Assembly: GCF_003150675.1 (NCBI RefSeq)
Contig: NZ_QGGB01000002.1
Span: forward strand, 372,001-436,000
Direction of reading: 5' to 3'
DNA length: 64,000 nucleotides
DNA from: Rhodohalobacter mucosus
GTDB taxonomy: Bacteria > Bacteroidota > Rhodothermia > Balneolales > Balneolaceae
Part shown: positions 1 through 64,000 of the stretch, piece after piece
Numbering within the stretch: position 1 is the stretch's first letter
Layout: each line of letters starts with the position of its first letter
Translations under genes and position numbers: made by a program
The notes under the pieces: generated by a model
The model's database searches: none
What the model saw: only the letters and a program-made list of their open reading frames with translations
Told to the model about the DNA's origin: nothing

Positions 1-1699
1 ACTCCGGATCAAACAGCATACCGCTTCCGCTAAAAGCACCATTGAGGCGGGTCGGCAATAGTTCCGTTTCAGCATATGTAATCTCGGCGGCATTAAATGC
101 ATTTAACATAATGTCAAAATCATAGGCCGGTTCGGCCTGCCAGTTCCGGACCTCCGCATTTAGAGTCACTTCACTTTCCTGAAGAAGAAGGCCTGCAGAT
201 CCGCTTATCCGTCCCGGATCAATATTGCCTTCAAAAATAAATGAGGCGAACTCCTGACTCCCGACCCTGTCGCCGTCCACCCTGATTTCAGCGGACGATT
301 CAAACCTTTCCCGATCAAAGCCGATGCCGCTGAGCTCTGCCAAAATGTTGAGATTGCCTTCATATTCGTCATTGTTCAGCCAAAGCGCCGGGTTGATGCG
401 GCTCCCCTCAATGCGCCCGTTCCATTGCGGCTCATCGCTAAAAATTTCAGCTGCATCAAATGAGTAACGTAAATTCTGGTCATCAAGAGTAATTGCACCG
501 GTTGCGTCAACCTTCCCTTTCCCGAGTTGATGGCTTACTGTTGTGCTGCTCATCCTGTGATCCCCTGCGATGACTTCATTAAGACTGAGATCACCGCTCC
601 ATACCATCTGCTCCGGATTTTCAGGCATGATATTTCCCTCTCCGTTATAGCTGAAGCGGCCAACGCGGGGAAAATCTTCATTACCCGTCAATACCGGTGA
701 ATCAAGATTTTCAATTTCCATATTCAGTGCGGTCAGCATTATCGATTCACCAACCGAACCTGTGACGGCAAGCCGGAGGGATTCAAGCCCATCTGCCTGC
801 GCATGCATCGAGAGCGTAAGCTCACTCAATGAGCCCGATGCCCCCAGATTGACCTCAAGGTCGCTTGCAAGAGGGAAATCCTCCATGTACACAGCAATGT
901 CTCTCCATGATATCCGGTTCAGTCCCGATTGGGCCCTTACATCTCCATCCGTACTGTACGAACCCGCAGCCTGAACAAGGGATCGTCCCGTATTTAGAAC
1001 GAATGATTCAAGCGTTATGCGTCCTCCGTCAGCACTTCCCTCTGCCATCAGACGTACCGACTCGGGAAGCCGGTCTTCCTGCAGATAAAGCTCAAGCTGA
1101 CGCAGATTTCCATAAAACCCTTCTTCCCCGACACCTGCAGAAGCCTCAAGATCAATGTCTGTAATATTCAGATAGCCATCCGGCAGAAGCTGTTCCGATC
1201 GGATATACAGAGCCCCGTTTTCAAGACTGAATGTTTCCAGCGCCCACTGCAGGGTTTCCGCAGGTTCTGTTTCATCGGCAGATGCATCCACAAGCTTCAT
1301 TATATTCCATACGCTATCCTGCTCCTGCGTCACATATACATTCAGGCCGCTTATTCCGGCCTCATCGATCGTGTGAGGCGACCATAAAAGCGCCCAGATC
1401 CCATATTCAACACGGAGTGAATCAAGACTGAGAACGGTTTCACCATTCTGATCCTGCAAAACGGCGCCGGTAACGGCAACTCCGTTTAACAGATCGCCGC
1501 TTATGGAATTTATGCTCAGATTACCGTTCAGAAGGGAATTCGCCTGCTTTTCCGCTATTGGGCGCAGCCGATCGAACAAAAAATCACTTTTCAGCAGCAG
1601 CCGGAGTCCGGCCAGGATTACAACGGCTACACCCAATGCAATAACCCACCTTTTCCAGCGGCTCCGTTTCACTTCGCTATGTTTTCCGTTTTCGCTCAT
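1..1699 (-). CDS. tamB: TamB-like translocation/assembly protein, N-terminal part (cut by window edge)
   Basis: This is an open frame running off the left edge, so only the first ~566 residues are visible. It begins with a basic stretch and one hydrophobic segment (about residues 15-35), the signal anchor of an inner-membrane protein. A long beta-rich, low-cysteine region follows, of the kind seen in AsmA/TamB bridge proteins. The ATG at 1699 lies 11 nt after the stop of the Omp85-family gene at 1711-3651, which is the classic tamA-tamB order. TamB proteins span the periplasm and work with TamA in outer-membrane protein or lipid transport. The diagnostic C-terminal TamB domain lies outside the window, so the name rests on architecture and neighbour. 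Confidence 0.8.
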   Translation of the reverse strand, partial: MSENGKHSEVKRSRWKRWVIALGVAVVILAGLRLLLKSDFLFDRLRPIAEKQANSLLNGNLSINSISGDLLNGVAVTGAVLQDQNGETVLSLDSLRVEYGIWALLWSPHTIDEAGISGLNVYVTQEQDSVWNIMKLVDASADETEPAETLQWALETFSLENGALYIRSEQLLPDGYLNITDIDLEASAGVGEEGFYGNLRQLELYLQEDRLPESVRLMAEGSADGGRITLESFVLNTGRSLVQAAGSYSTDGDVRAQSGLNRISWRDIAVYMEDFPLASDLEVNLGASGSLSELTLSMHAQADGLESLRLAVTGSVGESIMLTALNMEIENLDSPVLTGNEDFPRVGRFSYNGEGNIMPENPEQMVWSGDLSLNEVIAGDHRMSSTTVSHQLGKGKVDATGAITLDDQNLRYSFDAAEIFSDEPQWNGRIEGSRINPALWLNNDEYEGNLNILAELSGIGFDRERFESSAEIRVDGDRVGSQEFASFIFEGNIDPGRISGSAGLLLQESEVTLNAEVRNWQAEPAYDFDIMLNAFNAAEITYAETELLPTRLNGAFSGSGMLFDPE

Positions 1700-1710
1700 G
1701 CACTGTTCAT

Positions 1711-3651
1711 CTAAAACGCCTGGCCTATGCTAAAATGAATTCCAATTCTGCTCCACCGGGACCCAAAGTCTGTACCTTCATAAATATTCAGATCTTCATC
1801 GGTCGGATTGAGTTTGTAGCCGATATCAACGCGAATCGGCCCGATGGGTGATTGATACCTGATACCTCCGCCCGTGCCAAACTGTATAGGCCTTTCATCC
1901 AGGCTGGTTGCATCCGCCCAGATCTGTCCACCGTCAAGGAAGGCTGCAATACCCACCTTGGGAAGAAATCCCGACAACTGCTGACGCACTTCAATATTAA
2001 AAATCATCTGGGCTCTGCCCCCCGTGGGTACGTACTCCCTGAAACTGCCGTCATCACGAAAAGCAGGCCTTGCAGGCCCCAGCCTTTGCCTGTTCCAGCC
2101 CCTAACCGAGTTTGTGCCTCCCGTAAAAAAGAGAATGTTGGAAGGCAGTGTTCTCTGACCCGAATAAAAGATCTTTCCTGTACTGATACGGGTGGCCAGC
2201 GTGGTGGACCTTGAAAGCCTGGTGTAGCGCCTTACATCCAATGAAAGTTTTTGAAATGAAAATGTACCCTCTCCAAAGAGTCCTGAGGATTCAAGAAATG
2301 GCTGAATCACCCATCCACGGGGATCCCTGGTTAATCCTTCGCTGTAGTATCCGGATATGGTTAGGGATGATACGTTGTAGTTAAGTACCGTATCGGGCAG
2401 TGATACATCCGGATCGCGTGAAAGCTCCTCATTTATGGAGAATTCATATGTTGCTGATGCGGTCACAGAACGTCTCAGTTCGTAGATCAGGCTGTTATTG
2501 AAACCGGCCTGAAACAGTTCGAATGACGGTTCCAGTTTGTGAACACCAAAAACCGTTGCAACATTACTGCTTTTGGGGTTGAATACATAGGGAAACAGGA
2601 ATCCGGTGGTAAGCCGCTGTTCAATAAAAGATCCTCTGCCGTTTATCCCGAAACGGTGTCCCCTGCCCGTAATATTCCGGTGCCGCCATTCGAGCTGACC
2701 CCTCAGATATTCTTCACGGCCAAACCCAATTGTTGCCTGTACCGATCGCAGAGGATGCTCTCTCACCCTGAACAATACCTCAAGGGTGGAATCCCTGGGT
2801 TGTTCCGGAAGATTGATGGTGGCAAAACGAAACAGGTGATGGTTGAAAATCTGGCGCTGGCCCTCCTGCATTTTATCCCTGCTGTAAACTTCTCCCTCCC
2901 TGATATCTGTTTCTCTGAGAAGTACGCGGTCAGGTACCGAAAGGTTCTGTTCAATTCTGATTTCTGAAAAGTATGTTTTTTGATTGGGGCGCGCAGTAAT
3001 GGTTACGTCTGCACGGTTTGCCACCGAATCTATGGCCGTCTCAATATCCACTTCAGGCCAGGCAAATCCCTGATTTTCAAGCATCAGCAAAAACAACCCT
3101 TCTGTATCGGCCGTACGGAGGCTTTGGTATCGCATCCCTTCACGGAAATCGTGCCGTTGTTCTGCCCGTTCAAAATCCCTGGCTGCCCGGATCTCTTCTG
3201 CTATCGTACTGTCTGCATCAATTACAATGCGGCTGTTTCTTATCATCAGCGGGCTGCCCTCAGTTATCCTGAATGTCACCCTCTTTCTCCAGTCCCTCTT
3301 CAGTGAACTCACTTCATAATCAACCTGAACCTGAATAAATCCCCGTCGTTCGTAATAGCGCCGTATACGGATCTGATCGCGTCTTAATTCATTTTCACTA
3401 AGTACATAGGCACCGTGTTTCCCAAGAATCTTTTCGATGAAACCCGGATTATCCGTGGCAATAATCTCTTTAAGCACCATGGAGCTGTAGGTTTCGTTAC
3501 CCTCAAAACCAAGCTTCCAGACAACGGGCTCCCTTTCACCGGAGTCCGAATCCTGTGCATACAAACACATGGGCAACAATAACCATAAACAGCATATGAA
3601 GATTGTACCCCAATATTGGTTTCTCATCTTAAATGAAATGAAAATCTGCAC
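1711..3651 (-). CDS. tamA: Omp85-family outer membrane assembly factor, TamA-like
   Basis: This 646-aa protein has an N-terminal signal peptide ending near LYAQ, POTRA-like repeats over roughly residues 35-330, and a C-terminal 16-strand-type barrel ending in phenylalanine. The barrel carries the Omp85 lid-loop signature GGTNSVRGW near residue 514. It precedes tamB in one operon (11-nt gap). TamA/BamA proteins sit in the outer membrane and insert beta-barrel substrates; pairing with TamB favours TamA over BamA. A second start (MRNQYWG, 8 codons in) gives a more compact signal peptide and may be the true one. Confidence 0.85.
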   Translation of the reverse strand: MQIFISFKMRNQYWGTIFICCLWLLLPMCLYAQDSDSGEREPVVWKLGFEGNETYSSMVLKEIIATDNPGFIEKILGKHGAYVLSENELRRDQIRIRRYYERRGFIQVQVDYEVSSLKRDWRKRVTFRITEGSPLMIRNSRIVIDADSTIAEEIRAARDFERAEQRHDFREGMRYQSLRTADTEGLFLLMLENQGFAWPEVDIETAIDSVANRADVTITARPNQKTYFSEIRIEQNLSVPDRVLLRETDIREGEVYSRDKMQEGQRQIFNHHLFRFATINLPEQPRDSTLEVLFRVREHPLRSVQATIGFGREEYLRGQLEWRHRNITGRGHRFGINGRGSFIEQRLTTGFLFPYVFNPKSSNVATVFGVHKLEPSFELFQAGFNNSLIYELRRSVTASATYEFSINEELSRDPDVSLPDTVLNYNVSSLTISGYYSEGLTRDPRGWVIQPFLESSGLFGEGTFSFQKLSLDVRRYTRLSRSTTLATRISTGKIFYSGQRTLPSNILFFTGGTNSVRGWNRQRLGPARPAFRDDGSFREYVPTGGRAQMIFNIEVRQQLSGFLPKVGIAAFLDGGQIWADATSLDERPIQFGTGGGIRYQSPIGPIRVDIGYKLNPTDEDLNIYEGTDFGSRWSRIGIHFSIGQAF

Positions 3652-4037
3652 ATAACCAAAGGTTAAACTATCCCTGTATGATAACGCAATTTGGGTTTTA
3701 CTGAAAATGCATTCCCCCTTATAACGAATCGCCAGGAAGGAATATTTACGGTTTTTGCAGTTTAAAAATAGTTTTCTGCGCAGGTGTTCACATATCCTCT
3801 GAATACCGTACCATTTATTCCCGAAAGTGTTTCACTGCAAGTTGATGCTAAAGAAGCTCAGATTTCGCAGCCTATATCCGAGCCTGGCACTCTCAGGGCC
3901 TTCTCAGACAATAAAATAGTGTACCGCCGCATACGTTTCTCTGACAGTGGGCAGATTCGTATATTTCATGTTCTGTTCACACCTGCAGATTAATTTTAAT
4001 ACATCCGGATAACGACAACTCTCTCTTCATTTCGTTC
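3652..4037. other. intergenic region between tamA and the SCO operon
   Basis: This 386-base divergent region must carry promoters for tamA (-) and the copper chaperone operon (+). No clear promoter hexamers, dyads or terminators were recognised. The only frame, 3784-3993 (+), opens with GTG and has no recognisable domain; I do not call it. Confidence 0.5.
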
Positions 4038-4619
4038 ATGATTCGTCAACTGATTTTTTTGCTGCCGGTTATTCTGCTGATCATATTCAGTGGCTGCAGC
4101 ACTCCTGCCATGGATGACTACAGCAACGATCGTTTTGAGCTTGTTAATCAAGACGGCGAAACAGTCACCTTTCCCGGTGATTTTCAGGGGTCGCCGCTGG
4201 TTGTAGGGTTCATCTACACCAACTGTCCGGATATCTGCTCATTTATTACTGCAAACGTCGGCAGTGTATATGAAGAGATGAACAACCCCGGCGACACGCA
4301 ATTTGTGCTGATCACTTTCGACCCGCAAAGGGATACGCCGGATGTACTGAAAGGGTACGCGGGCGCATTCGATATGGACCGTGAGCCTTTCCATTTTCTC
4401 ACCGGCGATGCTGAAACGATCGAAGCCCTCATGGAGCGGGTAAGCGTTCGTACACAAGAGTCATACTCAAAAGACCTGGAAAACGGGGAGCGACTCTATT
4501 TCATTAATCATTCGGATAAAATTTTACTCATTGACCAAAACTCACAACTTATCTTCGATTATGGCGGAAGCATGACCCCCATCCCCATCATCGTTGAAGA
4601 CCTGAATAAACTGTTATGA
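4038..4619 (+). CDS. SCO1/SenC-family copper chaperone lipoprotein
   Basis: This 193-aa protein has a lipobox (FSGC, Cys at about residue 20), so it is probably membrane-anchored facing the periplasm. It has the SCO thioredoxin fold with the copper-binding CxxxC motif (C63 and C67, in TNCPDIC) and the distal conserved His (H158, in INHSD). SCO proteins deliver copper to, or reduce, the CuA site of cytochrome c oxidase. The stop overlaps the ATG of the PCu(A)C chaperone gene by 4 nt (ATGA), so the two are translationally coupled and probably act on the same oxidase. No oxidase genes lie in the window. Confidence 0.92.
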   Translation: MIRQLIFLLPVILLIIFSGCSTPAMDDYSNDRFELVNQDGETVTFPGDFQGSPLVVGFIYTNCPDICSFITANVGSVYEEMNNPGDTQFVLITFDPQRDTPDVLKGYAGAFDMDREPFHFLTGDAETIEALMERVSVRTQESYSKDLENGERLYFINHSDKILLIDQNSQLIFDYGGSMTPIPIIVEDLNKLL

Positions 4620-5086
4620 TTAAATCTCTTTCTGTCACCACTATAATCGCATCACTTATCCTCTTGCTGCTTTCCGGTTGCGGTTCCGGCGAAGAGCAGC
4701 AGCCAGACCCCGAAATGACCGATGGTGAAGGCATTCAGATCGAAGAGGCATGGGCCCGCCCCGCTTTCGAAGGAAGAATGAGTGCAGCCTATTTTCTGCT
4801 GACCAACTTCGAATCGGAGCCGGACACCCTTCTTTCCGTTGATTCGGATGCTGCCCTTGTTGTAGAGATGCATGAATCCTATGAATCTGAGGAGGGATTG
4901 ATGGGAATGCGCGAAGTGAATAACGTATTGATTCCAGCACAGTCATCTCTTCGTTTTCAGCAGGGAGGCCTTCACATCATGCTGATACAGGTTACTCAAA
5001 CCCTCGAGGACGGTGACTCGTTTTACCTGACGCTTGATTTTGCCAGGGCTGGAGAAAAAACCATCAGCGTACCTGTTCGGCTGTAA
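4616..5086 (+). CDS. PCu(A)C copper chaperone, lipoprotein
   Basis: This 156-aa protein has a lipoprotein signal (LLSGC) and the single beta-sandwich domain of the PCu(A)C (DUF461) family. The Cu(I) ligands are visible in the H-(X)n-M-(X)n-HxM pattern: H86 in VEMHES, M96/M98, then H120 and M122 in GLHIML. The family supplies Cu(I) to the CuA centre of terminal oxidases together with SCO. It overlaps the upstream SCO gene by 4 nt. The downstream methyltransferase reading frame begins directly after its stop codon in the same frame. Confidence 0.92.
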   Translation: MIKSLSVTTIIASLILLLLSGCGSGEEQQPDPEMTDGEGIQIEEAWARPAFEGRMSAAYFLLTNFESEPDTLLSVDSDAALVVEMHESYESEEGLMGMREVNNVLIPAQSSLRFQQGGLHIMLIQVTQTLEDGDSFYLTLDFARAGEKTISVPVRL

Positions 5087-5221
5087 TCGCTTCGTTCTTC
5101 ATTCAAAACCATCAGCAGCGAAGCACAACATACCGTTCGGTACTATAACCGGCTTTCATCCAGGTACGACCGAATCTACAGCGCCTATCTGAGTCATACG
5201 CACAGGCATCTGCTGGACCGT

Positions 5222-5746
5222 ATGGGCTCGGTGAATCTGCACGGCAAGGATGTTCTGGATGTGAGCGGGGGAACCGGCATACTGGCCGAAAGCCTGCTTG
5301 AGTCTGTCGGAAAACCGGCCCGGTTCGTACTCAATGATCCTGCGGATCAGATGCTTGAAATTGCCAGGGAACGACTGAAACGGTATCCGGATATTGAATA
5401 CACTTCGCACTATGCGGAGAATCTGAATCGGTTAGAGGGTTCTTTTGATCACATTATCTGCCTCAACTCCTTTCACTACTATGTCGATCAGCCTGTTGTT
5501 CTTGACCATTTCCGGACCCTGCTCAAGCCCGGCGGTACGCTCTGGCTGCAGGACTGGAACCGCAAAGGGCTCTTCAGAATAGCCATACGCCTGATTGACC
5601 TGCTCTCCCCCGAGCATATCAGCACGCGGAATGCTGCAGAGATGGAAAGACTGCTTCACGAACGGGAGATGTACATTGAAGAGAGAAGGATGTGGCGATT
5701 TCGATGGTGGAATTTTTTATATCTGAAGGCACATCTCAACCGCTGA
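5222..5746 (+). CDS. class I SAM-dependent methyltransferase (start uncertain)
   Basis: From the first ATG this is 174 aa, with the SAM-binding motif I VLDVSGGTGI and a later LKPGGTLWLQDW strand typical of UbiE/MenG-like methyltransferases. The substrate is unknown. The reading frame continues upstream without a stop to 5087, right after the PCu(A)C stop. Those 45 codons encode a family-like N-terminus (YYNRLSSRYDRIY, then SHTHRHLLDRM). They contain no ATG, GTG or TTG, so either a rare start such as ATC at 5111 is used or the protein has lost its first helix. A short weak hairpin plus T-run (about 5760-5778) may terminate transcription. Confidence 0.8.
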   Translation: MGSVNLHGKDVLDVSGGTGILAESLLESVGKPARFVLNDPADQMLEIARERLKRYPDIEYTSHYAENLNRLEGSFDHIICLNSFHYYVDQPVVLDHFRTLLKPGGTLWLQDWNRKGLFRIAIRLIDLLSPEHISTRNAAEMERLLHEREMYIEERRMWRFRWWNFLYLKAHLNR

Positions 5747-5795
5747 TGGGCGGGGCGACACCGCTTTGACGGTTTTTACCATAAAGCATTTCTGC

Positions 5796-6167
5796 TCACG
5801 CGTCAGAAAGTGGCTCCAGATCCCTGAGCTGCGATTCAGTAAACATTTTAGACTTGATCAGAAAGCGGACACCCATTGGTATTTCGAGCGAAAAACTTGA
5901 ACCGCGTCCCGTCTTCACATCAAGGGTAAGCTGCATATATTGCCAGTATTTAAACTGATCCCTTGCCATGTAAAAAGGTGCCCCGTACACCTCACCCAGC
6001 TTCACATCACTTTTTCCAACGCGAAACTGGCCTGCTTTGTAGCACATCGGAGATGAACCGTCACAGCAGCCTCCGCTTTGATGAAACATTAGCTCACCGT
6101 GTTTTTCGCGGAGCTTGTTCATGACTTCTTTCGCTTCTTCTGTGATCAGAACTCGTTTTACTGCCAT
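5796..6167 (-). CDS. DUF779 family protein
   Basis: This 123-aa protein of the DUF779 family has the conserved cysteine cluster HQSGGCCDGSSPMC (about residues 29-42) and a central YWQYMQLTLDV strand. The function is not established. The family is repeatedly found beside NAD-dependent aldehyde dehydrogenases, and that is the setting here: it is the third gene of an aldehyde dehydrogenase - alcohol dehydrogenase - DUF779 run on the minus strand. The conserved cysteines suggest a metal or redox role, but that is inference. Confidence 0.9.
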   Translation of the reverse strand: MAVKRVLITEEAKEVMNKLREKHGELMFHQSGGCCDGSSPMCYKAGQFRVGKSDVKLGEVYGAPFYMARDQFKYWQYMQLTLDVKTGRGSSFSLEIPMGVRFLIKSKMFTESQLRDLEPLSDA

Positions 6168-6238
6168 TTTATGGATGTTTTTTCAGTGAATGAGAGTCCA
6201 TATGGTCTGCCGGACTCTCATATCCTGAAGTTCAGAAC

Positions 6239-7267
6239 TCATGCAATTTCCAGTACCATGCGCCCTTCGATATTGTTATTTCTCATATCATCGAGTACGC
6301 TATTGATGTTTTCCATCTTTTCAGTGTGGATATTGGATTTCACTTTTCCTGCGGTTGCAAAGTCTATCGATTCCTGGAGATCTTTTCTTGTTCCTACAAT
6401 AGACCCACGGATCGTGATTCTGTTCAGAACGGCGTTAAATATATCGAGCTCAAAACTTCCGGGGGGCAGTCCATTCATCGACAGTGTTCCTTTTCGCCTG
6501 AGCGTATTTAGTGCCTGGGAAAAAGCCTGCGGTGCCACCGCAGTTACCAATGCTCCGTGCATTCCGCCGGTCTCTTTTTTCAAATATTCTCCCGGATCTT
6601 CTTCCATTGCATTGACCGTCAGATCAGCACCCAGTTTTTCAGCAAGGTCGAGTTTCTCTTTTGCTACATCTATGGCCGCAACATGAAGTCCCATAGCCTT
6701 GGCGTACTGTACTGCAAGATGACCCAATCCGCCAATTCCGGATATGGCAACCCACTCACCCGGTTTGGTATCCGTCTCCTTTAATCCCTTGTAAACGGTA
6801 ACCCCGGCACAGAGAATCGGCGCTATTTCGGGAAAATTGACATTCGAGGGTAAATGGCCAACATATCGCGGATCTGCCAAAACGTATTCTGCATACCCTC
6901 CGTCAACGCTGTATCCCGCATTTTCCTGTTTTTCACAAAGTGTTTCCCAGCCTGTAATACAATGCTCACAGGTACCGCAGGCTGAATAGAGCCAGGGCAC
7001 GCCTACCGCATCCCCTTCTTTTACATTCTTAACATTTTTACCTGCTGCAGCCACATATCCAACGCCCTCATGGCCCGGTATCAGAGGCAGTTTGGGCTTT
7101 ACCGGCCAGTCTCCATCAATTGCGTGCAGATCGGTGTGACAGACACCGCTTGCCATCACCTTTACCAGGATTTCATCATCTCCGGGTTCTTTTACCGGCA
7201 TCTCTTCCACTGAGACCGGATCGCCGAATTTTCGAGCAACTATCGCTTTCATGTTTTTGGGCAGCAT
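6239..7267 (-). CDS. adhP: zinc-dependent alcohol dehydrogenase, AdhP type
   Basis: This 342-aa medium-chain dehydrogenase oxidises short primary alcohols to aldehydes with NAD+. Catalytic zinc ligands are C43 (GVCHTD), H66 (GHEGVG) and C153; the structural zinc site is C97, C100, C103 and C111. The nucleotide-binding motif GIGGLGHLAVQ lies near residue 178. ATG 7267 has an AGGT-like RBS; an alternative start is MKAIV five codons in. It sits between the aldehyde dehydrogenase and DUF779 genes, giving a two-step alcohol to acid pathway. Confidence 0.93.
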   Translation of the reverse strand: MLPKNMKAIVARKFGDPVSVEEMPVKEPGDDEILVKVMASGVCHTDLHAIDGDWPVKPKLPLIPGHEGVGYVAAAGKNVKNVKEGDAVGVPWLYSACGTCEHCITGWETLCEKQENAGYSVDGGYAEYVLADPRYVGHLPSNVNFPEIAPILCAGVTVYKGLKETDTKPGEWVAISGIGGLGHLAVQYAKAMGLHVAAIDVAKEKLDLAEKLGADLTVNAMEEDPGEYLKKETGGMHGALVTAVAPQAFSQALNTLRRKGTLSMNGLPPGSFELDIFNAVLNRITIRGSIVGTRKDLQESIDFATAGKVKSNIHTEKMENINSVLDDMRNNNIEGRMVLEIA

Positions 7268-7307
7268 AATATGTACCTCATGATTTTTTTTAGTAATAAC
7301 TGAACCG

Positions 7308-7327
7308 CCCGGCCGAACAGAGCCGGG
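7308..7327. other. intercistronic GC-rich hairpin
   Basis: CCCGGC at 7308-7313 pairs perfectly with GCCGGG at 7322-7327. It lies in the gap between the aldehyde dehydrogenase stop and the adhP start. The T-run follows only on the plus strand, so for the minus-strand operon it is not a terminator. It may be an RNA stabilising or processing hairpin. Confidence 0.35.
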
Positions 7328-7358
7328 GGTTTTTAGGTCAGGTTTTTGGACCTGCTTT

Positions 7359-8876
7359 TTAGAAGAATCCGAGCGCGCTTTTATCGTACGAAATCAGCAT
7401 ATTTTTCGTCTGCTGGTAGTGACTCAGCATCATCTTGTGATTTTCGCGTCCAAAGCCGGATTTCTTGTATCCGCCAAAGGCAGCGTGTGCCGGATATGCA
7501 TGATAGCAGTTTACCCATACGCGTCCTGCCTTGATGGCCCGCGGCACCTGGTAGAGCTGGTGCGCGTCTCTTGTCCAGACGCCCGCACCCAGGCCGTAAA
7601 GCGTATCATTTGAAATCGCTATGGCCTCGTCAACATCCTTGAATGTTGTAAGGGAGGTAACGGGACCGAAGATCTCCTCCTGAAACACCCTCATATTGTT
7701 ATTTCCGCTGAAAATGGTTGGCTGAATGTAGTATCCGTCAGCTATACCGTTGCCCTTGCCCACTTCCGCGGCACCGCCGCCTACAAGAACTTTTGCCCCT
7801 TCTTCCCTGCCCACCTCGAAGTAGTTCAGTATTTTTTCATACTGATCATTCGAAGCCTGTGCACCGACCATCGTTTCGTCGTCAAGGGGATGTCCCATTT
7901 TAATTTTCTTCACCCTTTCAATTACCCTTTCGGTAAACGCTTCTGCAATGGACTCCTGCACCAGAATTCTCGACGGGCAGGTACACACTTCACCCTGATT
8001 AAGTGCAAACATTGCGGCACCTTCCAGGCATTTGTCAAAGTACTCGTCATCCGCATCCATCACGCTTTCAAAAAATACATTGGGGCTTTTTCCGCCCAGT
8101 TCGAGCGTAACCGGAATGATGTTCTCGGAAGCGAACTGCATAATTAACCGGCCTGTGGTGGTTTCTCCGGTAAATGCAATTTTTGCGATTCGGTCGCTGG
8201 TAGCAAGCGGCTGTCCTGCCTCCGGGCCAAAACCGTTGACAATGTTCAGGACTCCTGCCGGAATTACGTCACCGACCAACTCCATCATTACCATAATACT
8301 GGCGGGTGTTTGTTCGGCAGGTTTTACAACCACGCAGTTACCTGCAGCAAGTGCGGGTGCAATTTTCCATGCTGCCATCAACAGTGGAAAATTCCATGGT
8401 ATAATTTGGCCAACAACTCCAAGAGGTTCCGGAAGATTAATAGACACGGTGTGTGAATCGTGTTCTGAAATTCCTCCTTCCTGAGTTCGGATAGCCGCTG
8501 CAAAATAGCGGTAGTGATCTACGACCAATGGCAGATCTGCATTCATGGTTTCACGAATCGGCTTACCGTTTTCGATGGTTTCAACACGTGCCAGATACTC
8601 CAGATTTTCTTCAATAATGTCTGCCATCTTATTCAGAACCGAAGCGCGCTCAGCGGCCGAGGTGCTGTTCCATGACGGAGCGGCTTTATGCGCTGCGTCC
8701 AGTGCAAGTTCGATATCTTTTTCATTCGATCTGGCTGCTTTTGTAAACGGTTTTCCGTCTACCGGAGACGTATTGTCAAAATATTCTCCGTCAACGGGCG
8801 GCATAAATTTGCCATCGATATAATTGTCGTACTTTTCCCTGAAACCTGGCCGTTCGTGTAACATGTTGATCTCCAA
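7359..8876 (-). CDS. NAD-dependent aldehyde dehydrogenase (AldA/ExaC-like)
   Basis: This 505-aa, full-length ALDH-superfamily enzyme oxidises aldehydes such as acetaldehyde to acids. It shows the oxyanion Asn region IIPWNFPL, the cofactor motif FTGETTTG, the glutamate motif LELGGKSPN and the catalytic cysteine C298 in GEVCTCPSR. The unusual CTC context after the nucleophile matches the acetaldehyde dehydrogenase subgroup linked to DUF779 proteins. A GGAG box lies about 8 nt before the ATG. It is the first gene of the run and is divergent from the AraC regulator gene, its likely controller. Confidence 0.94.
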
Positions 8877-8965
8877 TAGTTAATTTGAGTTTGTATTTCA
8901 ACATGTAAAGAAAAGCGCTTCCAAACTTGATGGTTCTTCTCAAAATATTGCTCTATCGTCTCAAT

Positions 8966-8994
8966 TTGGTTTTATAAAACCTGTTATCTATAAT
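8966..8994 (+). promoter_or_regulatory. candidate promoter of the AraC gene with overlapping palindrome
   Basis: TTGGTT at 8966-8971 and TATAAT at 8989-8994 are separated by 17 bases, a housekeeping-type promoter facing the AraC gene (ATG 9048). A perfect 14-base palindrome (GGTTTTATAAAACC, 8968-8981) overlaps the -35 side and could be an operator shared with the divergent aldehyde dehydrogenase gene. Both are read by eye. Confidence 0.4.
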
Positions 8995-9047
8995 AATTAA
9001 CCGTACTTCTCCGGGCACCGTCAGGTTTCACTTACACGTATTTTGCG

Positions 9048-9986
9048 ATGAGCAGCGCATTTCATTCCCACTATCCTCCACCACAAAAACTTGTTGAAAA
9101 CAGAACAAGTTTTGCAGGAGATGATGCGGTGTTTTCTGTCTATGACACCTTTCAGGTGGCCAATCGCGTTGAGCTTCGATCCACCAGCCCCATGTATTGC
9201 GGGATGATTTCAGGCAAGAAAGTCATTCACTCCGGAGAAGAAAAGTCGTTTGAATTTGTACCAAGCGAAAGCCTCGTGCTGCCTCCCGATCAATCGATTT
9301 ACATTGATTTTCCGGATGCAAAAATGGATGAGCCGACCAAGTGCATCACGGTAGAACTGCCTTTGTCCAGAGTGAATGATATCGTTGCCAGAATGAATGA
9401 TATGATTCCCCGCAGCAAGGCGTCAGGCAACTGGGAGTACGACTCAGCACACTCGGTACACTTTAAGAATACTGCTTCCGTGGATCTGCTGATACGTAAG
9501 CTCTTTCACATCTTCACAGAAGAGCACAAGCAGCGCGACCTTCTGGTTGACCTGAACACCTCGGAGCTGATTGTGCACATGCTGCAAACCGAATCCAGGG
9601 CGCTGCTGCTGAAAAATTACCGGAATCATCTTACAAAAAACGGTCTGGCTGCAGCCATACACTACATTCATGAGAATCTGGACGGCCCGATCTCTTCTGA
9701 TAAGCTGGCCTCCGTATCCTGTATGAGCAAGGCTTCCTTTTACCGATATTTCAAAAATGAGTTTGGTGTGAGCCCAGTTGAATACATCAACAAAGTGAGG
9801 GTTGAAAAAGCCTGCAAGCTGCTGGTTAAGAACAGAATGAACGTAACCGATGTGGGATATGAACTCGGATTTTCAAGCATCAGCCACTTTATCAAGCTCT
9901 TCAAGGAGCACACCGGCCTGACGCCGAAACAGTACCAGCTTCAAAATCAAAGTCAGAATCAGAATACGCAGCTGCCGTCTGATTGA
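9048..9986 (+). CDS. AraC-family transcriptional regulator
   Basis: This 312-aa regulator has an N-terminal AraC_N-type cupin-like sensing domain (about residues 20-190) and a C-terminal pair of helix-turn-helix motifs (about 205-300), including SKASFYRYFKNEFG and the second-helix signature VGYELGFSSISHFIKLFKEH. It is divergent from the aldehyde/alcohol dehydrogenase operon with a 171-base shared upstream region. By family precedent it probably activates that operon in response to an alcohol or aldehyde. The effector is unknown. Confidence 0.9.
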   Translation: MSSAFHSHYPPPQKLVENRTSFAGDDAVFSVYDTFQVANRVELRSTSPMYCGMISGKKVIHSGEEKSFEFVPSESLVLPPDQSIYIDFPDAKMDEPTKCITVELPLSRVNDIVARMNDMIPRSKASGNWEYDSAHSVHFKNTASVDLLIRKLFHIFTEEHKQRDLLVDLNTSELIVHMLQTESRALLLKNYRNHLTKNGLAAAIHYIHENLDGPISSDKLASVSCMSKASFYRYFKNEFGVSPVEYINKVRVEKACKLLVKNRMNVTDVGYELGFSSISHFIKLFKEHTGLTPKQYQLQNQSQNQNTQLPSD

Positions 9987-10025
9987 GCTGAACAGGCTCC
10001 ACCTGACCTGGAGTACAAATCTCTC

Positions 10026-10859
10026 TTACTCAAGTACAAATGTGAAGGTAATGACCCCCCACTGTGACTCCTGGGGAACGCCTGACGGCAGACGGGAGAA
10101 TCGCCAGCTTCGGAGTGTCCGCATGACCTCTCTTTCAAGTTCCGGATTCATTTTGCGCAGGGGAATCACGCGTCCCAATGTGCCGTCCGGGTTCACTTCG
10201 AAACGAATCGTGATGGTGGCTTCCTCATTCGTCTGGTTTGTCGGCAGCGGCTGAATCATCGGGGTACGATCAAGATCGCCTTCCCATTCCAGATTGTAAG
10301 GAGCTGAGCGTTCTGAATTGTTTCCGATACCCTGGTCTACATCCACTTCACCCGTTGTTCCGTCTTCAGCACCGCTGTCTTCCACGCCTTCCTGTATCTG
10401 CTCGTCCTCCCGGGTTTGCGGGGGCACCTCTTCCTCAACCACCTCTTCCGTAACGTCAACCTGTTCGGGGTTTACAACTTCCGTTTCGGGTGTCTCCACA
10501 ACCTCATCACTCTCAATTTCCTCTGTTTCCTCAGGCAGTTCAACCGGCTTGGTAACCTCTTCCTCGGGCGTCTGGGGCGTTTCCACAGGCTGTGTGATCT
10601 CCGGATTGGGATCTTCCGGCTGTTCTTCTGCGGGATTTGGCCTGGTGGCTACTTCCTCTCTTTGAACATCGGACTGTTCGGCAAGCGTGCCGCTTCTGAA
10701 TTCACCGAGGGTCACCGCGATGTAGGCAGGGCGATTGTCAATATCAAAGCTGATATTATAGAGCAGTGCTATGATCAGCAGCACAATATGAATCGCAGCG
10801 GTTACACCCAGCCCGAAGCGGTCTTCCTTATCGATATGTGAATCGAACCTGTCCTGCAT
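10026..10859 (-). CDS. tonB: TonB family energy transducer
   Basis: This 277-aa protein has one N-terminal membrane helix (about residues 18-40), a long proline/glutamate-rich periplasmic linker (about 60-190) and a C-terminal TonB domain with PDGTLGRVIPLRK and a short RSWRFSRLP strand (about 205-277). It transmits proton-motive force from ExbB/ExbD to outer-membrane receptors. It is the last gene of a six-gene minus-strand operon, 29 nt after exbD. The AraC gene converges on it; the 39-nt gap holds only a weak 5-bp hairpin. Confidence 0.9.
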   Translation of the reverse strand: MQDRFDSHIDKEDRFGLGVTAAIHIVLLIIALLYNISFDIDNRPAYIAVTLGEFRSGTLAEQSDVQREEVATRPNPAEEQPEDPNPEITQPVETPQTPEEEVTKPVELPEETEEIESDEVVETPETEVVNPEQVDVTEEVVEEEVPPQTREDEQIQEGVEDSGAEDGTTGEVDVDQGIGNNSERSAPYNLEWEGDLDRTPMIQPLPTNQTNEEATITIRFEVNPDGTLGRVIPLRKMNPELEREVMRTLRSWRFSRLPSGVPQESQWGVITFTFVLE

Positions 10860-10888
10860 AAAAGATGTATCAAATGGGGCTTAAAAAG

Positions 10889-11293
10889 TTAATTTCTCTC
10901 TGTGGCCATAACCATGTTCATATTGAGAGCCTGTCCGATATTCATTACACGTACGGCATCATCAATTCGTGCATCGCGGTCGGCCCGTACTACTAACGTT
11001 GCTCCGGGCCGATTCTGATATGCCTGCTGAATGGAAGCTGAGAGTCCGGCGCTGGTCACCTGTTCACCGTTCACAAAGAAATCACCTTCAGCCGTAATGG
11101 CAACCGAAACCTGCGTGGCATTGGTGTTAACGCTCGATTCAGCCTGCGGCACATTCACCCTGATTCCAAAATTGGAAACAAACGATGAGGTTAAAAGGAA
11201 AAATATAAGCAGCAGCAGAATAATGTCTGTCAGCGACGATTGTGAAAACATCGTCAGCGGCTCCATTGTGCCACTGTCTTTTCTGAAGTTCAT
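10889..11293 (-). CDS. exbD: ExbD/TolR-family biopolymer transport protein
   Basis: This 134-aa protein has one membrane helix (about residues 17-38) carrying the conserved aspartate in SLTDIILLLLIFF, followed by a periplasmic domain with the VVRADRDAR strand. It forms the proton channel with ExbB and powers TonB. It lies 3 nt after exbB and before tonB. Confidence 0.93.
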   Translation of the reverse strand: MNFRKDSGTMEPLTMFSQSSLTDIILLLLIFFLLTSSFVSNFGIRVNVPQAESSVNTNATQVSVAITAEGDFFVNGEQVTSAGLSASIQQAYQNRPGATLVVRADRDARIDDAVRVMNIGQALNMNMVMATERN

Positions 11294-11296
11294 CTT

Positions 11297-12016
11297 CTAC
11301 GCCTCCGTGCGCTTCTTGGGTGACGGTGTCTGAAGCAGGTCCACGAAATCAGCCGAGGCATTTTCCAGTTCGAAAACCATCCGGTTTATCTTGCCAAGCA
11401 GGAAGTTGTAAAACCCGTACGCTATAATGCCGACAATGAGTCCGGTTGCCGTCGTTATCAGGGCTTCCCAGATACCGCCTGCCAGCACGCTTGGGTTTAC
11501 GTTACCCTGCAGCGATTGAATGTCCATAAAGGCCCGGATCATCCCGGTAACCGTACCGGTAAACCCGATGAGCGGAGCAACACCCGCAATGGTGGCCAGC
11601 CAGTTCATCCGTTTCTCCAGGCTGTAAATTTCTTTTTTTCCTGCGTTGTGAATGGCGTCCTCGATGTCGCGGATGGGACGGCCCAGCCTGCGTATTCCCG
11701 ATTTCAGTATTCGGGCCAGCGGTTTGTCAAACTCTTCACAATACTGAACAGCCCGGTGCTGACTGCCTGATTTGAGCAGCGATTCGATATTGTTCAGCAT
11801 GGTGTTTACGTCCATCCTGGAGTTTTCGAGCGTTCTCCATCGTTCCGCAATTACGTAAATGGCGAGCACGGAAAGAATAAAGAGCGGTATCATGAGCAGC
11901 CCGCCCTGCTGCAGAATTTCGAAAAAAGACATAGAAGATTCTTCCTGGAGCATCAGGGCCAGTGAATCCGTTTCGGCCTCAGCAACCTGGAGTAGAAAAA
12001 GCGAGATGATATTCAT
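11297..12016 (-). CDS. exbB: ExbB/TolQ/MotA-family proton channel protein
   Basis: This 239-aa protein has three membrane segments: about residues 35-55, 140-165 and 175-200. The MotA/TolQ/ExbB motif is visible as IAGVAPLIGFTGTVTGMIRAF and WEALITTATGLIVGI. It is the stator-like channel that works with ExbD and TonB. It starts 7 nt after the stop of the HU/SPOR fusion gene, so the membrane energising genes are co-transcribed with the HU-like genes. Confidence 0.93.
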   Translation of the reverse strand: MNIISLFLLQVAEAETDSLALMLQEESSMSFFEILQQGGLLMIPLFILSVLAIYVIAERWRTLENSRMDVNTMLNNIESLLKSGSQHRAVQYCEEFDKPLARILKSGIRRLGRPIRDIEDAIHNAGKKEIYSLEKRMNWLATIAGVAPLIGFTGTVTGMIRAFMDIQSLQGNVNPSVLAGGIWEALITTATGLIVGIIAYGFYNFLLGKINRMVFELENASADFVDLLQTPSPKKRTEA

Positions 12017-12023
12017 TTATTTA

Positions 12024-13622
12024 TCAGTTGGTCTGTATTCGTTGTATGAAATTATTTGAGTTATAGGGTGAAGGCAGGGTCAGGGCTGCTTCCTGAGCGT
12101 TGGCAATGGTCTCAAACTGTCCCACGCTAACACGCCAGACGTTCTCACCATTTATCGTGCGCTGGCTCACCAACACCCTGTAATTGTCAGCCCTCAGATC
12201 TGCGGCAACAGATTGTGCATTTGTTTCCTGGCTGAGAGAATGAAGAACGATCGAGTAGCCGTCATTTGCCTCCTCGTTCAGATCTCCCCTGAGTCCGTAA
12301 CCGTTGCTGCTAACTGCAGCCTCAGCTTCCGGGTCGGCCATTACATTGTCTGTTACTGCATCTTCGGAATCAGGTTCCGGTGTTGGCAGCTGCTCCGGTG
12401 TATCCGACTCCGGGGCAGGTTCCGATTCTGCGTCTGTACCTGTATCTGTATCTGCATCTTCAGCCGGCATCTGCTCCGCCATATCCTGGGATGACGGTTC
12501 CGTAACTTCGGTCGTGACTTCCGGCTGCGATTGTGGTTGAGTTTCGGAATCAGAATCACTAAAAACGCCGGGCAAGAGCAGAAAGGCGGCTGCTACAATA
12601 ATAAAAATCAATACGATCCCCATTACAATCATGATCGGATCTTTCCGTTTTTGACTCCCCTGGTAGCCTCCCGGTGTTGTTTTGCGCGCTGCAGGTGCCG
12701 ATGCTTTCTTCTCTTTGGCAGCTGCGGCAGGTTTGGCAGGCTCTGGTTTTTCAGCCGGTTCATCCGGTTTACTTTCTGCTACAGGTTCCTCCTTCTCCGC
12801 CTTCTGAGCGGGTTTTGGCTTATCATCGGTCTTGGCTGCAGGCTTGGATTTGGATTTTGATTTGGGCCTGGAGACGGGTTTGGCCTTTTCTTTTTCCTCT
12901 TCGGATTTTGGCCCGGATTCGGAGACGGGTTTCTGATCCTCTTTTTTCGGTTCGGGTCCTTCCTCTTCCTCTGCTTCTCCGGGTGAAATGAGCGGGTGGG
13001 AAGGCTCATCTTCTTCTCCAAAAATGCCTTTTTCCGTTGCGCTCAATTTGCTTGAGGCATCTCCCAGCAGACCCGCGAAAGGATCTTCATCCCGCTCAGG
13101 AATTTCATCCTCATAGTCCTCTTCACTTTCCTTTTCCGTGCTCTCTTCTTTTTTAATCTCAGAATCTCCCCACGGCAGCTCAATTTCATCTTCATCCTTT
13201 TCTGAGGTTCCCTCTCCCCCCTCATCGAAACCAAAAATAGCACTCAGATCCTCTTCACTTTCATCTGAATCCGACTCAGCCGATGACGTCGTTGACGAGT
13301 CTTCTTCCGCCTTTTCGGCAGATACTTCAGGTTCGGGCTCCTCTTTGTCGCCTATATCCCGCGGTGGCTTAAGCTCTACCGGCTCCATGCCCACGTATTT
13401 AAAATTGATTTCGGTACTGAGCTCTTTTGACGGATCAAATTTCAAGTCACCGTCCTCATCGAAATAAAACAGCCCAAACTCTTTTATCTCCAACGCCTTT
13501 CCCCTTTCGGCGGCATCAATAATGCGACGGATCAGCTGTTCAAGTTGGTCTTCCACCTCAGTAACATCCATCCCCGTTTTGGTGACCAAAAGCTCAATCA
13601 GTTTCTTTTTATCGATCTTCAT
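12024..13622 (-). CDS. HU-like/SPOR fusion membrane protein
   Basis: This 532-aa protein has three parts. Residues ~1-85 are an HU/IHF-like fold (IKEFGLFYF is the HU beta-arm region, GLFYFDEDGD). A long, highly charged Glu/Lys/Pro linker follows, then a membrane helix at ~328-350 (DPIMIVMGIVLIFII), another acidic linker, and a C-terminal SPOR domain (~450-527) of the type that binds denuded septal peptidoglycan. The HU-like part would be cytoplasmic and SPOR periplasmic. The gene overlaps the small HU gene by 14 nt. HU/SPOR fusions are known in Bacteroidota, but their role is unclear; a division-site or chromosome-envelope tether is inference. Confidence 0.85.
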   Translation of the reverse strand: MKIDKKKLIELLVTKTGMDVTEVEDQLEQLIRRIIDAAERGKALEIKEFGLFYFDEDGDLKFDPSKELSTEINFKYVGMEPVELKPPRDIGDKEEPEPEVSAEKAEEDSSTTSSAESDSDESEEDLSAIFGFDEGGEGTSEKDEDEIELPWGDSEIKKEESTEKESEEDYEDEIPERDEDPFAGLLGDASSKLSATEKGIFGEEDEPSHPLISPGEAEEEEGPEPKKEDQKPVSESGPKSEEEKEKAKPVSRPKSKSKSKPAAKTDDKPKPAQKAEKEEPVAESKPDEPAEKPEPAKPAAAAKEKKASAPAARKTTPGGYQGSQKRKDPIMIVMGIVLIFIIVAAAFLLLPGVFSDSDSETQPQSQPEVTTEVTEPSSQDMAEQMPAEDADTDTGTDAESEPAPESDTPEQLPTPEPDSEDAVTDNVMADPEAEAAVSSNGYGLRGDLNEEANDGYSIVLHSLSQETNAQSVAADLRADNYRVLVSQRTINGENVWRVSVGQFETIANAQEAALTLPSPYNSNNFIQRIQTN

Positions 13623-13821
13623 TCGAGCTCCTTACTTTTGATTTAAATTCAACCACATCTGCAGGCGGCACCATCACTACTCTGCCATTTTCATATTTTT
13701 TCTGATGCTGCTTTCGGTGTACAACCTCAAACATTCCCAGACCTTCCACATCCACTTTATTCTTATCAAGAATCTGCTCCCGCAATACCTCTTTAAAAGC
13801 TTTAATAAATGTAGATTTCAT
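13609..13821 (-). CDS. small HU-like DNA-binding domain protein
   Basis: This 70-aa protein has an HU/IHF-like pattern: an N-terminal helical pair (FIKAFKEVLREQIL), then VEGLGMFEVVHRKQH, where the beta arm normally follows, and a final VVEFKSKVRS. It is shorter than standard HU (about 90 aa). It ends 14 nt inside the HU/SPOR fusion gene and begins 2 nt after the barrel gene, so it is tightly coupled to both. Confidence 0.75.
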   Translation of the reverse strand: MKSTFIKAFKEVLREQILDKNKVDVEGLGMFEVVHRKQHQKKYENGRVVMVPPADVVEFKSKVRSSNEDR

Positions 13822-13823
13822 AA

Positions 13824-15563
13824 CTAAAACAGATATGTAATTCCGGCAAATCCCTGGAAACCGCGTTCAGGGTAGCCACGCCAAAGTTCATACTCTTCGC
13901 TTAACAAGTTAAGAAGTTTACCGTATACACCCAGCTTTTCTGTAACGGATATTTCGAAACGGCTGCCTACGATGAAAAATGAAGACAGATCGTTTCCTGC
14001 GGAGTCTTCCCGGTCACCGGCGAATTCGGCCCACCCTTCTATGAGTATCTGACCGGCGGGCCGGATGGATACCGTTGCCTGAGCACCAAGGCTTTCAATA
14101 AACGGAATTTTTTCGTTCCCTGATAAACGCGGCCTTTGCCAGTGTGCTTCACCCGTAAGCCAGACTATGCCCGGTTTCAGATCCTGGGTAAGACTGCCGT
14201 ATAATTTGATAATGTTTGCACGCCTGAATGCCGGTGAATAGTACTGCTCCGTGAAATCGGTACCGGCTATACTGTTCTCATTTCTTGTATAATAGAGATA
14301 GTGACGGATATTCTGATATGAAAGGCCCCCTGAAAATTTGGTCCCCTTGAGCGGTTCGGCAAGAACTTCGGCCTGGAGCCTCATTTCGTACTGGTGCTGC
14401 AGCAGTGATGCGAGATCGAAAAAAGGATTTTCATCATGCACTCCTGCCAGTGTCGGCTGATCTACCCTGCCGAGCAGCCGCCCCCTCAAATCGAGCCCTC
14501 TGAAAAGTGTATGCCTCAACGTTACGTCGGGTGTAAGGTAAACAGACAGATCATTAATCCCGTCATCAGCCACCGTGATACCGGCGGAAGCCTTAACGTC
14601 AGTCTGATAGTTGAAGAGGCGTTCATAGTGAGCAGAAGCCCCTGCAATAACCCAGTTTTGTGTTGCGCCAAGCCGCTCATTAATCCCGCCTGCATCGGCA
14701 CGCACCCTCAACCGGTGCACTTCCTGCACATGCTCACCCAGACGTGAGTACTCTGCGTTCGCATTTACGCCCCACTCCGTTGCCTCGCCGGTAAGCGGTA
14801 CAAGGTCGGACGTCATATTCATCGAGCCCGAATAACCGTTGATTGACAGCGCCATGCCGCTGAGAGAGGTTCGGGCATATGTCAAAGAAGCGCCCCCATT
14901 GATCCCTGAGTTCTCTACACGGCTATTTTGAACGACCGGCACTCCCAGCTCGGATATAAGTCCGGGGAAATAATTAAAACCGGACAGCGCTTCGAGTGTC
15001 GCTTTCAGTTTAACTTTATCGGAAAGAGAGCTGATAGCAATCAGATCCATGGACACATCGCGTGCAGAGCTTCGGAATTCGTCAATATGGCCGTCGGTAG
15101 AAACATAATTGAAATTTCCTGACACCCAGTGGTTTGTGCCGAGCCGGCTCATGGCGTACACATCAGCCTCAGGTGTAAGAAAGCTGCCCAAGCCAAATCT
15201 TGCAAAACCGTTTTTGGGCTCAGCATAGCCAAGAGGGTTAAATACGGGAGCTTCGGGCCTCTCCAATACACCAATTGGCAGGTTTGCCATCACAGTCTCT
15301 TCATCCTCAATAAACGGCCGTCTGTTGGGGTCGATCTGGTACACCCGGGGGCGTGGATTGAAGCCAAGGATCGGCTGTCTTCTTAATCCGGGAAAACGGG
15401 CCTGAAACTGGCTGCGGATCTCAATATCCTGCGGATCAATTTCCGGAAGGAGAGAACGTTGTCCACCTGTCTGTGCCTCCTGGGCATGTACGTTTTCTAC
15501 ACCTGAAAGGCTAATCAGAATCAACGATAAAGCCGCAAAAAGATATGAGATCAATCTGATCAT
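13824..15563 (-). CDS. TonB-dependent-receptor-like outer membrane beta-barrel lacking a plug
   Basis: This 579-aa protein has a signal peptide (ending VHAQ) and a largely beta-strand body ending in the receptor-type C-terminus NLLSEEYELWRGYP...GITYLF with terminal Phe. No N-terminal plug domain or TonB box is recognisable, and it is short for a full receptor (usually 650 aa or more). It is the first gene of the operon that ends with ExbB, ExbD and TonB, so a link to TonB energisation is plausible. The substrate is unknown. Confidence 0.75.
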   Translation of the reverse strand: MIRLISYLFAALSLILISLSGVENVHAQEAQTGGQRSLLPEIDPQDIEIRSQFQARFPGLRRQPILGFNPRPRVYQIDPNRRPFIEDEETVMANLPIGVLERPEAPVFNPLGYAEPKNGFARFGLGSFLTPEADVYAMSRLGTNHWVSGNFNYVSTDGHIDEFRSSARDVSMDLIAISSLSDKVKLKATLEALSGFNYFPGLISELGVPVVQNSRVENSGINGGASLTYARTSLSGMALSINGYSGSMNMTSDLVPLTGEATEWGVNANAEYSRLGEHVQEVHRLRVRADAGGINERLGATQNWVIAGASAHYERLFNYQTDVKASAGITVADDGINDLSVYLTPDVTLRHTLFRGLDLRGRLLGRVDQPTLAGVHDENPFFDLASLLQHQYEMRLQAEVLAEPLKGTKFSGGLSYQNIRHYLYYTRNENSIAGTDFTEQYYSPAFRRANIIKLYGSLTQDLKPGIVWLTGEAHWQRPRLSGNEKIPFIESLGAQATVSIRPAGQILIEGWAEFAGDREDSAGNDLSSFFIVGSRFEISVTEKLGVYGKLLNLLSEEYELWRGYPERGFQGFAGITYLF

Positions 15564-15640
15564 ATAGATGAAATATTAATATCGATTAATGTAAAAATTA
15601 TTTTGGCGCTTTTTCAGCAAATATTCTTCAGCTTTTAAAG

Positions 15641-15676
15641 GGTCTGCCGGATCGTTAAACAAACGATTCACAGACC
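15641..15676 (-). terminator. hairpin after the UPF0104 gene
   Basis: The stem GGTCTG/CAGACC (15641-15646 with 15671-15676) has an inner stem ATCGTT/AACGAT (15651-15656 with 15662-15667). It begins about 10 nt after the stop of the 15687-16688 gene in its transcription direction. The T-run is poor, so termination is possible but unproven. Confidence 0.4.
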
Positions 15677-15686
15677 TCAAACGTCT

Positions 15687-16688
15687 TTAAGACCGGTTCA
15701 GTGTACGGGCCTTATCCCACCAAAGGGTAAGCGGGCCTGCAATCAAAACAGTGATGACCGTTACCCCGTGCGCAACGGTTGCATAGGTAAGCGCAGAAAC
15801 CGCGGGCACCTGATACAGAACCGAAAGACTCTGCTGAATGAGTAAGTGATACGAACCGATACCCGCCGGTGTGGGAATACTCACTCCAACGGAAGAAACA
15901 ATGGTGAGGACAACGGCATCCGTAAACGTAAGGCCATATATCTCCTGAAGGTTCATCATAAAGAAGGGCAGCCAGGCCATAATAACATAGCCAAACCAAA
16001 TTCCTGCCGTTAGCAGAAGGAAGAGCGGCCAGTTCTCTACGTGCCGGATGGAGACAATACCGTCACTGAATGATCGCGCTTTTTGCACTATGTTCTCCAG
16101 CAACGGACTCGATATCTTTTCTCTGCTTTCCAGCGAAATCAACACTTTTCTTACAAACCAGATGCCTGCTGCAAGAATCACAAAGAGCCCGGGCAACACA
16201 AGGTAGAAATACCACGGCCATCCCTCCGTACCAAACAATCGCTGAAAACTACCCAGGTCCTGAACCAGGTAAAGCGCGGAGAAAAGGGCCAGGACCAGCA
16301 AGGTTGCCATGTCGAAAAGACGCTCAATTACTATGGTGCCGATGAGATTACTGGAGCTCATTTTGTGCTGTCTGGCTACGTATACCGGCCTGGTAACCTC
16401 ACCCAGCCTGGGAACAAGGCTATTGAAAAAATACCCCATCATTACCCCTGCAAAGAGGGTACTTCGGCGGATGTCACTGTAGTCTTTTGTCAGAAGCAGC
16501 CTCCAGCGCTCTGCCCTGAGGTAGTGACTGACAAGCATTACGATGAGAAAAAAAGGAAGCCAGCCCAGCGTAACACCCCGGATCTGTTCCCAAAGTTCGG
16601 ATAAATCTACATTTCGGACGGCCAGCCAGATAAAGAGTCCTGCAACTACTATTGAGACCAGAATGTTGAGGATCCGGCGTTTTCTCAT
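15687..16688 (-). CDS. lysylphosphatidylglycerol synthase-like/UPF0104 membrane protein
   Basis: This 333-aa integral membrane protein has about eight hydrophobic segments and the family pattern LRAERWRLLL near residue 62, plus GVSIPTPAGIGSYH near residue 275. The family includes the flippase half of MprF, but members without the synthetase domain, like this one, have no settled function. Its ATG overlaps the stop of the LolA-like gene by 4 nt, so it is the last gene of the ftsK operon. Confidence 0.88.
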   Translation of the reverse strand: MRKRRILNILVSIVVAGLFIWLAVRNVDLSELWEQIRGVTLGWLPFFLIVMLVSHYLRAERWRLLLTKDYSDIRRSTLFAGVMMGYFFNSLVPRLGEVTRPVYVARQHKMSSSNLIGTIVIERLFDMATLLVLALFSALYLVQDLGSFQRLFGTEGWPWYFYLVLPGLFVILAAGIWFVRKVLISLESREKISSPLLENIVQKARSFSDGIVSIRHVENWPLFLLLTAGIWFGYVIMAWLPFFMMNLQEIYGLTFTDAVVLTIVSSVGVSIPTPAGIGSYHLLIQQSLSVLYQVPAVSALTYATVAHGVTVITVLIAGPLTLWWDKARTLNRS

Positions 16689-17338
16689 GACTCTGCACGC
16701 AGGTCAATGACTTCTGCATCCAGGGGCACCTCAAGCTGAAACATATCCTCGCGCAGATCTGTGAACTCCCCCTCTTCGAACCGGGTTATCAGCCGATTGT
16801 CGGCCTGGTCGATGGCTTCAATGCGGACCGGACTGCCTGACTCGTCAATAAAAATCAGCACTTCCCTGAAAACGGAGAAGATATCCTCTGACTGCAAATA
16901 GACGCGTGTGCCTCTGCCCGGAATTGTCTCTTCTGTGACACTGAACGTACTGTCGGCACCCTGCAGCATTCTGGATGGCGCAAAATCATCCTCTTCTTCT
17001 ATATATTCACTGATAATTACGCGGTTTTTCGTACCGTCGTACACAGTGGATATATCACCGTCTACCAGCATCTGCTGATTGCTGCCCTCAATTTTGTATC
17101 GATCACGGCCGATCCAGATTTCACCTTCCGAGTATTGCTGCTCGCCGGTAAACGAATCATTGTACTCGTGGGTGAAAAGTGCTGTGAATATCTGTCCTTC
17201 CTGAAACGCATTTTTGAGGCTATCGAATACAGGTGTATCATTCTGTGCTTCTGCCGGAGTAAACGCAGTACAGATCACAATCGCTGTGATAGAAAAGATT
17301 CTTATAATCTTACAGGCCGAGCTCTTCAAATATCTCAT
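16685..17338 (-). CDS. LolA-like periplasmic outer-membrane lipoprotein carrier
   Basis: This 217-aa protein has a signal peptide (ending PAEAQ near residue 32) and a LolA fold: repeated antiparallel strands with GEIWIGRDRYKIEG and the FIDESGSPVRIEAIDQADN strand. LolA ferries lipoproteins across the periplasm; Bacteroidota-type members are divergent. The only usable start puts 29 nt inside the 3' end of ftsK. It is followed by the UPF0104 gene with a 4-nt overlap. Confidence 0.85.
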   Translation of the reverse strand: MRYLKSSACKIIRIFSITAIVICTAFTPAEAQNDTPVFDSLKNAFQEGQIFTALFTHEYNDSFTGEQQYSEGEIWIGRDRYKIEGSNQQMLVDGDISTVYDGTKNRVIISEYIEEEDDFAPSRMLQGADSTFSVTEETIPGRGTRVYLQSEDIFSVFREVLIFIDESGSPVRIEAIDQADNRLITRFEEGEFTDLREDMFQLEVPLDAEVIDLRAES

Positions 17339-19820
17339 CCAGGTCCTCCTCTTCGGTAATTTTTACATCCCGTGCGGTGCTGCCCTGGTACGGGCCCACC
17401 ACGCCGGCATTATAAAGCTGATCGATAATCCGGCCCGCCCTGTTGTATCCGATTTTGAGTTTTCGCTGAAGCAGGGAGACCGAACCTTGCTGATGAAGCA
17501 CAACAATTTTGGCTGCTTCCCTGAACAGGTCATCAATATCGTCAAGCGGATCGGGAATACCACCGTCATCCGTTTCAACCACAGGCAGCTGAAAAGGTTT
17601 CTTGAACCCTTTCTGTTCACCGATAAATGAGGTTACCCTCTCCACCTCTTCCGCACTTACATAAGCATTCTGAATCCGGGTCATTCCGGCACCGCTTGCA
17701 AAAAGCATGTCTCCGCGTCCCACAAGCTGGTCGGCGCCGCCTGTATCCAGAATCGTCCTTGAATCAACCTTTGAAGCGACCTGGTAAGCAATACGGGCGG
17801 GAAAATTGGCCTTGATGGTTCCTGTGATTACGTTTACGGACGGCCGCTGCGTGGCCACCACCAGATGAATGCCAATTGCGCGTGCAAGCTGTGCCAGCCG
17901 CGCAATGGGTTCCTCGATCTGTTTCCCGGCCGTCATCATCAGATCGGCCAGTTCATCAATAATCACTACAATGTAAGGCAGGTGGCGGTGGCCGAGCTCT
18001 TCATCCAGCTCACCGCTTTTAAATTTCTCGTTATATGATTTGATATCCCGCACCATCGCCATCTTGAGAAGGTCGTAGCGCTCATCCATCTCTTTGGTAA
18101 CGCTCTCCAGGGTCTCTAATGCCATATCCGTATTGGTCACAATGGGCTCTTCAGAACCCGGCAGCACGGCCAGGTAGTGATTCTGTATATTTCGGTAAAG
18201 AGACAGCTCGATCTTTTTGGGATCAACGAGCACAAACTTGAGGTTGTCGGGATGACATTTATAGAGCAGGCACGTGATAATCGTGTTGATCCCGACCGAT
18301 TTACCCGAACCCGTTGCTCCTGCAATGAGAAGGTGAGGCATCCGGGTAAGGTCGATCATAAACACTTCATTCTCGATCGTTTTTCCAAACGCCACGGGCA
18401 GTTCGTGGTCGGTCTCCACAAACTTTTTGGTGTTGATGACCGACTTAATGTAAACCGTCTCGCGCGTGCTGTTCGGCACCTCAATTCCCACGGCTGATCG
18501 GCCCGGAATCGGTGCGATAATGCGAAGACCATGCGAAGCGGTGGCCATTTTCAGGTCGTTGGCATAGCTCTCAATCTTGCTGATTTTCACATCAGGTGAC
18601 GGTTCCAGCTCGTAAAGCGTCACCGTAGGCCCAACAATCGCATTGATGCTCAAGATCTCAATCTTGTGACGTTTCAGCTTATCAAGAATGATGCGCTTAT
18701 TCTCCTTGATCTCATCAAGGTCTACCTCATTCCCTTCATTCGGCGGAGCGTCGAGCAGGTCGATTCCGGGAAACTTGTATTTGATAACCGGTACTTCGCG
18801 TGCTTTATCCTTGTTGACACGGTCCAGTTCACGCTCGCTGGCTTCTTCATCGCCCTCACCCACAAAAACAGAGATTTCGACATCATCGTCATCGTTGTCA
18901 TCAACTACGGTTTTCTCCTCTGCCGCCGTCTTCTTTTCCAGAATAGCACGCGGGGGAAGCTTTTCAAGCTCTGCACGTTCCTTCTTTTTCTCGAGCTCCC
19001 GCTTTCGGTCCTCCTCCTGCGATCGCTCTACGATATCATCGATAGATGAGTGCTTCTGTGTATCGGGAGCAGTGTCTGTATCGGATGAAACAGGCTGTTT
19101 TTTGGCACTCTCCATCTCTTTTTTAGCGGCTGCATCCGCCTTTTGCCGCTGTTTGATGGCTGCTTTCTCCTCTTTCTTGCGAAGCCGCTCCTCACGTTTG
19201 CGGTCACGGTTTTCCCTGAAATCTGACGTCCAGCTTTTCAGGGTGTCGATGGTTTTCTGCAAATCCCTGTCAATCAGAATAAGTGCGGACACAAACAGCA
19301 AAACAGCCAGTATGATTATGGAGCCGACACCTGTGATATTGTGCAGAATCTGTGCAACCGAAATTCCCGATCCTCCGCTCCAGGCCATGGAGTAGGCTTC
19401 ATACTCGTTATAAAACCACCCGATCGTTGTTGAAATCAACACCATTACCCAGATACCATATGCCAGCGGCCACCCCAGTTCAGCAACCGGTTTTTGCCTG
19501 AAGACATACCATCCCAGCGAAGCTATCAGAATAGGCACTATAATACTCACATAGCCAAAAAGCACGTGCACAAACAAGTTGGAAATGTAGGCCCCTATCA
19601 CACCGAGCCAGTTATTGACCCGCAGCGCAGGACCTCGGTCCACCTGCAGAAGAGACTCGGATGAAAGAGTCTTCACAATACCGTAATCGGCAGGGTTGTA
19701 CGAAGCGATGCTGAGCAGAAGAAGAGCGGCTACCGCCATAATCAGAATGCCCGCTACCTCCATTTTGCGGGTATAGTCAAAACTGCTCAGAAAGCTGTTG
19801 TTCTTTTTCTTCTTTGCCAT
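17310..19820 (-). CDS. ftsK: FtsK/SpoIIIE DNA translocase
   Basis: This 836-aa protein has four or five N-terminal membrane segments (about residues 20-190), a charged linker (about 195-330) and a motor domain with Walker A GATGSGKS near residue 500 and Walker B VVIIDELADLMM. The C-terminal winged-helix gamma domain (about 765-830) ends near RAGRIIDQLYNAGVVGP and reads the polar KOPS-like sequences. It pumps chromosome termini across the division septum. It lies 4 nt after comB and overlaps the LolA-like gene by 29 nt. Confidence 0.96.
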   Translation of the reverse strand: MAKKKKNNSFLSSFDYTRKMEVAGILIMAVAALLLLSIASYNPADYGIVKTLSSESLLQVDRGPALRVNNWLGVIGAYISNLFVHVLFGYVSIIVPILIASLGWYVFRQKPVAELGWPLAYGIWVMVLISTTIGWFYNEYEAYSMAWSGGSGISVAQILHNITGVGSIIILAVLLFVSALILIDRDLQKTIDTLKSWTSDFRENRDRKREERLRKKEEKAAIKQRQKADAAAKKEMESAKKQPVSSDTDTAPDTQKHSSIDDIVERSQEEDRKRELEKKKERAELEKLPPRAILEKKTAAEEKTVVDDNDDDDVEISVFVGEGDEEASERELDRVNKDKAREVPVIKYKFPGIDLLDAPPNEGNEVDLDEIKENKRIILDKLKRHKIEILSINAIVGPTVTLYELEPSPDVKISKIESYANDLKMATASHGLRIIAPIPGRSAVGIEVPNSTRETVYIKSVINTKKFVETDHELPVAFGKTIENEVFMIDLTRMPHLLIAGATGSGKSVGINTIITCLLYKCHPDNLKFVLVDPKKIELSLYRNIQNHYLAVLPGSEEPIVTNTDMALETLESVTKEMDERYDLLKMAMVRDIKSYNEKFKSGELDEELGHRHLPYIVVIIDELADLMMTAGKQIEEPIARLAQLARAIGIHLVVATQRPSVNVITGTIKANFPARIAYQVASKVDSRTILDTGGADQLVGRGDMLFASGAGMTRIQNAYVSAEEVERVTSFIGEQKGFKKPFQLPVVETDDGGIPDPLDDIDDLFREAAKIVVLHQQGSVSLLQRKLKIGYNRAGRIIDQLYNAGVVGPYQGSTARDVKITEEEDLDEIFEELGL

Positions 19821-19824
19821 GGTT

Positions 19825-20550
19825 TTAAGAGATAATTCCGTCTGTCAATACGGGAACAATATCACATAGATCGATCTTGCAGCAGTAGGAGACGTCGTTA
19901 TTTTCCACTATATCTGCCAGCCTTACAGCGTGATTCGACTGCAGGATAACGGATTCGATATCATCCCGGTATTTTTCAAACAGTCCAAATGCAACTTTTG
20001 CACCATCCGGTGCCGTGTCGGGTAAAGAGCCGCCGTACAATTTGTAAATAATTGCACCGGCAAGCAATGTATCCTCCAGGGCCAAACGGCCTTTCCATCC
20101 TGCACAAAGCAAAATAACGTCATTTTGAGAGGATTCCAGATAGCGGGATACGGCCGTAAGGTTCAAAAATGCACCGATCATTACGTTGGACGCACCCATC
20201 GACTTTTTTACTGCCTTGGTTCCGTTGGTGGTATTAAAGATGAGTGTTTTTCCCTCCACATGTTCCCGGGTATATTCAAGAGGCGAGTTTCCCAGGTCAT
20301 AACCCTCAATTTTCACACCGTCCTTCTCACCGCAGAGCAGGTGGTTTTCAGAATCCAGGTTCTGTGAAATTTTACTTGCTTCACCCATATCACCCACAGG
20401 AATAACGCCCCTGGCGCCATTCATCAAGGCTGTTACCATTGTTGACGTAGCACGCAGCACATCGATTACAACCACGGTTTTATTTCTCAGATCATTTTCC
20501 TGAAACGATTGCGCTGAGAAAAATACATCAATACTTCTGGCCTGGATCAT
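19825..20550 (-). CDS. comB: 2-phosphosulfolactate phosphatase family protein (ComB)
   Basis: This 241-aa protein of the ComB family has DVLRATSTMVTALMNGA near residue 30, FNTTNGTKAV near residue 105 and LLCAGWKGRLALEDTL near residue 145. In methanogens ComB makes sulfolactate for coenzyme M. Bacterial members are common, but their substrate is usually untested. It sits between gcvT and ftsK with gaps of 46 and 4 nt. No other sulfolactate gene is visible. Confidence 0.88.
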   Translation of the reverse strand: MIQARSIDVFFSAQSFQENDLRNKTVVVIDVLRATSTMVTALMNGARGVIPVGDMGEASKISQNLDSENHLLCGEKDGVKIEGYDLGNSPLEYTREHVEGKTLIFNTTNGTKAVKKSMGASNVMIGAFLNLTAVSRYLESSQNDVILLCAGWKGRLALEDTLLAGAIIYKLYGGSLPDTAPDGAKVAFGLFEKYRDDIESVILQSNHAVRLADIVENNDVSYCCKIDLCDIVPVLTDGIIS

Positions 20551-20596
20551 ATATAATTCGTCTGAAAACCTGCTTTTAATCTGTTACGGTTACTGC

Positions 20597-21694
20597 CTAC
20601 TTTTTGTAGAAAGGGGGTTTTACGATAACGGCATCCGCTTCCTTCTTTCGAATACGGACCCGCACACTGTTGCCCGGAACTGCATTTTCGGCTGAAACAT
20701 ATCCCATTCCAATTCCCTTCTCCAGTGAAATGGATTGTGTACCGCTTGTCACAAAACCGATATCATTTCCCTCTTTATCCAGGATGTCATACCCGGTACG
20801 GGGCACACTTCTGGGCGCCGACAGCTCAAGGCCCATCAATTTTCTTTCAACGCCGTTTTCTTTCTGTTTCAGCAGGGCAGTGCGGCCCACGAATTCTCCC
20901 TTATCCAGTTTTGTAAGCCACCCCATCCGGGCTTCGAGCGGAGTTGTATCCCTGGTAATGTCATTTCCATAGAGCGCGTAGCCCATTTCGAGGCGAAGCG
21001 TATCGCGGGCTCCAAGGCCGGCAGGCTCAAGATCAAACTCTTTGCCGGCAAAAAAAAGAGCATTCCAAATGGCCACAGGGTCTGACTTTGCCGTATCAAT
21101 GTAAAGTTCGAAACCTTTCTCCCCGGTATAACCGGTGGCGGATATGATTACATTCTCTTCTCCGGCCACGCTGCCGTTTTCAAAGGTGTAGAATGAGATT
21201 GAGGCTACATCCGTATCGGTTAGCTTTTGTAAAATATCTGCCGAGGCAGGCCCCTGCAGTGCCAGCAGGGCAATTTCTTCAGACCGGTTTTCAATCTGAG
21301 CTTTCATACTGTTCTGGGAGACAATCCACCTCCAGTCCTTTTCAATATTTGAGGCGTTTACAACCAGCATGTACTCCTCCAAATCAAGCATGTACACCAG
21401 CAGATCGTCCACTATACCGCCATCCTCATAGCACATTGCCGAGTATTGAGCTTTTCCGGGCTTTAGCTTTGATGCATCGTTGATGGTCATTTTCTGGATC
21501 AGGTTCAGGGCTTCCGAACCACTCACAAAAAACTCTCCCATATGCGACACGTCAAAAAGGCCCGCCTTTTCGCGCACGGCAGTGTGTTCCTGTTTGATAC
21601 CGGCGTACTGAACCGGCATTTCGAACCCACCGAAATCGATTAGTTTTGCGCCAAGTTTTTCATGTTCGCTATAGAAGGGTGTTCGTTTTAACAT
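20597..21694 (-). CDS. gcvT: glycine cleavage system aminomethyltransferase (T protein)
   Basis: This 365-aa, full-length GcvT transfers the methylene group from the glycine-loaded H protein to tetrahydrofolate. Motifs include [19 protein letters not shown] near residue 190 and [18 protein letters not shown] near residue 228. It lacks local gcvH or gcvP, which is common where the genes are scattered. It leads the comB-ftsK stretch and may share its transcript. Confidence 0.95.
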
Positions 21695-21756
21695 TGTCCG
21701 GGATTAATCTGTTACTCGTTTACTCGGTTCGGTTAAAGATAAAAAAGTATAGAATG

Positions 21757-22161
21757 TTACGTTTCAGATCGGTTTACGGTATCCGGTGAGAAGGCAGGTA
21801 CACATACCGCCCAGTATTCTGCCTCTTCATCGAACGGGTTGGAATATCGTACCGTACAGTTTTTCCGGGCTACAAATGGCTGATTGGCTTCAATTTTCAC
21901 AAGCTTTCCATCGACCTCTGCCTGCATCCGGCCTCGTATAACTATGGTAACTTCATCAAACTCCGGCTTCTGTTCCGGCTCTTCCCAGCCCGGGGGTGCC
22001 ACCATGCGCGCCACGGAAAACTGCGAGGTGCCGCTGTTCTGCAGACCGATATACTCTTCAATAATTTTGTTTCCGGGAACAGGTATCTTTACAGGTGAGA
22101 GAGCATGAATACTGCCTTCCGTACAGATCAGTTTACCGTCAGTTGATGATTTCATGTGCAA
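21757..22161 (-). CDS. small cupin-domain protein
   Basis: This 134-aa single cupin barrel contains the core FDEVTIVIRGRMQAEVDGK (about residues 73-91) and a second motif near the YWAVCVPAF C-terminus. The His-rich metal site typical of cupin_2 enzymes is not obvious. The function is unknown. It is divergent from mrp and upstream of gcvT, with a 62-nt gap. Confidence 0.8.
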   Translation of the reverse strand: MHMKSSTDGKLICTEGSIHALSPVKIPVPGNKIIEEYIGLQNSGTSQFSVARMVAPPGWEEPEQKPEFDEVTIVIRGRMQAEVDGKLVKIEANQPFVARKNCTVRYSNPFDEEAEYWAVCVPAFSPDTVNRSET

Positions 22162-22258
22162 TGGGTATCTGGCTGCAAAACGGGAAAATCACTAAAACGT
22201 CTCGGAATCAATACCGATTTAAAATGAATCGGATGAAACGAGCGTTTGCATGAAGCCG

Positions 22259-22289
22259 TTTAGATTGCATCCATTTCTGATTATCTTTG
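22259..22289 (+). promoter_or_regulatory. candidate Bacteroidota-type promoter for mrp
   Basis: TATCTTTG at 22282-22289 fits the TAnnTTTG -7 element of Bacteroidota promoters, with TTTA 19 bases upstream (22259-22262) in place of TTTG. The predicted start lies about 30 nt before the mrp ATG at 22322. It was read by eye. Confidence 0.4.
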
Positions 22290-22321
22290 AAAGGTAACAA
22301 TTTCACACACTCAAAACATTT

Positions 22322-23458
22322 ATGTCTATCCATAAAGAACAGATTAAAAGCGCACTTGCGCATGTATTGCACCCACAGTATCAGAAAGACCTTATTACAC
22401 TCGATCTGATTCAGGATCTGATCATTCAGGACAAATATGTTTCATTTACTCTGGAAATGCCGAAAAAGGATGACAGCCTGGCTCATCAGCTGAAAGAGGA
22501 GTGCACGCGCGCCATCCATAAATTTGTGGATTCCGAGGCTGTGCTGGATATCACCGTCGGAATCAATATATCGCGGCAGAGAGAGCTTGAGGGCAAGGAT
22601 GATGAACCTGAACAAGCACAAAAAGCCCCGCAACAGGAACCGATACTTTCCGGAGTTAAACACGTGATAGCGGTGGCCTCGGGTAAAGGCGGTGTCGGAA
22701 AGTCGACCGTGGCCGCTAACCTGGCCGTTTCACTTGCACAAAGCGGCGCACGTGTTGGACTTCTTGATACCGACATCTACGGCCCTAGTGTGCCCACGAT
22801 GTTTGATGTGAAAGAGAGACCGAATATCACAACCGATAAAAAGCTCGTTCCTATTGAGAAGCACGGTGTGCACCTGGTTTCGATGGGATTTCTTGTAGAT
22901 ACCGATCAGGCTATGATCTGGAGAGGTCCGATGGTTACGAGTGCCGTTAAACAGTTTATGCAGGAAGTACAGTGGGGCGAACTTGACTATCTTGTTCTGG
23001 ACCTCCCTCCCGGCACGGGCGATATCCAGCTCACTATCGTACAGACCGTACCGCTTACAGGCGCCGTCATTGTTTCCACGCCGCAAACGGTTGCGCTCGA
23101 CGATGCCCGAAAAGGGGTGGCCATGTTCAGTAAAGTAAATGTTCCGGTATTGGGGATTGTGGAAAATATGGCTTACTTCGTACCGGAAGACATGCCCGAA
23201 AAAAAATATTATATCTTTGGAAAACACGGTGCGCGAAGGCTTGCACAAAAACTTGAAGTGCCGTTTCTGGGTGAGGTTCCACTGAGAGAACAGATACGCG
23301 AAACCAGCGACAGCGGAACGCCTGTTGTAGCATCCGACCCTTCCTCGCAGGCTGCAATCGGGCTTAAAGAGATCGCCAACCGCGTTCAGCAAACACTTGC
23401 GATCCAGGATCGCGACCGTTCATCCTCCGATAAGATAGAAATTACAATCCGGCCCTGA
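22322..23458 (+). CDS. mrp: Mrp/ApbC-family P-loop ATPase (Fe-S cluster carrier type)
   Basis: This 378-aa protein has an N-terminal FSCA/DUF59 domain (about residues 1-85) and a MinD-like ATPase with the deviant Walker [10 protein letters not shown] near residue 121 and LDLPPGTGD near residue 230. Family members carry 4Fe-4S clusters on a C-terminal CxxC pair. Here the matching segment ([20 protein letters not shown]) has no cysteine, as in other Bacteroidota-type homologues. It leads a run with the flavoprotein gene 17 nt downstream and the thioredoxin gene. Confidence 0.93.
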
Positions 23459-23475
23459 CACCAAAACTGCAGCCC

Positions 23476-24144
23476 ATGGACTCCCCATCCCATATTCCTT
23501 ACAGCAGCTACATAGAATACCCGCCAGACGAGATGATCCGTCGTGCCAGGGAGTTCAGGCTGGAGGTTCAAAGACGACGTACCGTTCGCGATTTTTCAGA
23601 TAAAGAAATTCCCGATGAGGTGCTTAAAGACTGTATTCGGGCCGCTTCTACAGCTCCGAACGGCGCCAATCTGCAACCGTGGCATTTTGCGGTTATCAGA
23701 AGTCCTGAACTGAAAAGGAAGATCCGCATTGCGGCAGAAAAGGAGGAGAGAGAGTTCTATACAAACCGGGCACCGAATGAGTGGCTCGAAGCCCTTCAAC
23801 CTCTCGGTACCAACGAATATAAACCATTCCTTGAAAAGGCGCCCTGCCTCATTGCCATATTCTCCCAAAGTTACGGCGTGGACGAAAAGGGAAAAAAAAG
23901 AAAACACTACTATGTAAAAGAGTCAGTCGGCATTGCGACCGGTATCCTGATTACGGCACTGCATCATGCGGGGCTGGCCACGCTTACACATACGCCCAGC
24001 CCGATGGGTTTTCTAAACGAACTTCTTGAACGTCCGGATAACGAAAAGCCCTTTCTGCTTTTGGTTACCGGCTATCCCGCTGAAGGCGTCACCGTACCCG
24101 ACATAGGGAAAAAGTCTCTTTCCGAAATTTCAACATTTCGATAG
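23476..24144 (+). CDS. nitroreductase-fold flavoprotein, iodotyrosine deiodinase-like
   Basis: This 222-aa FMN protein of the nitroreductase superfamily has RRRTVRDFS and [12 protein letters not shown] flavin-binding motifs. Residues matching the substrate lid of iodotyrosine deiodinases are present: E91, Y95 (REFYTNR) and K116 (TNEYKPFL), followed by [11 protein letters not shown] and the VPDIGKKSL end. Bacterial relatives can reductively dehalogenate halotyrosines; the natural substrate here is unknown. It is co-directional with mrp (17-nt gap) and the TlpA gene (5-nt gap). Confidence 0.85.
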
Positions 24145-24149
24145 TACAG

Positions 24150-24797
24150 ATGAACGCAAAATCACCCAAAACACCATCCGATAGATCTGAGGGCACAAAA
24201 AAGAAGTCCTCATCCCTGAAACGTAATTTAATCGAGTGGGGTATTTTAATTGGGGTTATTGTTATTCTGTATGCAACCGGCCTTCACACCCCTCTTATCG
24301 GAACATTACAAAAGGGGCTTCTGGCAACCGGACTGATCAAACCTGATATTCCGGAATCTACCGTAACTGCAGGATATCCTGATGCCGACCCCGGTTTCTA
24401 TTTTGCGGATGAGAGCGGCCGTACACAGTCACTCGACCTGTATCGCGGAAAGGTGATTTTTTTGAACGTATGGGCAACCTGGTGTCCGCCCTGCATTGCT
24501 GAAATGCCCTCCATTCAGGCACTTTACGATAATGTGAGTGACAATGACGATATCGTATTTTTGCTCGTTTCGGTAGATGAAAATTTTGATATCGCACAGC
24601 GGTTCATGGAGAACCGTGAACTATCCATGCCGATTGTACACTTCAGGGGAAAAGCTCCCGGGACATATGAAAGCGGTGTTGTTCCGACAACCTACGTGAT
24701 CTCCAAAGACGGCAAGCTGATGATGGAGAAACAGGGCTTTGCGAAGTATGATACGCCGGAGTTTGAGCAGTTCTTAATGGAGCTGGCGGGGATTTGA
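24150..24797 (+). CDS. TlpA/ResA-like membrane-anchored thiol-disulfide oxidoreductase
   Basis: This 215-aa protein has a basic N-terminus, a membrane anchor (about residues 30-52) and a periplasmic thioredoxin domain with the active site WCPPC (C112 and C115) and the cis-proline region GVVPTTYVI. It probably reduces disulfides or apocytochrome haem-binding cysteines. It is the last gene of the mrp run; a heptamer repeat element begins 3 nt after its stop codon. Confidence 0.92.
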   Translation: MNAKSPKTPSDRSEGTKKKSSSLKRNLIEWGILIGVIVILYATGLHTPLIGTLQKGLLATGLIKPDIPESTVTAGYPDADPGFYFADESGRTQSLDLYRGKVIFLNVWATWCPPCIAEMPSIQALYDNVSDNDDIVFLLVSVDENFDIAQRFMENRELSMPIVHFRGKAPGTYESGVVPTTYVISKDGKLMMEKQGFAKYDTPEFEQFLMELAGI

Positions 24798-24799
24798 GG

Positions 24800-24975
24800 G
24801 TTGGTGGTCTATTGTTAGTTGCCAGTTGTTTATGGTTGGTAGTTGGTGGTCTGTTGAGAGAAATTTATTTAGCCCAAACCCTGAGAGCCACTGAAGCATG
24901 GTGCTACTTTGGGATGTGTCAACTGAAAGATTACAACTGACTACTAACCACTGACAATTCATGGCTGATAGCTCT
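24800..24975. repeat. inverted heptamer array, ORF-less type
   Basis: The left arm (24800-24855) is eight 7-base units close to GTTGGTG/GTTAGTT in exact register. The right arm (24920-24975) is eight units close to CAACTGA/CCACTGA, the inverted complement. A 64-base centre (24856-24919) has no ORF. The array fills the gap between the TlpA gene and the arylsulfotransferase gene end. Confidence 0.8.
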
Positions 24976-24993
24976 TTGCACATCCAAATACCA

Positions 24994-26559
24994 TCACTCC
25001 GGATACATGCTCATCCGTTCCGTCCGGTGGAGTGTAATTAATCCAAAGGCAGCTTCCGGCGGAGTTATCGTAGCCTCAAAAATGACTTCTCCGGTGTTGT
25101 AATCAATCTCTATTGTTTTGCCATATTTTCTTCCGTCAAAATTTGAAGCTCCCGGAATAAAGAATACACGGTTATACTCAGGGTAATAGTCCACATCCGA
25201 AACGATACGCGAAAACGTCTCCTCACCTCTATCTTTTCCGTAGGTCCATGCCTGCTTAATGGTCATGTTGCTTTCATCAATTTCATACTCCACGACGCGG
25301 CTGTAGGGTTCTGCAATTCCATAGTTTCGGTTGTCACCGTTATCGAAAAGCATCACATTTCCATTGGGCATCCTCAAGGGTGCGTGCTGATACCATGCCC
25401 ATTCAAAATCGGGATGATTTGAATTGCCGTTCAATATGTCATTATTGTTTATTGGCTGATCGTTCGCATCCAGGGGCTGGAGCAGGAATTGGTTCAGGTC
25501 AGTGCCGTTACCGGATGTTTCCCACTCTTTGTGGGGTGCAATGATCCAGACAACCTCGTTGTTCTCCGTTAACTTTACCGTACCCTGTGTTCTGCCGGAA
25601 ACCACAATGGTATTATCTGTTTCATCGTAATAGAGAGCGTTTGCGTGGAACCAATCGACGGAAATATCGGCAAATGCCGTTGGCCACGCGGTTCGGTTCT
25701 TGTCAAGTGATTCCCGCAGATCCCACTCTCTGATGATCTGCCCGGTAGTGCGATCAATTTCAATAATGTGATCTTCAACCGTACTGATTCCCTGCTTATT
25801 TACGGTAACCAGAAAGTTTCCGTTTGGTTTTTCAGTCACCTCATGGTGAAACCCGTACCCCGGCATGGGCCAGGTGTTCAGAATTTCACCCAGCATATTG
25901 ATTTCATAAATGCTGCCGGTGTTTCCATTGCCAAAATAGAGATTTCCGTTTTGAAGGCGCTCCATTCCATCGTCGTAAAAGAGGCCGGATAACTCCGAAC
26001 CCTGATCTGCACCATAATCCAGGTACCACCTGATGTCGCCGGAAGAATCGAACATGAACGGCCTTTGGGGGGTGGCACTTCCGCCCTGCCGATGTCCAAA
26101 ATAACTTACAAAAGTTAGCCCGGGTATCATTTGAGATTGATTTGCAGTATTGATCTCGATGGCAGGCAGGTCAGCCAGAATCGGGCCCGTGGTTACTGAA
26201 TAGGATTTGGTGCCCAGGCTCCTGCCGCTGCCGGTAAAAAAGGTAAGCTCCACCAATTTTTCGACGTTCGGATACAGACCCAGCACCGGTATTTCATGGG
26301 TTGATGTTACCTCATCAAAACTATGGACAATATCGGACCCGGGTCCGTTTCTGCCGGGTATCCTTATAGATATTCTTACATCAGTGTCTGTTTCCAGTTC
26401 AATCAACGCAGTGAGAGGTGCAACACCGGAAGGGTTTACCGTCACAGATTCATTATCAATTCCAACTTCCAGATCCGAAGGCCCCGATGTATTGTCATTA
26501 CAGGCAACAATCACGATTACGGAAAACAGTACCAGAAGTATCCGGGAAATGCATTTCAT
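24994..26559 (-). CDS. arylsulfotransferase (ASST) family lipoprotein
   Basis: This 521-aa protein has a lipobox (VIVAC, Cys20), an N-terminal beta-sandwich domain (about 30-125) and a six-bladed propeller. Conserved catalytic residues of PAPS-independent arylsulfate sulfotransferases are visible: H238/H239 (GFHHEV), H305 (DWFHAN), R323 (SGRTQG) and H392 (YQHAPLR). The last is the likely sulfate-accepting histidine. It would move sulfate between phenolic compounds in the periplasm or on the outer surface. The usual disulfide-forming partner DsbL is not nearby. Confidence 0.88.
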   Translation of the reverse strand: MKCISRILLVLFSVIVIVACNDNTSGPSDLEVGIDNESVTVNPSGVAPLTALIELETDTDVRISIRIPGRNGPGSDIVHSFDEVTSTHEIPVLGLYPNVEKLVELTFFTGSGRSLGTKSYSVTTGPILADLPAIEINTANQSQMIPGLTFVSYFGHRQGGSATPQRPFMFDSSGDIRWYLDYGADQGSELSGLFYDDGMERLQNGNLYFGNGNTGSIYEINMLGEILNTWPMPGYGFHHEVTEKPNGNFLVTVNKQGISTVEDHIIEIDRTTGQIIREWDLRESLDKNRTAWPTAFADISVDWFHANALYYDETDNTIVVSGRTQGTVKLTENNEVVWIIAPHKEWETSGNGTDLNQFLLQPLDANDQPINNNDILNGNSNHPDFEWAWYQHAPLRMPNGNVMLFDNGDNRNYGIAEPYSRVVEYEIDESNMTIKQAWTYGKDRGEETFSRIVSDVDYYPEYNRVFFIPGASNFDGRKYGKTIEIDYNTGEVIFEATITPPEAAFGLITLHRTERMSMYPE

Positions 26560-26642
26560 AGATGTACTGACATTTTTTATTATCTGATTTTGATGATTCG
26601 AACAACTGGCTACAAGGTTCCGGGTTCAGACGACAGAACGAC

Positions 26643-26691
26643 TTACCACCAACCACTGACGGCTGATGACTGAAAGCTGACAGCTGTCAGC
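26643..26691. repeat. heptamer array with a perfect 20-bp palindrome
   Basis: Seven 7-base units run in register here, of the forms TTACCAC and TGAnnGC. The final units form the perfect palindrome AAGCTGACAGCTGTCAGCTT at 26674-26693, 7 nt from the stop codon of the metalloprotease gene. There is no T-run, so a simple terminator is unlikely. Confidence 0.7.
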
Positions 26692-26700
26692 TTCAAGTCT

Positions 26701-28422
26701 TTACTTCACAATCAAAAACTTCTTCGTATCGGCAAAATTATCCACAATAAGACGGTAGAGGTACATGCCGCTTGCCAGATCGGAAAGGTTATATGGTTCT
26801 TCATATCGACCTGATGGCAAGGTTCCGTTTCGAAGGGTTTTCACGAGGCGCCCGTCGATGGAATATACGTCCAGTCTTACGTTTGCCTGATCGGGCAGCA
26901 CAAACGGGATGGTTGTTTCCGGGTTAAACGGATTGGGATAGTTTTGCTCAAGCCGCGCTATTTCCTCCTCCAGCAGCGATTCGCCTGCCAGCGTTACCGA
27001 AATTGGGCTGGATTGATTTTGAGCGTTGTGGCGTATCCTCAGGTTGCCGCTGTGAACCCGGTCGTTCTGGGGATCATACTCAACCGTAAGCTGAACGGTC
27101 TCACCCGGCTGCAGTGTCTGATTTGCCAGGCTTGACGGTACAATTCGGTAATTTTCGTTTTCAATCGTAATGTTATAGGTGAACGGCTCGGGCGAGGCAG
27201 CTTCATTGCTGATGGTAAACGACCGGTTTACGGGAGAGCCTATATTGGTTACCCCGAATTCGAGGCTGTTCAGCTCCAGGTTGTCCAGGCTTCTTACCGC
27301 TATAAATGCATCTGCTGCTATAAAGGCCTGACAGTCTCCACCCAGCGGCCACCCCCAGTCTCCCAGCATTCCGCAGAAAACAGGACCCGGGGAGTGTATT
27401 GCAAATGCACTGGGTATACGCGGCCTCATGAGGGCGCTTTCGGTGTCGGTGTATGTGTTCTGGTCGAGGTGTGAATAGCTCGAACCGCCATTCCATTCGG
27501 GTGGTGAATAGAGTCTCACCGGGCTTTCATCGTTCACCAGGTTTGCATTGCCGCCGTTAAAAAAGATACCGCCCAGCTGACCCGTAAGAGCCATATAGAG
27601 CGCATTTGAGGGGTTAGGATACTGAGAAGCGTTGAGCAGCGGAGTACCGCTCCCATCTTCCGCAAAACGATCAAAAATAATGGGGTCATTGGCAGAACCG
27701 AATCCATAACTCCCCTCCAGGGTCTCATTGTTGGCCGACATGCTGCCCAGGAACCCTATACCATGGCCGATCTCATGCAGCACCACGGATACAAGGTCAA
27801 TCTGGCCTGTCGGAGGGTTTGCATCGGTCCCGAAATACCAGCTGCCCCACTGGCAGTTAATATTCATCACGATGTCGTGGCCTATATCAAACTGTGTCAC
27901 AAGATCTTCGCCGCTCATGGCACTGGCTTGTGCTATGGTGTACCAGGTATTGGGCTGGGCACCAAGCTGCTCAGCTTCTCCCGGATCAAATTGAACAATA
28001 TTTGTCGGCCCTGCACTTCCAAGTGTATTTTCAGCCAAAGCAATCCAGTTAGCCTCAATCCGTATCGGAACACTGGAACTCAGGTGGGTGCTCCAGATGT
28101 CGAATGCACGCTCGATTGCATTCCTGGCCTGCTGTGGCCACACCTGTCCGCCGCATGAATTAAAATACTCGATATCGAAAGTGGCTGAACTTGCCGTTTG
28201 GTTCACGTTGTATTTGGCCCTCATTTCAGCAGCGCTGATATGCACGTGTTCGTCATAGCCTGCAGGATCGAGTATACAAACCTGCCCCGACTCCGGAGCA
28301 GGGGCTATAATCATGTTATCGGCTTCAATGATCTGAGCTGATAGAGTCTGAACGGCTGATGTGGCCACAAACAGCGCCATTACAGGTATCAGCAGTAATT
28401 TTTTAACGGGTACATGTATCAT
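26701..28422 (-). CDS. secreted zinc metalloprotease with type IX secretion tag
   Basis: This 573-aa protein (start at MIHVPVKKLLL, which gives a clean signal peptide; a longer frame begins at 28464) has a zincin active site HEIGHGIGF near residue 220 in LHEIGHGIGFLGS. It also has an Ig-like/ASPM-like domain (about 390-480) and a C-terminal type IX sorting domain (NYPNPFNPETTIPF ... LYRLIV...KKFLIVK). The protease would be exported, then passed through the outer membrane by T9SS and attached or released. No T9SS machinery genes are in this window. Confidence 0.88.
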   Translation of the reverse strand: MIHVPVKKLLLIPVMALFVATSAVQTLSAQIIEADNMIIAPAPESGQVCILDPAGYDEHVHISAAEMRAKYNVNQTASSATFDIEYFNSCGGQVWPQQARNAIERAFDIWSTHLSSSVPIRIEANWIALAENTLGSAGPTNIVQFDPGEAEQLGAQPNTWYTIAQASAMSGEDLVTQFDIGHDIVMNINCQWGSWYFGTDANPPTGQIDLVSVVLHEIGHGIGFLGSMSANNETLEGSYGFGSANDPIIFDRFAEDGSGTPLLNASQYPNPSNALYMALTGQLGGIFFNGGNANLVNDESPVRLYSPPEWNGGSSYSHLDQNTYTDTESALMRPRIPSAFAIHSPGPVFCGMLGDWGWPLGGDCQAFIAADAFIAVRSLDNLELNSLEFGVTNIGSPVNRSFTISNEAASPEPFTYNITIENENYRIVPSSLANQTLQPGETVQLTVEYDPQNDRVHSGNLRIRHNAQNQSSPISVTLAGESLLEEEIARLEQNYPNPFNPETTIPFVLPDQANVRLDVYSIDGRLVKTLRNGTLPSGRYEEPYNLSDLASGMYLYRLIVDNFADTKKFLIVK

Positions 28423-28598
28423 ATTGCATATGATTTCAGAAAAAGGTGGGCGGAAACATATCATGGATTCTCAATTATCTTCAGCAGTGGAAATGTATTT
28501 TATCTCTATCCCTTCAGTTTAATCAAATCGACTCAAAATCTCAGAATTGAGATTCTTATGTTGATTGTTCATCGTGATTTCTACACAGATACCAATTT

Positions 28599-29096
28599 AT
28601 GAACTCCAATAACAGATCAAAACCCATTTTTCGTATATCAGTAATGATCCTCTGGATCGCATTGTGTTACATGGTAGCCTGGACCGGAGCGCAGGTCTCG
28701 CCCGGAATGGCTTCCCCGGAGTGGTACGATTCACTGGCAAAACCTGCATGGAATCCCCCTGCCTGGCTTTTTGGTCCCGTCTGGACTTTGCTCTACACGC
28801 TTATGGGGATCTCTGCATGGCTGGTCTGGAAAGACCATGGGTTCAAGAGTGCAAAAACCGCTCTGTCGCTCTTCCTTGTTCAGCTTGCCCTGAATGGACT
28901 CTGGTCTCAGATTTTCTTTGGCATGCAGGAAACAGGCTGGGCTTTTTTTGAAATTTTAATTCTTCTGACCGCCATTATCGCAACAACATGGCTGTTTTTC
29001 GAAAAGAATCGTCTTGCGGGCTGGCTGATGACCCCCTATATCGCGTGGGTGACCTTTGCAACCGCACTGAATGGCGCGATCTGGATGATGAACTGA
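28599..29096 (+). CDS. tspO: TspO/MBR family membrane protein
   Basis: This 165-aa protein has five membrane helices and the family signature WNPPAWLFGPVWTLLYTLMG (about residues 49-68), plus NGLWSQIFFG. TspO binds porphyrins and haem-related ligands and modulates stress or photosynthesis gene responses. It stands alone and converges on prfC. A short dyad (AATCTCA/TGAGATT) lies about 40 nt upstream. Confidence 0.95.
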   Translation: MNSNNRSKPIFRISVMILWIALCYMVAWTGAQVSPGMASPEWYDSLAKPAWNPPAWLFGPVWTLLYTLMGISAWLVWKDHGFKSAKTALSLFLVQLALNGLWSQIFFGMQETGWAFFEILILLTAIIATTWLFFEKNRLAGWLMTPYIAWVTFATALNGAIWMMN

Positions 29097-29103
29097 TTTG
29101 TCA

Positions 29104-29313
29104 GTTGCGCGTTGCGGGTTGTTTGTTGCATGTTGAAGGTAAAAGATTTCGATAGTCTTCTGAGATCGCAAATCACTCCAGAGACTTCGGGACCAATCTG
29201 AGATCTTCTTCTCCCGTCTCACGTTTGGCGTCCCAATACTCAATACTCAATACTCAATACTCAAAAATAAGGTACTTCTGAGATCGAATATCGCATATCA
29301 CATATCTGAGATC
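29104..29313. repeat. composite of three short-period arrays between tspO and prfC
   Basis: Array one (29104-29138) is five units of GTTGnnn. Array two (29214-29262) has seven in-register units ending in AATACTC repeated four times (29235-29262). Array three (29283-29313) is ATCnnAT-type units. The region starts 7 nt after the tspO stop and ends 6 nt before the prfC stop. The arms are not clear inverted complements of one another. Confidence 0.75.
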
Positions 29314-29319
29314 CGCTTT

Positions 29320-30936
29320 TCAGTCCTGCTTATACTTAAACAGATTTTCCGCGCCTACTTTTTCTTCAGCCTGTGTTAGAGCGTACGCGCTATCGAAAAG
29401 AACAATGGGGTTTTCATCCATATCGCGCGTGATATGAGTTGAATAGGAGCTTTCCAGCTTTTCAATGATCTTTTCGCTCTCGGACGGCAGCCATCGGGCT
29501 GAATTGTATGATACGGGCTGCATATGAAGCTCCACTCCGTATTCTGTAGCCATCCGGTGTTGCACCACTTCAAACTGCAGAACGCCGACGGTTCCCAGCA
29601 AAAGCTCATTCCCCACTCCATTGGGCACTTCAAACACATGCACTACCCCCTCTTCGGAAAGCTGCTTCAGGCCTTCACGAAGCTGCTTTCTTTTGAAAGG
29701 GTCTTTCGTGGAAACCTTCATAAAATGTTCCGGGGTAAACAGGGGAATAACGTTAAAACTAACTGGTGACCCTGAATAGAGAGTGGAACCGATTCTGAAA
29801 AAACCTGGATTAAACAGGGAAACGATATCGCCCGGGTAGGCCTCTTCAAGAATGTGTCTTTCATCTCCCATCAGTGTATGGGGGGTAGACATGCGTACCT
29901 TTTTCCCTGTACCGGCATGAACCACCTCCAGGCCCCGTTTAAACTGTCCCGACGTAACCCTTACGAATGCGGCGCAGTCGCGGTGATCCGGATTCATATT
30001 GGCCTGCAGCTTAAAAATAAAACCGCTGAACGGTTCGTCAAGCCCGTGAAGCTCTCCCGAATCGTCACTGTATGCCTGGGGAGGAGGAGCCAATTCTTTA
30101 AAATAGTTCAGAAATACATCCAGCCCGAAATTATTCAGAGCTGAACCAAAAAATACAGGTGAGACCGTTCCCTTTTTGAAACCTTCTGGATCCATGCCAG
30201 AAAACATGTCTTCAATCAGCATAATCTCTTCCCTGAGAGCCTCTTTTTCTGCATCTGACAGTGAGCTCTTTTCCAGACCCTCTTCAAGGCTGCAAATTAC
30301 AGTATCAGCTTTTTTTGCCCCGTGCTCACTTTTCTGATAAAGATGCAGTTCTTTGCCAATCAGGTCGTAGATACCCTGAAATTTTTGTCCGTATCCGACC
30401 GGCCAGCTTGCAGGGATGGCTTCTATACCCAATTTGTTTTCGACATTGCTGAGCACTTCCAGCGGCTCCATGCCGGGACGGTCACATTTATTCACAAATG
30501 TAATAACGGGGACCTGCCGCAGGCGGCACACTTCAAACAGTTTCTCCGTCTGCTCTTCAACGCCTTTTGCAACGTCGATCACCATGAGCCCGCTGTCGGC
30601 GGCAACCAGCGTACGAAGCGTATCCTCGGAAAAATCCTTGTGACCCGGGGTGTCGAGCAGGTTGTACCTGATATTATCTTTTTCGAACCTCAGAACAGAG
30701 GAGGTAACTGAGATGCCGCGTTCCTTTTCGATCGACATCCAGTCGGAGGCTGCATGCCGGCTCGCTTTTCTTGCACGGATAGATCCGGCTTCATGCAGGG
30801 CACCCCCATATAGAAGCAGCTTTTCCGTCAATGTAGTCTTTCCCGCATCCGGGTGAGAGATAATTGCAAATGTACGCCGTTTGGCCGCCTCTCCGGCAAC
30901 GCGTCCGGGCTTTGATATTGTATCGGTTTGTGTCAT
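29320..30936 (-). CDS. prfC: peptide chain release factor 3
   Basis: This 538-aa translational GTPase has G1 SHPDAGKTT near residue 32, switch/G2 region RGISVTSSV, G3 DTPGHKDFSEDT, G4 NKCDR, and the RF3-specific domains including GAVGVLQFEVV-like GTVGVLQFEVVQHR. RF3 recycles RF1/RF2 from the ribosome after termination. The length and the SHPDAGKTTLTEKLLLYGG start separate it from EF-G. It is monocistronic, with repeat DNA directly after its stop. Confidence 0.97.
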   Translation of the reverse strand: MTQTDTISKPGRVAGEAAKRRTFAIISHPDAGKTTLTEKLLLYGGALHEAGSIRARKASRHAASDWMSIEKERGISVTSSVLRFEKDNIRYNLLDTPGHKDFSEDTLRTLVAADSGLMVIDVAKGVEEQTEKLFEVCRLRQVPVITFVNKCDRPGMEPLEVLSNVENKLGIEAIPASWPVGYGQKFQGIYDLIGKELHLYQKSEHGAKKADTVICSLEEGLEKSSLSDAEKEALREEIMLIEDMFSGMDPEGFKKGTVSPVFFGSALNNFGLDVFLNYFKELAPPPQAYSDDSGELHGLDEPFSGFIFKLQANMNPDHRDCAAFVRVTSGQFKRGLEVVHAGTGKKVRMSTPHTLMGDERHILEEAYPGDIVSLFNPGFFRIGSTLYSGSPVSFNVIPLFTPEHFMKVSTKDPFKRKQLREGLKQLSEEGVVHVFEVPNGVGNELLLGTVGVLQFEVVQHRMATEYGVELHMQPVSYNSARWLPSESEKIIEKLESSYSTHITRDMDENPIVLFDSAYALTQAEEKVGAENLFKYKQD

Positions 30937-31229
30937 GTCTGTTCTAAAATTACAAAGACTCTAAAATTACGGAAAAAGTGCTACATCTTCACTCTTTCTT
31001 ACCTGAAGCTTATTTGGTTCTGAATGTATGGCATTGGTAATGACATCGACATTCCCACCGTTGAATGTGTATTAAAATATCTCAGATTTCATGCCTTCTG
31101 ATTTTCAGATAATAATCTCTATATCTGGTCATGATTTTTAGCACGAAATTATTTCATAAAAGTATTCGGAACACACAGTCTATTAAAAATGTTTATATCT
31201 AGTGAACACTCAATTTAAAAACGCAAATT

Positions 31230-31652
31230 ATGTTTAAGATAAAGAGAGTACTTTCAATTTTTGCCGCAACTGCATTTATATTTTTAATTTTTGGATTCCA
31301 GTCAACAGCGGCCCAAGACGGAACTGTTTTGGATATCATCAATGAAAGTGAGGATCATACCGTGATGGCTGAACTTCTTGAGGTTTCGGGAGTGGATGAA
31401 ATGATTTCAGATGATGGTCCCTATACCGTTATTGCGCCAACGGATGAAGCGATTAATTCCATGGAGTTGGACGTGGACAAGCTGAGGGAGGATCCCGATA
31501 TGGCGCATGATTTCTTGGTGAATCACATCTTTGAAGGCGAAGTACTTGCAGAGGATGCGGGTCCATCGCTGGATGTTAATATTACCATAGCGGATATCAT
31601 CGCAGTGAACGGAATTGTTCACGTAACCGATGAGATTATCAAGGATCAGTAA
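31230..31652 (+). CDS. secreted fasciclin (FAS1) domain protein
   Basis: This 140-aa protein has a signal peptide (about residues 1-28, ending TAAQ) and one FAS1 domain containing the H1-type motif YTVIAPTDEAINSM and the later FLVNHIFEGEV. FAS1 proteins mediate weak extracellular or periplasmic binding. The gene stands alone and is followed by a strong terminator. The 290-base region upstream shows no clear promoter hexamers by eye. Confidence 0.93.
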   Translation: MFKIKRVLSIFAATAFIFLIFGFQSTAAQDGTVLDIINESEDHTVMAELLEVSGVDEMISDDGPYTVIAPTDEAINSMELDVDKLREDPDMAHDFLVNHIFEGEVLAEDAGPSLDVNITIADIIAVNGIVHVTDEIIKDQ

Positions 31653-31672
31653 AACCTTGTTCACAAAACGCG

Positions 31673-31706
31673 AAAGCCATCTTTCATTATTGGAAGATGG
31701 CTTTTT
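31673..31706 (+). terminator. rho-independent terminator of the fasciclin gene
   Basis: AAAGCCATCTT at 31673-31683 pairs perfectly with AAGATGGCTTT at 31694-31704, and a T-rich tail follows. It starts 21 nt after the fasciclin stop codon. The stem ends in A-runs on the other strand, so it may also stop transcription of the convergent aminotransferase gene. Confidence 0.9.
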
Positions 31707-31722
31707 CTTTTGAATGTGTTTT

Positions 31723-32874
31723 TTATGGAATGATGCCCATAAGCACCTTGTGAAGCGCATTAATATCTTCCTTATCATTATAGAGGTGAGGCGCCACACG
31801 GACAGCTGTACCCCTCACGGAAACGTGCACGTTTTGATCCCTGAGCCTTTCTTTCAGCAGTTCAATTGATGCATCGTCCGGAATCCGGATACCGAACATA
31901 TGAGCACCCCTCCACTCCCGGTCCTCAATTCTGAATCCATGATTTCGCCATTCTGAGATATAGTTCCTGCAAAGTTCATCACAGTATGACTGGATTTTTT
32001 CCGGTGTCCATTCCAATACCTGTTCCAGTGCAGCGGCCATCATCGGCAGTGTTACAAAGTTGCTTCTTTCACCCATGTCGAACCTGACAGCTCCCTTTTC
32101 ATATTCATCCTTGTAATTTACCAGGCCTGAAAAATCATGGCTGTTCCTTCTTGTGATCCATCCCTCCTCGAGCGGTACTCCAGTCTGAAGCCGTTTTCCG
32201 AAATAGCCCAGTGTTATTCCATATGGGCCAAATAGCCATTTATAACCGGCGCAAATCAGAGCATCGGGCTTTACAGTTTGTACATCAAAGGGCATGGCTC
32301 CCACCGACTGTGTGCCGTCAATGACAAAAAAAGCACCATTAGCCCGTGCCTTTTCCCCGATGGATTCCACGTCGAACCGTGTGCCGTCGGCCCAGTGCAC
32401 GTTGGCGAGTGCGACCAGCACTGTTTTCTCATCAATTGAGTCCAGCATATGCTGATTCCAGCTTTTCCCCCTTTGGTTGACGGGATCACGCGGGCTTACC
32501 GCAACCAACTCCCACCCACGATCATCGCAAACCCGTTCCCACGGATAGATGTTACTTGGAAACTGTTCGTGAGCGACCACTATTTTGCCATTTTTTTGAT
32601 CCGGCAAATTTGCAGCCACCGTCCCCATACCGTATGAGACGGATGGCATGATTGCGACGGATTCCGGATCAGGAGCATGTATGAGTTCCCCAAACAGCTT
32701 TCGGACACGATCGGAATCGGTAAAGAAATCGTCGGGTGTCACCTGCCAGGGTGTCCGTTTCATGCGGATCCCCCGAATCCCCGCCTCCTCCACCGATTTG
32801 AGCAGCGGCGACAAAAAAGAGCAGTTCAGGTAGTGATGGTTTTTGTCGAGATGAAATAGTGATTTGTGAGACAT
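31723..32874 (-). CDS. class V aminotransferase-fold PLP enzyme
   Basis: This 383-aa PLP enzyme of the aminotransferase V/cysteine desulfurase-like fold has the pyridoxal-binding lysine near residue 213 in ICAGYKWLFGPYG, the aspartate in FVIDGTQSVGAM, and a HEQFPSNIYPW motif near residue 94. The active-site cysteine loop of true desulfurases is not evident, so isopenicillin-N-epimerase- or kynureninase-like chemistry is as likely. Substrate unknown. Confidence 0.87.
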   Translation of the reverse strand: MSHKSLFHLDKNHHYLNCSFLSPLLKSVEEAGIRGIRMKRTPWQVTPDDFFTDSDRVRKLFGELIHAPDPESVAIMPSVSYGMGTVAANLPDQKNGKIVVAHEQFPSNIYPWERVCDDRGWELVAVSPRDPVNQRGKSWNQHMLDSIDEKTVLVALANVHWADGTRFDVESIGEKARANGAFFVIDGTQSVGAMPFDVQTVKPDALICAGYKWLFGPYGITLGYFGKRLQTGVPLEEGWITRRNSHDFSGLVNYKDEYEKGAVRFDMGERSNFVTLPMMAAALEQVLEWTPEKIQSYCDELCRNYISEWRNHGFRIEDREWRGAHMFGIRIPDDASIELLKERLRDQNVHVSVRGTAVRVAPHLYNDKEDINALHKVLMGIIP

Positions 32875-32883
32875 GGGGGACTG

Positions 32884-32916
32884 CAGGGTTCAGGGTTCAG
32901 GGTTCAGGGTTCAGGG
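32884..32916 (+). repeat. left heptamer array of S23-bearing element 1
   Basis: Four exact CAGGGTT units are followed by a partial CAGGG. The five GGG runs separated by four bases also fit a G-quadruplex motif. It begins 10 bases upstream of the aminotransferase start codon. Confidence 0.9.
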
Positions 32917-33029
32917 AAAGTTGATACCCGGATTCTCACATGCAACCATAAATTCTTTTTTGTAAGGAATTGACAAATCGCGGATCATAATAATAGAGCC
33001 TTTATAAACACCTGTTGTATTTGGATTTT

Positions 33030-33392
33030 ATGAGTTATAAAAATCTCGAAATATGGAATGATGCAAGATCACTGTCAATAGATATCCATGCACTGACACT
33101 TCTGTTGCCCAAATTTGAATTGTATGAAACGGGAAGTCAGATTCGGAGATCATCCAAATCCGTCAGATCCAATATTGTTGAAGGATATGCAAGAAGAAAG
33201 TACACAAATGATTATACAAGGTTTCTCATCTATTCTCATGCTTCACTTGATGAAACAAGAGATCATCTTGAAATCTTATGGGAAACCGGTTCCTTAAAAG
33301 ATGGTGACATTTACATTGAACTTCTTCAACGAATTGACAAATTGGGAAGTAAGATCTACCGATTTATTAAAGCCATAGAGAAAAGAAATTAA
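33030..33392 (+). CDS. four-helix-bundle protein, S23/23S-rRNA intervening-sequence family
   Basis: This is a 120-aa protein from the ATG at MSYKNLEIW; an upstream TTG at 33015 is possible. It shows the family pattern: [30 protein letters not shown], then [18 protein letters not shown]. Members form pentameric helical bundles, some encoded inside 23S rRNA intervening sequences, and are related to the Avd proteins of diversity-generating retroelements. Function is unknown. It lies between inverted heptamer arrays (32884-32916 and 33450-33519). Confidence 0.88.
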
Positions 33393-33449
33393 TATCCGAA
33401 ATAATTCAAAATTTAGTCCAAACTCAGTTCATAATTTCAGAATGACAAA

Positions 33450-33519
33450 CCCTGTGCCCTGTGCCCCGCGCCATGTACCCTGTACCCTGCGGCCTGCAGC
33501 TTGCAGCCTGCTACCTGCC
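33450..33519 (+). repeat. right heptamer array of S23-bearing element 1
   Basis: Ten consecutive 7-base units in exact register fit a loose nCCTGYn pattern, the first two being exact CCCTGTG. It is the inverted complement in type of the left array. It ends 28 bases before the stop codon of the DUF72 gene. Confidence 0.88.
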
Positions 33520-33547
33520 GCTTTAAATTTAAGCTTCATTCTTAAAA

Positions 33548-34420
33548 TCAGAAGAGTCCCAGTTGCTCATCCTTTCTCTCTGAAGGCCAGGCCGGCATGG
33601 GGGTGAGTTCAATCAGTTTGGCCAGTTCGCTGTGAAAATATCGGGCCAGGGCAGGTGCCTGGAGCGTGTCGGGAGCATGAATGAACATATAGGGATGCTT
33701 ACCCTCCCGAATCCAGTCGGCCGTGATTATGGCCCACTCTTTGAGGTAGGTTTCATTGTTGAGAATGTCGTTGGCACCTACAAAACGGATGAACGGCTTG
33801 TTTCCTGTGGTCTCAAACCGGACAGGTGTCTGTGGTTTTTTCCGCTGCGCTTCGCGGACGGATGGCTCATTTCCTGATAGGGCATGGAGCCTCCTTGTGT
33901 CGAACACAACGCGGTCTATTCCATAGCTTTTCAGCAAATCCGTTAAATGGCGCTCCTGCTTGCCCTTGTCAAAATAATCGGGATGCCGCACTTCGATGGC
34001 ATAGTGAAGGTGCACCGGAAGCATCTCCACCAACCGTTCCAGCTTATCCATTTCATTGTAGGAAAATTGAGAGCTGAGCTGAATATGAAATGGTCCCAGC
34101 TTTGTGCGAATGGGATCAAAAAGCTCCAGGAAGGATAGCACATCATCATGGACATCCTTCAGGCGCTTGTAATGGGTAATGCCCTGCGGAAATTTGAAGC
34201 AGAACTTAAAGGTATCGTCCACCTGCTCGCCCCACCGTTTTACGGTTTCGCGGGAGGGAGCACGGTAAAAAGTGGTATTTCCTTCCACCGAATTAAAAAC
34301 AGAGGCGTATTGCTTCAGAAAGTCCGCCGGCTTGGCGTTTTCCCTGAAAAAATTGCCTTTCCACTCCTTGTAGCCCCACTGAGTGAGGCCTATATGGTAT
34401 TTTTTGATCGGGTTTGACAT
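33548..34420 (-). CDS. DUF72 (YecE-like) family protein
   Basis: This is a 290-aa protein from MSNPIKKYHIG; a TTG start at 34453 would add 11 residues. It is of the DUF72/YecE TIM-barrel-like family, with IGLTQWGYKEWKG at the start, NTTFYRAPSRETVKRW, YAIEVRHPDYF and FIHAPDT motifs. Molecular function is unknown. It lies convergent to the S23-family gene. Confidence 0.9.
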   Translation of the reverse strand: MSNPIKKYHIGLTQWGYKEWKGNFFRENAKPADFLKQYASVFNSVEGNTTFYRAPSRETVKRWGEQVDDTFKFCFKFPQGITHYKRLKDVHDDVLSFLELFDPIRTKLGPFHIQLSSQFSYNEMDKLERLVEMLPVHLHYAIEVRHPDYFDKGKQERHLTDLLKSYGIDRVVFDTRRLHALSGNEPSVREAQRKKPQTPVRFETTGNKPFIRFVGANDILNNETYLKEWAIITADWIREGKHPYMFIHAPDTLQAPALARYFHSELAKLIELTPMPAWPSERKDEQLGLF

Positions 34421-34778
34421 GGCATGGCCTATCCTGTTCTCATCAAGAAACAAAATTCTGAGCTTTTTTGATCGGGTTATTGGTAGGTTTTAAATAAGAG
34501 GGATCCCGGAAGCTGCAGACAGCACGTTACAAGTACAATTAACCAGGCAATTAACAGCAAGCAGCAGGTTGCAAGCCTCAGGCAGCATAAAGGGGTTTCA
34601 AACCGTTTGCAGTTTGATTTAAACCCGCCACAGAGAAACCGGCATGTCAGCTCAAAAACAATCCTGTTATATCCCGCCGATCTCATCCCTTATCCGATGT
34701 ACCCCTTTGGCTTGATGATTACTAATCACGATATTGATAAAAGAATCCCTCAATTACCTCTGAACTGAATCTTTGCAG
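34421..34778. other. intergenic region containing a single-orientation heptamer array
   Basis: This is a 358-base divergent region between the DUF72 and MgtC/DUF4010 genes. It contains the array at 34512-34588 and a small dyad (TCAAAC/GTTTGA around 34618-34635). No promoter could be assigned. The frame at 34477-34686 (-) is a by-product of the repeat and is not called. Confidence 0.5.
34512..34588. repeat. eleven-unit heptamer array
   Basis: Eleven units in unbroken 7-base register have a loose GnnnCAn pattern, for example GCTGCAG, GCAGCAG and GTTGCAA. No complementary arm was found nearby. Confidence 0.7.
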
Positions 34779-36035
34779 ATGCAGGAAACCTATCATATAG
34801 CTCTTGAACTGCTGGTAGCTCTCTCTATCGGGCTTCTGATTGGCCTCGAACGGGGATGGAGCGGGAGAAAAGAGGAGGAGGGCGACCGGATAGCCGGCAT
34901 CCGCACCTTCAGCCTTATTGGGCTCCTGGGAGGAGTATGGGCCCTTCTTTCAATGGAGTTGAACGAATGGATTATAGCTGTCGCGTTTCTTGCCGTATCC
35001 ATCCTGATTATTGCAGCCCATATTCTGGATGTACGTGAAGACAGTGACGTCGGGGTTACAACCGCGTTTGCCATGATGCTTACATTTGCTCTATCTGCGT
35101 GGGCAATGTTCGGAAATGAACTTCTGGCATTGGGTGTCACTGTTATCGTTATGGCACTGCTGGGTTATAAGCCGGTTCTTCACAAGTGGCTCAGAAAAAT
35201 GAAAACCAGGGAGCTTTACGCCACCATCAAGCTCCTCATCATATCGGTTGTGCTGCTGCCGCTGTTGCCTGATCAGGGATACGGGCCCTGGCAGGCACTG
35301 AACCCATATTGGGTCTGGCTGATGGTTGTACTGATAACCGGCCTCTCTTTTCTTGGGTATTTTGCCATTAAAATCGGGGGGAACAAAGTCGGAACACTGG
35401 TCACCGCCATAACCGGGGGACTCGCTTCTTCTACAGCCGTTACGGTGAGCCTTGCGCAGTTTGCACGCAAATATGAGGTGAAAATTTTGTTTATGGGCGG
35501 AGTCATGATTGCTTCCTCCATCATGTTTGTGCGAGTGATGATAGAAGTGGCCGTTGTTAACCCTGAACTGTTAAACAGTCTCTGGATTCCCGTTTCCATC
35601 ATGTTTACAGGCATGGTTGCAGGCGGTTGGTGGCTTTGGAGATTCACGCCTGACAAAAACGGATTGGAAAAAAAGCTGGACCTGAAGAACCCGTTTCAAA
35701 TTACTACTGCCCTTAAGTTCGGGGCACTTCTTGCTCTTATACTAATGCTTTCGGAAGGCATGCAGGAGTGGTTTGGCGACGAAGGTGTTTACCTGCTGTC
35801 GATCGCATCCGGATTGATGGACGTGGACGCAATCACTCTCTCGCTTTCTAAAATGGCAAACGATGACCTGAGCCACAGCGTAGCAGTTTTAGGAATTATT
35901 CTTGCCGCCGCCACCAATACAATTGTTAAGGGCGCCATCTTTGCCTTCTATGTAGGGGTGAAAGAGAGCCTCAGATTAATCGTTTTGATTATACTGGTTG
36001 CGGCTGCGGGTATTACAAGTGCGCTCATTTTATGA
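34779..36035 (+). CDS. MgtC/SapB and DUF4010 membrane protein
   Basis: This is a 418-aa integral membrane protein (ATG 34779; TTG 34773 adds two codons). The N-terminal part is MgtC/SapB-like (SIGLLIGLERGW near residue 18, GIRTFSLIGLLGG near residue 44). The C-terminal part is a DUF4010 domain with GGLASSTAVTVSLA and SGLMDVDAITLSL. Function is unknown; MgtC relatives affect Mg2+ homeostasis. It is co-directional with the symporter gene 94 nt downstream. Confidence 0.9.
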   Translation: MQETYHIALELLVALSIGLLIGLERGWSGRKEEEGDRIAGIRTFSLIGLLGGVWALLSMELNEWIIAVAFLAVSILIIAAHILDVREDSDVGVTTAFAMMLTFALSAWAMFGNELLALGVTVIVMALLGYKPVLHKWLRKMKTRELYATIKLLIISVVLLPLLPDQGYGPWQALNPYWVWLMVVLITGLSFLGYFAIKIGGNKVGTLVTAITGGLASSTAVTVSLAQFARKYEVKILFMGGVMIASSIMFVRVMIEVAVVNPELLNSLWIPVSIMFTGMVAGGWWLWRFTPDKNGLEKKLDLKNPFQITTALKFGALLALILMLSEGMQEWFGDEGVYLLSIASGLMDVDAITLSLSKMANDDLSHSVAVLGIILAAATNTIVKGAIFAFYVGVKESLRLIVLIILVAAAGITSALIL

Positions 36036-36129
36036 TCACCTATTTACTTTTTTCAAAATTTGCTTTTCCCTCCCGTTCTGCTAACTTCGCTTCAATTCGA
36101 TCCATTTCTGAAAACTCAATCATTGCTCA

Positions 36130-37842
36130 ATGCCCTTTACCTGGCTCGACTACACCGTAATCGCCGGCTATGTGCTGCTGATGGTGATTGTAGGGTACAT
36201 TGCACAAAAACGGGGACAGGAAACTCTTGAAGATTATTTCACGAGCGGCAAAAACCTTCCCTGGTGGCTCATCGGTATTTCGATGGTGGCCACCACCTTT
36301 GCGGCCGATACTCCCCTGGCCGTCACGGGCATCGTGGCCAGCGAGGGTATCGCCGGGAACTGGATCTGGTGGAACTTTATGTTCTCGGGTCTGATTACCG
36401 TTTTCCTTTACGCTAAGCTCTGGAAACGGGCCGATGTGATTACCGATGTAGAGTTTATCTCCATTCGCTATTCAGGTAAACCGGCTCGTATTCTCCGCGG
36501 ATTCCGGTCGCTCTATCTCGCCTTTCCCATTAACTGTATAATCCTGGGATGGGTTACGGTTGGGATGGCCAAAATCCTGACCGTGATCACAGGTGCCGAA
36601 CAGTGGATGATTATTCTGATTCTCTATTTATTGATTGGACTATACATCTCCATGTCGGGCCTCTGGGGTGTGATTATCACCGATTTTGTGCAGTTTATCA
36701 TTGCGATGGGCGGCTCCATCCTGCTCGCCTGGTATGCTGTGGATCACGTGGGTGGCCTGGATCAGCTGCAAGCGGGACTGAACGAACTGTTCGGTGAGGG
36801 GCATTCGGTTCTCTCCATCAATCCGCTCACCAGTCCCGAGATCGCACTGGCAACCGGGCTGGTTTGGGTAGGCATGATGTGGTGGGCCTCATGGTACCCG
36901 GGATCGGAACCCGGCGGAGGCGGTTATATCGCCCAGCGAATGTTTTCCGCCAAAGATGAGAAAAACGCAGTAGGCGGGACACTGCTGTTCAATGTGGCCC
37001 ATTTTGCACTGCGGCCGTGGCCCTGGATTCTGGTCGCCCTGGTGGCGATGATTGTCTATCCCAATCTGGATGATCCTGAAACCGGCTATCCCCTGCTGAT
37101 GCTGGAGTTGCTCCCAGCCGGGCTCCTGGGTCTGCTGGCCGTGGCATTTTTGGCGGCATTTGTCTCCACAGTCTCCACACATCTCAATTGGGGCGCCTCA
37201 TATGTGGTAAACGACTTTTACAAGCCATTCATCAAACAGGAGTACAAGTTTGAAACGAAGGAAGAGGCGCAGAACCACTATGTGAAAGTGTCGCGCTGGA
37301 CCACGTTGTTGATCATGGCGGTGGCCATACTGGTGTCCTACCTGTTTGACACGGTTCGCGGCGGATGGGAGGCGATTCTCTCCATAGGCGCCGGCACCGG
37401 ACTGGTGTACATGCTGCGCTGGTTCTGGTGGCGCATCAATGCATGGAGCGAGATTGCAGCGATGACGGCGGCCGCGGTTGGCTTTACTCTCACAAAGATC
37501 CTTGGCTATGACGATTTTGCCGAACAGATGATCTTCACCACCATTTTTGCCACGATTGTCTGGATTGCGGCTACGCTGTTCACACAGCCCACCGACGAAA
37601 AGACCCTGCAGAGTTTCTTTGACAGGGTAAAGCCAGGAGGGCCCGGATGGAAACGGTTTTTGGCTGCCGGCGAGGAGACCTATTCCCTGCTTCCGGGGAT
37701 ATTGTTTGCTGCTATCAGTGCGGCTTCGATTATTATCCTGCTATTCGGAATGGGAGAGATTTTCTTTGGATCGATGATGCTAGGCCTGGGATGCTTTGCT
37801 GCCGGCACGGGAGGGCTTTGGTTTGTGGTTAGAAAAATATAG
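36130..37842 (+). CDS. sodium:solute symporter (SSF) family protein
   Basis: This 570-aa protein has about 13-14 membrane helices of the LeuT-fold SSS family, with FTSGKNLPWWLIGISMVATTFAAD near the start and GGGYIAQRMFSAKDEKNA near residue 260. The EDYFTSGKNLPWW motif matches the family signature. The solute cannot be told from sequence. An array of GTCAGAC-type heptamers begins 11 nt after its stop. Confidence 0.93.
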   Translation: MPFTWLDYTVIAGYVLLMVIVGYIAQKRGQETLEDYFTSGKNLPWWLIGISMVATTFAADTPLAVTGIVASEGIAGNWIWWNFMFSGLITVFLYAKLWKRADVITDVEFISIRYSGKPARILRGFRSLYLAFPINCIILGWVTVGMAKILTVITGAEQWMIILILYLLIGLYISMSGLWGVIITDFVQFIIAMGGSILLAWYAVDHVGGLDQLQAGLNELFGEGHSVLSINPLTSPEIALATGLVWVGMMWWASWYPGSEPGGGGYIAQRMFSAKDEKNAVGGTLLFNVAHFALRPWPWILVALVAMIVYPNLDDPETGYPLLMLELLPAGLLGLLAVAFLAAFVSTVSTHLNWGASYVVNDFYKPFIKQEYKFETKEEAQNHYVKVSRWTTLLIMAVAILVSYLFDTVRGGWEAILSIGAGTGLVYMLRWFWWRINAWSEIAAMTAAAVGFTLTKILGYDDFAEQMIFTTIFATIVWIAATLFTQPTDEKTLQSFFDRVKPGGPGWKRFLAAGEETYSLLPGILFAAISAASIIILLFGMGEIFFGSMMLGLGCFAAGTGGLWFVVRKI

Positions 37843-37853
37843 GATTCAAAGGT

Positions 37854-37895
37854 GGGAGATGGCAAGAGTCAGACGTCAAACGTGAGACGTCAGAC
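37854..37895 (+). repeat. left heptamer array of S23-bearing element 2
   Basis: Six in-register units run from 37854. The four at 37868-37895 are clear GTCAGAC/GTCAAAC/GTGAGAC-type repeats, and the first two are degenerate. Confidence 0.85.
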
Positions 37896-37915
37896 GAGAG
37901 CTTCATAGCTTGATG

Positions 37916-38269
37916 TTATTGTGTATACATGAATCTGCTAATAAGAGCGAACACATAGTTTATCTTTTCATTTAGTTCCTCTAATTCATCTCTTCTAAGA
38001 TATTCGAGTTCGATTACGGTCTCAATTTGTGCATCCAGCTCTACAAGCGATGATCGGGCGATCTCATAAAATCGAATTCTTTCATTCTTTGATTTTCTGG
38101 CAGACCCTTCACTCAGATTCGATGAAATCGATATGGCAGCCCTGCGCATTTGATTAGTTAAACCATACTTTTCATGGTTTGGAAAATGCTCTGTGGTTAA
38201 ATAGATCAACTTTGTGAGCTGAATACTCTCTCTGTATACCCTCAGATTTTTGTGTTTTAAATCAAGCAT
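37916..38269 (-). CDS. four-helix-bundle protein, S23/23S-rRNA intervening-sequence family
   Basis: This is a 117-aa protein from MLDLKHKNL; a TTG at 38281 would add four residues. It has the full family pattern: NLRVYRESIQLTKLIY, FPNHEKYGLTNQMRRAAISI, NLSEGSARKSKNER and ARSSLVELDAQIE. Its closest comparison in the window is the protein at 33030-33392; they share family motifs but little identity. It lies inside inverted heptamer arrays. Function is unknown. Confidence 0.9.
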   Translation of the reverse strand: MLDLKHKNLRVYRESIQLTKLIYLTTEHFPNHEKYGLTNQMRRAAISISSNLSEGSARKSKNERIRFYEIARSSLVELDAQIETVIELEYLRRDELEELNEKINYVFALISRFMYTQ

Positions 38270-38337
38270 GTATCGATGCAATTAAACCCTACTATAAGTA
38301 GGATCGAATTTTCCCCAATCCCTTACAAGAAAAGTGC

Positions 38338-38364
38338 ATCACCCGTTTGACGTTTGACATCAGC
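38338..38364 (+). repeat. right heptamer array of S23-bearing element 2
   Basis: Two exact GTTTGAC units (38345-38351 and 38352-38358) are flanked by degenerate units. They are the inverted complement of GTCAAAC in the left array at 37875-37881. Confidence 0.85.
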
Positions 38365-38440
38365 GCAGCGATTCATCTGCAAGAAAAATTGTACCAGAAA
38401 ATATCATCGACTTTCTCTTACTCATTTAGTAGAATTGAGT

Positions 38441-39223
38441 ATGAACCGCCTTATTCCGGTCATATCGATACTCCTTTTGTTCATCCTTCAGGGTTGCGTG
38501 GTGCATATGCCCGCCAGTGAGTCGGTGATCTGGCACGATAACCAGAATGAGGAGGAGACGGATCCGTACGGAGTGGAAACTTTCCTTCAGGTACCGGTGG
38601 CGGGAACCTCAATCTCCTATAGTGCCATGATTCTACCGCAGGGTATACGGGATAAGATACGCCGGCAAAACGGCGATGACCTGCAGCCCGGCGAGGAGAT
38701 CGTTTTCAAGAACATGTTTCTGCCCGGCAACTTTATGCCTTCGGTAGCTTTTCCCCTCACAAACCGGTCGGCGCTGGGTGTCAACATCAACCCTTTCTAT
38801 CCCGGGCTGGACGGTACGTTTCACCTGTTCGGCGACAACTGGCTTACGACTACGTTTCAGTTCCCGGTTTACAACGGAATCGATTTTGAATGGATCCTGC
38901 AGCGCCCGGTGATCCGGGTCAATCATGGTGGTTTATCAGCCGGAATATTCTATCGAAAAGAGCGCATTGCCTACTATATTGATGATGACGGTACTGAAGC
39001 TCCCGGCCTGTTTGAATTGGTTCCCAACACTTTTCGAAGCGATTGGTTCGGAGCCCGTCTGGCCGGACAGTTTCCCGATATGTCGCAAACCCGCCGGATG
39101 AAATTCCATTTTCATGCCGGGTACAATCCCGACTACCGGTCCGCACTATTCATGTTTGGAATCGGGATCACGTTTCGTCCAAATCCCGGCCCTTCGTATG
39201 TGGATCCGGTTCGATACTGGTGA
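38441..39223 (+). CDS. lipoprotein of unknown function
   Basis: This 260-aa protein from MNRLIPVISILL has a lipobox (LQGC near residue 18). The longer frame from 38354 adds 29 unlikely residues encoded partly by the repeat element. The rest looks like beta-strand surface or barrel segments (for example FHLFGDNWLTTTFQFPVYNG, FGIGITFRPN). I recognise no family. The stop codon abuts the inverted repeat at 39224. Confidence 0.7.
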   Translation: MNRLIPVISILLLFILQGCVVHMPASESVIWHDNQNEEETDPYGVETFLQVPVAGTSISYSAMILPQGIRDKIRRQNGDDLQPGEEIVFKNMFLPGNFMPSVAFPLTNRSALGVNINPFYPGLDGTFHLFGDNWLTTTFQFPVYNGIDFEWILQRPVIRVNHGGLSAGIFYRKERIAYYIDDDGTEAPGLFELVPNTFRSDWFGARLAGQFPDMSQTRRMKFHFHAGYNPDYRSALFMFGIGITFRPNPGPSYVDPVRYW

Positions 39224-39451
39224 TCACCGCGGAGTCGCGAAGGCCGCAGAGTAAGGAATGCTTAAAATTAGATGATCACATCTTATTAGTTCAGGAGCCT
39301 ATTTAGAGTCAGTATAACCACCCCTGTCCTCCGTACGAGACTTCGGAAGGCGGGCCCGGCCCCTCTTTAAAAAGGAGGGGAGTTTTTCCACCCCTTAATC
39401 AACTACCGCATCCAATAATCATCCTCCGCGGCCTTCGCGCCTCTGCGGTGA
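39224..39451. repeat. long inverted repeat pair (TCACCGC type) enclosing a hairpin
   Basis: The left arm 39224-39251 and right arm 39424-39451 match in inverted orientation at 25 of 28 positions. Between them, CCCCTCTTT and AAAGGAGGGG (39360-39380) form a second hairpin followed by TTTTT. The right arm covers the last codons and stop of the hydrolase gene, so the repeat encodes part of a protein. Confidence 0.85.
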
Positions 39452-40465
39452 ACCCGGCGAATGCGCCAGTGCCGGAATGAGCTCGGATTCGAGGTACCGG
39501 AAGAGTTCCCGCTGGTAGCCTCGGCCTCGGCTGGTCATCAGGTTGGAGGTCATAACGATCACGGTGTCGATTTCAGGCAGCATCATGATATACTGGCCGC
39601 CATGGCCCCATGCAAAGACAATCTCATAGCCGTTTACCGGCCGGCGCCACCACATGTAGCCAAAATCATACGGATTGAAGTTACTACGGGTGTACACCTC
39701 CACCGACTCCAGTATCCATTGAGCGGGTACGATCCGGCGGCCGTTGTACTCGCCCAGGTTCATCATCATGCGTCCGATCTTGAGCATATCGGCGGGCCGC
39801 ATCGCCATATTGTTGCCGCCCATGTAGTATCCCTGCGGGTCACGGTCCCAGCCTCCAAGCTCCATGCCCATCGGCTCAAAGAGGTACCGGTTGGCAAACG
39901 TGCGTGTGCTCATGCCGCTGGCTTTGGTAAGAATCACCGATAGCAGATGCGATGTTCCGGTACTGTATACCATGCGTCCGCCCGGCCGGGCCACCAGATC
40001 ACGGGATAGCGCATACTCCACCCAGTTGCTGCTCACAACCCAGCGGCCGTAGTTGCGGATACTGGTTGATTCGAGCCCGGCCCTCATGGTGAGCAGATCA
40101 CGGATCGTGATTGACTCCTTTACAGAGTCCGGATTGGCTTCAAAAAACTCCGGGAAATACTGTCCGATGGGTTCATTTACGCTTTCGATATACCCCTCTT
40201 CAATCGCAATGCCAATAAGCAGAGAGAGGATACTTTTGGAAGCCGATTTGATGTTTGTAGACCGGTTGGGGTTCATTCGACCGCGAAAGTCCTGGTGAAT
40301 GATCTCTCCTTCACGCTCTATCATGATACTTTCCACAGATCCGATGTCGAAAACACGGTCGGCGACTGCCGGCAGTGCATCACCGTTTTCCGGTTGTGCG
40401 AAGGCTGAATCTGCTGCAGCCAGCATCATGAAAAAAACTAAAAAACCAATATGTTTAAACTGCAC
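39419..40465 (-). CDS. serine beta-lactamase-like hydrolase (class C fold)
   Basis: This is a 348-aa protein from a GTG at 40465, which gives a clean signal peptide ending DSAFAQ; a GTG at 40540 adds 25 residues. It has penicillin-recognition motifs: SxxK at S74-K77 (SASK), tyrosine motif YSTGTS and a C-terminal HGGQ in place of KTG. Such proteins are often esterases or peptidases rather than antibiotic resistance enzymes. The C-terminus (GSPQRREGRGG) is encoded by an inverted repeat. Confidence 0.88.
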   Translation of the reverse strand: MQFKHIGFLVFFMMLAAADSAFAQPENGDALPAVADRVFDIGSVESIMIEREGEIIHQDFRGRMNPNRSTNIKSASKSILSLLIGIAIEEGYIESVNEPIGQYFPEFFEANPDSVKESITIRDLLTMRAGLESTSIRNYGRWVVSSNWVEYALSRDLVARPGGRMVYSTGTSHLLSVILTKASGMSTRTFANRYLFEPMGMELGGWDRDPQGYYMGGNNMAMRPADMLKIGRMMMNLGEYNGRRIVPAQWILESVEVYTRSNFNPYDFGYMWWRRPVNGYEIVFAWGHGGQYIMMLPEIDTVIVMTSNLMTSRGRGYQRELFRYLESELIPALAHSPGSPQRREGRGG

Positions 40466-40611
40466 TATCAAGAAAAACTCTTTCGTCCTGTTTATTTTAT
40501 GAACGTCTCTGCGAACCCTTGCAGCTGAACTTGTCAACACTGACAGCTTTTTTGATCAGTCTGCAATGCAATTAACCGTTCTTCATCCTGAATCGTTTAA
40601 CGCCAGATTAT

Positions 40612-41781
40612 ATGAATCCTGCGAAATTCATCCTGAATAACTTTCTGTTCTTCACAACTTTTTTCATTCTAACGGGCTGTAGTATGCCTGAGGGGCCCGT
40701 TCCGCTTAGCGGTGACGTGCCCGAGGCAACGGGCTGGTCTGCCGACACCCTCATCACCGGGCTTGAGCAGCCCTGGGCGGCAGCCTTTCTGCCCGGCGGT
40801 GATTTGCTAATCACCGAGCGGCCAGGACGCATTCTGAGAGTCAGCACCGAATCGATGACGACCACCGCCATCAGCGGCGTTCCCGATGTCTATTCCGGGG
40901 GCCAGGGCGGTCTGCTCGATATTTCCCTGCATCCCCTCTTTGAAGAAAACGGCATGGTCTATCTCACCTACGCCTCGGGTGATGAAAACGTGAACCGGAC
41001 TACAGTGGGACGAGGCCAGCTGGACGACAACACCATCCATGATTTTGAAGAAATTTTCAGGGTTTTTCCCGATAAAGACGGTAATCAGCATTTCGGTTCC
41101 AGAATGGAATGGACATCCGACTCCACCTTTGCCGTGTCGGTGGGCGACGGCGGCAATCGTCCGCAGGAGACGACCGGTATTCTGAGCCGTGAACATGCGC
41201 AGCTCCTCAATTCGCACCTGGGAAAGATCCTTCATCTCAACCAGGATGGTTCAGTGGCAGCCGGCAACCCGTTTGAAAATGACCCGGACGCCTTTCCGGA
41301 GGTCTGGAGTTACGGCCACCGCAATATCCAGGGGATGGCCATAGATCCCAAAACAGGAAACCTTTGGGCAAACGAGCATGGATCGAAAGGCGGGGATGAA
41401 TTAAACCTGATTCAGAAAGGTGCCAACTACGGCTGGCCCGACGCCACGTACAGCCGTGAGTACTGGTACACACGAATATCTCGCGAAACCTCCCTGCCAG
41501 GTATGGAGGACCCAAAAGTGGTCTGGACACCCTCACAGGCTCCCAGCGGGCTGATGGTCTATACCGGTGATGCCTTCCCCGAATGGCAGGGCGATCTCTT
41601 TAGCGGCGGCCTCGTCGGCGAGCAGGTTCGGCGCATCATACTCGATGGCGAGACGATCGTTGGGGAGGAAAAAATCCCGATCGGACGACGGGTGCGCGAC
41701 GTGAAACAGGGACCCGACGGGTTTATCTATGTACTCACTGCTCATGATGATGGGGAGTTGATACGGATCACCCCTGAATAG
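40612..41781 (+). CDS. PQQ-dependent sugar dehydrogenase, lipoprotein
   Basis: This 389-aa protein has a lipobox (LTGC near residue 23) and the six-bladed propeller of soluble glucose/sorbosone dehydrogenases: LEQPWAAAFLPGGDLLITERPGR at the start, HFGSRMEW, SYGHRNIQGMAI, NEHGSKGGDELNLI and NYGWPDATYS. It oxidises aldose sugars in the periplasm using PQQ. It is divergent from the beta-lactamase-like gene. No PQQ synthesis genes are in the window. Confidence 0.93.
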   Translation: MNPAKFILNNFLFFTTFFILTGCSMPEGPVPLSGDVPEATGWSADTLITGLEQPWAAAFLPGGDLLITERPGRILRVSTESMTTTAISGVPDVYSGGQGGLLDISLHPLFEENGMVYLTYASGDENVNRTTVGRGQLDDNTIHDFEEIFRVFPDKDGNQHFGSRMEWTSDSTFAVSVGDGGNRPQETTGILSREHAQLLNSHLGKILHLNQDGSVAAGNPFENDPDAFPEVWSYGHRNIQGMAIDPKTGNLWANEHGSKGGDELNLIQKGANYGWPDATYSREYWYTRISRETSLPGMEDPKVVWTPSQAPSGLMVYTGDAFPEWQGDLFSGGLVGEQVRRIILDGETIVGEEKIPIGRRVRDVKQGPDGFIYVLTAHDDGELIRITPE

Positions 41782-41792
41782 GTGGGTTCCAC

Positions 41793-41931
41793 GGAATGGT
41801 TCTCGCAGAGGAGCGCAAATGAAACGCAGAGTCACGCAGATGGATATGTCGTCATTTCAATATACAATTTGAGGTCAAAGAGTCTATTATATTTGAATAT
41901 TCACTCTGCGAAACTCTGCGAGAACAATTCC
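41793..41931. repeat. inverted repeat pair, CGCAGAG type
   Basis: 18-base arms at 41793-41810 and 41914-41931 match in inverted orientation with one mismatch. Inside, further CGCAGAG-like copies recur at 8-11 base spacing. It begins 11 nt after the sugar dehydrogenase stop codon. Confidence 0.85.
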
Positions 41932-42049
41932 GGAAAAGTTTGTTTCAACTCCACTATTCCAAAGGGATCCAAATGGTAAGGAGTGGTTCTATTAGGGTAA
42001 TGAGCACATTTTTTTCAAATTCATTGAATAGATCTGAAACCACCCCCTG

Positions 42050-42070
42050 CCCCTCCTTGGAAAGGAGGGG
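42050..42070. repeat. CCCCTCCTT hairpin
   Basis: CCCCTCCTT (42050-42058) pairs perfectly with AAGGAGGGG (42062-42070) around a 3-base loop. A degenerate relative lies at 39360-39380. The copy is between convergent genes and could be an insulating hairpin; it has no T-run. Confidence 0.8.
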
Positions 42071-42122
42071 AGACTCCATTTTCAAACTCTACCCCCCTCA
42101 ATCTCAACTCTCAACCTCAACC

Positions 42123-44873
42123 TCACTCCGCCCTGTTGTACTGTTTTTCGATGTATGGGATTCCATTGACGATCCAGTCTGCGGCTGGGGCGCCTTTTAC
42201 GTAGTGATCGAACCACTCCTTCATGCGGATCTGGAAATCGATCTGGTTCGCCTCCCTGCCCAGGTGGTGGCCTTCACCGGGATACGACAGCAGCACTACC
42301 TCCTTGCCCATTCTGCGAGCGGCGTTGTAAAATTCGAGGCCCTGCATCCAGTCTACGGCTCCGTCGTCGGTTCCGTGCAGGATCATGAACGGTATTTCAA
42401 TATCCGGCACAAAGAACATGGGGTTTTCCCGCTGGTACATCTCGCGGTGGGTCCACGGCGTAACGCCACGGCCCATCCGTACCTGGCCGATCTCCATGAT
42501 GCCGTGGTGGTTGGTTCCCGAGCTGCCGTAGATATTATTGTAGAAGCTGGTCAGGTTTGTAGGCGGGGCTCCCGTTACAACCGTAGCAAACAGATCTGTT
42601 TGCGTCAGGATAAACGATGACTGGTACCCGCCCCAGCTGTGTCCCTGAAGGCCAAGCTGATCCGGATCGGCATATCCCAGGTCAATAACTTTTTGTGTTC
42701 CTGCCGTGATTGCATCCAGCGAGCTGGTGCCCGGCCGGCCGAACTCAAATACGATATCCGGCATGAATACGAGATAGCCGTTGCTGGCGTAGGTCGACAT
42801 GTGAGGGCGGTCGTCATACACCGGCATCGAGTATTGATGATGGCGGTCCGACATTCTCTCGTAGAAGTAGACGATCATCGGATACGTCTCACCCGGCTCA
42901 TAACCTGCAGGCAGCGTGAGCGTTCCCTGAAGCCTTTCACCCCTGCTGTTTTCAAAATCAATAAGAACGCGCTCTCCCCAGCCATATTCAGCCTGTTGGG
43001 GGTTGGCATCCGTAATTTTCGTAAAATTTCGGAAGGATGTTTTGGTATGATAATAGTCGGGAAACTCAACAAACGTCTCGCGTGTGAGAACAATACGATT
43101 TTCATCGCGCGCCTTTTCCGGATTGCCGAATCGAACATCCTCGTATACGAGACTTCTCGGATTGTTACCCATCCTCAGACGGTAGAAGCCGTTTTTCTTG
43201 GTCCAGCGGCCAAATGCGGAGAGCAGCAGATCCTCCGATGTGTCTATATACCGTTCATCATCATCCAGTGAGACATGACGGAAGATGATCTGATCCCGTT
43301 CACCCACACCGCGGGTAATGTTCTCAGCGCCGGAGCCGTCGAGAGCCAGCCTCCAGAGGTCGTGCTTATGATTCATGATCACATGGTCACCGTCCTGTGC
43401 CCAGCCGGCCACGCCGTAGGTCGGGCTTTCATGGGGATAGGGATGGTCTACATTAATAAAGCTGACGGGTGACGATTGAGTGAGATTCACATTCCGGTTT
43501 CGCTCAACATCATAGACATAGAGAATCGTATCCTGTTCGGCCACTTTCTGAAAGAGGTAGTACCGGCCGTCGGGTGAAAAACCCATGGTGCGCTTAATCT
43601 CTACCGCAAAACGGGTTCTCTCGCCGCTGGACACATCTACCCGGTACAGGTCGGCCGGAGAAACACCCCAGTTCAGGTCGCTGATATACGGTTTTTCATC
43701 CCGGCCGATCATGTAGCGGTTGTGCCTTGAAAAGTTCATTTCACGCATCCCCTCATCGGTGAGACGGGTGAAGGATGAGTTTGCCGGGCTGAAGGATGCC
43801 ACATAGGTAAAACGGCGGTCTCTGGCCGCCTGGCGTTCCTGCACGGTCTGAATGCGGTCGTCCTTCCAGTGAAACACGTCCACGTTGGGAATGGTATCGC
43901 GGTCCATCTCGACCTTTGGCTGCTGAGGACGAATTCCGATAAACAATAGTTCGCCGTTCGAACTCCACTGCAGGTCCCTGTTTTCGCTGATCACCATCCC
44001 GTCCGGAAAATTTCTTTGGCTATCCGGATTCAAGACGGTTTTTCTTACTGAAGAATCGAGATTTTGCAATACAACCAGCTCATTCACAATGTGCATCAAT
44101 GAATCTGAACTGTGGCCTTTCAATACAGCAAGTGCATTGCCTTTTGAGGGCCACTCATTGCGCAGCGCATCATCATCATCCCACGTGAGCCCGGAATAGA
44201 CCGATGAATCGGAGTCGAGGGTAAGGAGTGCACCCGACTCCATGTTTCTGAGATAAATCCCGTTCCCTGCTCGCTCACTTGCGTCTACCAGATATGCCAG
44301 GTGGCTGCTTTTTTTGTTGAACGCAAATTCAGACACATTCCCCAGGTTCACAACGGTACCGCTCTGAAGGTCACGTACTATAAGGTCGGTTCCTTTATGC
44401 TTGCTCTTGTCAGTTTCCGGTTTTTTGCGATGCACAGCCCAGTATCTGCCGTCTTCTGTAAATGTCATGCTTTCCAGGCGTTCAACCGTATATTTTTCGC
44501 CCGACCTCAAGTGTAAAATCTGTGCGCTTTCAAAAACCGGATCTCCTTTTTCCTCCAGCGACTCACGGGTCTCCTCATCCACGGTTACGGTATAGGCCAC
44601 CCAGCCGCTATTATCTGAAAAGACGGCATTTTCACCGAGTGGAATGATGTACTCCGTATCGTTTGCAAGTGAAACCACATGCAGGGTATCGTCGCCCCCG
44701 TTTGGGCGGAGACCGTAGGCCATCCAGTTACCGTCGTTCGACAGTTCGGCCCCCACGATGCGCGACCAGCGGTCGTAATCGTCGACGGTGAGTGCTTTAT
44801 CCTGCGCGAAAAGCGGATTGCAGAACAGTAACAGAACGATGAAAAGGGTTTGTACGGAAAATGAATTTCTCAT
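42123..44873 (-). CDS. S9-family prolyl oligopeptidase-like secreted serine peptidase
   Basis: This is a 916-aa protein from MRNSFSVQTLF with signal peptide ending LFAQ; the longer frame to 45005 adds 44 residues without a signal sequence. An N-terminal beta-propeller (about 30-620) is followed by an alpha/beta-hydrolase domain with the triad S746 (GHSWGG), D837 (HGTDDGAV) and H869 (GEGHHLG). It is likely exported. It lies downstream of the small DUF6265-like gene, with a stem-loop between them. Confidence 0.9.
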   Translation of the reverse strand: MRNSFSVQTLFIVLLLFCNPLFAQDKALTVDDYDRWSRIVGAELSNDGNWMAYGLRPNGGDDTLHVVSLANDTEYIIPLGENAVFSDNSGWVAYTVTVDEETRESLEEKGDPVFESAQILHLRSGEKYTVERLESMTFTEDGRYWAVHRKKPETDKSKHKGTDLIVRDLQSGTVVNLGNVSEFAFNKKSSHLAYLVDASERAGNGIYLRNMESGALLTLDSDSSVYSGLTWDDDDALRNEWPSKGNALAVLKGHSSDSLMHIVNELVVLQNLDSSVRKTVLNPDSQRNFPDGMVISENRDLQWSSNGELLFIGIRPQQPKVEMDRDTIPNVDVFHWKDDRIQTVQERQAARDRRFTYVASFSPANSSFTRLTDEGMREMNFSRHNRYMIGRDEKPYISDLNWGVSPADLYRVDVSSGERTRFAVEIKRTMGFSPDGRYYLFQKVAEQDTILYVYDVERNRNVNLTQSSPVSFINVDHPYPHESPTYGVAGWAQDGDHVIMNHKHDLWRLALDGSGAENITRGVGERDQIIFRHVSLDDDERYIDTSEDLLLSAFGRWTKKNGFYRLRMGNNPRSLVYEDVRFGNPEKARDENRIVLTRETFVEFPDYYHTKTSFRNFTKITDANPQQAEYGWGERVLIDFENSRGERLQGTLTLPAGYEPGETYPMIVYFYERMSDRHHQYSMPVYDDRPHMSTYASNGYLVFMPDIVFEFGRPGTSSLDAITAGTQKVIDLGYADPDQLGLQGHSWGGYQSSFILTQTDLFATVVTGAPPTNLTSFYNNIYGSSGTNHHGIMEIGQVRMGRGVTPWTHREMYQRENPMFFVPDIEIPFMILHGTDDGAVDWMQGLEFYNAARRMGKEVVLLSYPGEGHHLGREANQIDFQIRMKEWFDHYVKGAPAADWIVNGIPYIEKQYNRAE

Positions 44874-45000
44874 GATTGGCGGGATGGATTGGTGATGATG
44901 TTTTGGAAAGGCAGTTAACCGCAAATCATTCAGATAGTCAAGCAGCACCTTGTTAAAACTTGTCAGGGCAAAAAGCGGAAGCAATTCACATTCAACGTAT

Positions 45001-45051
45001 GCCACAGAGTCACGGAAACAGAAAGCTCACTTTTCTCCGTGTTTCCGTGGC
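45001..45051. repeat. inverted repeat hairpin, CACGGAAACA type
   Basis: CACGGAAACA (45011-45020) pairs perfectly with TGTTTCCGTG (45040-45049), and outer GCCAC/GTGGC bases can extend it. It sits between two co-directional minus-strand genes. The CACAGAGTCACGG wording resembles the CGCAGAG-type repeats at 41.8 kb. Confidence 0.8.
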
Positions 45052-45082
45052 TATAAAAATCGTCTTAAGCCAATGCGGTTTA

Positions 45083-45589
45083 TCAATCCACCCGCCTGTA
45101 GGGAAACTCCAGCTCTGAAATGGCTCCATCCTGTGACTCACTTCGAACGTACACCATCAGCGTATCGGAATCCGCTTTAAGCATGGTGAGTCCATCGAAC
45201 CAGACGCCTTCCTCACTTACCTTTACAAGGGGAAAGTCAACCGTATCATCTTTCTCCTCCCAGCCTTTCAGATCAGGATGAAAATGCTTGATGCGCAGCA
45301 ACAGGGAACCGGACTCTTCTGTGATGGTGAAGATTTCGTAGAATACGATCTGACCGTCACGAAGCAATCTGAACATTCCCATCATCGCATTTCCCGCAGG
45401 GGCGCTCCAGTATTCCTCGGCCGTTCCGCCCAGGGCCTCTGCTTTCCAGTGGCCTTCCAGCCATGCCACCTGTTGTATTTCCGCCTCAGGTCCCGATTCG
45501 CCATCAGCCAGTGTGAGCGTATTCTGAGCATTCAGCAGGCTGAATGGCAGCAGAAAAAGCAGACATACGATTGCAAGCTTCTCCTTCAT
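45083..45589 (-). CDS. DUF6265-like secreted protein
   Basis: This is a 168-aa protein from MKEKLAIVC, chosen because GAGGAGGT ends 5 nt before this ATG, the strongest ribosome site seen in the window. A signal peptide ends SLLNAQ. The mature part carries VAWLEGHWKAEALGGTAEEYWS and LLLRIKHFHPDLKGWEEKDD, matching DUF6265-type beta-barrel proteins. Function is unknown. Confidence 0.8.
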   Translation of the reverse strand: MKEKLAIVCLLFLLPFSLLNAQNTLTLADGESGPEAEIQQVAWLEGHWKAEALGGTAEEYWSAPAGNAMMGMFRLLRDGQIVFYEIFTITEESGSLLLRIKHFHPDLKGWEEKDDTVDFPLVKVSEEGVWFDGLTMLKADSDTLMVYVRSESQDGAISELEFPYRRVD

Positions 45590-45647
45590 AATACCTCCTC
45601 TATACATGTTAAGGGAATACCACGAACGATATGAAAATCAACGGAAA

Positions 45648-45911
45648 TCAGTAATGGGAACGGTGTCTGAACGTAACCGGTATTCTATCGTCAACGGGCG
45701 ACCCAATGTGGTACAGTTCCCAATCCGAATCGTAGTTTAATATACGCTCACGCAAAATGGCAATCAGATTTTCAGAGCTTCCGTTACCTGGATTCCAGTC
45801 AAAGCTCTCTACCCTGAATTTCAGATTTCGCTTCTCCCCGTTCACGTGAACGTCAAGGTTGACGACCTTTTCTACATTCGGCACGGTAAATTGAACCTTG
45901 ATATTATGCAT
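45648..45911 (-). CDS. small conserved-looking protein of unknown function
   Basis: This 87-aa protein is rich in beta-strand pattern (IKVQFTVPNVEKVVNLDVHVNGEKRNLKFRVESFDW) and ends with a charged LRERILNYDSDWELYHIG helix. No cysteines or signal peptide. I do not recognise the family. Codon use looks like neighbouring genes and no competing frame is better, so I accept it. It follows the FtsX-like gene 45981-48407 in the same direction, with a 69-nt gap. Confidence 0.6.
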   Translation of the reverse strand: MHNIKVQFTVPNVEKVVNLDVHVNGEKRNLKFRVESFDWNPGNGSSENLIAILRERILNYDSDWELYHIGSPVDDRIPVTFRHRSHY

Positions 45912-45980
45912 GGCTTTAGATTTACGTTGATTCGTTGATCGAATTAATGAAGCTGCACTGTCTGATTGGTCTGTTCGTAA

Positions 45981-48407
45981 TTACCCGTCTGTTCGCAGAG
46001 TCTGTACAGGATTTGCCATTGCGGAAGAGAGAACACGCGTTCCAACGGTGATCATCGCTATAAAAAAAGCCGCAACGCCCGCAGTCAGAAAGATCCAGAT
46101 GTCCAGCTCTGTTCGATAGGCAAAATTCTGCAGCCACCGATTCATCATTAATCCTGACAGCGGTAGGGCAATAAGGTAACCGATAAGCACCCACTTCATA
46201 AAATCACGACTTAACATTAAGACGATGCTCCAGACGGAAGCTCCAAGCACTTTTCTTACACCGATCTCACGGGTCCTTATGGCGGCAGAGTAGGCGGCTA
46301 ATCCAAATAAACCGAGACAAGCAATGATGATGGCCATCACGGATGCGATCGTGAAAAGGGTGCTAAACCTGGACTCAGCTACATACTGTTCATCATATTT
46401 TTCGTCCAGAAAAAAGAATTCAAACGGATTTCCGGGAAAAAATCCCCCGTAAAGTTCTCTTAATTGATCAAGTTGGGCTCCCTGAATGTCACCATTGGTC
46501 ATTAGCGTAAAGTATCCGTTTGCATTCAATGGCAACAGAATCATGGGATCAATGGCACTCTGCAGCCCAAGGTGATGGTAATTTTCGATAACCCCCTGGA
46601 CCCTGTACACATTTTCACCCCAAAATACCTCACTTTCAACAGCCGCTTCAGGGGAATCAAAACCCAATTCACCCGTGGCAGCCCGGTTAAGAATCATGGC
46701 GTTTCCAGACCAGCCGACATCAATTTGTGATAGCGAAAAGGTATCGCCGGCCAACAACTGTATGTCAAAGGTATCCAGGTAGTTTTGATCCACCAGAAGC
46801 ATGCCGTAGCTCTTTCGTTCGTCCTCCGGCGAAGGAGTACTGTCGGTGATCCGGTTGGCAAAGAAATTGTACCCCGACCCTGGAATATTATTGGAACCGG
46901 AAACCTTTTGTACAAAGCTCAGCTTTGAGAGCTCATCCTTGAACGATTCTGCTCTAACAGTCTCTGAATCCGGCTGAACAGATGGCCCTCTGATCACCAA
47001 TTTGTTTTCAATCTCCATCCCAAGATCCTTCTCCTGCATATAATCCAGCTGTCGGCTGAAGACCAAAGCAACAACAATGAAAAGAACCGATACAGCGAAC
47101 TGAAACACGACCATGGATTGACGAAGAAAAGTGCCCTTCTCCGACCGTCCGTAATTTCCTTTTAAAATATCGGAAGGTTCCAGTGATGTAAGTACGGTTG
47201 CCACATACAGCCCGGAAATCAGGATCCCCGCAATAAATACCAGTCCACCTGTAATCCATACAGCCGGCCTGTTCAAAACGTAAAGGCCAAGCTCCCGCTG
47301 CAGCAACGTATTAAAAAGCGGCTGGAAGAGTTCGATGAGAACCAGCGCCAACAAGAGGCAGCAAAGGCCAAATAGGAACGACTCGGTCAGAAATTGAGAA
47401 ATCAACTGGGGCCGGGTTGCTCCCAGCGACTTCTGCACACCGATCTGACGAGATCTCTCCAACCCAAGTGCTGTTGTCAGGTTGATGTAGTTCCCCCACG
47501 CAACTGAAATAATCATCAGGCCTACAGCCAGAATGAAAAGCAATGTGGTGAAATTTCCCGTAGTTGGAAGGTCGTACCCTATCGATGGTGCCAAATGAAG
47601 ATGGCTCAGTGGCTGAAGCCGGATAGCTTCCGTGTCATCACGACCCGACTGTATTGCCAGTCCTGTGAGCGTGGCCTCAATTTCTTCACTGTCTGCATCC
47701 GGATGGATTTTGAGATAGGTTTGTGTGAATCCGTTTTCCATTCCATTCGGGTCTGCCCAGCCAACCTCTCCGCGATAGGACGGGTCATTCAACGAGGCGA
47801 ACGACAAGATCATGTTAAAAGTAAACCCGGATGTTTCCGGCAGATTTTGCAGGACACCCGAGACTGTAAATAGACCTGTCCCAAATTGGTTGCTGATTCG
47901 AAAGGTTCTTCCGACAACCTTGTCCGTACCAAAATATTTTTCTGCTGATGATCTTGTAAGAAGTGCCAGTCCGGGCTGCGACAGGTCTCCGTTACCCTCT
48001 GCCAGCGGAAATGTGAAGAGCTCCCTGAATTTACCGTCCCCGATAATGCATGACTCTTCGCGAACCGGGTTCAGATCATTCGACTCATCGATGGGTACCA
48101 CTACGCCGTTGCATGCGTATCCTGTAAATCGGGTTGCCTGATCTACTCCGGGAACCGACTCTTCAATAAACGAAGCAAATCCGGGCGGTAAGTTGATTTC
48201 TGCAACACCCTCCTTATCAATATTCACAACCCTGTAAATGTCGTCGGCATGCTCATGAAAACGATTTACGCTGAATTCGAATGCTGCATACTGCAGAATA
48301 AACAGGAACGCAGCGATACCGGCTATCAGACCTGCCGACGAGATGGCAACCATACCTTTTCTCCGCCTGAAGTAGCGGAATGCAAACAATAAGTGATTTC
48401 TGAACAT
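45981..48407 (-). CDS. FtsX/MacB-family ABC transporter permease (copy 5)
   Basis: This 808-aa permease has an N-terminal membrane helix, a large periplasmic MacB_PCD domain and two clusters of three membrane helices each (about 285-430 and 680-790), the two-fold layout of large FtsX-like permeases. The end motif is RTREIGVRKVLGASVWSIV. It is transcribed from its own sigma-54-like promoter (48441-48455), 137 nt after the ATPase gene. The substrate is unknown. Confidence 0.92.
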   Translation of the reverse strand: MFRNHLLFAFRYFRRRKGMVAISSAGLIAGIAAFLFILQYAAFEFSVNRFHEHADDIYRVVNIDKEGVAEINLPPGFASFIEESVPGVDQATRFTGYACNGVVVPIDESNDLNPVREESCIIGDGKFRELFTFPLAEGNGDLSQPGLALLTRSSAEKYFGTDKVVGRTFRISNQFGTGLFTVSGVLQNLPETSGFTFNMILSFASLNDPSYRGEVGWADPNGMENGFTQTYLKIHPDADSEEIEATLTGLAIQSGRDDTEAIRLQPLSHLHLAPSIGYDLPTTGNFTTLLFILAVGLMIISVAWGNYINLTTALGLERSRQIGVQKSLGATRPQLISQFLTESFLFGLCCLLLALVLIELFQPLFNTLLQRELGLYVLNRPAVWITGGLVFIAGILISGLYVATVLTSLEPSDILKGNYGRSEKGTFLRQSMVVFQFAVSVLFIVVALVFSRQLDYMQEKDLGMEIENKLVIRGPSVQPDSETVRAESFKDELSKLSFVQKVSGSNNIPGSGYNFFANRITDSTPSPEDERKSYGMLLVDQNYLDTFDIQLLAGDTFSLSQIDVGWSGNAMILNRAATGELGFDSPEAAVESEVFWGENVYRVQGVIENYHHLGLQSAIDPMILLPLNANGYFTLMTNGDIQGAQLDQLRELYGGFFPGNPFEFFFLDEKYDEQYVAESRFSTLFTIASVMAIIIACLGLFGLAAYSAAIRTREIGVRKVLGASVWSIVLMLSRDFMKWVLIGYLIALPLSGLMMNRWLQNFAYRTELDIWIFLTAGVAAFFIAMITVGTRVLSSAMANPVQTLRTDG

Positions 48408-48435
48408 AAAAGCGGGGCTAAGGAGTTTACCTCAG

Positions 48436-48456
48436 AATTTCAATAATCGTGCCAAC
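48436..48456 (-). promoter_or_regulatory. sigma-54-type -24/-12 promoter for the last permease
   Basis: On the minus strand TTGGCACG is followed by four bases and TTGA (TTGGCACGATTATTG, 48441-48455). This matches YTGGCACG-N4-TTGC except the last C. It lies about 30 nt before the ATG at 48407. Confidence 0.65.
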
Positions 48457-48506
48457 CACAACAATCCCTTTTCCAGGGTCTGAACGGCCATTTTGCTATT
48501 GAGTCG

Positions 48507-48542
48507 TGTCCGTTTTAGCACAAGATTGTCCGTTTCCGAACA
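48507..48542 (-). promoter_or_regulatory. candidate activator-binding dyads upstream of the sigma-54 promoter
   Basis: TGTCCGTTTCCGAACA (48527-48542) is a near-perfect TGTCCG-N4-CGGACA dyad. A half-conserved copy TGTCCG-N4-AGCACA (48507-48522) lies exactly 20 bp, two helical turns, closer to the promoter. The main dyad centre is about 80 bp upstream of the -24 element, a normal enhancer distance. Confidence 0.6.
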
Positions 48543-48543
48543 T

Positions 48544-49245
48544 TTACTTTGATATGGCTTCCTCTTTATCAGGATAGGGATCCTCTTCCGTTAAAACGCC
48601 GTCCTTCATATTGATAATTCTGTTTCCATACCCGGCCATCTTTTCGGAGTGCGTTACCTGCACAATCGTGACTCCCTCCTCGTTCAGCATTTTGAAGATC
48701 TCCATGATCTCTTCCGACTGTCCGGAATGAAGATTGCCCGTCGGTTCGTCGGCCAAAAGCAGTTTCGGGCTTCCGATGATAGCCCGTGCAACGCCCACGA
48801 CCTGCTGCTGCCCGCCGGAAAGCTGGTTTGGAAAGAGGTCTTTTTTGGCCACAATGTTAAACCGGTCCAGCATCTCGGCCACCATCGCTTTGCGCTGACT
48901 GCCCTTAACTTTTCGATAGAGAAGGGGCATCTCAATATTTTCATAGACGGTAAGCTCATCGATCAGATGGTACGCCTGGAACACAAATCCGATATGCGAT
49001 TTATGGTAATCGGATTTCTTCTTTTCGCTAAGGTTGTGAACCGGTTCGCCAAGGAATGAATACTCACCCGCGGAAGCGTCATCCAGGAATCCAAGAATAT
49101 TCAGAAGCGTGGATTTGCCCGCTCCGCTTGGCCCCATGATGGTTACAAACTCTCCCTCTTCTATATCCAGATCAATTCCTCTGAGTATAAATGTGCGCTG
49201 AAACCGTTTGTCGATATACTTGTCGATGTTTCGTAGTGTGATCAT
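48544..49245 (-). CDS. ABC transporter ATP-binding protein, MacB/LolD family
   Basis: This 233-aa ATPase has Walker [10 protein letters not shown] near residue 39, the Q-loop [20 protein letters not shown], the signature LSGGQQQ near residue 142 and Walker [16 protein letters not shown]. It is the only ATPase among the five permeases and probably serves all of them. It follows the permease gene at 49343-51721, with a heptamer array between. Confidence 0.95.
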
Positions 49246-49262
49246 GTCTTTCAGTAGTTTTC

Positions 49263-49332
49263 AGCTGTCAGCTTTCAGCTATCAGCTATCAGCCTGCCTT
49301 CTCTGACGGCTGAAGCCTGAAAGCTGATTGCT
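49263..49332. repeat. 70-bp inverted heptamer array (permease gap)
   Basis: Ten units stay in exact 7-base register. The first five fit AGCTnTC; the last four (GACGGCT, GAAGCCT, GAAAGCT, GATTGCT) are the inverted complement. It fills most of the gap between the permease stop and the ATPase start. Confidence 0.9.
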
Positions 49333-49342
49333 TTATTTCAAT

Positions 49343-51721
49343 TCATTCACTCCTCATCGTATCAACGGGATTGAGCAGCGCCGCTTTGACGGCCTGATAT
49401 CCAACTGATATCAGTGCAATCAACAAAATAGTGCAGCCCGCCAGCATAAGGATTCCGGCCCCGATCTCGGTACGGTAGGCGAAGTTTTGCAGCCAGTTGT
49501 TCATTACATACCATGCAACCGGCACGCCGATGAGGAAGCCCAGTCCCACAAGTTTCAGAAAGTCATATGAGAATAAAGTCAGGATTCCTGTTATGGATGC
49601 ACCCAGCACCTTTCGGATTCCAACCTCTCTTGATCGCTGCTCTACCATGAAAGAGGCCAGGCCAAACAGTCCCAGGCACGCAATAACAATAGCCAGTATA
49701 GAAAAGGCTGTGAACAGAGTGCCAATCTGCATTTCGCTGCGGTAGAGCCGATCAAACTGCTGATCCACAAATTGATATTCAAAGGGAATCTGTGGAAAGA
49801 GTTCAGTCCAGGTCTCTCCAATTTCCTGTAGGGTACCTGCTATGTCGGATGTGCTAAGGCTGATGAAGAGCCGGTTAAACCCGTCCTGCGGGAAGATGAG
49901 CAGCGGTTCAATTTCTGTGCTCATAGAGTTGAAGTGAAAATCCTCCACAATCCCAATCACCGGACCGATTCGGCCGTTTACGGTAAGCCGGCGGCCGATG
50001 GCTTCTTCCGGGGTCAGTCCGATTCTGGCTACAGCCGTTTCATTCATAATGAATGAATATTCCGGATTTTCATTGCGGTTGGTGCTCTGAAAATCATTTT
50101 CTGTCAGTGTTCTGCCCGCCGCGATTTTCATGTCGAACAGTTCCGGGTAACCCGGCATGGCTTTTAGGCCTCGTATCCCAAAATTTGGATCCAGTTCCAA
50201 CCCCTCTACCATGAGGCTGTAGCCCGATCCTATCTCAACCGGAGAGTGCGATCCCATCGTCAGACCTTCTATTCCCGGAATGCGGTTCATTTCCGTTTCG
50301 AGCAGCTCAAAGCGGTTCTCCACATCGTTATAGGAGGTAAGAGAAAGAATCCTGTCTTTATTAAAACCGAGCTCCTTCTGCTGAATGAATTGAATCTGGC
50401 TGTGAACAATCAGGCTGCCCACAATCAGAAAAACCGATACGCTAAATTGAAATACGACCAATACTTTCCGGAAAGCAGCACTTCCTGCCTTCTGCTTCCC
50501 TCCCGACAACACCCTTGCAGGATTGAATGATGAAAGTACCAGGGCCGGATAACTGCCCGCAAAAAGTGCAACCAATACACCTATACCCAGGAGAATCATA
50601 AAGAGGCTCCCTCCTGAAATCCCCGCCTCAAGCGGTCTTTTGATAAGGGATGAGAACCATGGCAAACTTAACTCAGCGAGAAACATAGCCAGAATAAGAG
50701 CGGCTAAACTGAGAAATGCCGCTTCGCCATAAAACTGTTTCATAATCGCTCGTCTGTCGGAGCCCATTACTTTACGAATACCCACCTCTCTCGATCGCTG
50801 TGCCGATCGGGCCGTTGATAGGTTCATGTAGTTGATGCATGCAATCAGCAGTATCAGCAGTGCTGTAAAACCTGCTGCCATCACATAGCGTATATCACCC
50901 TGAGGCTGGATTTCATGTTCTACCTGTGAGTAGAGGTGTATATCCGTAACCGGCTGTAAACCAAGCTCCGCCACAAAACTCCCTGATGCGTATTGTTCCA
51001 GAATTTCTGCAACCTTCGACTGAACCACCTGAAGATTCGCGTCTTGATGAAGCTTCACGTAGGTGTAGAATTGGGCACCCCTCAGCTGCGTATCGCTCAG
51101 CTCACCCCAGTTTCTTCTGGACTCAAGAGAAGTAAATACGTCAAACCGAAAGTGGCTGTTTTGTGGAATGTCTTTCATCACACCCGTCACTTCCAGGTCT
51201 CTTGCATTGTCGAGCGTAATGGTTTTGCCAACAGGGTTCTCCGTTCCGAAATATTTAGCAGCCGTGCTCTTGCTCAACACAACCGTGTAGGGCCTTACCA
51301 AAGCCGTGGCAGGATCACCTTGAAGCAATTCAAAGTCGAAAATTGAAAAAACAGACGAATCTGCAAAGGCAAAACTGTTCTCTTCAAAAACACGATCTTC
51401 ATATCCCAATACGACCGACCTGAAAGAGCTATAATCATAAATCCTGGTGGCGGCTTCCACCTCCGATATTGACTGTTGAAACAGCGGAGACACGATAGAC
51501 GGCGTAAGTGCTATGGCGTCCCCGCTTTCCATTTTAACGGTTATCCGGTAGAGGCGATCGGCATCATCGTGATATCTGTCGTACGACAGCTCAAACGAAA
51601 TATAGCGAAAAATGAGCACGCATACTGCAATACCAACCGCCAGGCCAAATATGTTAATGGCTGAGTAGCCCGGATTTTTCTTCACATTCCGAAAAGCGAT
51701 TTTGATGTAGTTTTTGAGCAT
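49343..51721 (-). CDS. FtsX/MacB-family ABC transporter permease (copy 4)
   Basis: This 792-aa permease has an N-terminal signature MLKNYIKIAFRNVKKNPGYS, a periplasmic MacB_PCD domain, mid-protein RSREVGIRKVMGS and end motif RSREVGIRKVLGASITGIL near residue 700. It is one of five tandem paralogues. It is flanked by heptamer arrays on both sides and probably belongs to the transcript that starts at the 59403-59421 promoter. Confidence 0.93.
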   Translation of the reverse strand: MLKNYIKIAFRNVKKNPGYSAINIFGLAVGIAVCVLIFRYISFELSYDRYHDDADRLYRITVKMESGDAIALTPSIVSPLFQQSISEVEAATRIYDYSSFRSVVLGYEDRVFEENSFAFADSSVFSIFDFELLQGDPATALVRPYTVVLSKSTAAKYFGTENPVGKTITLDNARDLEVTGVMKDIPQNSHFRFDVFTSLESRRNWGELSDTQLRGAQFYTYVKLHQDANLQVVQSKVAEILEQYASGSFVAELGLQPVTDIHLYSQVEHEIQPQGDIRYVMAAGFTALLILLIACINYMNLSTARSAQRSREVGIRKVMGSDRRAIMKQFYGEAAFLSLAALILAMFLAELSLPWFSSLIKRPLEAGISGGSLFMILLGIGVLVALFAGSYPALVLSSFNPARVLSGGKQKAGSAAFRKVLVVFQFSVSVFLIVGSLIVHSQIQFIQQKELGFNKDRILSLTSYNDVENRFELLETEMNRIPGIEGLTMGSHSPVEIGSGYSLMVEGLELDPNFGIRGLKAMPGYPELFDMKIAAGRTLTENDFQSTNRNENPEYSFIMNETAVARIGLTPEEAIGRRLTVNGRIGPVIGIVEDFHFNSMSTEIEPLLIFPQDGFNRLFISLSTSDIAGTLQEIGETWTELFPQIPFEYQFVDQQFDRLYRSEMQIGTLFTAFSILAIVIACLGLFGLASFMVEQRSREVGIRKVLGASITGILTLFSYDFLKLVGLGFLIGVPVAWYVMNNWLQNFAYRTEIGAGILMLAGCTILLIALISVGYQAVKAALLNPVDTMRSE

Positions 51722-51731
51722 GGCTCTGTAC

Positions 51732-51794
51732 TTTGTTAGTGGTCATTTGTTGGTTGTGGCAGGCAGCAACTGACAACCGGCTACGCACAACGAT
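51732..51794. repeat. 63-bp inverted heptamer array (permease gap)
   Basis: Nine units in exact register, for example TTTGTTG and GTTGTGG on one side and CAACTGA and CAACCGG on the other. It begins 5 nt after the stop of the upstream permease and ends 10 nt before the next ATG. Confidence 0.85.
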
Positions 51795-51799
51795 CTATA

Positions 51800-54226
51800 T
51801 CATTCACTCCTCAAGCTCTGTACCGGGTTCATCATTGCTGCCTTGACCGATTGCCAGCTGATGGTGAACCATGCGATTAACAGCGCAATGATCCCGGCAA
51901 ATAAAAAGGCACTGACCGGGATGGAATCGCGATATGCAAAATTTTCCAGCCAGCGGTTCATACCGTACCAGGCCAGCGGAACCGAAATGGCCACGGATAT
52001 CAATACCAGCAGCGTGAAACGTTTCGAAAGCAGCAATACAATTCCGGAGGTGCCCGCACCCAGCACCTTGCGGATTCCGATCTCCTTTCTGCGCTCCTGC
52101 GCGGTAAAGGAGGCCAGCCCGAACAGGCCCAATCCTGCAATCAAAACTGCCAGACCCGAGAAAAAGCCAAAGAGGGTGCCAAGCCGCGACTCGGCTTCGT
52201 ACTGCTCATTAAAGCTCTCTTCCACAAAAAAATAGGTGAAGGGGAAGCCGGGTCTCAGAACCGACCACTGCTCTTCCAGAAAGGCGAGGGCTTCCTCTCT
52301 TTGGTTATCACGCACTTTTACCGCCACGCTGTTGATGCGCTGATCCGGGATCAGGAACACAATGGGTGCGATGGACTGGTGAAGGGACTCGAAATGAAAA
52401 TCCCTGGTCACACCGATTACCCTACCGCGCCGGCCTCCGTAATGAAACTCTTTATCGACGGCCTCTTCGGGAGAGGACCATCCGATCGTTTGAACTGCCG
52501 ACTCATTCAGGATGAAAGACTGTGTTGAATCGCTCGCCAGATCTCTGTCAAAATCGCGACCCGATACCAGGTCAATTCCAAATGTTTGCATAAAATCATG
52601 ACTTACATGGATATCGGCAATCCTGGAATTGATCTGCCGCAGCTCACCATCCACTTCGGCGGTGGTTCCCTGTGAATCGAGCAGACGGCCGGATGGCACC
52701 CGGCTCGACATGGATACGTTCAGTATCCCGGGGTGGCTCAAAAGCCTTTCCCTGATGTTTTCATAACCGGATCTGATCTGTTCATTGGCCGGCAGCACCG
52801 CAATGTGGTCCTTGTCAAACCCAAGATCTTTACTTCTCATAAAATCAAGCTGATTATAAACGATGATCATGCTTGCTATCAGGGTAATGGAAATGGAAAA
52901 CTGGGCTATGACCAGTGCTGACCGAAACCGTTCGTGCGATTTACCCGCCCTGAAGGTTCCCTTGAGAACAGATGACGGCTGAAAACCGGAAAGGAACAGT
53001 GCAGGGTAACTTCCGGCAGCCAACCCCACAAGAAGGATCAATGCCAGCGGCGCAATCAGGTGTGTGATATCCGAGAAAAACCGAAACTCCAGCTCCTTGT
53101 CGATGAATTCATTCACAAACGGAAGAGAGGCCTCAACCATCAGGATGGCCAGAAACAGCGAAATAACGGTTATCAGCACCGATTCACCCATAAACTGACG
53201 TATCAGAGAGCCGCGATCGGCTCCGATTACTTTTCTGAGCCCTACCTCTGTTGCACGTCTTGCCGACCGGGCCGTGCTCAGTTTCATAAAATTGATACAC
53301 GCGATTACCAGAATGAAGAGTGCAATTGCCGAGTACACATAGATGTATTCAATGCGGCTGTTGGCCTCTATTTCGGAGTCGAGGTTTGAGTGAAGATGGA
53401 TATCGGTAAGACGCTGCAGAATCAGCATGGTACCTGCAGATGCGGGCACATCCTGGTTCGCCGAACCCAGGTTTCGGTCTATAAATCCGGGTATTTGATC
53501 CTGCAGACGGCTGAAATCATCCGAACTGCCCAATCGCAGATAGGTTGCAAAATTGTTGCTTCCAAAATTTTGCATCATCGCTTCCATGCCGCCATAAAAC
53601 TGGATCACCGGAACCATTGAGCCGAGAAAATCGAACTGAAAATGGGAGTTTTCCGGCACGTCCTGCACCACCCCGGTCACCTGCATCGGCAGTGTTACTC
53701 CCTGGAACTGAAACTCAAGGGTTTTGCCCAGTGCGTTTTCACTCCCAAAGTACTTGATCGCCATACTGCGGGTCAGCACAAGCGCATCCGGATTCTGCAG
53801 AGCCGTTTCAGGGTCCCCCTGAATCATATTCCAGGAAAACATGCCGAACACCTCCGGATCCGCAAAGAAAAATCGGTCCTCTACAAACGATCTCTCATCA
53901 TACCTTAGCAGCGGGCTCACCTGAAAAAAACGAACCATCTCTTCAATAATGCCGGGGAATTCATCCTCCAGCATCGGACCAAAGGGCGGGGCAGCATGGC
54001 CCAGATGCAAACTGGTTTCACCGTTCTGATTGAACCAGGCCCGTGATACGCGCACAATCCGTTCCGAGTCGTCGTGATATTTATCGTAACTCAATTCAAA
54101 CTGGATATAGAGCAGAATCAGAATGCTGACCGCCAGCCCCACCGCCAGCCCGACAATATTGATCGCCGAATACCCCGGATTCCTCCGGATATTGCGTAAG
54201 GCGATTTTGATGTAGTTTGTAAGCAT
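51800..54226 (-). CDS. FtsX/MacB-family ABC transporter permease (copy 3)
   Basis: This is an 808-aa permease from MLTNYIKIALRN. An apparent longer start at 54292 adds 22 residues that are encoded entirely by the heptamer repeat, so I reject it. The same two-cluster membrane layout is present, with RRATEVGLRKVIGA in the middle and QERRKEIGIRKVLGAGTSG near the end. It is part of the tandem run; substrate unknown. Confidence 0.92.
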   Translation of the reverse strand: MLTNYIKIALRNIRRNPGYSAINIVGLAVGLAVSILILLYIQFELSYDKYHDDSERIVRVSRAWFNQNGETSLHLGHAAPPFGPMLEDEFPGIIEEMVRFFQVSPLLRYDERSFVEDRFFFADPEVFGMFSWNMIQGDPETALQNPDALVLTRSMAIKYFGSENALGKTLEFQFQGVTLPMQVTGVVQDVPENSHFQFDFLGSMVPVIQFYGGMEAMMQNFGSNNFATYLRLGSSDDFSRLQDQIPGFIDRNLGSANQDVPASAGTMLILQRLTDIHLHSNLDSEIEANSRIEYIYVYSAIALFILVIACINFMKLSTARSARRATEVGLRKVIGADRGSLIRQFMGESVLITVISLFLAILMVEASLPFVNEFIDKELEFRFFSDITHLIAPLALILLVGLAAGSYPALFLSGFQPSSVLKGTFRAGKSHERFRSALVIAQFSISITLIASMIIVYNQLDFMRSKDLGFDKDHIAVLPANEQIRSGYENIRERLLSHPGILNVSMSSRVPSGRLLDSQGTTAEVDGELRQINSRIADIHVSHDFMQTFGIDLVSGRDFDRDLASDSTQSFILNESAVQTIGWSSPEEAVDKEFHYGGRRGRVIGVTRDFHFESLHQSIAPIVFLIPDQRINSVAVKVRDNQREEALAFLEEQWSVLRPGFPFTYFFVEESFNEQYEAESRLGTLFGFFSGLAVLIAGLGLFGLASFTAQERRKEIGIRKVLGAGTSGIVLLLSKRFTLLVLISVAISVPLAWYGMNRWLENFAYRDSIPVSAFLFAGIIALLIAWFTISWQSVKAAMMNPVQSLRSE

Positions 54227-54229
54227 TTT

Positions 54230-54299
54230 GTTAGTTGTTGGTTGTTGGTTGTTGATCGAGGCCAGCTGCAACCAACAACTGACCACATACAACTATCCG
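54230..54299. repeat. 70-bp inverted heptamer array (permease gap)
   Basis: Ten units in exact register: GTTAGTT and two exact GTTGGTT units on one side, CCAACAA, CTGACCA and CATACAA on the other. On the transcribed strand TTGTTGGTTG and CAACCAACAA can form a perfect 10-bp stem. It starts 2 nt after the previous stop codon and ends 3 nt before the next ATG. Confidence 0.9.
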
Positions 54300-54301
54300 G
54301 T

Positions 54302-56785
54302 CTATTCACTCCTCAAGCTTTCCGTAGGGTTGATCAGTGTTGCCCGGATGGACTGATAACCCACAGTTAACCAGGCAATTACCAATGCTGAGGCACCGGC
54401 CAGCAGAAACAGCCCGATATCCGGTTCAATCCGATACGCAAAATTTTGAAGCCAGTTACTCATTACAAACCAGGCAACAGGGGCTGCAATGATAAAAGCA
54501 GACAGGACCAGCCTGGTAAATTCTTTATTTATCAGAAGTACAATGCTTTGTGAGCTTGCCCCCAAAACTTTTCGAACTCCAATCTCTTTGGATCTGCGCA
54601 CCACCATCAGTGATGCGAGCCCGAACAGTCCAAGACAGGCTATAATAATTGCAAGTGCGGAACCAAAAAGTACAATTTGGCTTAGGCGTTCTTCCTGACG
54701 GTACTGATTGTCTACGGATTGATCCACAAAGGTGTAATTGAATGGTGCACCAACGGAGGCTGATGCCCAGCTCGCTTCGATACGATCCATGAGGGCAGGC
54801 AGGTTTTGGGAGTTAAAGCGGACCGAAATCCTTGGGGTTGGCGACGTGCTGAAACCGATATTCTCAATACCGCTAAAAAGGATATCAGGGTTGATGGTTA
54901 ATGCCAGCGGATCAACTTCCATATGAAGCGATTCATAATGAAAGTTTTGAACCACACCAATCACCTCGTGTTCTTCAAAGTCAGGCCCCGGCAGCCGCTG
55001 TCCAATCGGATTTTCCCAACCGTAATCCTCTACAAGAGCTTCATTTACGAGAATCGCTCTTCTTTCATCAGATGGGTTATTGACTGAGAAATCTCTTCCT
55101 GATATAAGGCTGATCCCATACGTTTCAACAAAATCATGATCCACTATGTTGAAATCAAAAAAACGTTTGCGGTCATTTTGGTCTCTGTAATCAGAGGATA
55201 TCCATCCACCCGATTGTACCGGGGTAAAAGAAGATATACTGATAGACGTAATGTCAGGATAACCGGCCAGCTCAGATTCCAGCCTTTCTTTCAATCTTTC
55301 GGCATCACTGATCGTTTGGGATAAGGGTACTCCCGGGCCTGCATTCAGATCCGTTGACAAGACCACCACCTGGTCTTTGTTGTACCCGAGATCGGCCGAA
55401 CGCATGTATTCAAGCTGTTGGGTAATAATCAGCGTACCCGCAATCAGAGCGATAGAGAGTGAAAACTGAAATATAACCATGGTCTGCCGAAACAGGTTTT
55501 TATCACCCGATAAACTCAACCGGCCTTTGAGAACGTCAACGGGTTTAAATCCGGATATCATGAGTGCGGGATAGATCCCTGCAATAAAGCTGATTAATAT
55601 CGCGCCGATACCAAACAGAATGAGAATATTGCCGGACAATAGCTCAAGCTGAAGGCCGGTTCCCGACAAGCTGTTAAATCGCGGTAAAAGAAGCTCTGCA
55701 AGAAGAACACCTCCACATAGTGCAATCATCGTCATTAAGAGCGCTTCTCCCCAAAACTGAAGCATCAGATGTTGCCTGACTGCACCTATCGTTTTGCGAA
55801 TACCTACTTCTCTTGCCCTTGATGCAGAGCGGCTGATGGCAAGCGTCATAAAATTAACACAGGCAATAAGGAGCACCAGCAACGCAATTGCTGCAAGAAT
55901 ATAGGAATACACGGGATCGCTCACCTCTGCAATGCCTGCCGGTATTTCTGTGTTGAGGCGTATATCCGTAATGGGCTGCAAACCTACCGTATAGGTTAGG
56001 TCACCCTCATTGAAGTCATCACCATACCTGCTACCCAGCTCGGTAACCATCATGGTCTCCATCTTCTCATTTATCTCCTCCATTCGGCTGTTTTCACGCA
56101 GCAATACATACGTCTCCGTGGACACACTGAACCAGTTCGTTAGTGAATTCTGACTGAAAACTTTTGAACTGTTTGAAAAAGGAATGAGGATTCCAAACTG
56201 TATACTCGAATTAAGTGGAGGGTTTTTGATGATCGCAGCGACGGTAAATTCATCAAACGTATCTCCGAACTGAATGTGCAAAGTCTGCATGAGGGGATCT
56301 TCCTCGCCAAAAAACTGTTTTGCAATCTGCTCGGTGATTACAACCGTTGCGGGATTATCCCGGGTTTGACTCGCAACACCTCGTATCACTTCAAAGTCAA
56401 ACATGTCAAAAAAGTCAGGATCCACAATGGATATAGCTTCCGACACGGCTTCGGTTTGATCAGGATGCTTAACAAGATTAGAAAAAGTTGTAAACCGGCT
56501 AATCTGTTCAACCTCGGGAATATTGTTTTCAAGGGCAGATGCCAGGATTAGCGGCGTAACAGAATTAAAGTAAATTTCATCATTTCCATAATCTTCATGC
56601 ACCCAGGCACGGTACAGGCGGTCTGAATCGGCGTGAAACTCATCATAGCTCCACTCATTATGGACATACAGCCCGATCAGCAGGCAGCAGGCTATGCCAA
56701 CCGCCAGACCGAAAATGTTGATAAAGGAGTAGACCTTGTTCTTGAACAGGTTCCGGAAGGCAATTTTGAGGTAGTTTTTAATCAT
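54302..56785 (-). CDS. FtsX/MacB-family ABC transporter permease (copy 2)
   Basis: This 827-aa permease starts MIKNYLKIAFRNLFKNKVYS, identical over the first 24 residues to copy 1 but divergent afterwards. Middle motif RAREVGIRKTIGAV, end motif RRSKEIGVRKVLGASSQSI. The 5' end and upstream DNA match copy 1 closely, a sign of duplication or gene conversion. Confidence 0.93.
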   Translation of the reverse strand: MIKNYLKIAFRNLFKNKVYSFINIFGLAVGIACCLLIGLYVHNEWSYDEFHADSDRLYRAWVHEDYGNDEIYFNSVTPLILASALENNIPEVEQISRFTTFSNLVKHPDQTEAVSEAISIVDPDFFDMFDFEVIRGVASQTRDNPATVVITEQIAKQFFGEEDPLMQTLHIQFGDTFDEFTVAAIIKNPPLNSSIQFGILIPFSNSSKVFSQNSLTNWFSVSTETYVLLRENSRMEEINEKMETMMVTELGSRYGDDFNEGDLTYTVGLQPITDIRLNTEIPAGIAEVSDPVYSYILAAIALLVLLIACVNFMTLAISRSASRAREVGIRKTIGAVRQHLMLQFWGEALLMTMIALCGGVLLAELLLPRFNSLSGTGLQLELLSGNILILFGIGAILISFIAGIYPALMISGFKPVDVLKGRLSLSGDKNLFRQTMVIFQFSLSIALIAGTLIITQQLEYMRSADLGYNKDQVVVLSTDLNAGPGVPLSQTISDAERLKERLESELAGYPDITSISISSFTPVQSGGWISSDYRDQNDRKRFFDFNIVDHDFVETYGISLISGRDFSVNNPSDERRAILVNEALVEDYGWENPIGQRLPGPDFEEHEVIGVVQNFHYESLHMEVDPLALTINPDILFSGIENIGFSTSPTPRISVRFNSQNLPALMDRIEASWASASVGAPFNYTFVDQSVDNQYRQEERLSQIVLFGSALAIIIACLGLFGLASLMVVRRSKEIGVRKVLGASSQSIVLLINKEFTRLVLSAFIIAAPVAWFVMSNWLQNFAYRIEPDIGLFLLAGASALVIAWLTVGYQSIRATLINPTESLRSE

Positions 56786-56791
56786 CTTTTT

Positions 56792-56861
56792 GTTGTCACT
56801 TTTTAGTAGTCAGTGGTTTGTTGTGGCCGGTTGCATCTAACAACCGACAATGGACTACTAT
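56792..56861. repeat. 70-bp inverted heptamer array (permease gap)
   Basis: Ten units in exact register, such as GTTGTCA, GTAGTCA and GTTGTGG against CAACCGA and CTACTAT. On the transcribed strand GTAGTC, CGGTTG, CAACCG and GACTAC pair in nested order. It begins 5 nt after the previous stop codon and ends 6 nt before the next ATG. Confidence 0.9.
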
Positions 56862-56866
56862 CCATA

Positions 56867-59299
56867 TCATTCACTTCTCAGACTCTGTACCGGGTTTACG
56901 GTTGCAGCACGAATCGCATGCCAGCCGACCATTAGCATTGTGCAAAGCAGGGCATAACCACCGGCGATAAGAAAAATTCCGGGGTCCAAATCCGTTCGAA
57001 ATGCAAACTGCCGCAGCCAGTACTGCAATACGTACCATGCAACGGGTGTTGCCACAGCAACGGATATGAGTATCAGCTTTGCAAAATCCTTAGACAGCAG
57101 TATTAATATCCCCTGAACACTCGCACCCATCACTTTGCGAATGCCAATTTCCTTTCTCCGCTGGATAGAGGAAATGCCTGCCAATCCAAACAGCCCCAGA
57201 CATGCAATAAAAATGGCAAAAACGGAACTGTAGCGTATGATTTTACCCCAGCGTTCTTCAGCCCGGTACAATTCATCCATATCCTGATCCAGAAAACTGT
57301 ATGTAAACGGTATGTCGCTATGGATGGATGACCATGCCGATTCAATTTTCGAAATGGAACTCTGCACCTGATCGGGTGCAATCCGGATCATCATATTCAG
57401 AATCGGATCTCTGGGATTCATGTACATCATGGCCGGTTCAATATCCGCCGCCAGCGACTGATAGTTAAAATCCTCAACCACACCGATTATGACCGGGTTG
57501 TTCATCCAGCCCCAATCGATCGGAAATGTCTCACCTACAGCCGCTTGATCCATTCCGTGCCTGCTCAAAAAGGTTTCATTCACGATGATGCTCTGTGTGG
57601 AGTCTGAAGCAAGAAGCGGATTGAAATCCCGCCCCGCAATAAGATTCATTTCCAGGGTTTCGATGAACCGGGGATCCACACGAAAGACGGCAGTTTGCAT
57701 CAGCTCACCGTTATAGTTGTACCCCCTCCTCCATAAGCCCGTAGCAAAGGAAACGTTGGCTCCCGTTATTTCCACGATATCCTCTTCGCCACCAAGAATG
57801 TCTCTGTACAGGCTCAGGGTTCTCTCCCCGTCCTGGCCGTTTAATGGAACCACCACGACCTGTTCACCGGAGAACCCAAGATTTTTATTCTGCATAAAAT
57901 CCAGCTGTTTTCCCATTCCCAGGGTGGCGGCAACCAGGAAAACTGATATGCTAAACTGTACCATGATCAGGGACCGGGTTAGTGCGTTATTTCCGCTAAA
58001 ATTCAGTCTCTCGTTCAGTGACTCAATAGGTTTGAACCCCGACAATAGAAGCGCCGGATAGCTTCCCGCAACAAGGCCGGTAACAACAAAGAGGGCTATG
58101 AGGCCTGATACGATCCATCGGCTTTCAATCATTGAACCGAGTGACAGACTTTTCCCGGAAAGCTCATTAAATACCGGCAGGGCAAACTCCGTAAATAAAA
58201 AGCCGATGGCCATAGCCATGGCTGCCACTATGAAGGTCTCTGCCCAGAACTGGAACATAATCTGACCTCTTTCTGCCCCTGATACTTTTCTGATCCCCAC
58301 TTCCCTGGCTCTTTTTGCCGATCGACCAATTGAAAGAATCATGAAATTGAAACATGCAATCAACAGTACGGCCAGCGCAATACCTCCCAAAATATAAGAG
58401 TAAGAAGGATTGCCGGGCTGCGACAGCCCTCCCGGCACCCCTGTATTCAAGTGAATATCCTCCATAGGCTGAAAACGATAGACAAGAGCAGGGCCGTCTC
58501 CCTTGTATATTCCATCTTCCCTCATTTCATCAAACATGGACCCCATATGCGTATTCATGAATTGAGGCATTTTGGCCTGTACAAGATTCACATCGGTCCC
58601 GTCATTCAATTTAACGTACAGAAGATTCCGGGTAGCATCCCACCGGTTTTCAACCCGGGCATAATCTTCATAACGACTCAGCACATCCTGAATGGGTAGC
58701 AGGATATTGAATGAAATGGTAGAGTTGCCCGGCAATGCCTTGGCTACCCCGGTCACTTCAAATTCACTGAATTCCCCGTTTAACCTCAGGCTGAGAGTTT
58801 CACCCAATGGGTTTCTGTTCCCGAATATCTGATCTGCTGCATCCTCAGACAGAACGATCGATCCAGGGTTTGTGAGCGCCGTAGCGGGGTCGCCCAGTTT
58901 AAGCGGAAAACTGAAAAGGTCGAAAAATGACGGATCGGTAAAAAGTACACCATCCTTCTCCAGAGCCGCGGCATCCTTCCGGATAATCAGATTTCCAAAT
59001 GGTATGAGCCGAACAGTCTCTTCAACCTCCGGAATATCACGTTTCAGCGCCTCTGCAGTTGGCATGGGCATGTAAACATCGGTGTCATACATATCTTCCT
59101 CCATCAGAGGCTGACGGTATAGCCGATACAGATTCTCCCCGTTTTCGTGAAAACGATCATACGTCAGTTCATCATTCACAAACAGAATAACAAGCACTGA
59201 AAATGCAAGACCGAGCGAGAGACCAACAATATTGATAAACGAATAGACCTTGTTCTTGAACAGGTTCCGGAAGGCAATTTTGAGGTAGTTTTTAATCAT
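56867..59299 (-). CDS. FtsX/MacB-family ABC transporter permease (copy 1)
   Basis: This 810-aa permease is the first gene of the tandem run. It has the common start MIKNYLKIAFRNLFKNKVYS, middle motif RAREVGIRKVSGAERGQ and end motif QRRKEIGIRKVMGASVQGI. A sigma-54-type promoter lies about 105-120 nt upstream, with a heptamer array in the 5' leader. Confidence 0.93.
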   Translation of the reverse strand: MIKNYLKIAFRNLFKNKVYSFINIVGLSLGLAFSVLVILFVNDELTYDRFHENGENLYRLYRQPLMEEDMYDTDVYMPMPTAEALKRDIPEVEETVRLIPFGNLIIRKDAAALEKDGVLFTDPSFFDLFSFPLKLGDPATALTNPGSIVLSEDAADQIFGNRNPLGETLSLRLNGEFSEFEVTGVAKALPGNSTISFNILLPIQDVLSRYEDYARVENRWDATRNLLYVKLNDGTDVNLVQAKMPQFMNTHMGSMFDEMREDGIYKGDGPALVYRFQPMEDIHLNTGVPGGLSQPGNPSYSYILGGIALAVLLIACFNFMILSIGRSAKRAREVGIRKVSGAERGQIMFQFWAETFIVAAMAMAIGFLFTEFALPVFNELSGKSLSLGSMIESRWIVSGLIALFVVTGLVAGSYPALLLSGFKPIESLNERLNFSGNNALTRSLIMVQFSISVFLVAATLGMGKQLDFMQNKNLGFSGEQVVVVPLNGQDGERTLSLYRDILGGEEDIVEITGANVSFATGLWRRGYNYNGELMQTAVFRVDPRFIETLEMNLIAGRDFNPLLASDSTQSIIVNETFLSRHGMDQAAVGETFPIDWGWMNNPVIIGVVEDFNYQSLAADIEPAMMYMNPRDPILNMMIRIAPDQVQSSISKIESAWSSIHSDIPFTYSFLDQDMDELYRAEERWGKIIRYSSVFAIFIACLGLFGLAGISSIQRRKEIGIRKVMGASVQGILILLSKDFAKLILISVAVATPVAWYVLQYWLRQFAFRTDLDPGIFLIAGGYALLCTMLMVGWHAIRAATVNPVQSLRSE

Positions 59300-59302
59300 T
59301 TT

Positions 59303-59372
59303 GTTGTCACTTTTTAGTAGTCAGTTGTTTGTTGTGGCCGGTTGCAACCAAGAACTGACCACCTGCAACTTA
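59303..59372. repeat. 70-bp inverted heptamer array (leader of first permease)
   Basis: Ten units in exact register: GTTGTCA, CTTTTTA and GTAGTCA, as in the array at 56792, then different right-arm units (CAACCAA, GAACTGA, CCACCTG, CAACTTA). It ends 3 nt before the ATG, so it replaces the usual ribosome-site region. Confidence 0.88.
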
Positions 59373-59402
59373 CCGGCATACTAAACGCTCTACCATACCA
59401 TC

Positions 59403-59421
59403 AATTCAACAATCATACCAA
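59403..59421 (-). promoter_or_regulatory. sigma-54-type -24/-12 promoter for the permease run
   Basis: On the minus strand TTGGTATG-N4-TTGA (59407-59421) is the same layout as the promoter at 48441-48455, with two T for C changes. Weaker alone, it gains support from the dyad 80 bp upstream. Confidence 0.5.
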
Positions 59422-59493
59422 AACATAAAAACGGCCCTGAGCACAATACGAAGGGGTGTTTACGGGGCGTGTGTTCAGTTTTAATACAACCGG

Positions 59494-59509
59494 TGTACGG
59501 ATGCGTACA
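59494..59509. promoter_or_regulatory. candidate activator-binding dyad TGTACG-N4-CGTACA
   Basis: The perfect inverted repeat TGTACGGATGCGTACA has the same 6-4-6 layout as the dyad at 48527-48542, with one base change per half. Its centre lies about 83 bp upstream of the -24 element at 59418, close to the 80 bp at the other promoter. Confidence 0.55.
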
Positions 59510-59548
59510 TCCATTGGATTCAGTTCAGTGATAATAAACACAAATAAA

Positions 59549-59572
59549 AAAGGCCTCCCGAAGGAGGCCTTT
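59549..59572 (-). terminator. rho-independent terminator of the susCD operon
   Basis: On the minus strand GGAGGCC-type arms (59549-59558 and 59563-59572, AAAGGCCTCC with GGAGGCCTTT) close a TTCG tetraloop and are followed by a T-rich tail. It lies about 30 nt after the SusD stop codon. Confidence 0.93.
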
Positions 59573-59602
59573 ATTACCAAGGAAATTGAAATTATATCGG
59601 GT

Positions 59603-61015
59603 TTAGTTATTCCCTGAGAATGACTCCCAGTCGATCTCACCCTGCGGACGGCCAATCTGTGTAGCTACGCGTCCGCCGTCGATGGAGGTATCGATATCGC
59701 CAAGACGATCGTACCGCCTCATGTCGATCCACCGGTGGCCTTCACCCCAAAGAGAGTATCGCCTCTCTTCAAGAATCTGGTCAATAATGGCATTCTGGTC
59801 CGTGCTTGCAAAATCGGGCAGTCCCCAGGCGCTGCGGATAATATTAATCGCGTCAACCGCATCAGCCAGGTCCGATCCCTGATTGCGCTGAGCAAGAGCT
59901 TCAGCATAAATCAGGATCAGCTCTTCATTTCTGATAAACGGCATACTGCTGGTTGCAGAATTATAGACGTCGATCTGGTAATCTGCGCTCAGCGCCGGAA
60001 TATCCGGGGTGGTTGCCGCACTTGACCTGAGTGCAAACTTGTCGAGCCGCCCGTCACCGGCTTCCGCATCAGCTATAAGCGCGGGGTTCGGTACAATCAA
60101 CAGGTTCTGATTTGCATCCGGTATGAAGAAATACGGATTGAACTGGTCGTTCCCTCCTGCAAAAGTGTGCTCGGGTCCGGCATTGAGTTCAGCTTCGCCC
60201 TGGCCCGGAGCCAGATTCAGGAATGAATCATCAAGGGCGTCAAGGGCTCCCTGCCAGTCTTCCGCATAGATGGCCAGCCTGGCAGCGATGGCACGGTTCA
60301 CCTCCAGCATGCTTGCAGGAGTATCAAATCCGTCGAATCCGTCCGTAAGGTCAAAATTGAACTCCGTTCCCGCCGATTGCAGCTGTGTAGCCGCCTCATC
60401 CGCAATCGCACGTATTTCGGCAAGAGCGTTGTCGTAGTTCAGGAATCCACCCGGATTGAGTGGCTCAGCAAAAGTAACGTCCACTCGTATACCGTTCTGA
60501 TACTGGTGCATCAGCGGCATCTGGAACTGATAGGCCTTTATTGTGTTCGCAAACCCGTAATACCCGTTCTTTTGGGTATCCGTAACGTTTTCTGAATTCT
60601 GAACCGATTCAATCAGCAGGTTTGATTGCCGGATAGCACCATATGGTGCTTCGTATCCGCTTGCATCCACAAAGAAGTTGCTGTTGTCTTCCGCATCAAT
60701 ACTTCGACTCGGTAATTGTAGCCAGTCGATGGCAAACGTCGGGTCGGATGTATTGATGTAATAGAGCTCACGGCTGATTGTGCCGGTTAACGACCACCAG
60801 TCGCTGGTGCCGTTGTTATAGTTTCTGTGCACCGACTCCAGGCCGGATACCAGATTTTGCAGTTCTCCGGCGGTTGCGTTATTCAAAACGCCTGCCGTAC
60901 TCGGGCTGTTCGGATCAATTACAGGGTCAACCTCTAACAAATCGCATGAGGCTGCGATCGCAATCAAACCGGACAGGATCGTCAGTTTTATAATTATTGA
61001 ATATTTCATAGTCAT
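59603..61015 (-). CDS. SusD/RagB-family outer membrane lipoprotein
   Basis: This 470-aa protein has a lipobox (IAASC; a second in-frame start is two codons in) and the SusD-type alpha-helical TPR scaffold: NGYYGFANTIKAYQFQMPL near residue 145, FIRNEELILIYAEALAQ near residue 345 and the end motif EERRYSLWGEGHRWIDMRRYDRLG. SusD caps the SusC pore and binds glycans or other nutrients. It is 12 nt after SusC and ends at a terminator. Confidence 0.93.
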   Translation of the reverse strand: MTMKYSIIIKLTILSGLIAIAASCDLLEVDPVIDPNSPSTAGVLNNATAGELQNLVSGLESVHRNYNNGTSDWWSLTGTISRELYYINTSDPTFAIDWLQLPSRSIDAEDNSNFFVDASGYEAPYGAIRQSNLLIESVQNSENVTDTQKNGYYGFANTIKAYQFQMPLMHQYQNGIRVDVTFAEPLNPGGFLNYDNALAEIRAIADEAATQLQSAGTEFNFDLTDGFDGFDTPASMLEVNRAIAARLAIYAEDWQGALDALDDSFLNLAPGQGEAELNAGPEHTFAGGNDQFNPYFFIPDANQNLLIVPNPALIADAEAGDGRLDKFALRSSAATTPDIPALSADYQIDVYNSATSSMPFIRNEELILIYAEALAQRNQGSDLADAVDAINIIRSAWGLPDFASTDQNAIIDQILEERRYSLWGEGHRWIDMRRYDRLGDIDTSIDGGRVATQIGRPQGEIDWESFSGNN

Positions 61016-61027
61016 ACTCTTATGGGA

Positions 61028-64000
61028 TTAAAGGTCAACTTTAATGCTAAACAGAATTTTTCGCGACGTGGGATACGGGGTGATATCCACGCGTTGGTTG
61101 AGCGGGTCCCTCCCAGTTGCATTCACTTCAGGATCATAACCCGTATAGTCGGTGATCATCAGCAGGTTGGTTCCCGTTACGCCCAGGCGTACTCCCCTGA
61201 GTGTATTACCGGCAATCCTCTGGAGGGTCGGCGTGGGCACATTGTAAAAGAGAGAAGCCTCGCGAAGCTTGATGTAAGACGAATCCTCGAGATACGATAG
61301 CGTACCCCCTTCCCTTTCCACAACATTGTTGTTTTCATCAAAAAAGTCGGGCGAGTTGCCTCCGATATCGGTGAGCAGCTGAGACAGATTGATACCCTCT
61401 GACCCTTCTGCCCAATGAACCAAAAAGCCTGCGGTGAAATTGCCCAGAAAGTTGAAGTCATTGGAAAATGACATCTGGAAATCGGGCTGAAGGTCACCGA
61501 TGATTTCACGTTCTGCCTGACCCGGTACAAATCCGTAAATGCCGGTCGGTGAAACGCCCTCTTCAAGGCGAGTCGCGCCAAATGCGGGTGACGCATAAAA
61601 CGTATTGGTTTGAGCCGGAATAATCAGGTCAGTTATCTCGGTTTCATTAGTCCACCAAAGCACGGATGTATTCCATGTAAAGGTGTTGCTTCGGAACGGT
61701 ATGGCCGACAGGCCGATCTCCATTCCGATATTTTCCATTTCAGCTGCATTGGTGGTAATCTGATTCACGCCGGTAGCCGGAGATGGTACGAGAGGCAGAA
61801 TCAGGTCTTCAATAGCCTTATTGTAACGGGTGAATTCAAACCCAATGCGGCCATCAAACAGAGCCAGGTCAAACCCATACTCGATCTCTTTTGCCCGTTC
61901 AGGTTTCAGATCGGGGTCCACGTCCGTGCCCGGTGCCACCGCACCGCCCGTATCGCCGATATTGGTACCGTTCAGGCTTGAAAAGATGGCGCCGAAATTG
62001 GGCAGCCCGCCGGTCTCGCCATAGGCAACTCTCAGCTTGAACTGGTTAAACGCTTCCGCGGTCCAGAAATCGAAGTTGGTCAGGTTAGCCGCAAGCGATG
62101 CCTTGGGATAAAAATAGTACTCGCTTTCGTTCAGGTTGAGTGTCGATTTGTCCCATCGCCCGCCAAATGTGGCAATCAGCTTGTCGGAGAAGTTGATCTC
62201 TTCCTGTGCAAACAGTCCGAAATCCGTAATCTCCGTAAAGTTCTGGCTGGCAGATACCTGCGCCGCGTTACCCACATTGGTCTGTCCCGGCAGCAGGCCC
62301 TGTCCGCGGATCCTGTCCAGGTTGATGGATTGATCGAACCGGGTGGCACCGACCTGAGTTGAAAAGTCGAACCGCCCGAAATCCGTTTCGAGACCGGTAT
62401 TGACCAGAAGTACAGCCTGAAGGTTTGTATTGAGTACTTCCTGCGTGGTATGAATTACATCACCGGGGAAGTTGGCAGCCGTTCGCTGAAACTGCATAAA
62501 TTCCGGAAAGTAAATGATGGAGTTCGCATTGGTATAATCAAAACCGCCGTTGGCCGTGAAGCTGACCAGCGTGGAACCCTGCTGATACAGATCGGCAGTA
62601 AGATTCACCGACTGCAAATAGCGGTTCACCTTCTGATCATTGGTAGCGACTTCAATCAACCGCAATGGATTTTCTCCGAAGTAAGGAGAGTCATTATAGC
62701 TGCCGTCTTCATTTTGCCTGATTATATCGAAAGCATAATTGGGATGAAACGCCAGTGAATATCCGATCGAACCGCCGGTATTATTCTGATTACCGGTAAA
62801 GCCGCGCTCACTGTCGGTTCGAATAAAATTGGACGTGCTGCTGACCCGTATACTTTCAGTAATATTATGATCAATATTGGCACGGATGGAGTTTCTGTCA
62901 AAACCGGTGTTCTCAATAATTCCATCTTCGACATTGAAAGCACCTGATACAAAGAACCGGGTTTTTTCATTACCACCCGAAACATCAATCTGAGTATTGT
63001 TGATCAGTCCGTTGTTGCCATATATGTAATCTTCAAGATCAACCACATTCCCGGCCGCCTGTGCGTCACTGAGACGCTGTTTTTCAAGAGCTGCACGGGT
63101 TGGATTGGCTGCATAGTAGATGTCGATGCGCTCATCCGTCCATTCAGTGCGGCCCAGCAGATTTAATGCAGAGTTGAAACCCACATCCTGCTGAAAGCTG
63201 ACGCTGGTGCGTCCGGCACGGCCCTGTTTGGTGCGGATAATCACTACACCCGCATTGGCGCGCTGACCATAAATAGCCGCTGCTGATGGCCCCTTCAGCA
63301 CTTCAATACTTTCAATATCATCCGGATTGATGTCTGCAAGGCGGTTGGCGGTATCATCCTGTGTATTCCCGCCCGCACCGCTTACACTCGACCGGCCCGT
63401 TGTAAGGAATTCGTTGTTTACATACACACCGTCGATAATGTACAGCGGCTGTGATCCTCCGGCACCCAGGGTGGCCACACCCCTCAGCTGAACATTAAAA
63501 CCGCCGCCCGGTGCCCCGCTGTATGAGTTGATCTCCACGCCGGGAATCTTACCCCGAAGTGCATTATCAATCGTTTGCGGGTCGTTGTTTTGTGCAATCT
63601 GCTCAGCCGTTATGGAGGAGACGGAATTGGCCAGGTTCGATCGCTTTACCGTACTTGCAAGTCCAGTTACCACGAGCTCCTCCAGGTTGGCAACATCCTG
63701 ACTCATCTCCACATCCAGCGTTACAGTCTCTCCGTCGGAACCGGACACGTCAAGGTTTCGGGTTACGTAGCCTACAAAGGAGAAACGGAGTGTAGCAGTA
63801 CCTGCCGGAAGTTCCACGGAGTATTCTCCGTCAACATTGGTAGTTGTTCCTGCGTTGGTTGCCGGATCAAATATCGATACCCCAACAAGGGACTCTCCGG
63901 TCGCGGCGTCTGTTACCGTACCGGATACGGTAAACTGTGCTGCAGCAATCTGAGCGCTGAATATCAGCACCGCAAAGGCAGACAGTAATTTTAAATAATA
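61028..64000 (-). CDS. SusC/RagA-family TonB-linked outer membrane receptor (5' end beyond window)
   Basis: About 990 residues are visible. The frame stays open through 64000, where the visible start reads YYLKLLSAFAVLIFSAQ, so the true start lies outside; the GTG at 63970 is not it. It has an N-terminal carboxypeptidase D-like domain (SGTVTDAATGESLVGVSI), a plug domain (NLANSVSSITAEQIAQ, IRGV-like LRGVATLGAGG, VEVLKGPSAAAIYGQRA) and a barrel. With SusD it takes up an unknown nutrient; the TonB system at 10-12 kb could power it. Confidence 0.94.
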   Translation of the reverse strand, partial: YYLKLLSAFAVLIFSAQIAAAQFTVSGTVTDAATGESLVGVSIFDPATNAGTTTNVDGEYSVELPAGTATLRFSFVGYVTRNLDVSGSDGETVTLDVEMSQDVANLEELVVTGLASTVKRSNLANSVSSITAEQIAQNNDPQTIDNALRGKIPGVEINSYSGAPGGGFNVQLRGVATLGAGGSQPLYIIDGVYVNNEFLTTGRSSVSGAGGNTQDDTANRLADINPDDIESIEVLKGPSAAAIYGQRANAGVVIIRTKQGRAGRTSVSFQQDVGFNSALNLLGRTEWTDERIDIYYAANPTRAALEKQRLSDAQAAGNVVDLEDYIYGNNGLINNTQIDVSGGNEKTRFFVSGAFNVEDGIIENTGFDRNSIRANIDHNITESIRVSSTSNFIRTDSERGFTGNQNNTGGSIGYSLAFHPNYAFDIIRQNEDGSYNDSPYFGENPLRLIEVATNDQKVNRYLQSVNLTADLYQQGSTLVSFTANGGFDYTNANSIIYFPEFMQFQRTAANFPGDVIHTTQEVLNTNLQAVLLVNTGLETDFGRFDFSTQVGATRFDQSINLDRIRGQGLLPGQTNVGNAAQVSASQNFTEITDFGLFAQEEINFSDKLIATFGGRWDKSTLNLNESEYYFYPKASLAANLTNFDFWTAEAFNQFKLRVAYGETGGLPNFGAIFSSLNGTNIGDTGGAVAPGTDVDPDLKPERAKEIEYGFDLALFDGRIGFEFTRYNKAIEDLILPLVPSPATGVNQITTNAAEMENIGMEIGLSAIPFRSNTFTWNTSVLWWTNETEITDLIIPAQTNTFYASPAFGATRLEEGVSPTGIYGFVPGQAEREIIGDLQPDFQMSFSNDFNFLGNFTAGFLVHWAEGSEGINLSQLLTDIGGNSPDFFDENNNVVEREGGTLSYLEDSSYIKLREASLFYNVPTPTLQRIAGNTLRGVRLGVTGTNLLMITDYTGYDPEVNATGRDPLNQRVDITPYPTSRKILFSIKVDL

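What the first reader, a model, noticed from the sequence alone, without database searches (positions are those of the whole stretch)
37854..38364. Second S23-family element with exact complementary heptamers
The left array has GTCAAAC at 37875-37881; the right array has GTTTGAC twice at 38345-38358, its exact inverted complement. The enclosed protein belongs to the same family as in element 1 but is quite different in sequence. Two independent cases in one 64-kb window make chance less likely, and the different heptamers point to conserved design rather than one copied repeat.
Basis: seen in the sequence. Interest (0 to 1): 0.8.

Follow-up and report, generated by a model that had tools for sequence, protein, structure and literature searches.

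The report
Mobile S23 gene between heptamer arrays
A small bacterial gene of the S23 family sits between two mirror-image arrays of 7-base repeats, and comparison across about 150 such elements shows that the two arrays match each other and move with the gene as one roughly half-kilobase unit, which makes this a free-living relative of the insertions long known inside bacterial ribosomal RNA genes.

Summary
At 37858-38364 a PF05635 (S23/23S-IVP, four-helix-bundle) gene on the minus strand lies between inward-facing heptamer arrays (GTCAGAC GTCAAAC GTGAGAC GTCAGAC; GTTTGAC x2). In this genome, 14 elements give a left/right inverted match of 18.6 against 10.4±0.8 for permuted pairs (P≤5e-5). Across 150 elements it is 19.7 against 10.0±0.2. 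Random placements and control small ORFs show essentially none. At orthologous sites in different species the arms tend to change together. The arms travel with the gene. The window's element recurs array-to-array (86% identity) on the other side of a neighbouring gene in a relative. Nostocalean plasmids with 90-98% identical flanks give filled and empty sites where the empty site has no heptamers; two sites show a clear 5-bp target duplication and one a probable one. S23 is under purifying selection (dN/dS 0.03-0.16). Matching is mostly shared heptamer class, not exact mirror order, and shows no G·U bias, so RNA pairing alone does not explain it. Best reading: an intergenic counterpart of the 23S rRNA intervening sequence (IVS). 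S23 binding to the arrays is inferred; the recombinase is unknown.

The parts
37858..37895 (+). Left heptamer array (lies 3' of the S23 gene), C-poor strand reading towards the gene: GATGGCA AGA, then GTCAGAC GTCAAAC GTGAGAC GTCAGAC
   Evidence: Read; TRF period 7; homology with L095 reaches into this array and no further
37916..38269 (-). S23 / 23S-IVP / four-helix-bundle protein gene, 117 aa
   Evidence: PF05635 E 3.2e-32; TIGR02436; PDB 2gsc E 5.9e-26; dN/dS 0.08 against L095 copy
38270..38337 (-). Leader between right array and start codon, with TTGTAAG (38322-38328, minus strand); the motif occurs within 150 nt upstream of the ATG in 39 of 104 elements of the genus against 0.9 expected
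   Evidence: promoter role inferred
38338..38364 (-). Right heptamer array (5' of the S23 gene): ATCACCC GTTTGAC GTTTGAC ATCAGC on the + strand
   Evidence: homology with L095 ends here
37858..38364 (-). Whole element, array to array; 86% identical over 37868-38361 in L095 at a different neighbouring position
36130..37842 (+). Left neighbour: sodium/solute-symporter-like gene (context, not part of the element); its spacer carries no S23 element in the four relatives whose downstream sequence was printed
38441..39223 (+). Right neighbour: probable outer-membrane protein gene (context); in L095 the element lies on its other side
32884..33518 (+). Element 1 of the window, same design: array CAGGGTT 32884-32916, S23 gene 33030-33392, array CCCTGTG.. 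33450-33518

Best explanation
This is a free-standing, IVS-type mobile element. Its two ends are inward-facing tandem heptamer arrays of one class; its only gene encodes an S23-family four-helix-bundle protein. Shown: the arms match within an element and tend to change together at orthologous sites; arms plus gene occur at new positions as one unit; in cyanobacterial relatives the unit enters heptamer-free spacers beside stop or start codons and leaves a ~5-bp target duplication; S23 is under purifying selection. Inferred: the S23 oligomer (the homologue 2gsc is an assembly of five four-helix bundles) binds the heptamers as repeated sites at both ends and brings the ends together, while a host or trans-acting enzyme makes the staggered cut. 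Shared binding, plus occasional copying of one arm from the other through a hairpin (as the 32-nt exact mirror in L167 suggests), keeps the two arms in the same class. ORF-less array pairs are probably deletion derivatives or non-autonomous relatives.
For: Co-variation: 150 elements 19.7 vs 9.97 sd 0.23 permuted; own genome P<=5e-5, random placements reach 16 in 0.22%, control small ORFs 0/55; period 7 (lag-7 identity 0.50, lag-14 0.46, other lags 0.25-0.32). Concerted change at orthologous loci: within-species L-R 21.5 vs between-species 18.1, 21 pairs up and 7 down. Unit movement: L002/L095 86% array to array with the element on the other side of the OMP gene, element dS 0.73 vs 1.38 for the neighbouring OMP gene; L102 carries three copies among pilin genes, two of them 99.3% identical with different flanks; L158/L160 89% in adjacent spacers, with the first spacer empty in G004. 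Filled/empty plasmid sites: L293 vs L301/L309 (98% flanks, TSD GTAAT), L303/L305/L307 vs L294/L304/L310 (TSD TTCTA), L294 vs L304/L306 (TAATG/TTATG, one mismatch); no heptamers in the empty sites. Selection: dN/dS 0.03-0.16. Arrays face inward: 14 (+-) vs 0 (-+) among adjacent arrays.
Against: No recombinase is encoded in the element. No reverse transcriptase was found in the own genome, and Y1 transposases are absent from three Patescibacteria-type genomes whose loci carry S23 elements. Heptamer class is uncorrelated with S23 sequence below ~50% protein identity, so a protein-DNA recognition code is not demonstrated. Array density does not track S23 copy number across the genus. Most S23 elements compared are orthologous between species, so movement is infrequent. 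No target duplication could be read for the window's own element, and other plasmid sites (1, 4, 5, 6) gave no clean duplication.
Confidence: 0.6

Rival explanations
1. RNA device: the arms are kept complementary by selection for a transcript hairpin (RNase III processing site, mRNA stabiliser or terminator), as in the 23S rRNA IVS; mobility is incidental.
For: The Coxiella IVS has tandem heptamers and a terminal stem and is cut by RNase III (PMC4990558). The window element folds with its ends paired, z -2.5. Arrays sit between co-oriented genes in many loci.
Against: Mismatches between arms show no excess of sense-strand G.U pairs (126 vs 120 for the opposite type, 401 transversions); unit order is only weakly mirrored. 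The wobble test has limited power because arms are often out of register.
Confidence: 0.18
2. Arms belong to the site, not to the element: S23 genes drop into the loops of pre-existing heptamer hairpins, which are widespread in this genome.
For: In G022 the spacer orthologous to the L167 site holds the same heptamer class without an S23 gene; G015 and G027 hold hairpins of other classes there. 55 period-7 arrays were counted in 456 kb of the own contig, mostly far from S23 genes.
Against: Plasmid empty sites with 90-98% identical flanks contain no heptamers; arms are conserved with the gene between unrelated positions.
Confidence: 0.1
3. Passenger model: an ordinary DDE-type transposase acting in trans mobilises any DNA between these terminal inverted repeats, and S23 is cargo or a regulator.
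For: Terminal inverted arrays plus ~5-bp duplications resemble transposon ends; ORF-less versions resemble MITEs.
Against: Each element has its own heptamer class, unlike the fixed ends of a transposase family. S23 is the recurrent gene and is under purifying selection, and the same design holds from Patescibacteria to cyanobacterial plasmids. No genome-wide survey of transposase families was made.
Confidence: 0.1
4. Chance or plain replication slippage making tandem heptamers independently on both sides.
For: Array unit numbers do vary as slippage predicts (visible in the arms listed).
Against: Inverted match in 73% of elements against 0.22% of random placements and 0 of 55 control ORFs.
Confidence: 0.02

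Closest known systems
23S rRNA intervening sequence (IVS) with S23p ORF, e.g. Coxiella burnetii (PMC4990558)
   Same: S23-family ORF; tandem heptamers upstream of the ORF (GACAGAT in Coxiella); terminal inverted repeats forming a stem; 428-444 nt; suggested earlier to be mobile
   Different: Located between protein genes, not in 23S rRNA (no LSU rRNA match in 40 loci); many per genome; S23 under purifying selection rather than decaying; heptamers on both sides and co-varying
Avd protein of diversity-generating retroelements
   Same: Same four-helix-bundle superfamily (weak match to NF033474; homology noted in PMC10053308)
   Different: Below the Avd cut-off (27.3 vs 80 bits); no reverse transcriptase found in the own genome
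Heptamer repeat arrays: TAACTGA of Beggiatoaceae (PMC4679880), STRRs of heterocystous cyanobacteria (own knowledge)
   Same: Tandem, mostly intergenic heptamers with a genome-wide vocabulary
   Different: Those reports describe direct repeats; the PMC4679880 text has no mention of S23 or intervening sequences
REP/REPIN elements with RAYT transposase; MITEs
   Same: Small, intergenic, inverted-repeat units with many ORF-less copies
   Different: Arms are heptamer arrays of element-specific class; the associated gene is S23, not a Y1 transposase

Membership tests
23S rRNA IVS | S23/IVP-family ORF inside the element | tested here: met
   PF05635 E 3.2e-32
23S rRNA IVS | Terminal inverted repeats able to form a stem | tested here: met
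23S rRNA IVS | Tandem heptamers next to the ORF (reported for Coxiella) | tested here: met
   PMC4990558
23S rRNA IVS | Insertion in a helix of 23S rRNA | tested here: not met
   Lies between two protein genes; no Rfam match in window 32000-40000
23S rRNA IVS | Excision from transcript by RNase III | not testable with these tools
   needs RNA experiments
DGR / Avd | Avd equivalog score above cut-off | tested here: not met
   27.3 bits against cut-off 80
DGR / Avd | Reverse transcriptase in the genome | tested here: not met
   PF00078 no match in G000
TIR transposon / MITE | Terminal inverted repeats | tested here: met
TIR transposon / MITE | Target-site duplication of fixed length | tested here: inconclusive
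   5 bp at two plasmid sites and about 5 bp with one mismatch at a third; four other sites unclear; not readable for the window element
TIR transposon / MITE | Cognate transposase | not tested
   none in the element; trans-acting families other than PF00078 and PF01797 not surveyed
REP / RAYT | Y1 transposase as partner gene | tested here: not met
   No Y1_Tnp in G029-G031, the genomes of S23 loci L133, L135 and L145

The most novel reading that the evidence does not exclude
S23/IVP proteins are the mobility proteins of a very widespread class of minimal transposable element whose ends are arrays of a short repeat that each element re-templates for itself, so that ends stay matched while the repeat sequence drifts. 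The rRNA IVSs, S23 genes in CRISPR-cas loci, and part of the intergenic heptamer arrays of Bacteroidota-like and cyanobacterial genomes would all be products of this one system.
Probability: 0.33. Interest if true: 0.87.

Novelty: new variant of a known kind. Interest (0 to 1): 0.7.

Why it matters
'Four helix bundle protein' (S23/IVP) is a common unexplained annotation; how the rRNA IVS arises and moves has been unclear for over 30 years. Finding that S23 genes in many phyla sit in discrete units with matched heptamer ends, with filled/empty sites and target duplications on cyanobacterial plasmids, makes the question directly testable (binding assay, mobilisation assay). It also offers one explanation for several separate oddities: S23 genes inside cas operons, intergenic heptamer arrays, and repeat-encoded prepilin leaders or signal peptides in Patescibacteria.

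Tried and rejected
Slippage or chance: rejected by permutation, random-placement and control-ORF tests. RNA stem as sole cause of arm matching: no G.U asymmetry and weak unit-order mirroring, but low power, so kept as a rival. Protein-heptamer recognition code: similarity of heptamers follows protein identity only above ~50% (global rho 0.085, permutation sd 0.048); this equals co-inheritance and proves no recognition. RT or Y1 transposase as constant partner: not constant. S23 copy number driving array density: not supported. GKSARAM-superclass arrays as a marker of one S23 subfamily across the genus: counts vary 0-283 per genome with no clear link to the subfamily. Empty site for the window's element within its genus: spacers too diverged; L095 was informative instead. 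Rfam gave nothing for window 32000-40000. DNA search of plasmids and protein search of phages found no match. Literature searches found no report of heptamer-flanked S23 elements outside rRNA, but only open-access papers are held and one query failed.

Full report
WHAT IS THERE. Window 37858-38364 contains a 117-aa S23 (PF05635; TIGR02436) gene on the minus strand (37916-38269) between two heptamer arrays. Left, on the + strand: GTCAGAC GTCAAAC GTGAGAC GTCAGAC (37868-37895). Right: GTTTGAC GTTTGAC (38345-38358). The element fills most of the spacer between a symporter gene (ends 37842) and a probable outer-membrane protein gene (starts 38441). The genome holds 15 PF05635 matches, one of them below the family cut-off. 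The genome is probably Balneolota, inferred only from the nearest named homologue L097.

IS IT MORE THAN CHANCE. For each S23 gene I aligned 250 nt upstream with the reverse complement of 200 nt downstream. In this genome (14 elements) the mean score is 18.57, against 10.42 (sd 0.83) when right arms are permuted, P<=5e-5; for 12 of 14 the own right arm is the best. Across 150 elements from many phyla the mean is 19.7 against 9.97 (sd 0.23; maximum of 5000 permutations 11.67); 110 of 150 reach 16. On the own contig 0.22% of 2223 random placements and none of 55 control small ORFs reach 16. The arms have period 7: identity at lag 7 is 0.50 and at lag 14 is 0.46, against 0.25-0.32 at other lags. 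An independent set, eight cyanobacterial plasmid loci found afterwards, gave 27-32 for five and an exact 15/15 match for a sixth. The window's element alone scores only 14, so by itself it would not convince.

WHAT CO-VARIES. Mostly the heptamer class: shuffling the order of units in one arm lowers the match only slightly (mean z 0.48, se 0.16). Some elements are exact mirrors, e.g. L167, 32 nt including an irregular 8-nt unit. Orthologous elements in different species (non-Flavobacterium, 36 pairs) keep a better match within an element (21.5) than between species (18.1), 21 pairs against 7; the lowest-identity pairs in that list may not be true orthologues, and pairs are not independent. Mismatches show no sense-strand G.U preference (126 vs 120). 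Hence RNA pairing is not shown to be what maintains the match, though the test is weak where arms are out of register.

THE UNIT MOVES. (1) L095, a contig labelled Desulfobacteraceae but syntenic with the window at 77-79% DNA identity, holds the same element, 86% identical exactly from array to array, on the other side of the OMP gene; the symporter-OMP spacer there lacks it. Synonymous divergence is 0.73 for S23 and 1.38 for the OMP gene. (2) In a Patescibacteria contig (L102) three copies lie among pilin genes; two are 99.3% identical including arms, with different flanks. (3) L158 and L160 (89%) occupy adjacent spacers of a conserved gene block in two species; a third species has no S23 gene in either. 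(4) In cyanobacterial plasmids the same spacers occur with and without the element. Site 2: empty AAAAAGTAATTAACAAATA (L301, L309; ~98% identical flanks), filled AAAAAGTAAT|AAATCAGAATTCAG...S23...TTCTTCTTT|GTAATTAACAAATA (L293), duplication GTAAT. Site 3a: empty GGTTCTAGGTTATG, filled GGTTCTA|AATCAGGAGTCAG...S23...CTTCTGGA|TTCTAGTTATG (L303; similar in L305, L307), duplication TTCTA. Site 3b: GAGGTAATGGGATTTG against GAGGTAATG|TTAGGGG...|TATGGGATTTG, about 5 bp with one mismatch. The empty sites have no heptamers, so the arms came with the gene. Sites 1, 4, 5 and 6 gave no clean duplication.

THE GENE IS USED. dN/dS is 0.03-0.16 in nine pairs with measurable divergence. A TTGTAAG motif precedes the start codon in 39 of 104 elements of the genus against 0.9 expected, perhaps a promoter. 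Solved homologues are 2gsc (E 5.9e-26) and 2rld; 2gsc was published as an assembly of five four-helix bundles (reference listed in PMC10053308).

SURROUNDINGS. On 456 kb of the own contig period-7 arrays are 12 per 100 kb against at most 0.9 for any other period tested apart from its multiple 14. Most are far from any S23 gene. Adjacent arrays face inward (14) and never outward (0). ORF-less pairs may have matching or different classes. At the L167 site other species carry the same class without S23 (G022) or hairpins of other classes (G015, G027). Related S23-bearing genomes have far fewer arrays (1-3 per 100 kb; G019, with one S23 gene, and E. coli none in the stretches sampled), so arrays are not a simple function of S23 number.

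MECHANISM. Shown: matched ends, movement as a unit, target duplication in relatives, selection on S23. Inferred: S23 binds the arrays and joins the ends; catalysis in trans by an unknown enzyme; arms kept alike by common recognition and occasional hairpin-templated copying. The own genome lacks a reverse transcriptase and Y1 transposases are absent from three genomes (G029-G031) of S23-bearing loci, so neither is a constant partner.

KNOWN RELATIVES. The Coxiella IVS has the same parts - S23 ORF, tandem heptamers GACAGAT, 28-bp terminal stem - but sits in 23S rRNA and its ORF decays; Ralph and McClelland (1993, cited there) already proposed mobility (PMC4990558). The present element fails the location criterion, so it works like an IVS but is not an rRNA IVS. 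No literature found in the held library describes co-varying heptamer ends or intergenic S23 units.

Noticed in passing
L102 2850-5450; L135; L141; L106; L110: In Patescibacteria-type loci the S23 stop codon overlaps the start (ATGA) of the next gene or lies beside it, and the right heptamer array encodes that protein's N-terminus: prepilin leader MKVKKIRNTRYEIRDT (L102), signal-peptide-like MKFFRSIILFSTFYFLLS and MKPKIFAFLFSIFYFLFS (L135, L141).
   Followed up: partly
L296 (Anabaena sp. 90 pANA02), L311 (Picosynechococcus 7003): S23 elements sit between cas6 and cas4 and between cas10 and a cmr3-type gene; S23 in cas loci, reported in PMC3936711 as an associated function, may simply be insertions.
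   Followed up: partly
window 29104-29313, 26638-26692, 49256-49293, 54228-54254: Heptamer arrays without S23 gene, of several classes (GATNNNN-like, AGTATTG, TCAGCTA, TTGTTGG).
   Followed up: partly
L095 (JAABSQ010000285.1): Contig labelled Desulfobacteraceae MAG is syntenic with this window at 77-79% DNA identity: probably a mis-binned contig.
   Followed up: no
window 39230-39450 and L095 flanks: Another inverted repeat family built on CGCAGAG with variable linkers surrounds the L095 element and occurs in the window without it.
   Followed up: no
L097, L130, L131, L136: Some elements appear to have arms of period 8 or irregular period instead of 7.
   Followed up: no
L012, L014 (own genome): Two S23 paralogues (72.6% DNA identity over 595 bp) whose flanks carry GAAACAGA/AACCGA-type repeats rather than clean heptamers, with long direct rather than inverted flank similarity in L012.
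   Followed up: no
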